From a virus: 26,352 bases of DNA. Position 1 is the first letter of the stretch; every line of letters starts with the position of its first letter. The notes beneath the pieces were generated by a model. The model ran no database searches. It was not told the DNA's origin and saw only the letters and a program-made list of their open reading frames with translations. Of the stretch, positions 1 through 26,352 are shown in pieces. Position numbers and translations under genes: made by a program. The DNA lies in the IMG/VR virus record IMGVR_UViG_3300010885_007733, positions 1 through 26,352 of that record; one strand, given 5' to 3'.

Positions 1-294
1 ATTGAATAGATTGTTTGTGGAATAACTATTACCTAATGGAAGAATATTGATTACACCAATGACAGAATCATCTATTGAAAGATACTTATTGTCAATGTCT
101 GTTTGCGTAACTTGATGTGCTAGATAGACTTTTTCTGTTGCGTCATAGTGATAGTCGTAGTAATATGAAAATGCCATCTCTATGCAGTCTTCAACTTGTT
201 CGTCTGCTACGTTTATCTCTAAGAGAGGCGCACCTAGTCTTCTAAGGCAGAATTCTTTTAATTCTTCTCTTGATGCTGGCTTGCTTATACTCAT
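1..294 (-). CDS. 13: gp13-like neck protein, N-terminal part (cut by window edge)
   Basis: The N-terminal 98 codons are present, starting at the ATG at 292-294; the rest lies beyond the left edge. Residues 11-30 (LKEFCLRRLGAPLLEINVAD) and the following region up to the YDYHYDATEK stretch align well with the start of T4 gp13, which I recall as LKDVILRRLGAP followed by a YGEYHFDGLNK-like segment. In T4, gp13 (about 309 residues) forms the neck with gp14. It closes the filled head and provides the surface on which the finished tail docks. The start is supported by AAGGGG eight to nine bases upstream and an exact late promoter about 30 bases upstream. It follows a terminator, so it begins its own transcription unit. 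Family assignment is by remembered similarity; I am fairly sure. Confidence 0.85.
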   Translation of the reverse strand, partial: MSISKPASREELKEFCLRRLGAPLLEINVADEQVEDCIEMAFSYYYDYHYDATEKVYLAHQVTQTDIDNKYLSIDDSVIGVINILPLGNSYSTNNLFN

Positions 295-324
295 TTATTT
301 TGCCCCTTAATGAATTTCATCTTC

Positions 325-332
325 TATTTATA
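325..332 (-). promoter_or_regulatory. T4-type late promoter upstream of gp13 gene
   Basis: The minus strand reads TATAAATA exactly, the late promoter element used by T4-type phages with the gp55 sigma factor and gp33 coactivator. It sits about 31 bases upstream of the gp13 start codon, leaving room for a short leader with an AAGGGG ribosome binding site. It lies just downstream of a terminator, which is a sensible place for a new transcription unit. Confidence 0.8.
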
Positions 333-344
333 ATAGGGCAGAAA

Positions 345-373
345 ATAAAAAACCCACCAAGAAGGTGGGTTTT
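345..373 (-). terminator. Rho-independent terminator after the tail-fibre operon
   Basis: On the minus strand a perfect 10-bp stem (AAAACCCACC pairing with GGTGGGTTTT) encloses a 5-base loop and runs into a T-rich tract (TTTTTTATTTT on the transcript-like strand). It comes 24 bases after the stop of the 86-residue gene. It therefore ends the long baseplate/fibre transcript and insulates it from the gp13 promoter at 325-332. On the plus strand the stem is followed by GGG rather than a T tract, so it should act mainly for minus-strand transcripts. Confidence 0.88.
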
Positions 374-396
374 GGGTTATAATACGAATTGTATTA

Positions 397-657
397 TTAC
401 GCTTGTGCTTCTGCGTGTTGCTTAGCCAAGTCTTCTGCCGCTTTGACTTCGGCTTGATGAATAGCGGCAAAAACTTCTTCGTCAGTTTTTCCTGGATACA
501 AATCGACCAATGCGCCATCGGCTAATTTATATCTAACATCAAGTTTAGATTGACCTGCTGATATTGGGAATGATGCGATAGCATTTTTTGGCTCATCTTC
601 TGGAAAAGCAAAGTCCATCACATGGCCTTCAGTTTCAGTAAAAAAATAAATTTTCAT
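397..657 (-). CDS. small hypothetical protein after the adhesin array
   Basis: An 86-residue protein I do not recognise. It starts with a beta-like segment (MKIYFFTETEGHVMDFAF). A middle part contains KLADGALVDLYPG, followed by an Ala/Glu/Lys-rich helical tail (about residues 58-86). The ATG at 655-657 is preceded by AAAAAGGAA at a good distance, so translation looks real. It lies 34 bases downstream of the third adhesin paralogue and directly before the terminator, as the last gene of the operon. Phage genes in this position behind fibre genes are often fibre-assembly chaperones or small fibre-tip proteins. That is inference from position only, with no motif to confirm it. Confidence 0.6.
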   Translation of the reverse strand: MKIYFFTETEGHVMDFAFPEDEPKNAIASFPISAGQSKLDVRYKLADGALVDLYPGKTDEEVFAAIHQAEVKAAEDLAKQHAEAQA

Positions 658-691
658 TTTAAGTTCCTTTTTCGTTTAAATTAAATTTGGA

Positions 692-2053
692 TTAAGTGTT
701 TTTAGCACCCAACATATGCGATGGTAGAAGCATATAGTCCGTTACTTGAGTCATTCCAGGATAGTTTGTTGTATTTGGTCCTGGATGATATGGTGCATAG
801 TATGCGCCGTTTTGAGCCACATGCCCGCCTGTACTTTGTTTAATGTATTGGGCGATTGCATAACCGCCGCTGTAGTTACTTGCATAACTATTGCCGTTAT
901 ACCAAAACAACCAACCAGCATCTCCATATGGCAGACAAGCAATACCATAAGATGTGCCATTTTGTGAATATACGGTATATGTGTTATTCGTCTTGTCGAT
1001 CATAAAAGATTTAATACCGGAACCATAGTAGTAGTATGGACAGAATGTTGCTACTGAAGTACCATCTCTAGAGGTAATTGATTTTTGACCATAATAATCA
1101 CCTTGATCTCTGCCATAAGATGTTGTTGTGCTTTGGCCAGCAATATAAGTTGCTGTAATAGCGGAAGTACCAGAACGTGTGAATCTATATAATGCAAGTC
1201 TGTCTGAAGTAAAGAATACGGAAACATAAACGTTTCCGTTGTCTGTTGTAATAGGCTTTAGATTGTAATAAGATTCAGTATTATTAGTGCCCCAACTGCT
1301 AGCCAAATTTAATGTTGCATCGACACGAACAACTTCAGGTCTGTTTAATGCAACATAAGGATCAGGATATGTATCAAAGTCTACGTTCTGATACGTAAAG
1401 CAATTATATGATCCATTAGAAGTAACATAACTAATGATCGTTAATTCTTTTCTTACTCTGTGATAAGATGCTGATCCAGTCATGCTACTGTCCAAACTAG
1501 TAACGCTAAAGTCTCTTGTATTGGTCATAGGATAACTCAGGTCGCCAAATAATCTATCTACGGCACGAATTACGCCACTACGTAAAATATATACAATTCT
1601 TTTATTCAAGTGGTCACTATTAATAGCAGACAAATTCAAATACCATTTGGAAGTAGTGCTGGTATTTCGGCACGATCCTGGCTGAATTGTTCCATCACTA
1701 TATGCATCAACACATGAATTTCCAAATTCACCATAACTGTTTGTTCCACTAAGAAATCGACCAGAGTTTGAAGACGTGCTTGTTTGCGTGAAGGTGTCCA
1801 TATCCTGGAAAAGTCCGGTGGCATCTTGATACGTATCGGCAGCAACATATGTAATATGATCTGGACCGCCAGTGCCATAAGAAGTTTCATAACCAGTATT
1901 AAATACCGGATTTATGTTTGGGCCATACCAAGCACATCCACCCCAAGTACTAGATGTATTGCGTGATAAGTATGCATAGGATGCACGTTTTCCCGAGCCG
2001 GTAATTCCCGAATCGGTTCCGGCACTAAATATTCCTGAATTTGTGATTGCCAT
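692..2053 (-). CDS. tandem adhesin-like structural protein, copy 3 in transcription order
   Basis: A 453-residue Tyr/Ser/Asn/Gly-rich protein, the most downstream of three adjacent paralogues of exactly equal length. Conserved parts shared with the other two are an N-terminal block (about 9-36, containing DSGITGSGKRA and LSRNTSST), a long core (about 140-248, containing INSDH, RIVYIL, IRAVDRL and FDTYPDPYVALNRPEVVRV), a block near 330-360 (SRDGTSVATFCPYYYYGSG) and the C-terminal PGPNTTNYPG/TQVTDY segment. Between these, about 40-135, 280-290 and 360-420 are strongly divergent. There is no signal peptide, membrane segment or catalytic motif. In T4 this position between gp8 and gp13 holds short tail fibre and whisker genes, so a peripheral baseplate or receptor-binding role is likely but inferred. 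The start has AAAAGGA eight bases upstream. Confidence 0.75.
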   Translation of the reverse strand: MAITNSGIFSAGTDSGITGSGKRASYAYLSRNTSSTWGGCAWYGPNINPVFNTGYETSYGTGGPDHITYVAADTYQDATGLFQDMDTFTQTSTSSNSGRFLSGTNSYGEFGNSCVDAYSDGTIQPGSCRNTSTTSKWYLNLSAINSDHLNKRIVYILRSGVIRAVDRLFGDLSYPMTNTRDFSVTSLDSSMTGSASYHRVRKELTIISYVTSNGSYNCFTYQNVDFDTYPDPYVALNRPEVVRVDATLNLASSWGTNNTESYYNLKPITTDNGNVYVSVFFTSDRLALYRFTRSGTSAITATYIAGQSTTTSYGRDQGDYYGQKSITSRDGTSVATFCPYYYYGSGIKSFMIDKTNNTYTVYSQNGTSYGIACLPYGDAGWLFWYNGNSYASNYSGGYAIAQYIKQSTGGHVAQNGAYYAPYHPGPNTTNYPGMTQVTDYMLLPSHMLGAKNT

Positions 2054-2078
2054 TTAATTTGTCCTTTTCTTTATTTCG

Positions 2079-2094
2079 ATGATATCAATATCAT
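2079..2094. repeat. short palindrome in the gap between two adhesin paralogues
   Basis: The 16 bases read atgatat-ca-atatcat, a perfect 7-bp inverted repeat with a 2-base centre. It lies in the 49-base gap between the second and third adhesin genes, just upstream of the ribosome binding site of the gene at 692-2053. There is no following T tract, so it is not a classic terminator. It could be a weak RNA hairpin or a protein site, or have no function. Confidence 0.35.
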
Positions 2095-2102
2095 AGTGTT
2101 AT

Positions 2103-3464
2103 TTATTTAGGGCCATACTTGTTATCATTAAGCAAAACATAGTCCGTTACTTGAGTAAATCCTGGATAGTTTGTTGTGTTTGGTCCTGGATGATATGGCC
2201 AGTAACCAATAGAGCCACTGTCGGTAAATCCACCAGAAGGTGTTTTAGTGTAAATCGAACTTGAACCGTTGCCACTATAGTTACTTGCATATCCGTTGCC
2301 GGCATAAGTAAACATCCAACCACTATCACCAAATGGCATAATTATACGCCCATAAGTGCTATCAGCAGTACCATAGGAGCCGTATGTGTTATTTGTTTTA
2401 TCAATCATAAAACACCTGATGCCGGAACCATAGTAGTAGTACGGGCAGAATGTTGCTACAGTAGTACCATCTCTAGAAGTAATTTGTCTTTGACCATATT
2501 CAAAACTTTGATCGAAACCATAAGAAGTTGTCAACGATTGGCCAGCAATATAAGTTGCTGTAATAGCGGCAGTACCAGAACGTGTGAATTGATACAGACG
2601 AAAATTATTGTTGGTGTACATTATTGTAACGTAAACATTTCCGTTATCCGTTGTAACGGGCTTTAGATTATAATAGGATTCAGCATTATTCACTTGCCAA
2701 GTTGCAGAGAAATCTAGTGTTGCATTGACACGAACAACTTCAGGTCTGTTTAATGCAACATAAGGATCAGGATATGTATCAAAGTCTACATTTGAGTATG
2801 TATAAACATTAAATGATCCGCCAGAAGTAACATAACTAATGATCGTTAATTCTTTTCTTTTTCTATGATAAGAAGCAGAACCTTGCATAGTACTGTTCAA
2901 AGTAGAAACGCTAAAGTCTGCTGTGTTTTCCATAGGCACATGATATGAACCATATAATCTATCTACGGCACGAATAATACCATCACGTAAAATATAAACA
3001 ATTCTTTTATTCAAGTGGTCACTATTAATAGCGGAAGCATTTAAATAGTGTTTAACACCTGAAGTTGTATATCTATTGTAAATATTACTTAATGTGCCAT
3101 CACTATACGCATCGATCATCGCATTTCCAAACTCACCACAAGCATTCGTACCATTAACCCAATTGTATGTACCGCTACTGCCAGGATATTCTTGAGTTCC
3201 GGCATACACAGAATTCCAAATTGCATCGTGATATTGATACGTTGAATTAGTATTCTGTACAATGTGACTTCTTGCATATGGATTACGGGTGTATGCTACA
3301 CCAATATTAAAAATTGATTTTGCATAATTATCATAAAAAGCAGCCCCCATGAAAGTGCTAGATGTGTTTCTAGACAACATTGCATAGAATGCTCTTCTTC
3401 CAGTTCCCGTAATTCCCGTGTCTTGTCCTGGAAAAACTTCTGAGAGTGATAGTGGTGTTGGCAT
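2103..3464 (-). CDS. tandem adhesin-like structural protein, copy 2 in transcription order
   Basis: A 453-residue paralogue in the middle of the three-gene array. It shares the N-terminal GITGTGRRAFYAMLSRNTSST-type block, the INSDHLNKRIVYILRDGIIRAVDRLYG core, the SRDGTTVATFCPYYYYGSG block and the PGPNTTNYPGFTQVTDY C-terminus. Its outer N-terminal region resembles the copy at 3500-4861 (YQYHDAIW, GTNACGEFGNAM) more than the copy at 692-2053. Long stretches are identical at the DNA level to neighbours, for example 2727-2789 equals 1322-1384. The gene starts 35 bases after the stop of the upstream copy. A GAGAG-type purine run lies upstream, but spacing to the ATG is long, so coupling to the upstream gene may help. 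The role is inferred as a host-contact component of the baseplate periphery. Confidence 0.75.
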   Translation of the reverse strand: MPTPLSLSEVFPGQDTGITGTGRRAFYAMLSRNTSSTFMGAAFYDNYAKSIFNIGVAYTRNPYARSHIVQNTNSTYQYHDAIWNSVYAGTQEYPGSSGTYNWVNGTNACGEFGNAMIDAYSDGTLSNIYNRYTTSGVKHYLNASAINSDHLNKRIVYILRDGIIRAVDRLYGSYHVPMENTADFSVSTLNSTMQGSASYHRKRKELTIISYVTSGGSFNVYTYSNVDFDTYPDPYVALNRPEVVRVNATLDFSATWQVNNAESYYNLKPVTTDNGNVYVTIMYTNNNFRLYQFTRSGTAAITATYIAGQSLTTSYGFDQSFEYGQRQITSRDGTTVATFCPYYYYGSGIRCFMIDKTNNTYGSYGTADSTYGRIIMPFGDSGWMFTYAGNGYASNYSGNGSSSIYTKTPSGGFTDSGSIGYWPYHPGPNTTNYPGFTQVTDYVLLNDNKYGPK

Positions 3465-3499
3465 TTTATTTTTTTCTCTCTATGTGATATGTTCTCAAC

Positions 3500-4861
3500 T
3501 TATTTAGGTCCACTTGCATTGTCCTGAAGCAAAACATAGTCCGTTACTTGAGTAAATCCTGGATAGTTTGTTGTGTTTGGTCCAGTAAAATATGGCCAAT
3601 ATTGATTACTACTTTCTTGTGAAAACCCACCAGCGGCTGTTTTAGACCATTTAGAATGAACAAAACTGCCAGTATAGTTACTTGAATACATATTTTGACC
3701 CATTGCAAACGACCAACCGCTGTCGCCATATGGTATTGTCATGCATCCAGCGCCTGAAGAGTTTTGACTAAACGTAGTGTATGTGTTATTCGTCTTGTCG
3801 ATCATAAAACATCTGATGCCGGCACCATAGTAATAGTATGGACAGAATGTTGCTACTGAAGTACCATCTCTAGATGTTATCATTCTTTGGCCATAATTCG
3901 CACCTTGATCTCTGCCATAAGAAGTGGTAGTACCTAATGCAGTAATATAAGTTCCAGTTATAGCGGCAGTACCAGAACGTGTGAATCGATACAATATTAA
4001 AGAAGTACCTTCATTAAACACAGATACATAAACGTTTCCGTTATCTGTCGTAACAGGTTTTAAGTTGTAATATGAATCAGAATTATTACCCCAATTAGTG
4101 GACAAACTTAATGTTGCATCGACACGAACCACTTCTGCTCTATTCAATGCAACATAAGGATCAGGATACTTATCAAAGTCTACGTTTTGATATGTAAAGC
4201 AATTGAATGATCCGCCAGAAGTAACATAACTAATGATCGTTAATTCTTTTCTTCCGGCGTGATATGATGCTGATCCAGTCATGCTACCGTTCAAACTAGG
4301 AACGGAAAAGTCCGCAGTATTGTACATCGGAACATGGTATGAACCATACAATCTATCTACGGCACGAATGACACCTGAATACAAAATATAAACAATTCTT
4401 TTATTCGAGTGATCGCTATTTATAGCAGAATAGTTCAATGTATGCTTAACACTTGAATCACCACTATATCTATTGTAAACACTACTTAATGTGCCATCAC
4501 TATACGCATCGACCATTGCGTTTCCGAATTCACCAGATGCATTCGTAGAGTTAACCCAATTGGTTGTACCGTTAGTAGAAGGTTGACTTTGGGTGCCGCC
4601 ATACACAGGACCCCAAATTGCATTATAATATTGATATGTTGAGTTTTCGTTATATACAATGTGTGATGGTGAGTATGTGTTATATTCACCTGGATAACCA
4701 GCGTTGAATATTGCACCGACTACACTTCTATCATAAAAAGCAGCCCCATGCCATGTGCTAGATGTATTTCTACTTAACATTGCATAGAATGCTCTTTTGC
4801 CAGTTCCGGACATGCCGGAATCTTTACCAGCATTAAAGAGGTTTGAGAGTTGAAGTGCCAT
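3500..4861 (-). CDS. tandem adhesin-like structural protein, copy 1 in transcription order
   Basis: The first of the three 453-residue paralogues to be transcribed. Its ATG follows the stop of the 571-residue fibre gene by one base (TAA-A-ATG), with GGAG inside the fibre gene end as the likely ribosome binding site. It should therefore be made together with that fibre. Conserved blocks are as in its paralogues: DSGMSGTGKRAFYAMLSRN near the start, INSDHSNKRIVYIL and IRAVDRLYGSYHVPM in the core, and TNYPGFTQVTDYVLL at the end. Alternating aromatic and Gly/Asp turns (SYYNLKP, DNGNVYV, DGTSVATFCPYYYYG, PYGDSGW) suggest a repeated beta structure, perhaps a propeller. I cannot name a family. A receptor-binding or baseplate-decorating role is inferred from position and composition. 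Confidence 0.75.
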   Translation of the reverse strand: MALQLSNLFNAGKDSGMSGTGKRAFYAMLSRNTSSTWHGAAFYDRSVVGAIFNAGYPGEYNTYSPSHIVYNENSTYQYYNAIWGPVYGGTQSQPSTNGTTNWVNSTNASGEFGNAMVDAYSDGTLSSVYNRYSGDSSVKHTLNYSAINSDHSNKRIVYILYSGVIRAVDRLYGSYHVPMYNTADFSVPSLNGSMTGSASYHAGRKELTIISYVTSGGSFNCFTYQNVDFDKYPDPYVALNRAEVVRVDATLSLSTNWGNNSDSYYNLKPVTTDNGNVYVSVFNEGTSLILYRFTRSGTAAITGTYITALGTTTSYGRDQGANYGQRMITSRDGTSVATFCPYYYYGAGIRCFMIDKTNNTYTTFSQNSSGAGCMTIPYGDSGWSFAMGQNMYSSNYTGSFVHSKWSKTAAGGFSQESSNQYWPYFTGPNTTNYPGFTQVTDYVLLQDNASGPK

Positions 4862-4862
4862 T

Positions 4863-6578
4863 TTAGATAATTCTCCATCCGTAAGTTGTATTATATACTA
4901 ATGATATTGATGTGTTTATCATGTCGAGATAAACAATATTGTTAGCACCTTGAAGTCTGTTGCCGTTATTGTTAACGATCAATGGGCGTGTGTTAAATGT
5001 TCCTGCTACGTCTGCAATAGCGACTCTCGCATTGTTTGATGGCGATGCAGGTAGAAGAACCGTGAACGAACCATTCGCTGTGTCGCAGAATAAGTTATCG
5101 CCAGCGACTGCTGTGTAGTTGTTGTTTGCTGTTGTCTTAATTGTCCAAGATGCTGAACCGCTATTGTTGTCAACGTAGTTCTTAACAGCCCATGCAGTTG
5201 GAACAGCAGTATTAGCGGCACCAGCGAATGTTTGGTCTGTTGTGAATGCTGAAATTGTTGCACCAGTGTTTGCTGTGAAACTTGTTGCATAAACAGCACC
5301 GTTTGCACCGATACCACCAGAGACAATCAACGCACCAGTAGTTTTGCTAGATGATGCTGTTGTGTCTACTGCCTTGAGTGTACCAACTTGAAGTGTCGAG
5401 TATGTATTGTTTGCATTCGTAAAATCAACTGTGTTATTAGGTCTTGCAGAATTTCCAGAGAACAACTTAAATACACCAGAGTCACTTGCATCACGAACAA
5501 GACCAGCATATTTTCTACCACTAGATAAGTATTCACCAACAATACCTAAGTCGAGAATGTCTGCGGCATTGTTTGAACCCAAGAAAACCATTGGATTGTC
5601 AACGCTCAATGATGATGTAGAAACTGTGTTACCGCCACCACCAAGTGTAATTGTACCTGTAATTGCAACGTTACCACCAACGTTCAAGTTACCACGTAGA
5701 CCAATACCACCGTTAACGACAAGCGCACCAGTCGTAGTGTTTGAAGACTGTGTAGCAATAGTGATTGCAACGCTTTGTCCTGGAGTAATAATCACCTGTT
5801 GATTATTTGCAGGATCCGAAAAACCACCAGCACCAAGAATAATTTGATTCCTTGTACCATTAGAACCAGTAGCGATAATTAAATTACCATTTCCTGATGT
5901 TCCGCTCTTTGCTTCGTACAAAAGATATCCGTCATCTGGACCAGTAATTGAGTATGTTGCTTGAGAGTAGTTATTACTATTTACACCAGTTGAAATCCAA
6001 CCATCATTACTAGTGCCTGATGTTCCGTATGCAATGAATTCTGCGTATGCGTTTGCGCCTGCATTTGTGTTAACAATAGCATAGTCTCTTGAACCGTTAT
6101 TATTACCAACACCTAAAAATAAATGTTGGTTTTGATCTTCACCTCGACTGGTCAACCAAGCATCGCCGGCTGTCAACGCATCTGCGGCGCCGATTGATTG
6201 AAAATGACGGCCAATTGAGTTACTTGTATATGTATTTGCGGTAGTAATAATTGCACCGTTAGCCGCAATTAAATTAATAAGTGAACCAGACTTTATATTT
6301 CCTGCAACAGTTAAAGCGGCTGTTCCAGAATTAAACGCAAGTCCAGAAGCATCGGTGATTGATCCTGATGCCGCAACAAAAGGTACTCTACCTGATGTAA
6401 GTGTGCTAATGTTCAACGTATTTGCGGCAACGCCAGCGGCAAACAAAGATTGATTTGAAAACGTTGCTGGAGTTGCAGTTGTGCCGTCAGTAAATGAATT
6501 TACCGTATTACTAACGTTGTTTACGGTCTGTCTAAATTCATTGAATGTGTTAGACAAGTTAACTTGTAGAATAGTCAT
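4863..6578 (-). CDS. tail fibre protein
   Basis: A 571-residue fibre-type protein, rich in Asn, Thr, Gly and Ala. The N-terminus (LSNTFNEFRQTVNNVSNTVN) resembles the attachment segment of fibre proteins from marine T4-like phages. Two related repeats follow, TTTGALVVNGGIGLRG at about 280 and KTTGALIVSGGIGANG at about 412. Between them a module (NPMVFLGSNNAADILDLG, then LVRDASDSGVFKLF) matches ones I recall in cyanophage fibres. The last 100 residues, containing AVAGDNLFCDTANGSFTVLL and ending YNTTYGWRII, look like a compact beta-sandwich fibre tip. The start codon overlaps the stop of the 84-residue gene by 4 bases (ATGA), so the two are translationally coupled. It likely mediates host contact from the baseplate rim. 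No enzymatic motif is seen. Confidence 0.82.
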   Translation of the reverse strand: MTILQVNLSNTFNEFRQTVNNVSNTVNSFTDGTTATPATFSNQSLFAAGVAANTLNISTLTSGRVPFVAASGSITDASGLAFNSGTAALTVAGNIKSGSLINLIAANGAIITTANTYTSNSIGRHFQSIGAADALTAGDAWLTSRGEDQNQHLFLGVGNNNGSRDYAIVNTNAGANAYAEFIAYGTSGTSNDGWISTGVNSNNYSQATYSITGPDDGYLLYEAKSGTSGNGNLIIATGSNGTRNQIILGAGGFSDPANNQQVIITPGQSVAITIATQSSNTTTGALVVNGGIGLRGNLNVGGNVAITGTITLGGGGNTVSTSSLSVDNPMVFLGSNNAADILDLGIVGEYLSSGRKYAGLVRDASDSGVFKLFSGNSARPNNTVDFTNANNTYSTLQVGTLKAVDTTASSSKTTGALIVSGGIGANGAVYATSFTANTGATISAFTTDQTFAGAANTAVPTAWAVKNYVDNNSGSASWTIKTTANNNYTAVAGDNLFCDTANGSFTVLLPASPSNNARVAIADVAGTFNTRPLIVNNNGNRLQGANNIVYLDMINTSISLVYNTTYGWRII

Positions 6579-6829
6579 AGTTGGTCTCTCTCTTTAGTGA
6601 TTTTTAATAATAGGTTTTTGATTTCGCCTAAGTCTGACTTAATTTGGTCAACCTCTCCACGAATCAACGTGATTTCATTTCTACTCTTATTTATATCGGA
6701 AATTTTTCTTTTTTGAATTTTATATTGTAAGAGAGAATCTATGTCCGTATTTAAAATTGCCTTAGAGTTTCGGTCTCTTTCTGTGAACCCACGGACAGGC
6801 TCGGCAATTGTAATTTTTTCAACTATCAT
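6575..6829 (-). CDS. small coiled-coil structural or accessory protein
   Basis: An 84-residue protein overlapped at both ends by ATGA junctions: with the 2039-residue protein gene upstream and the 571-residue fibre gene downstream. The N-terminal part (IAEPVRGFTERDRNSKAILNTD) is not helical by composition. From about residue 44 onward there is a charged heptad-like stretch (EVDQIKSDLGEIKNLLLKI) typical of a coiled coil. AAGGGGG inside the upstream gene serves as its ribosome binding site. The tight coupling suggests it is made in step with the two large host-contact proteins, perhaps as a connector between the baseplate protein and the fibre or as a folding helper. That role is inference; I do not recognise the family. 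Confidence 0.7.
   Translation of the reverse strand: MIVEKITIAEPVRGFTERDRNSKAILNTDIDSLLQYKIQKRKISDINKSRNEITLIRGEVDQIKSDLGEIKNLLLKITKERDQL
6688..6695 (-). promoter_or_regulatory. candidate internal late promoter within the 84-residue gene
   Basis: The minus strand reads TATAAATA exactly, followed by AGAG. It lies inside the coiled-coil gene, about 110 bases upstream of the tail-fibre start at 6578. It could give extra transcripts for the fibre and the three adhesins, whose products may be needed in high copy. In AT-rich coding DNA the 8-mer can also arise by chance (here it encodes part of DINKS). Confidence 0.45.
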
Positions 6830-9800
6830 GCTAATGCTATCCCCCTTAATTCTTTAATTTTTGGTGCGTAATTTGGATTACCAGAAAGGAACACAACCTT
6901 AATTGCAAAATATTTATACCCTTGGAATGTTCTTCCATCAGGTGTCGTATAAGCAACTGTGTTATTTAGAACACGGAAAATGTCTTGTCCAGAAGCAACT
7001 GTTGGATAAGCAGTCTCTACTGTCAATGATGTATTGTTTGCAATCGTAGAAACCACACGTTCTGTTCTAGCAGTACCAACGGCAATTGTGTCACCAATCT
7101 TCAAGTCTTCTGTGAAGCGAGTATTAGTACCAATCAATGTTGTTGATGTGTTAGAAGTCAAAACTGTACCTGCTAACAATTCAGAACCACCAGTTTTCGC
7201 TACAGAAGGAACTGTGTACTTCTCTTCTTTGTACTCATTCTGATTCAACGTAGTCGTTTCTGTACCAACTAAATTCATTGGGGTATAAAATTTATCTTCA
7301 AATGCGTCAGTATCATTCTCATTCAACAACTTACAGTAAACTTTTACTGAAGTTCCTGGTGGTCTATTTACGTTGAAATAAACTACCAAGTCTGATGCTT
7401 CAAATCCGTCATTCAGTGTAACAACTTTAGTCACATATCTAGACTCTGAAGAATATGGTCCAATTGGATTCTCTTCATTGCGAATAGTCATCGCTTGATT
7501 TGTTGCATTCGCTGTCGTGAAGTTATTCGATACTGTCAAATACACATTGTTTGCAATAGATGAAACTTTTCTGTATTCGTCACCAAAGTAAGCATATTCA
7601 CCAGGGAATACTTGTGTCGTGAAACTTGTTCCTGTTCCAACAACAATATTATTTCCTACACCATACGTTACTGTTCCATCTACCGCAGTATATGAATTGT
7701 TATTGATGATGTTCTTATCAAAGTATATAGCATGATTTTCATTGTCCAAGTAAGGACTAATATACTTATTAGCAGTAGATAGGGTTGCTCTCACTAACAA
7801 GGATTTGAAATTTGTTGCAGTCTCAGAAGTACCTAATGAAATCTGTTTACGTGAATTCAATCTCAATCTTTCTAGATTTTTGATTGTCGTGTAATCGGAA
7901 TCAACTGCGGCAGTACTATCAGCCGTTTTGATTTCATATGTGATTGACGTTCCAGGAAGAATTTGATCTGCAAATTTAGGAGTCAATGCATCATATGTGA
8001 ATGCAGTACCAGATGAAATATTATTATAGAATGCATATTTTGGAGTATTAACTGCAAACTCTGCAATTCTCATCGTAAACTTCATATCCGTATTTTGTTT
8101 TGCAGTCCACGTTTTATCTGTTTGAGATGTGAATAATACACCAGAGTTATATGCCTGCTCAATACGTGTTTGCTTGTCCGGATTTGTAATGTCAATCGCA
8201 CCAAGTTCTGCAACCCAAATCGCAAAGTCTGGATCATTACCATCAGGTCTAACGGCAAAACAATAATCTGCACCAGAATTTAAATATATAGGATTCTTGA
8301 ATGCAAATTTAGTTGCCACAGATGCGTTCGAACTAATATTAATGCTAGGATTTTTAAGATACGCACTATCGGTCTTGCTGATATAAAGTTGTGATGGATA
8401 TCCATCGTCAAGTTCACGAAGTTCGACAGATACACCCAAATTATTATTTGTTGATTTAGTCTTAAAGAACAAATCAATAGAAGTTACATAGAATCCATTT
8501 GGATATGTTTCTGGATCAACATAGAAACTCTGAGACAATGGGTCAGTAGATGCTACAGGAATTGGCTGTCTATCCACTTGTACTGTTTGTTCGGTCCTGA
8601 CTCTTTTTCCAATTGTTCTAATATTTGACATATTGGTATCGAATGATACGCTATATGGTCTAGAGTTAATCGCAAATGTTGCAGTTTTCTGTAAAATGCC
8701 TTGTGCAAAAATATTTGCAGTAGCAGTAGTCAATGCATCAATGGCATTTGTAGGGCTGTCAGTCAATTTGAATTCACGTTGACCAGTGTAGAATTTTTTA
8801 GATGGAACTTGGAACAACAATAAGATTTCGTGATTCTTAACAATCAATGCATCAGGATTATTTGCATCATATGTAATGCCTTCCCAAGTGCTTCCGATAC
8901 CACCCAAAATACCATTACTAGCAAAATTTGAATTTAATGATTGTACAGTTGTTGTTGCACCTTTCAATTGAATTTGGTCACAATTTGCAGTAACATTAAC
9001 ACCATCAAAGAATGCATATAATCTAGCATTCTCTTTGAGTCCGCTTGCCTGTACAACAAATTCTCTTGGACGCATCCACAATGCGGCTTCTACGCTAATG
9101 ACTCTATCAAATTGAACTTCTTGTTTTGCTGTGGTTGCTTGACTACCAGTTGCTAATTGATTGTATGCAGTTTCGGTTACTCGCTCTAACGCTGTAGTTA
9201 CGTTGAACCCACCGACTTGAGTTGTTTGTCTGTTTACTTGTGTTACTACTGGATCACCAAGCCACTTTTGATTTAATGGCGCAACTTCACTGTTCCATGC
9301 ATTTGTTAGTGCTTTCCAATTGTCTGCACCATTGTCATCATTGTACACTTTTGCTTGTGCTGGATCGTTTACTGTATCGAAGAACGTGTCTGCATATGGA
9401 ATAATGGTCATGTTGCCATTCCAAGTGAAGTTTAATTCTTCTGCAAGTCTTAACTGTTTAGATGCATATATTTGTTTCAATCCTGGTGCTTCAACTTCAG
9501 TAAACGGCAACAAGACTTTATTGCCGGTTGATGCGGCGGCAGTCGATTGTGATCCTAAGTATGTGAGGTTGACATGCTTTTCATTATCTTGTAAGCAAGT
9601 CAATAATTTATTTGTTTTGTCAATTGAAGATGTTGCAGAAGCCTCGGCTACAGAAGAAACAGACCAACCAGTGAATGCATCAACAATGATACCATTCTTG
9701 AATCTATTCAATCCATCAGCATCTAATTCAGTCTTATCTGTTGCTTGTTTTTCAAGATAACTTAATGCAGTAAAGTACTCAAGTCTTTCGAGTCTTTCGT

Positions 9801-12800
9801 TCATCTTTGCAACATCACGCATTGTGAATCGTTTGTTTTTCAACAATCTGATTCTAACGTCAGTTGGTAATGATGGATATGCTGGAATATTAAGTTCAGC
9901 AATTTCTAATGTGTCTGGTTTTGTTGGTGGAGATTCTGCTCTCTGATTACCCGCTTGTGCTGGAACACCATCGTTGATACCAAACAAACCGCTACTACTA
10001 ATGAAGACTTTAGAAACTCTACCTTTGTAGAAAATCAAATCAGCATCAAAGTTTGTACCTGATTCTGGAATACGAAGTCCAAATGTTGGAATTTGATATG
10101 TACCAACATCAATAGGATTCAGAGATGTGTTTGCAGTCTTAATTGGTCTAAAGTCAATACAATCACGTAAATTGTATGCCACTTTTGAATTTGGACTTGT
10201 AAATGTCGGAATAGTCGCAGTTGTAATTGTCGTATTTGATGTTACGCTATCGTTGATTGGATAAGAGTCTACAGATGCATAACCAACACCTTGAGAGGTA
10301 TCGTGCGTGAAGTTATCAAATACTACTAACAATCGTCCAGTTGGAACATAACCTGTGGCAGGTTTAATTGTTGCATGTTCATATGAGTAATCACGTTGTC
10401 CGTTATCTAGTGTGTAGTTTGCGGTAACGTTAGTACTGCTTGTTGTAGCAGGTGAAGCCATGTTTGCTGATTGATAAACAGCACGTAATTGATATACGTC
10501 ACCATAGCCTAAACCGAATGGTCCAGATATTCCACTAGGGTGTGTGTTTGGCTGAATATTTGCAGTCGTTGAAAAATTCAACGTTTTAATTTTTTCTCTT
10601 GCGCTTGCTCTGTCCATAGACACAATAACTTCAGCAGTAAACGTAGCATTTTCTTGAACGTCAAGTGCTACAGTACCAGGAGAAGAAACTGTAATTGTTC
10701 TAGAACTTCCTTTGCCGCCTTGGGCGCCCATAGGTATAACTGTTCCAGTTGGAATAATCTTAGTAAATGTATTTGCAGTCGCACCAGTATGTACTGATGA
10801 AAGTGTCAAGTATGTGTTATTTGCAATAGCAGAAATCTGTCTTGTTAGGCTATTAATTTTAATTAAATCACCAACGTTAACTTGACTGAGGAATGTTGTT
10901 GCAGAACCAATAACTGTATTGGAACCAGCACCCACAGTAACAGTACCAGTCAATGCAGATGTTTCTACGTTTGCGCCAGCATTGTTAACGACAACCATGT
11001 AGTTATCATTCTTTTGAGTTTCACTTAATACTCCAGTACCAACGAATGTTTCTGTAACAACGTCAGTAGCAACAGTAGCAACACCAGATGAGAATGAAAC
11101 TGTAAATTTCTTTTTGAATGTAAACGCTGTTTCAACGTTTTGACCAGAGTCACGAATTGTTTTAATTGCTTTATATGGCAATGGAAAAATCATCGTGTTG
11201 AATGATGTTTCTTTTAAGACCGCACCTGCTGTGGTCGTAATGATATCGGCAAAACGTTTAGGGGTTGCTGAGTCATAAACTGTACGAACGTCAGAAAAGT
11301 TTTTACCTGTGTTCATAACAATTTCATACAAGTATAACTTATACTTTGCGGATGCTGTGCCTTTTAGACCATCAACGTATTCAATCGAACGCACTTTCGC
11401 AGTACCAATAGCACTACCAGCAACTGTTGCTGTTGAATATGCTAGGTTTGTAATAACTTTTTGTGGAGTGTCGTAGAGATCAACTGGTGTTGATTCCATA
11501 ATGTCCCATGCACCAACAAGTTCATTTACTTCAATATATTGTCCATAATTGATCTGAGTCTTTGTTTGTTGCACGTATGCTGTACTAAGACCTTTATCAA
11601 CTTGAATTAAAGTTTTTGCAATGATTTGATTTCTGTAACCAGAAACGTATGCTGTAAATGGATCAACTTCAACTAACAATAGATTTGAATTTCCGGTTTC
11701 TTCAGCAGAATATCTACCACCATTCGTTCCATTTAATAAATGCTCACGAACAATAACAACAGGATCAGACAATGTATAGTTGCCAGATTCTTCTTGTGTG
11801 CGTTTAGCCATAGCATCTTCTAATTTGCTATCAACGCCAATGGTTTTTCTTTTTCTTGTGATACCCTCTTCAATTTCAGTTACTGTGATAAATTCATTCT
11901 CATCAGTAACCTCATCTAATCCAACTTTAATTAGAGTGGTTTCGATTCGTAATCTATCAGCACCTGGTGCTTGATAGTTTGGTGTGCCTTGTGCATTGTC
12001 AACAAGTGTTTGATCTTCAATGTAATCGATGAATGATCTATTCGGCACGATACCAACTTTATATGATGGTTCGTTTGAGTACTTGTCGAGAATAATTGTT
12101 TGTGCTGTATGCTTAACAAAATGATCTGCTGTGTAAACTACACCTTCAGCAACAGTTATTTTAGATCCGTAATTATAAATCTTTTCTGTTGCAAGCCCTT
12201 GATCTACAATGTTTCTTGTTGCATTCTCTGCGGCCGCAAGCGCATAACTTCTTCCAGTTATGTCAGATGTAAAGATTGTTTCTGAGTTTGCAAATGTGTT
12301 ATTGGCAGTAAAATCTACAACGTTAGTAATGTTAATTACTTGATTAGCGCCAGTGCTTAATGTTGTGTTTGCTGTTGTAGCAGTTAACGTTCCTCGTGTA
12401 TTTGCAACGAAGATTTTATTTAAACCAGAAATTGGGTCTGTGTACCAAGATTCAATTGTTCCAGTGTTTCCACTAGCAAGGGTAATTTTATTTCCCGACA
12501 CTAATATAGATGGAGCAACGTTTACTGTGAGAACCTGAGTTCCGTTTGTGATGTAACTTACGAATAAAGTTTTAGGATCATTGCCATCAATGTCAGCAAC
12601 CACTCCACAGTATGCTTTGATACCGCTGTTTGCGCCATAGACAATTTTACTTAATAAATTTGCAACCGCAACCGTACTACCATTGTAGGTTGGTTGCAGT
12701 TTTACGAAATTTAAGTTTAAGTCTAAAGTTTGTTCGCACCCATTGACTAATGCACCTTGCTTGAAAAAATATTCAGCAAAACGTTTAGTCTGCACTTGTT

Positions 12801-12945
12801 GAAGAGTTTGTGCTTGCGTAAGTTCTCTAGCCTGAACAGCACGTCCAGGACGATAGAGAACTCTTACAAACTTCTTATCTTCATTATAATCATCAAAATA
12901 TGGACTGGTGTTTAAATCTATTCCACCAGGATTCGTATTTGCCAT
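6826..12945 (-). CDS. giant DUF4815-type baseplate/tail structural protein
   Basis: A 2039-residue structural protein. Residues about 13-70 (PYFDDYNEDKKFVRVLYRPG, then QARELTQAQT) match the N-terminal domain I recall as DUF4815, found in large virion proteins of marine T4-like phages. Further recognisable modules are a FVVQASGLKENARLYAFFDG segment near 1291-1320 and a beta domain at about 1466-1586 (DPLSQSFYVDPETYPNGFYV, then ELDDGYPS). Three copies of a small barrel-like module lie near 664-730, 1755-1824 and 1922-1992 (consensus VxGxGTxF, then VGD, then SIANNTxLTV). It takes the place occupied in T4 by gp9-gp10, so it probably links the baseplate rim to fibres; this is inferred. The start lies 29 bases after the gp8 stop, with no strong ribosome binding site. 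Confidence 0.82.
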   Translation of the reverse strand: MANTNPGGIDLNTSPYFDDYNEDKKFVRVLYRPGRAVQARELTQAQTLQQVQTKRFAEYFFKQGALVNGCEQTLDLNLNFVKLQPTYNGSTVAVANLLSKIVYGANSGIKAYCGVVADIDGNDPKTLFVSYITNGTQVLTVNVAPSILVSGNKITLASGNTGTIESWYTDPISGLNKIFVANTRGTLTATTANTTLSTGANQVINITNVVDFTANNTFANSETIFTSDITGRSYALAAAENATRNIVDQGLATEKIYNYGSKITVAEGVVYTADHFVKHTAQTIILDKYSNEPSYKVGIVPNRSFIDYIEDQTLVDNAQGTPNYQAPGADRLRIETTLIKVGLDEVTDENEFITVTEIEEGITRKRKTIGVDSKLEDAMAKRTQEESGNYTLSDPVVIVREHLLNGTNGGRYSAEETGNSNLLLVEVDPFTAYVSGYRNQIIAKTLIQVDKGLSTAYVQQTKTQINYGQYIEVNELVGAWDIMESTPVDLYDTPQKVITNLAYSTATVAGSAIGTAKVRSIEYVDGLKGTASAKYKLYLYEIVMNTGKNFSDVRTVYDSATPKRFADIITTTAGAVLKETSFNTMIFPLPYKAIKTIRDSGQNVETAFTFKKKFTVSFSSGVATVATDVVTETFVGTGVLSETQKNDNYMVVVNNAGANVETSALTGTVTVGAGSNTVIGSATTFLSQVNVGDLIKINSLTRQISAIANNTYLTLSSVHTGATANTFTKIIPTGTVIPMGAQGGKGSSRTITVSSPGTVALDVQENATFTAEVIVSMDRASAREKIKTLNFSTTANIQPNTHPSGISGPFGLGYGDVYQLRAVYQSANMASPATTSSTNVTANYTLDNGQRDYSYEHATIKPATGYVPTGRLLVVFDNFTHDTSQGVGYASVDSYPINDSVTSNTTITTATIPTFTSPNSKVAYNLRDCIDFRPIKTANTSLNPIDVGTYQIPTFGLRIPESGTNFDADLIFYKGRVSKVFISSSGLFGINDGVPAQAGNQRAESPPTKPDTLEIAELNIPAYPSLPTDVRIRLLKNKRFTMRDVAKMNERLERLEYFTALSYLEKQATDKTELDADGLNRFKNGIIVDAFTGWSVSSVAEASATSSIDKTNKLLTCLQDNEKHVNLTYLGSQSTAAASTGNKVLLPFTEVEAPGLKQIYASKQLRLAEELNFTWNGNMTIIPYADTFFDTVNDPAQAKVYNDDNGADNWKALTNAWNSEVAPLNQKWLGDPVVTQVNRQTTQVGGFNVTTALERVTETAYNQLATGSQATTAKQEVQFDRVISVEAALWMRPREFVVQASGLKENARLYAFFDGVNVTANCDQIQLKGATTTVQSLNSNFASNGILGGIGSTWEGITYDANNPDALIVKNHEILLLFQVPSKKFYTGQREFKLTDSPTNAIDALTTATANIFAQGILQKTATFAINSRPYSVSFDTNMSNIRTIGKRVRTEQTVQVDRQPIPVASTDPLSQSFYVDPETYPNGFYVTSIDLFFKTKSTNNNLGVSVELRELDDGYPSQLYISKTDSAYLKNPSINISSNASVATKFAFKNPIYLNSGADYCFAVRPDGNDPDFAIWVAELGAIDITNPDKQTRIEQAYNSGVLFTSQTDKTWTAKQNTDMKFTMRIAEFAVNTPKYAFYNNISSGTAFTYDALTPKFADQILPGTSITYEIKTADSTAAVDSDYTTIKNLERLRLNSRKQISLGTSETATNFKSLLVRATLSTANKYISPYLDNENHAIYFDKNIINNNSYTAVDGTVTYGVGNNIVVGTGTSFTTQVFPGEYAYFGDEYRKVSSIANNVYLTVSNNFTTANATNQAMTIRNEENPIGPYSSESRYVTKVVTLNDGFEASDLVVYFNVNRPPGTSVKVYCKLLNENDTDAFEDKFYTPMNLVGTETTTLNQNEYKEEKYTVPSVAKTGGSELLAGTVLTSNTSTTLIGTNTRFTEDLKIGDTIAVGTARTERVVSTIANNTSLTVETAYPTVASGQDIFRVLNNTVAYTTPDGRTFQGYKYFAIKVVFLSGNPNYAPKIKELRGIALA
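6911..6918 (-). promoter_or_regulatory. candidate internal late promoter near the end of the 2039-residue gene
   Basis: An exact TATAAATA on the minus strand within codons for YKYFA, about 80 bases upstream of the ATG of the 84-residue gene. Together with the site at 6688-6695 it forms a pair just ahead of the fibre/adhesin block. Position is favourable; function is untested and chance is possible. Confidence 0.45.
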
Positions 12946-12974
12946 TTAGTTCAAACCCGTTTTCTTGTGTTCAA

Positions 12975-14255
12975 TTAGAATTGAATGATTAGTTTAACGT
13001 CTTCAATTTGGTCAGCCGCTCTAGAGATTGGCACACGATTTTCAACATAGATAATATCGCCTGTGTATGGCTGTAAGCCTGGAGTTGTAATGACTTGAAT
13101 AGTACCTGTAGCACTTGATGTGCCACCAGTTACAGATTCGCTATTAGCAAATGCTTTGTGTACTGGCAATGTTGTGTACAAGTTTGGTGTAGTCCACTCA
13201 ATAACAGATGCTGTGTTAGAGCCGCTTGTTACTGTTTCGTCTGCTGTAAATGTTCCAGATATACCAGTCATCTGATATTTGTAAGACTGTCTATAAGATG
13301 CGGCAATCGCTCTTGTAGATGTACCATACAAGAATGGATCACGAATAATACCAACTTGACGGAATTCGTTAGCAGTAGAGAATGTATTAGATTCAGTACC
13401 ATCTAAACGAACGTTCAACATGATGTACTTACCACCAAGTTCTTCAACAGCATTAGCACCATGGCCATACTTTGGAGAAATGACTGCTGTAGCGGCAGCG
13501 GCACCAGAAGCGAATGTAACAGATGCTCTTGTATATCCTGTACCAGGATTTGTAATCGTAACTGCTGTAACTGCACCAGCAGTAATTGTTGAGTTGGCTG
13601 TAGCGCCAGTACCGTCACCAGTAATTGTAACTGCTGGCGCTGAACCATAGGCTGAACCACCTGCTGTTACTCTAACAACGTGAACACCACCATCGATTGC
13701 GGCAGTTTGAACGCTCCATTGGTTCGTACCATCGTCAGAATCTAATGTCTGAACTGGGATATAACTGTTAGTAACGAATTTCAACGCTTTAGCAGTTGTA
13801 ACTGTATACATGTATTTCCAAACGTATCCGTCTGCTGTCGTGAATGGTGATGTGCTTGTTCCTGTTGGCTTTGTAGTTGATGCGCTATTTGTTGCATTCC
13901 ACAAACACTTGTAAACGTTATAATCGTCCGTCATAACATAAAAGTTATCTGATTCGATCAAGTTTGTGTCTGTGTCATCATAATAAACATAAACTGTACC
14001 AGAAGTCCAATCGTAACGTGGGATTGCGTGTGTTACGTCAGCCGCATTGATACGCTTAACCGCATACATATCACGCCATGGTGTGAATTCAATGTTTGCA
14101 GTAGAGTTTACTGGTGTTGGTGGGTTATTATCATCGGGAAAAGTTGTATTTTTACCAATGAACAAATACATGATGGTATTTGATGTTTCAGAGAATGCTT
14201 CTGCAAACTGCTGTGCATTGTGAATTCTGAATTTGCTAGTTACGATTGATGCCAT
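12975..14255 (-). CDS. 8: gp8-like baseplate wedge protein
   Basis: A 426-residue protein, longer than T4 gp8 (334). The start IVTSKFRIHNAQQF and the end IIYVENRVPISRAADQIEDV match T4 gp8 (IVTSKFR at the start; MIYMENRPPIIMAMDQTEEI near the end). Intermediate landmarks also fit: PRYDW, DGYVWKYMYTV, and FRQVGIIRDP versus FRQISIITNP. The extra length comes from two inserted beta modules, a Gly/Thr-rich GGSAYGSAPAVTITGDGTG unit near 199-261 and a SGTFTADETVTSGSNTASV unit near 332-391. gp8 is a dimeric wedge component that joins gp7 and gp10 in T4. The ATG has AAGGAG eight bases upstream and an exact late promoter about 50 bases upstream, so it can start its own transcript. Confidence 0.9.
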   Translation of the reverse strand: MASIVTSKFRIHNAQQFAEAFSETSNTIMYLFIGKNTTFPDDNNPPTPVNSTANIEFTPWRDMYAVKRINAADVTHAIPRYDWTSGTVYVYYDDTDTNLIESDNFYVMTDDYNVYKCLWNATNSASTTKPTGTSTSPFTTADGYVWKYMYTVTTAKALKFVTNSYIPVQTLDSDDGTNQWSVQTAAIDGGVHVVRVTAGGSAYGSAPAVTITGDGTGATANSTITAGAVTAVTITNPGTGYTRASVTFASGAAAATAVISPKYGHGANAVEELGGKYIMLNVRLDGTESNTFSTANEFRQVGIIRDPFLYGTSTRAIAASYRQSYKYQMTGISGTFTADETVTSGSNTASVIEWTTPNLYTTLPVHKAFANSESVTGGTSSATGTIQVITTPGLQPYTGDIIYVENRVPISRAADQIEDVKLIIQF

Positions 14256-14304
14256 TGAGTTTTCTCCTTTTGAATACTGTACTTAAAGTTGTTTTTCATT
14301 CACT

Positions 14305-14312
14305 TATTTATA
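14305..14312 (-). promoter_or_regulatory. T4-type late promoter upstream of gp8
   Basis: An exact TATAAATA on the minus strand in the largest intergenic gap of the window (14256-14373), about 50 bases before the gp8 start. A strong AAGGAG lies between it and the ATG. The gap otherwise holds only AT-rich sequence and a small GATAT/ATATC inverted repeat beside the gp7 stop. Confidence 0.75.
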
Positions 14313-14373
14313 CAAGATTTTTCTGTAATTTGTTAATTTGTTTGGTGATAGTGACATATTTAGTTTGATATTT

Positions 14374-17300
14374 TTATATCATTTTGTATGCACTAACTCC
14401 ACTAAACGAATTTATCGGAAGTCTATCGGCAACCATAAATGTCGTGTTTGCTATACTCTCAGTCGCAAAATACTCATTATTTGCAACAAATGCGCTACCT
14501 ATATTAAAGTCTGATACAAAGTTTGTTCCAACACCAGTAATTAGTGACGCCGTTCCCGAAAATACTGTATCGTAAACAGATGATAGAGGTGACAATTCGT
14601 AAACTGAAACTGGCACATCAGTATATGATATGTTGCTAGAAGATACTGTACCAACAATCTTCTGATACTTTATATATGTGCCTGAAGTTACTGGTGCTTG
14701 CGGATATGTTTGTGCAAAAGTCTGTGCGCCAACAATATCTTGAGTGCCAGGAACAACATCATTAAACGTCAAATCAGGAATTGTCAATAGTTTAATGTCA
14801 GCATAGTTTGTGGTATATGCTGATGGAACACTTTGAGATTTAATAACAATCTCATCTCTGAATACATCGGTCGGATTTTTTCTATTACTCTGTGGATGAG
14901 GATTAGATTGTCCGAGTGCAAGCGGCGATGGCGATGCTTTAATTGATCTATCGTATACTGTGTTTTTATATGTATCGAACTGAATATTTTCCAATGCAGA
15001 GATTGGTGTAGAACCGTAGTCCGACAAAAGTTCTTCGTCATATATTCTGAATCTAAATCCATTACCTTCAAACGGAACAACAACTTCAGTATTTGAAGTC
15101 ACAGTAGTAGAATCGGTTATTTTGGTACTTCTAGTCTTAATCAACTCACCAAACACAGTTTGATAGTTAGAGAACATTACACCAAAATCAGATGTTTCGA
15201 ATGTTGGTGATGTTGCATCATATACACTCTGTGGCAGAAGATCGGTAAATCGTTTATTCTCGACCTGTGCCAATGATACATCTCGCATGATTTTATCATA
15301 CTGAGTAATAACATTAGTTCGTGTGTTTACTTTTACTGTATAATTATTAGCGGCAACAGAAGACACGTTCACACGCATATCAGCCAAATCAGTTGGCTTC
15401 AAGATAGATTCTTCAAATATCTTAGTTTCAACGAATGAAATTTGAACGTCAGCATACTCATCCAAGAGTCTTGTATGATATGGAACTAATCGTTTTGCAT
15501 GATTAATAATTGAATATTCTTGTGCGGAATTTAAAGTTGTTACTGCTAAACCTGCACTAAACGTTTTTATTGCTCTAGTAAATGTTCTTTGATAGTTTAC
15601 ATAGATATCAGCAAATACACGGCTCTCATTAGTAACAGGTGTTCCTTCATACACACTTTGTAATGTGTAGTCGCTTAACTTTTGATCCGATGCTTCACCA
15701 ACACGCAAATCTTCAAATGCTATTCTATGAATACCGATTGTAGAATTTTTGCTTGTGTCTTTCTTAGCAGTATTAACAGCAGATGCAACAACATCAACCG
15801 GTACGTTTCCATCAGTCGAACCGCCTCCGGATATCAAGAAGAAGTCGAGTGTAATATCACCTCTTGATGCTACAGTTAAATTTTGCCAATCATCTAGAGT
15901 TACCTCTTGCGCTTGTTTTAAACGTCTTGCATGATTGACTAATTTATATTCTTGTGCAGACAATATATTACATACTGCCTTTTCTGGACTAAACGTCTTT
16001 ATTGCTCTAGTAAATGTTCTCTGATAGTTTACATAGATATCACCAACAGTAGAATTTCCAATGGTAACAGGTGTGCCTTCATAAGCACTTTGTAATGTGT
16101 AGTCATTGAATGTTTGATCTTGGATTACACCAATATTAAAGTCTTGGAAAGTTTGTCTGTGTATTCCAATTGTAGCAGTTTTGCCTGTAAATTTTTGGGC
16201 TGTTTTTGCGCCAGATTCAACGACAGATATAGTTGTATTTGCATCAACTAAACTTTCTGGCGTAATTAAAACGAATTGGAAATTTGTATTCTGTCTTGCA
16301 GATAGAGTTAAATCTTGCCAATCGTTTAAAGTTACCTCTTGTACTTGTGTTACACGTTTTGCGTGGTTGACTAATTTGTATTCGTGCGTATCAGGCTTAG
16401 ATACTGACGTAGTTGGTACAGTAGATAACTTCTTTATCGTTTCTTGATAAATTCTAGCGTAGTTTGAATAGATCGAATCTAACTTCGAATTGCGATATGC
16501 TACTTGTGATCCCTCATAAATGCTCTGAGGAATTATATCATTTAATGTGGATCCCGATAATTCGCCTAACTCCAAATCTGTTATATTTCTACGATACAGA
16601 TTTACTATTGATGCTGGACGTGTGATGCTTAATTCTTCTGTTATTGCACTAGAAGAATTGTTTACAGTCACATTGCTTGTGCCGTTTATCAAATACTGTA
16701 ATGCCAACTTCGTGTATTCGATCTGTGCATTTGTGGTAACAGGTCCAGCAAATAGAGTCATTCTTCCATCTGCTCTAGCCGTTACAGTATTCATTGGAGG
16801 TTCTTCGATTATGAACTTCCATCTGATGTGTGACTCTACATGTGTGATACCAACAGATATCGCTAAACCAGCAAACGCAATTCTGTATTTCTGAAGTTGT
16901 GTAATCAATTCAGAATGAAGATCCATTTCATTAAGAATTTGAATCTCACCAAAGAATTGTAAACCAGCAGGGTGAACAATTTGCTTTAGTGTATCTGCGT
17001 ATGTCTGGAATGTTAAACCACTCTTAATAACATAAGAGTAGTCTTGATAGTAGTATGAGTCTTGAATAACTTTGTAATCAACTTTACCTTCATCATCCAA
17101 CCAAACACCTTCTCTGATACCAAGACCAGAAACGACAGGACTCAATACTGCATTGCCATCACCCAATGTGTTTGCAGATGCATTTGCTGTAGTATAGTTG
17201 ATACCAAAATTTGTAACTTCAACAGCACGAATCGAACCGATACCAGTAATGTTGTTTGATGTGTCTACAGTAACGTTTGCGCTTTTACCTTGAACGTTTG

Positions 17301-18873
17301 TTGCAATTAGACTAGCGCCAACGCCGGTTGTCGTATTGATTGTAATCGTTGGTAGATTACCAGTTTGATATCCAGTACCAAAATTAGTTAACTCAATACG
17401 CTTGATTGGACCCTTTACCGACCAATCTTCATTTTTAACAATGTCGTAATAACTGCCGTCAACAGTCATTCGTTGACCATCTTCAAATAACAAATCGAAT
17501 GTTGTACTCTCTACAACGGATGCAATTTGACCGGCTGCATTTGCGCCAGAGCCACCCGTAAAGATTAAAGTGTTTCCAACTCCATAGTTAGAACCAGCAT
17601 TGTTTATCGTAATTAATTTATCAGATAGTAATCCTAAAGCCGCAATCGGAGTATCTTGTAATGTGATTGCAGGTCTCTTAAAGTAACCTTCACCTCTGTT
17701 GATAACAGAAACTTCTGAAATTTCACCAACAGTATATGTGTTTGCGCCTGAAGTTACTACGTATGTGTTTGCAATTCCAGTAACTTGGACAATGAATCCA
17801 GAACCACCAGTGTCAGTATTGTCGATTGTCGCAAAGGTGTTTAATTGATATCCATGTCCAAGAGTATTTACTTTTAACGCACTAATTGGCGATTCTTTAA
17901 TCGAAATAACTTTTGCTTGTGCTTCGGAACCATCACCAGTAATAGTGATAACGTCACCATCTCTGTATCCAGAACCACCATCAATAACGTTAACTTGAGA
18001 TACGATACCAAAAAGATTTGTAAATAAATTCTCATCAGTAATATCAAAAATCTCTTCACCGCCAACAAACGAACCGCTGACAAGTTTCAATGTCATCTCA
18101 GCAACTTCTCTGGATCCAATAAAGAATTTTTTAATATCTACTACGTTTGCAAGAAAGCCCGTAGTTCTTCCACGAATAGTTTTATTTAAGAATGAGAAAA
18201 TATCTCTAGTGTAAAGATTACCTAACGAATTATATCCATATGCAGATGCGGCAGTTCTAATGACCTGCGTCTTTTCAAACTTACCAGAAGAGACACGAAT
18301 AACGTCAGTTCCTGGATAGTAGAAGTCAATATTATCATCATACAACAACTTGAAAATAAATCGATAAGAATCTTCATTACTCTTGGACTGGAAGAATTCT
18401 CTAAACTTAGATGCAATTACTCGCTTATCGCCATAGTACGTTATTGGAATACTAGGATATAATTCATCCTTCAAATAGTCAATGTATGTGTCGATAGACG
18501 TTTCTACATTGCGATACTCTAATAGTTTTCCTGTTTTGCGAACAACGTTATCTTTAACGAAAGATATCTCAGCCGTTGCGGCTGAAGTTTGTCCTGTAAT
18601 TACTTCGTGTATGCTAAATGGTAGTCTAGTGTCAACTTGTACAATGATTTCACTACCATTGATTTGTTTGATTACTGCTGTTGCGCCAGATGAACCAATA
18701 ATAGTTTCACCACGAACAAAGGTGCCAGTCTGATTTGTAACATCTAATTTTGTTGTTTGCATCCATTCATAGTATGCTTTCATAAACAACAAAAACTTTT
18801 CGGATTCTGTTGCCAGGTCTCCGGAAAGTAATGTTTCTACGCCAAACGATGGCTTGAATTTAGATTCTGACAT
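14374..18873 (-). CDS. 7: gp7-like baseplate wedge protein, rearranged and extended
   Basis: A 1499-residue protein (T4 gp7: 1032). The segment ASKFREFFQSKSNEDSYRFI and the following KLLYDDNIDF correspond to the T4 gp7 stretch around FFESRSYDFYSTKG...YKFLFKVLYNEE. VHPAGLQFFGE near residue 629 corresponds to T4 VHPVGFGFIA. The large T4 N-terminal region seems absent. Residues about 290-585 carry several GGSGY/GTGY beta units and end in QDSYYYQDYSYVI. After the HPAG motif comes an extension of roughly 870 residues with a four-fold repeat of about 144 residues (units near 767, 910, 1054 and 1200; hallmark QSxYEGTPV, then NYQRTF). The last 60 residues are a GVGTNF...SIANTTF barrel-like module. 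gp7 nucleates wedge assembly in T4. It starts 2 bases after the gp6 stop, so it is coupled. Confidence 0.8.
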   Translation of the reverse strand: MSESKFKPSFGVETLLSGDLATESEKFLLFMKAYYEWMQTTKLDVTNQTGTFVRGETIIGSSGATAVIKQINGSEIIVQVDTRLPFSIHEVITGQTSAATAEISFVKDNVVRKTGKLLEYRNVETSIDTYIDYLKDELYPSIPITYYGDKRVIASKFREFFQSKSNEDSYRFIFKLLYDDNIDFYYPGTDVIRVSSGKFEKTQVIRTAASAYGYNSLGNLYTRDIFSFLNKTIRGRTTGFLANVVDIKKFFIGSREVAEMTLKLVSGSFVGGEEIFDITDENLFTNLFGIVSQVNVIDGGSGYRDGDVITITGDGSEAQAKVISIKESPISALKVNTLGHGYQLNTFATIDNTDTGGSGFIVQVTGIANTYVVTSGANTYTVGEISEVSVINRGEGYFKRPAITLQDTPIAALGLLSDKLITINNAGSNYGVGNTLIFTGGSGANAAGQIASVVESTTFDLLFEDGQRMTVDGSYYDIVKNEDWSVKGPIKRIELTNFGTGYQTGNLPTITINTTTGVGASLIATNVQGKSANVTVDTSNNITGIGSIRAVEVTNFGINYTTANASANTLGDGNAVLSPVVSGLGIREGVWLDDEGKVDYKVIQDSYYYQDYSYVIKSGLTFQTYADTLKQIVHPAGLQFFGEIQILNEMDLHSELITQLQKYRIAFAGLAISVGITHVESHIRWKFIIEEPPMNTVTARADGRMTLFAGPVTTNAQIEYTKLALQYLINGTSNVTVNNSSSAITEELSITRPASIVNLYRRNITDLELGELSGSTLNDIIPQSIYEGSQVAYRNSKLDSIYSNYARIYQETIKKLSTVPTTSVSKPDTHEYKLVNHAKRVTQVQEVTLNDWQDLTLSARQNTNFQFVLITPESLVDANTTISVVESGAKTAQKFTGKTATIGIHRQTFQDFNIGVIQDQTFNDYTLQSAYEGTPVTIGNSTVGDIYVNYQRTFTRAIKTFSPEKAVCNILSAQEYKLVNHARRLKQAQEVTLDDWQNLTVASRGDITLDFFLISGGGSTDGNVPVDVVASAVNTAKKDTSKNSTIGIHRIAFEDLRVGEASDQKLSDYTLQSVYEGTPVTNESRVFADIYVNYQRTFTRAIKTFSAGLAVTTLNSAQEYSIINHAKRLVPYHTRLLDEYADVQISFVETKIFEESILKPTDLADMRVNVSSVAANNYTVKVNTRTNVITQYDKIMRDVSLAQVENKRFTDLLPQSVYDATSPTFETSDFGVMFSNYQTVFGELIKTRSTKITDSTTVTSNTEVVVPFEGNGFRFRIYDEELLSDYGSTPISALENIQFDTYKNTVYDRSIKASPSPLALGQSNPHPQSNRKNPTDVFRDEIVIKSQSVPSAYTTNYADIKLLTIPDLTFNDVVPGTQDIVGAQTFAQTYPQAPVTSGTYIKYQKIVGTVSSSNISYTDVPVSVYELSPLSSVYDTVFSGTASLITGVGTNFVSDFNIGSAFVANNEYFATESIANTTFMVADRLPINSFSGVSAYKMI
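15557..16042 (-). repeat. internal tandem repeat in the gp7-like gene
   Basis: About 54 bases at 15557-15610 recur almost unchanged (two differences seen) at 15989-16042, an offset of 432 bases or 144 codons. They encode VNYQRTFTRAIKTFS in both. They are the best-preserved part of a longer repeat; matching NHAKR/NHARR segments lie near 16370, 15940 and 15505 at the same period. The high DNA identity implies a recent duplication or continuing exchange within the gene. Confidence 0.8.
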
Positions 18874-18875
18874 TT

Positions 18876-20693
18876 TTATCTGCTAACTAAACTAATAGAG
18901 TTATCATCAACCATAGTTACTGAAACGTCAGTATTTCTTATTGTTAAAATTTGATTTCTTAGTGGTAAAATATCTTTGTTCTTTGGTGTTGCAGTTAATT
19001 TAAGTGTGCTTGTGCCATCAAAAAATGCAGACGGCGCAAAGTTTGTAATGATAACTTTACCTGTATCATAGTTTACAGTACCAGCATTATTTAACACACC
19101 AATATTTCCAGTTGCTTCTAATCTGTAAATTCTTAATAGGCCTGCGTTATCTTCTAAGTAGCAGTTATCGTATCCAAGATATGTGAATCTGTTGGACGTT
19201 ATTTTATTTCCATCGCCATATGCGTATGTCGTAGACCTATTTCGTGTAGTATCATCAAGTGCATTTGAAAAGCCGACTTCGTATCTTACGGCTTGTCCTA
19301 ACTGAACGTCAATTTCTTTTTTGATTGTTATTACAGTATCGTTGTTTAAAATTGATTTTTCTGACATATCAATTAGTCTTGATAGTTTTGAATATCTAAA
19401 ATATGTTCCAAATTTACTAATGTCTGAAAGGTTGTATGCGGCAATAGTATCTACAACTAATTCAGAGATTGTGTCTGATGATATTGATGTTTTCTTTGCA
19501 TCATACTTTACAGTCGCATTAACAGTAATATACAAATATTCTGGATCAACAATTTCGGTCTGTACTGTTAAAACTTTTTTAGGTTTGATAACAGAATTTA
19601 CTAAGTTTAATTTTTCAGTAGCAGTTAACACAGAACCGCTTGTTGGTTTGATGGCAATAAAAACTTTACCATATGTTGGTGGATCATTGTCTTCACCACC
19701 CCAAACAACAACAGATTCAACTGTGGCTTGACTTAGCAACAATGCTCTGTAGTCTTCAGCAGTTACTGCACGATTCTGCGCTTCGTATGTCTTTGGCGCA
19801 TTGAATTTAATTTGTGCTGTAGATTCTCTATCATCTCCACCAGCGGCTGGATCGTTGGCAGTAAATACTGCACCAGTAACGCCGGGAATGGCATCTGCAA
19901 ATGTTAAGTTTAAAATATCATTTCCAAGTTTTCCATTAGAAACGAGATATCGAATAACAACAATGTTTCCATTGTCTAAAGACTTACCAAATATTCCGTC
20001 TCCAAATTTTAATTCGTATTGTCCATCTTCTGCTTCTTGCAAAAAATATACTTGAGAAGTTGAAGTCAATTCAACTAAATTTGTAGACTTAGTAAAAGTT
20101 CTTGTCGTGCTGTCAACAGCAGAATTCAAAACTGTAACAGTTATTGTTGTTGTGTCTGCTTTTGTATTTGGAATTAAAAATCTCTGATCCGCATCAGCAC
20201 CATTTACTGTATAACGTGTTGCAACTAACGAACCTTCTGTTAATGTGATTGTGTCAGAAAAAACGCCTGAATTAGAAAAGAATGTCTTTGCTTCAACATT
20301 AGAAAATCGATATGTGACACCATCAATGATACCATTAAATTGTGTATATTCTGGAATTGAAACGCTTCCTGGTGATCCAGTCACGGCAAGCAATAGTGTT
20401 CCGGTGATAGATGCAGATGATGTTGATCTAGGCAAATAATTTAAAGAGTTCGCTAAATTTACAACAGAGTTTCTTTTTTGTGCTGTAGTAAGAAACGCCT
20501 CAGACGCTACCATATTAAGATAGAATGAATTGTAGTATGTGTTATATGCCAACATATCCAAAAGAACAGACATGCCAGAACCATCAAAGTTATAATCTCT
20601 GAATTGATCCTGTGCTTGTAAGTATCTTTTGAAGTTATCCTTGATACCCTCAAAATTAAGTTCATCTATTCTTAAATTATTGTCTATGGCCAT
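18876..20693 (-). CDS. 6: gp6 baseplate wedge protein
   Basis: A 605-residue protein (T4 gp6 about 660). The N-terminus IDELNFEGIKDNFKRYLQAQ with DGSGMSVLLDMLAYNTYYNS is the characteristic gp6 opening. The middle NRAVTAEDYRALLLSQATVE and VVWGGEDNDPPTYGKVFIAI match the conserved gp6 core, which belongs to the Baseplate_J-like fold. gp6 dimers form the inner ring that joins the six wedges and triggers the hexagon-to-star change during sheath contraction. The ATG comes one base after the gp25 stop (TAA-A-ATG), with AAGG inside the gp25 end as ribosome binding site. Adjacent gp25-gp6-gp7 order is typical for T4-like phages of aquatic bacteria and mirrors the physical core bundle they form. Confidence 0.95.
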   Translation of the reverse strand: MAIDNNLRIDELNFEGIKDNFKRYLQAQDQFRDYNFDGSGMSVLLDMLAYNTYYNSFYLNMVASEAFLTTAQKRNSVVNLANSLNYLPRSTSSASITGTLLLAVTGSPGSVSIPEYTQFNGIIDGVTYRFSNVEAKTFFSNSGVFSDTITLTEGSLVATRYTVNGADADQRFLIPNTKADTTTITVTVLNSAVDSTTRTFTKSTNLVELTSTSQVYFLQEAEDGQYELKFGDGIFGKSLDNGNIVVIRYLVSNGKLGNDILNLTFADAIPGVTGAVFTANDPAAGGDDRESTAQIKFNAPKTYEAQNRAVTAEDYRALLLSQATVESVVVWGGEDNDPPTYGKVFIAIKPTSGSVLTATEKLNLVNSVIKPKKVLTVQTEIVDPEYLYITVNATVKYDAKKTSISSDTISELVVDTIAAYNLSDISKFGTYFRYSKLSRLIDMSEKSILNNDTVITIKKEIDVQLGQAVRYEVGFSNALDDTTRNRSTTYAYGDGNKITSNRFTYLGYDNCYLEDNAGLLRIYRLEATGNIGVLNNAGTVNYDTGKVIITNFAPSAFFDGTSTLKLTATPKNKDILPLRNQILTIRNTDVSVTMVDDNSISLVSR

Positions 20694-20694
20694 T

Positions 20695-21078
20695 TTATGC
20701 CGCCCTTGCTAACGATGTTGTGATAGAACCTGCTCTATTAATGTTCTTTATAATATACTGTATGTTTAGTGTGATTCCATATTCTTCGTATTTAACGTCT
20801 ATTTCATTAACAATAACTCTAGGCTCATGTCTGCCAATTGCATCAGTTATTTCTTTTTTCATGTTATACTCAGTGAATCCAGGTTCATATTGAAAAAGAT
20901 GTTCGCTCAAATTACATCCATAAAATGGATTAAAGGGTCTAGTTCCTTTTTTAGTTCGAATCAAATTGATTATTGATCTTTTGATTGCGACTTCATTTAT
21001 AACAGGGCGAACGTCTCCACTCACCGGATGTGGGGTGAAGTCTAAACTTAAGTCTTTATAGAATGCAATATCTGCCAT
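20695..21078 (-). CDS. 25: gp25 baseplate wedge protein
   Basis: A 127-residue protein (T4 gp25: 132) of the GPW/gp25 family. AIKRSIINLIRTKKGTRPFN followed by PFYGCNLSEHLFQ is the family signature. Near the C-terminus NEIDVKYEEYGITLNIQYII fits the closing beta strands. gp25 carries the short segment that primes sheath polymerisation and sits in the wedge core with gp6 and gp7. The start at 21076-21078 lies 13 bases after the Hc1-like gene, behind a long A-rich run rather than a good ribosome binding site. A CATAAATA (one mismatch to the late element) lies 11 bases upstream, too close for an ordinary leader. Confidence 0.95.
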   Translation of the reverse strand: MADIAFYKDLSLDFTPHPVSGDVRPVINEVAIKRSIINLIRTKKGTRPFNPFYGCNLSEHLFQYEPGFTEYNMKKEITDAIGRHEPRVIVNEIDVKYEEYGITLNIQYIIKNINRAGSITTSLARAA

Positions 21079-21091
21079 TTTTTTCTTTTAT

Positions 21092-21277
21092 TTATGTTGG
21101 TTGTTCTGCCGTTTTGGCATCTTGAATTTCTTTTCTACGTTCTTTTGTCGCTTTGCTAAGTTCTGCTAATGCTTTTCTTGCTCTAGTTCCTGCGGCTTTG
21201 TTGCCTTTGCTTTCGAATTTATTATTCTCAGCAAGATATGCTTCAAATAAATTTACTAAATTTTCGTGATTTGTCAT
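21092..21277 (-). CDS. histone H1/Hc1-like small DNA-binding protein
   Basis: A 61-residue, Lys/Arg/Ala-rich protein. Residues 20-37 (KFESKGNKAAGTRARKAL) are the hallmark of Hc1-like bacterial histones as I recall them (KGNKAAGTRxRKx followed by a second basic helix ending RKEIQ). The second helix is present here (KERRKEIQDAK). Two basic amphipathic helices are expected, with no other domain. Members of this family bind DNA and compact nucleoids. In a phage this could mean packing of virion DNA, action on the host nucleoid, or an unrelated role. The ATG is preceded by AAGGA at 6-7 bases. It lies between the spike and gp25 genes, an unexpected place for a DNA-binding protein. Confidence 0.72.
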   Translation of the reverse strand: MTNHENLVNLFEAYLAENNKFESKGNKAAGTRARKALAELSKATKERRKEIQDAKTAEQPT

Positions 21278-21352
21278 AATTATTCCTTATAAAATGTTGA
21301 CATTTGCTTGACATAGTGTTACACTACTGTGTAGCCTATGATATTAACCTTA

Positions 21353-21928
21353 TTAAGGGTTAGCCGCTGGAAGAGTCTTAGCAACAGCAATTTCAGCGTC
21401 TTGCAGTACATTCTTATCTTCCAATGCTTTTATTCTTACAATCAATTCATTCAGGGTAGTATTGTTCAACCCATCAGAAAATCTTAACTCTGTATTTCCA
21501 TGAAGTCTAAAATTAGTATTTGTTGAAAGTGTAATCTTATCATCATTTGTGTTCCACACAACCGAATTATTTTCAGTAACAGTCGCAAAATTTCTAGTCA
21601 TACTTGAAGCAGTACCAAAATATTCTGATGCGGCTTCAGGTATTGCTGGCAAGTATCCAAGAATCGCTGGCTCTTGTGCAGATAAAGAATCTAAGAAGAA
21701 TCCAAAAACCCAATCACCTAGTTTAGGTGCACCATATAAATTCGGTGTGTTTGTGGGATGTATTGACGTTGCCCAAGGCAAATCTTCAGTCGGAATAAGT
21801 CCAGCCTTCTTTGCTGGATGATATCCAAAACATCTCACCTTGCATCTGCCAAGTATCAATGGATCGCTGATACTTTCAACAATTCCAATCCACCAAATGA
21901 ATCCATCTTGTCCAATAAAATTTTTCAT
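21353..21928 (-). CDS. 5: gp5-like spike OB-fold protein lacking lysozyme
   Basis: A 191-residue protein. The first 100 residues (FIWWIGIVESISDPLILGRC, then DLPWATSI, then PKLGDWVFGFFLDS, then PAILGYLP) are the OB-fold domain found at the N-terminus of T4 gp5 and in VgrG/gpV-type spikes. T4 gp5 (575 residues) continues with a lysozyme domain and a triple beta-helix needle. Here neither is seen. After the OB fold come about 50 residues of short beta repeats (NTNDDKITLSTNTNFRLHGN) and then a helical, coiled-coil-like end (LNELIVRIKALEDK). It probably still trimerises on the gp27-like hub but cannot cut peptidoglycan itself. The start overlaps the stop of the kinase-like gene by 4 bases (ATGA). 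Confidence 0.85.
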   Translation of the reverse strand: MKNFIGQDGFIWWIGIVESISDPLILGRCKVRCFGYHPAKKAGLIPTEDLPWATSIHPTNTPNLYGAPKLGDWVFGFFLDSLSAQEPAILGYLPAIPEAASEYFGTASSMTRNFATVTENNSVVWNTNDDKITLSTNTNFRLHGNTELRFSDGLNNTTLNELIVRIKALEDKNVLQDAEIAVAKTLPAANP

Positions 21929-22881
21929 AGCCTATCTAATTCTGATGTGTCAACTGCACCTGGAGGAACATTGTCTTTAATCCAAGTGAGTAATTGTTTT
22001 TTTACATCAAGTTCTTTCTTAGCAGGTTTTCCTGGTTCTTTAAGTGTCAAGTATTTGAAGTCTTTGATAACAGGATTACCCTTCTTATCTTTGTATGCTT
22101 TATTTGTTTGCGGATCAACAATAAAGATTGTATTCTCTGGATTATTTAGAATGACATAAACGCCGCCTTGAACAGATTCTGGCATTGATTTTGTCACTAA
22201 GTTATATACAGTCTGTGCCGCACCTGCGTGAGTAGCAAGTAAAATATCTTCTGGCACAACTCTTGCTCTTGATTTGTTATTCTTGATTGCAATTTGATAG
22301 TTAGTTAGAACCCAAGATACGTGAATATTCTTTGGTTCATATCCAGCGTTAAACAGTTTTGGCAAAACATCTGTCATGTCTGAAACTTCTTTGAATGTGC
22401 TGTCAAAAATAAGATTTGGTAATTGACCTTTTTCAGCGCCAGCAAGCATCAAGTCTAGCGTCTTGTTTTTTACGTCAGTCGCACGAATGAGAACGTGTAG
22501 AATGTAAACATGCGTTGGCGTTTTCAAATCCAATTGACCCATCTTTAAATTCTTGTCAGTCAATTCCTTTTGAATAAGTTCTTTATCTTTTTCGGAAATC
22601 TTGTCGCCATACTTGTTCAACAAATCTTGTGTCGTGAATTTACCAAGTGCATCTAACTTTTGAAATGCAATTTTCAATTCGTCAACGTCACGTACTTTAA
22701 AGTCGGAGCCTTGCATGAAGTGCTGAACAGCAAATCCTTTACCCGAACCTGCACCACCAGCAAGAAACACAATCTGCCCGTACTTTGCGCCATTGTTGTA
22801 AAGAATTTGTTTTTCTACAAGTTCATATGCCTTATAGTCTTTCAACTCCAAAAATTCTGAGAATTTAATTTTTAAACTCAT
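21925..22881 (-). CDS. P-loop kinase-like protein within the baseplate hub operon
   Basis: A 318-residue protein with a clear phosphate-binding loop, FLAGGAGSGKGF, at residues 39-50. The GKG version recalls adenylate-kinase and zeta-type kinases, but the usual Ser/Thr is replaced by F50. Later features fit a small-molecule or polynucleotide kinase of the zeta-toxin/PNK kind: FDSTF at 159-163, a helix after it, the strand IHVSWVL at 186-192, and an arginine-bearing lid (KSRARVVPEDILL, 203-215). The N-terminal 35 residues and a helical insert near 83-115 are unassigned. It lies between the gp27-like hub and the gp5-like spike genes and is coupled to the latter (ATGA). The substrate is unknown. 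It could modify a host molecule or a structural protein; nothing in the sequence decides. Confidence 0.72.
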   Translation of the reverse strand: MSLKIKFSEFLELKDYKAYELVEKQILYNNGAKYGQIVFLAGGAGSGKGFAVQHFMQGSDFKVRDVDELKIAFQKLDALGKFTTQDLLNKYGDKISEKDKELIQKELTDKNLKMGQLDLKTPTHVYILHVLIRATDVKNKTLDLMLAGAEKGQLPNLIFDSTFKEVSDMTDVLPKLFNAGYEPKNIHVSWVLTNYQIAIKNNKSRARVVPEDILLATHAGAAQTVYNLVTKSMPESVQGGVYVILNNPENTIFIVDPQTNKAYKDKKGNPVIKDFKYLTLKEPGKPAKKELDVKKQLLTWIKDNVPPGAVDTSELDRL

Positions 22882-22897
22882 TTGAAATAACCTTTAG

Positions 22898-24337
22898 TTA
22901 AATGTATCTTAGTTCCGACATATCTTTTGCTGTCAAATCACTTCTATTGAAATCCATCGGAATCGAACCTCTTGATAATTCCAATCTTTTAATATATGAT
23001 GATAGTGTAATATTATGTTTAACTCCAGACACAAAGTATCTGCCACTATGATACTCATCCGTAAGAAGATTTGATTGTCCAGGTAACAGTTTTTTATCTA
23101 GTGAACTGGGAATCACAAGATTAACAATATGTCCGGCACCAATATTATTTGTTGCACCTTGAATATCGACTTCTAATTTAAACATAGTCTTCGACAAACT
23201 GCCAAAAATATTATCTTTCAACCAAGAACTTCTTTGAATAGGATCATTGAAATATGAAGAAGAGAAGATTAATTTTCTTCCTGGTGTTTCTCCATTAGTA
23301 TTGCTATACGTACTGAATATATTGTTTGCGTCTAAAAGTTTGTTTGTGTAAAAATCTTTAGTTCCAGTGTCTTCTCTTGAATATCCAACATTAGTTACTG
23401 TAGAATTTCTCTTGATTGGATCAAGAGATGTGATTGTCGTATTGTAATGTCCAAATAACATCATTTCCAAATGATTAAAGTTATCTTTTTTTGTTAGTTT
23501 ATTAGTTCGAATATAACTTGGTTCGATTTTACCGTCTTCATTTGGGCTATAAATTATATCGTGAACGCCACCTGTGGTAGAATCTTCCACCAACTTATCA
23601 TAACTTCCAAAAAAATGTGTCGATGCAAATGGTTTCCCATCAGCATATGTTCCGACCACAGGAAAAAATCTCTCAAAGAACAAAAAGAATTTTGATCTAG
23701 AACAAGACCTTTGTGCCAATGCTTCAATTGCTTTGTGTGGCATTAATCCTGTAGATATGAAAGGACTACCTAGTGTTATCTTTGGATCTTCTATCATCAA
23801 ATCATTTGAAGACATTTCACCAAAAATAGAACGAACAGCGGCCGCAATAGACATGTTCTTATAACTTTTATATAAATTCTTTTTCATCGAATTTACAAAA
23901 CTTCTAGATGTAAAGTATAGTGAATATTTTGCGCCAAGACTCTCCATATTGACTGTGTGTGCGCCAATTTTATTGACAATTAAATCTTCACGCCAAATCA
24001 AAATTTCATTTGTGTTTGGTTTAGCAAATTGTATCATTAACTTTTCGCCACCTTGAAGTTGAAACTTTTCTATACCACCGCCAAGGTCAGTCAAAGTGAC
24101 CGATCCAACAATTGCAGATGAGAATATATTCTCATCTATATCTAAACTTTCAAATGCGTCTAATAAAGATATCTGCAAACCTTGTCTTGTCACAATAGAC
24201 AATTGATTGATTACAAAACTTCCTCCAATTGCTCTTGGTATTCTATCTTTTGTATCTAATGTTAAATTCGCTTTTTCAAATCCAACATTATCTATTGTTT
24301 TTCCGAATGGATACGGCAGAGAATAATATTTGCTCAT
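22898..24337 (-). CDS. 27: gp27-like baseplate hub protein
   Basis: A 479-residue protein (T4 gp27: 391). It has the layout of hub proteins of the gp27/Mu gp44 kind. An N-terminal beta region has GSVTLTDLGGGIEKFQLQGG near 78-97. A segment like KNMSIAAAVRSIFGEM comes in the middle. LMPHKAIEALAQRSCSRSKF followed by FLFFERF is typical of the second hub domain, and the C-terminal beta region is GAGHIVNLVIPS followed by YHSGRYFVSGVKHNI. gp27 trimers bridge the six-fold baseplate and tube to the three-fold spike. Its neighbour, the gp5-like gene, would be the spike partner, separated only by the kinase-like gene. The start has no clear ribosome binding site and lies 3 bases after the gp53 stop. Confidence 0.7.
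   Translation of the reverse strand: MSKYYSLPYPFGKTIDNVGFEKANLTLDTKDRIPRAIGGSFVINQLSIVTRQGLQISLLDAFESLDIDENIFSSAIVGSVTLTDLGGGIEKFQLQGGEKLMIQFAKPNTNEILIWREDLIVNKIGAHTVNMESLGAKYSLYFTSRSFVNSMKKNLYKSYKNMSIAAAVRSIFGEMSSNDLMIEDPKITLGSPFISTGLMPHKAIEALAQRSCSRSKFFLFFERFFPVVGTYADGKPFASTHFFGSYDKLVEDSTTGGVHDIIYSPNEDGKIEPSYIRTNKLTKKDNFNHLEMMLFGHYNTTITSLDPIKRNSTVTNVGYSREDTGTKDFYTNKLLDANNIFSTYSNTNGETPGRKLIFSSSYFNDPIQRSSWLKDNIFGSLSKTMFKLEVDIQGATNNIGAGHIVNLVIPSSLDKKLLPGQSNLLTDEYHSGRYFVSGVKHNITLSSYIKRLELSRGSIPMDFNRSDLTAKDMSELRYI
23838..23845. other. GCGGCCGC octamer, one of three
   Basis: This GC-only palindrome encodes consecutive alanines in SIAAAVRS of the hub protein. Identical octamers occur at 24558-24565 (SIAAALA in gp53) and 12230-12237 (in the 2039-residue protein), always over an Ala-Ala-Ala run. 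It reflects how alanine runs are coded here (GCC or GCG before GC) rather than a separate element. Confidence 0.5.
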
Positions 24338-24340
24338 ATG

Positions 24341-24871
24341 TTATACAATCGGCTTACTTAAGATTGATCTTAATCCTGATTCTAGTGTGCTTACCATATT
24401 TGGATTTAAAATTTTGATTTTAGATTTATTTGTGTTCAATCTTAATTCCCACTCATATGCAGTTTCAGCATTTCTTTTGTTGATTGGTAAGTTTGTATAT
24501 TCAACAAAGTCTATGATGTTTCCGTAACTATCGTAATAATACTTTGCCGTTGCTAATGCGGCCGCAATGCTACCATATTTTTCAGTAATATAATTTTTAA
24601 ACACTTCTGTGTTCTTTGGCCAATCATCATAAATGCTATGCACATTATTTGTTAGCATGATGATCCAATCGTATCCTGGATTACCATAAAATTTGTATGA
24701 GATGTAGTCGGGACTTTCTCCGTCTTGCACAACATATGGCGTATATCCAATTGATCTATATTGTGTAATATAGTCTTTTACTTTTGATACGATATTGATA
24801 TCGATTGCTTTTAGATAGTTGTGGTCATCTATCTTATAGGCAACTTTGGGGTAGTATGCGAATATACTCAT
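24341..24871 (-). CDS. 53: gp53 baseplate wedge protein
   Basis: A 176-residue protein (T4 gp53: about 196). The region around residues 44-78 (YVVQDGESPDYISYKFYGNP, then YDWIIMLTNN) is the LysM-like core that defines gp53. The start, FAYYPKVAYKID, and the distal ENWPK-like segment DDWPKNTEVFKNYI also fit. gp53 is the last wedge protein to join in T4 and locks neighbouring wedges around the hub. Its start overlaps the stop of the gp48/54-like gene by one base (TAATG), with AAGGA nine bases upstream. Nothing unusual is seen apart from a Tyr/Ala-rich stretch (AAALATAKYYYDSYGN) near 103-118. Confidence 0.9.
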   Translation of the reverse strand: MSIFAYYPKVAYKIDDHNYLKAIDINIVSKVKDYITQYRSIGYTPYVVQDGESPDYISYKFYGNPGYDWIIMLTNNVHSIYDDWPKNTEVFKNYITEKYGSIAAALATAKYYYDSYGNIIDFVEYTNLPINKRNAETAYEWELRLNTNKSKIKILNPNMVSTLESGLRSILSKPIV

Positions 24872-25896
24872 TAGAAAATTGTCCTTAATCCGCTTTGTCC
24901 GGATGCAATCTGTCCTGCAAGCGGCAATGTTGTTTCTCTTAAACCAATAGTTAGAGTAACTTCTGATGGATAATATTTACCGCCAGAAATTTCGTTAGAA
25001 AAGAAAACCATTTTATTTTGTGATCCATAGTCAACTTGTACGTTTTCTATGACGCAATACTCACTACCAAAAACATCAGCAATACCGCCATCGCTTTTGT
25101 TCGTTGTTGGCGTTTGAAGTACAATTCTAAATTTGCACATGTCTGGATATCCAAAAGTAAATGTTTTTCCAACTGCTGAGTTGGGGCTTGTTCCTCCAGC
25201 AAAAAGGGAATTTATCTCCTCGGTTGTGAGTTTAGTATTATCAGCCTCTGCTTTGTCTCGGTCGGCTTGATTCTCTATCTTGGCCAAGTCGTCAGCCGAT
25301 TTTTTGGTCGTACCTTCAATGGTTAAATCTTGACTTGTTTCTCCTTTAGGTGATGATGCAATTCTAAACGTTTTAATAATGTCAATCATTTTTTCTGCTT
25401 CTGCTTTGCTTGTTGGTTTCATAATAAATGGCAATTGAAATCGTCTAAAAGTTGGTCCATTATAAATTAATTGTTGAAATGTATTCAAAACTTTTCTTGT
25501 CATAAATTCATATTGTGCTTTTCCTGACAAACCAGCAGAACCAATAAAACCACCTGCGGTGCCAGCGGCACCGGCTGCTTGTTTCAAAAGTGCATCGACT
25601 CCACCTTTAACGGTGGCGAATGTGAAGTCTATGGCACCAGTGCCTGATGGTGCCCCAAAAATATTCGTAGATTCTGAATATCCATTTTGGAGTCCGCTTT
25701 GAAACGCTCCGGCCATACGTATAAATACGATTGGTGAGCCGGTTGCTCGAAATTTTCCCATATTATCGTAAAATTCAAATCGAGCCATCGGAGTCACAAA
25801 GTTGGAATGTCCATAATCAGAACCAAAAATTAAAAGGTCACTTGTTGGATATGATCCTGTGTCTAAATTTAAAGCAAATGGCGTAGAGGTGGCCAT
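24871..25896 (-). CDS. 48: tail tube initiator/cap of the gp48/gp54 family
   Basis: A 341-residue protein (T4 gp48: 364). The stretch QQLIYNGPTFRRFQLPFIMK, followed by SKAEAEKMIDIIKTFR (about 141-178), and the C-terminal SEVTLTIGLRETTLPL are the hallmarks I associate with gp48/gp54. These tube-like proteins sit on the hub and start tail-tube polymerisation. gp48 fits slightly better than gp54, but one protein may do both jobs here. Two oddities are an Ala/Gly-rich, largely uncharged stretch near 107-125 (AAGAAGTAGGFIGSAGLSG) and a charged, probably helical insert near 190-230. The ATG has AAGGA nine bases upstream and a near-consensus late promoter at 25928-25935. It is the first gene of the minus-strand operon. 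Confidence 0.75.
   Translation of the reverse strand: MATSTPFALNLDTGSYPTSDLLIFGSDYGHSNFVTPMARFEFYDNMGKFRATGSPIVFIRMAGAFQSGLQNGYSESTNIFGAPSGTGAIDFTFATVKGGVDALLKQAAGAAGTAGGFIGSAGLSGKAQYEFMTRKVLNTFQQLIYNGPTFRRFQLPFIMKPTSKAEAEKMIDIIKTFRIASSPKGETSQDLTIEGTTKKSADDLAKIENQADRDKAEADNTKLTTEEINSLFAGGTSPNSAVGKTFTFGYPDMCKFRIVLQTPTTNKSDGGIADVFGSEYCVIENVQVDYGSQNKMVFFSNEISGGKYYPSEVTLTIGLRETTLPLAGQIASGQSGLRTIF
25720..25727 (+). promoter_or_regulatory. candidate plus-strand late promoter for gp4
   Basis: An exact TATAAATA on the plus strand, about 205 bases upstream of the gp4 start and inside the oppositely oriented gp48/54-like gene. No closer plus-strand late element is visible before gp4. If used, the gp4 transcript would begin with about 200 bases antisense to the start of the tube-initiator message. 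Confidence 0.4.
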
Positions 25897-25927
25897 ATTT
25901 CTAATTCCTTATTAAATTCTATTATTC

Positions 25928-25935
25928 TATTTATG
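25928..25935 (-). promoter_or_regulatory. near-consensus late promoter for the hub operon
   Basis: The minus strand reads CATAAATA, one mismatch from TATAAATA, about 32 bases upstream of the 24871-25896 start. The spacing is the same as at the exact gp13 promoter. It overlaps the gp4 start codon on the other strand. Confidence 0.5.
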
Positions 25936-26352
25936 TCATACAAAGGTAAATTTAAGCCTAAAAACTATCAAAAGTACAAAGGTAACCCAACAAATATTAC
26001 ATATCGTAGTTTGTTGGAAAGAAGATTCATGGTCTACTGTGATGAAACTCCATCTATACTTGAATGGTCTTCTGAAGAAGTTGTCGTTCCGTATGTGTCT
26101 CCTGTTGACAATAGATATCACAGATACTTTGTTGATTTCTGGATGAAGTATAGAGACAAGAACGGAGATATCAAATCTGTATTGATTGAAGTCAAACCAG
26201 ACATACAAACACGTCCACCTGTTAGAAAAAACGCATCTAATGGTAAACCCACTAGGCGATTCATCAATGAAATAATGACATGGGGTGTCAATCAAGCAAA
26301 GTGGGAAGCGGCAACAAAGTACTCAATTGAAAGAAATTGGGAATTTAAAATC
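25933..26352 (+). CDS. 4: gp4 head-completion protein, cut by window edge
   Basis: 140 codons are present and the stop lies beyond the right edge (T4 gp4, also called gp50, has 150 residues, so nearly all is here). FKPKNYQKYKG, NITYRSLLERRFM, ILEWSSEEVVVPY and PVDNRYHRYFVDF closely match T4 gp4. Visible PD-(D/E)xK nuclease-type residues are D68 in YFVDF and E86/K88 in LIEVKP, consistent with the nuclease-like fold assigned to gp4. In T4, gp2 and gp4 finish DNA-filled heads before tails attach. It is the only plus-strand gene and diverges from the tube-initiator gene with 36 bases between start codons. No convincing ribosome binding site is seen before this ATG. Confidence 0.92.
   Translation, partial: MSYKGKFKPKNYQKYKGNPTNITYRSLLERRFMVYCDETPSILEWSSEEVVVPYVSPVDNRYHRYFVDFWMKYRDKNGDIKSVLIEVKPDIQTRPPVRKNASNGKPTRRFINEIMTWGVNQAKWEAATKYSIERNWEFKI

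Follow-up and report, generated by a model that had tools for sequence, protein, structure and literature searches.

The window, by which we mean the whole analysed stretch of 26,352 nucleotides from an uncultured T4-like phage, contains a T4-like baseplate and tail operon, the last adhesin-like genes of which are three adjacent paralogs situated between a fibre gene and gp13 (Table 1). In the order of transcription, the operon reads gp48-like, gp53-like, a tail protein, a phrog_5268 protein, gp5-OB-like, gp25-like and gp6, followed by a protein of 1499 aa, gp8, a DUF4815/VrlC protein of 2039 aa, a protein of 84 aa and a structural protein of 571 aa. After these come the three copies and the 86-aa gene, then a terminator-like hairpin and finally the beginning of gp13. 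This arrangement has the order gp6 – gp8 – gp10-like – fibre – X – gp13 of the T4-like short-fibre/whisker slot. Hence an earlier note, made from the sequence alone, was right to place the array where T4 keeps its short tail fibre and whisker genes, and the baseplate genes upstream and gp13 downstream support the tail location of the copies. The intergenic gaps are short (1 bp between the fibre gene and copy 1, 35 and 49 bp between the copies, and 34 bp after the last one), consistent with a single operon; promoter-like matches before and between the copies are no more frequent than expected by chance. The baseplate regions of HTVC008M, Melnitz-3 and Mosig have comparable gene orders, and tblastn of the phage collection finds no member of the propeller family in these phages.

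Table 1. The array and its immediate surroundings in the window
Feature	Coordinates	Strand	Remarks
571-aa structural/fibre gene	4863..6578	-	1 bp upstream of copy 1; likely carrier
Copy 1, first transcribed, predicted propeller adhesin	3500..4861	-	453 aa; C-terminal tag LLQDNASGPK; modelled chain
Copy 2	2103..3464	-	453 aa; N-terminus 2 residues longer (MPT...), common to copy 2 of L004/L005
Copy 3, last	692..2053	-	453 aa; C-terminal tag LLPSHMLGAKNT, also in the last copy of L004/L005, L006 and L012
86-aa partner gene	397..657	-	in most relatives, a member of its family lies after the propeller gene or array
Intrinsic-terminator-like hairpin and T run	349..373	-	directly after the partner gene; L005 has a similar sequence in the same place
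gp13-like neck protein (phrog_211, head-tail adaptor)	1..294	-	truncated at the contig end; identifies the T4 slot

Residues 479–568 of the 571-aa protein match phrog_31104/phrog_4302. This C-terminal domain is common to the genes upstream of two very distant arrays, that of the window and a tandem pair in L149 (gene at 3964–5154), and in the latter it also matches residues ∼70–175 of long tailspike profiles; it may therefore be a docking domain. The 1499-aa protein (14374–18873), encoded between gp6 and gp8, seems by eye to contain approximately two tandem repeats of ∼145 residues (EYKLVNHA-R...TFTRAIKTFS), while a BLAST self-comparison at E 1e-3 yielded none. At the opposite contig end (25933–26352), there is a divergent plus-strand head-closure gene (phrog_218).

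The three copies are indeed paralogous ORFs of 453 codons each, all on the minus strand. With copy 1 as the query against the window's own record, all three are matched at E < 1e-170, therefore the triplication is not a chance resemblance. Their exactly equal length, emphasised in the earlier note, is partly a coincidence, because the relatives differ by 1–3 residues (the propeller lengths are 452/454/454 and 456 aa) and the alignment of the copies requires small compensating gaps. The protein identity is 69% for copies 1 and 2, 62% for copies 1 and 3, and 60% for copies 2 and 3. The proposed mosaic of near-identical and divergent blocks is seen in the alignment: the 63-bp identity between 1322–1384 and 2727–2789 is exact, copies 1 and 2 have an exact 57-bp run in common near their 3' ends, and the minima of identity fall at alignment columns ∼46–105 (0.17–0.63), ∼285–295 and 361–420.

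The propeller superfamily and its partner gene

None of the copies has a match in Pfam, PHROGs, NCBIfam or among the PDB chain sequences; further, no propeller homolog found carries a functional annotation, and the literature searched contains no description of the family. The family was built by scans of IMG/VR followed by a profile search over the fetched loci, which yielded 142 distinct full-length members in 40 contig groups, mostly from uncultured viruses. The copy number, which is a lower bound since contigs end, is one in 20 groups, two in 15 and three in five.

The closest relatives are L004 and L005, with three copies each and propeller proteins identical between the two, L006, which is cut by the contig start and has at least two copies, and L012, a fragment with the last copy. 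Both complete arrays of this clade, that of the window and that of L004/L005, have exactly three copies, and its sister lineage, L014–L016, has one. The T4-like L029 and L121 have a single copy in the same slot (fibre – propeller – small gene – gp13) at ∼16–20% identity. With copy 1 as the tblastn query, the only phage found in a collection of 50,697 phage records is Acidithiobacillus phage AcaML1 (in three deposits), and distant superfamily members used as queries against the same collection find nothing. In the species genomes, one bacterial contig, from Tepidimonas thermarum, has a family member. A near-universal motif of the superfamily, TTSYG-DQG--YG-R...D...PYYYYG-G, occupies residues 312–348 of copy 1.

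Two related loci deserve separate description. In L112/L113 (5917–10048), distant relatives of the window, there is a separate three-copy array whose copies overlap or abut and are much more mutually divergent. In L005 (11789–16721) and L004 (7915–12847), genes of 460, 361 and 790 aa, the first and the last of them fibre-like, are inserted between the partner gene and gp13; this module is missing from the corresponding place in the window and L006.

In most clades, the propeller gene or array is followed by a small gene with the motif RY-L-G--VD-YPGKTDEEV. An IMG/VR scan with the small protein alone retrieved 51 loci, and in 50 of them a propeller gene ends at most 300 bp upstream, the remaining one being at a contig end. 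Many of these 50 are near-duplicates, hence they are not 50 independent events, although several clades are spanned. In the phage collection, the small protein likewise occurs only in AcaML1. Conversely, the 142 propeller genes are followed by the partner in 78 cases, by another copy in 23, by a contig edge in one and by neither in 40. Most of the latter are second copies in two-copy arrays with the small gene after the first copy; the remainder include the clade of L026, L029, L037, L041 and L044, where a different-looking small gene is observed. In the window clade, there is a single partner gene per array, after the last copy. The linkage shows that the partner gene is dedicated to the propeller genes.

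Predicted fold and known propellers

The AlphaFold2 model of copy 1, constructed with 90 aligned relatives, is a beta-propeller of successive antiparallel strands (pLDDT 82, pTM 0.87) in which the blade number is not fixed; a model based on eight close sequences only (pLDDT 42) was set aside. About 430 residues of the chain form the propeller; the prediction is poor for the first ∼20 residues, for two loops and at the very C-terminus. Neither a trimerising stem nor another oligomerisation domain is visible in the model. The great majority of the matches listed by Foldseek and VIA-align are beta-propellers, the PLL/PHL, AofleA, RSL and AOL/AFL/AAL lectins being prominent, and the best match is modest (VIA Z 9.8, TM ∼0.3). 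Hence the fold class is well supported and no close structural relative is known. The adhesin-like nature of the copies, suggested in the earlier note, is supported by this fold and by the lectin propellers among the best matches; a propeller fold alone is no proof of sugar binding. Taken with the distribution described above, these data show that the superfamily, which has no name, is a widespread one of tail operons and that its propeller fold is predicted with confidence.

In nine close members, the entropy is higher in one set of alternate loops, with the mean difference of 0.47, which is reached by 5 of 240 circular shifts. This test relies on the predicted strand borders and is moderately significant; it provides moderate evidence that variability is concentrated on one face of the predicted propeller.

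The hypothetical proteins gp52–gp53 of AcaML1 are a homologous propeller (26–30% identity) with the same partner gene directly downstream, and gp52 sits in a Mu-like tail module. Unlike the window, AcaML1 has a Mu-like contractile tail, a single propeller copy, and a partner protein whose C-terminus carries an additional domain. The literature searched contains no functional study of gp52–gp53.

The receptor-binding protein gp45 of Staphylococcus phage phi11 is the product of one gene and forms a homotrimer that combines a triple-helical stem with a five-bladed propeller and tower domains (PMC4901313); PRD1 P2 and phiKZ gp131C are mentioned in the same paper, these three being known or putative receptor-binding proteins that use a propeller. 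The window copies resemble gp45 in the predicted beta-propeller and in the receptor-binding role that we infer for them. However, the window chain is nearly all propeller, is encoded in three gene copies and has no PDB sequence match; as the model has neither the N-terminal triple-helical stem nor the C-terminal tower, it is not a trimeric propeller protein of the phi11 type.

The Photorhabdus lectins PLL/PHL and the fungal and bacterial fucose lectins AofleA, AOL, AAL and RSL have the same propeller fold and are among the best structural matches, but they are only ∼6–13% identical and are lectins of cells, not phage tail parts; the likeness is one of fold. Pectobacterium phage CBB encodes three Kelch-like propeller proteins near each other, one of which was found in the virion (PMC5259590). 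A CBB Kelch-like protein is among the Foldseek matches of the window model; unlike the window, CBB is a giant phage with Kelch repeats and a different genomic setting. T4 gp12 and fibritin (wac) are encoded in the corresponding slot, which lies after the baseplate wedge genes and before gp13. The copies have no profile similarity to known short tail fibre or whisker families, as none of them has a PHROG, Pfam or NCBIfam match; besides, the predicted fold is a propeller and not a trimeric fibre, the genes are three paralogs, and the partner gene is different.

History of the array

In the superfamily tree, constructed by a quick method with SH-aLRT support only, copies in the same position cluster across genomes in several clades, which yields about five separate expansions: the window clade, L035/L055, L112/L113, L034/L073 and L042/L145/L149, with L144 a possible sixth. 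Multi-copy sets, present in 20 of the 40 contig groups, thus do recur in relatives.

Within the window clade, the trees of the core (residues 136–362) and of the variable parts (residues 38–108 and 363 to the end) conflict. The DNA tree of the core joins the three copies of the window (87/93) and likewise the two copies of L006 (100/99); the core data reject a constraint that unites the last copies from four genomes (p=1.9e-6). In the tree of the variable parts, the last copies group (77/80, not starred), and a constraint joining the three copies of the window is rejected (p=3.4e-7). At the protein level, the last copy of L012 has a copy-3-like end and a copy-1-like core. Two of the ends are position-specific: copy 3 has its own C-terminal tag, and copy 2 a longer N-terminus. 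Copies 1 and 2 show no position-wise grouping: they pair within the genome over the full length both in the window and in L004, and joining copies 1 of these two genomes (W1+P1) or their copies 2 (W2+P2) is rejected in both the core and the variable segments.

In L004, copies 1 and 2 pass the silent-site runs test (P1/P2, p=0.0002); the window's own copies do not (p=0.07–0.57). Hence we claim exchange only for L004 and for the older history of the clade: the swapping of parts by recombination proposed in the earlier note agrees with the conflict of trees and with the L004 run, but is not supported at silent sites among the window's own copies, whose mosaic could be largely due to constraint. 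At identical residues, codons agree in 0.70 of cases between copies of the window and in 0.81 in L004, versus 0.60 for position-matched copies. The simplest history would be that the array arose long ago and that its copies were later homogenised or underwent exchange, copies 1 and 2 most strongly with each other.

The variable blocks are not the target of a diversity-generating retroelement (DGR), as their substitution spectrum is flat (A-C 14%, A-T 18%, A-G 22%) with no adenine bias; no reverse transcriptase was recognised among the annotated ORFs of the window, a partial contig.

Possible roles of the three copies

The reading that we favour, rating it slightly above an even chance, is that the copies are three versions of one virion-borne propeller tail adhesin with differing receptors. 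Each gene would encode a single-domain beta-propeller of ∼430 residues, flanked by a short N-terminal stretch of poor order and by a short tail at the C-terminus. The place of the propellers on the particle would be the baseplate/short-fibre position, and the 571-aa gene immediately upstream probably supplies the fibre on which they dock. One set of alternate loops and the first ∼100 residues, differing between the copies, would recognise different surface glycans or other receptors, and the scaffold and the opposite loops would stay conserved. The short position-specific end tags probably determine docking, and the small last gene, the dedicated partner, would encode an assembly chaperone or docking factor. 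The virion location, receptor binding by the variable loops, the role of the tags and the partner, and several specificities per particle are inferred, the specificities from variation in sequence only.

The end tags, position-specific at both termini and kept across genomes, would also suit fixed, non-interchangeable subunits of one hetero-oligomer, such as a pseudo-symmetric trimeric tip, in which the divergence reflects contacts and not receptors. The two complete arrays of the clade, with exactly three copies each, agree with such an assembly, and so do the single partner gene behind the array in this clade, the orthology by position in other multi-copy clades and the gaps of only 35 and 49 bp between the copies. 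However, one copy is present in sister lineages (L014, L048, AcaML1) and two in other clades, so the basic unit works without three kinds, and the model lacks a visible oligomerisation domain. We consider a fixed hetero-oligomer rather unlikely, although it should be taken seriously.

Some of the solved structures matched by the model are glycoside hydrolases or sialidases (GH43, NanC), every copy has one Asp-box-like stretch TTDNGNVY, and R170, E262, D273 and D332 are near-invariant across the superfamily. Thus, the copies might be depolymerase or sialidase-like propeller enzymes with different substrates instead of pure adhesins. This seems improbable, as there is no sequence or profile match to any enzyme family, the structural matches are spread over all propeller classes, and the near-invariant charged residues may be structural.

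In T4, the slot also holds the wac/whisker genes, and the cores of the copies are homogenised within genomes; accordingly, the array might be a redundant decoration of the whisker, collar or tail, kept for dosage and diverged by drift. However, about five lineages have stably kept copies that are distinct and specific to their positions, and the variation is focused in particular loops; this is unlike drift or dosage, and makes a redundant decoration still less probable. Finally, the absence so far of a homolog recorded in a virion would fit a secreted or intracellular protein merely sited in the tail operon, but this is very improbable given the tail-operon location in both Mu-like and T4-like phages and the propeller directly after tail fibre genes in L029 and L121.

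Returning to the three-version adhesin, the related two- and three-copy sets with their partner gene suggest that one particle may carry several different cell-gripping heads. A more specific proposal can be put forward only tentatively: arrays of one to three non-identical heads with slot-specific tags and the small partner would give each particle a defined mixed set, exchange in the core keeping the heads compatible while the exposed loops diverge. If true, the mixed-head arrays would be a previously unrecognised tail-adhesin system. The receptor-binding proteins of uncultured phages mostly lack annotation, and the motif TTSYG-DQ...PYYYYGSG together with the partner motif provides a signature by which this widespread family, absent from Pfam, PHROGs and NCBIfam, can be recognised. 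The family's position-conserved sets of one, two or three copies per lineage would be repeated natural experiments in carrying several heads.
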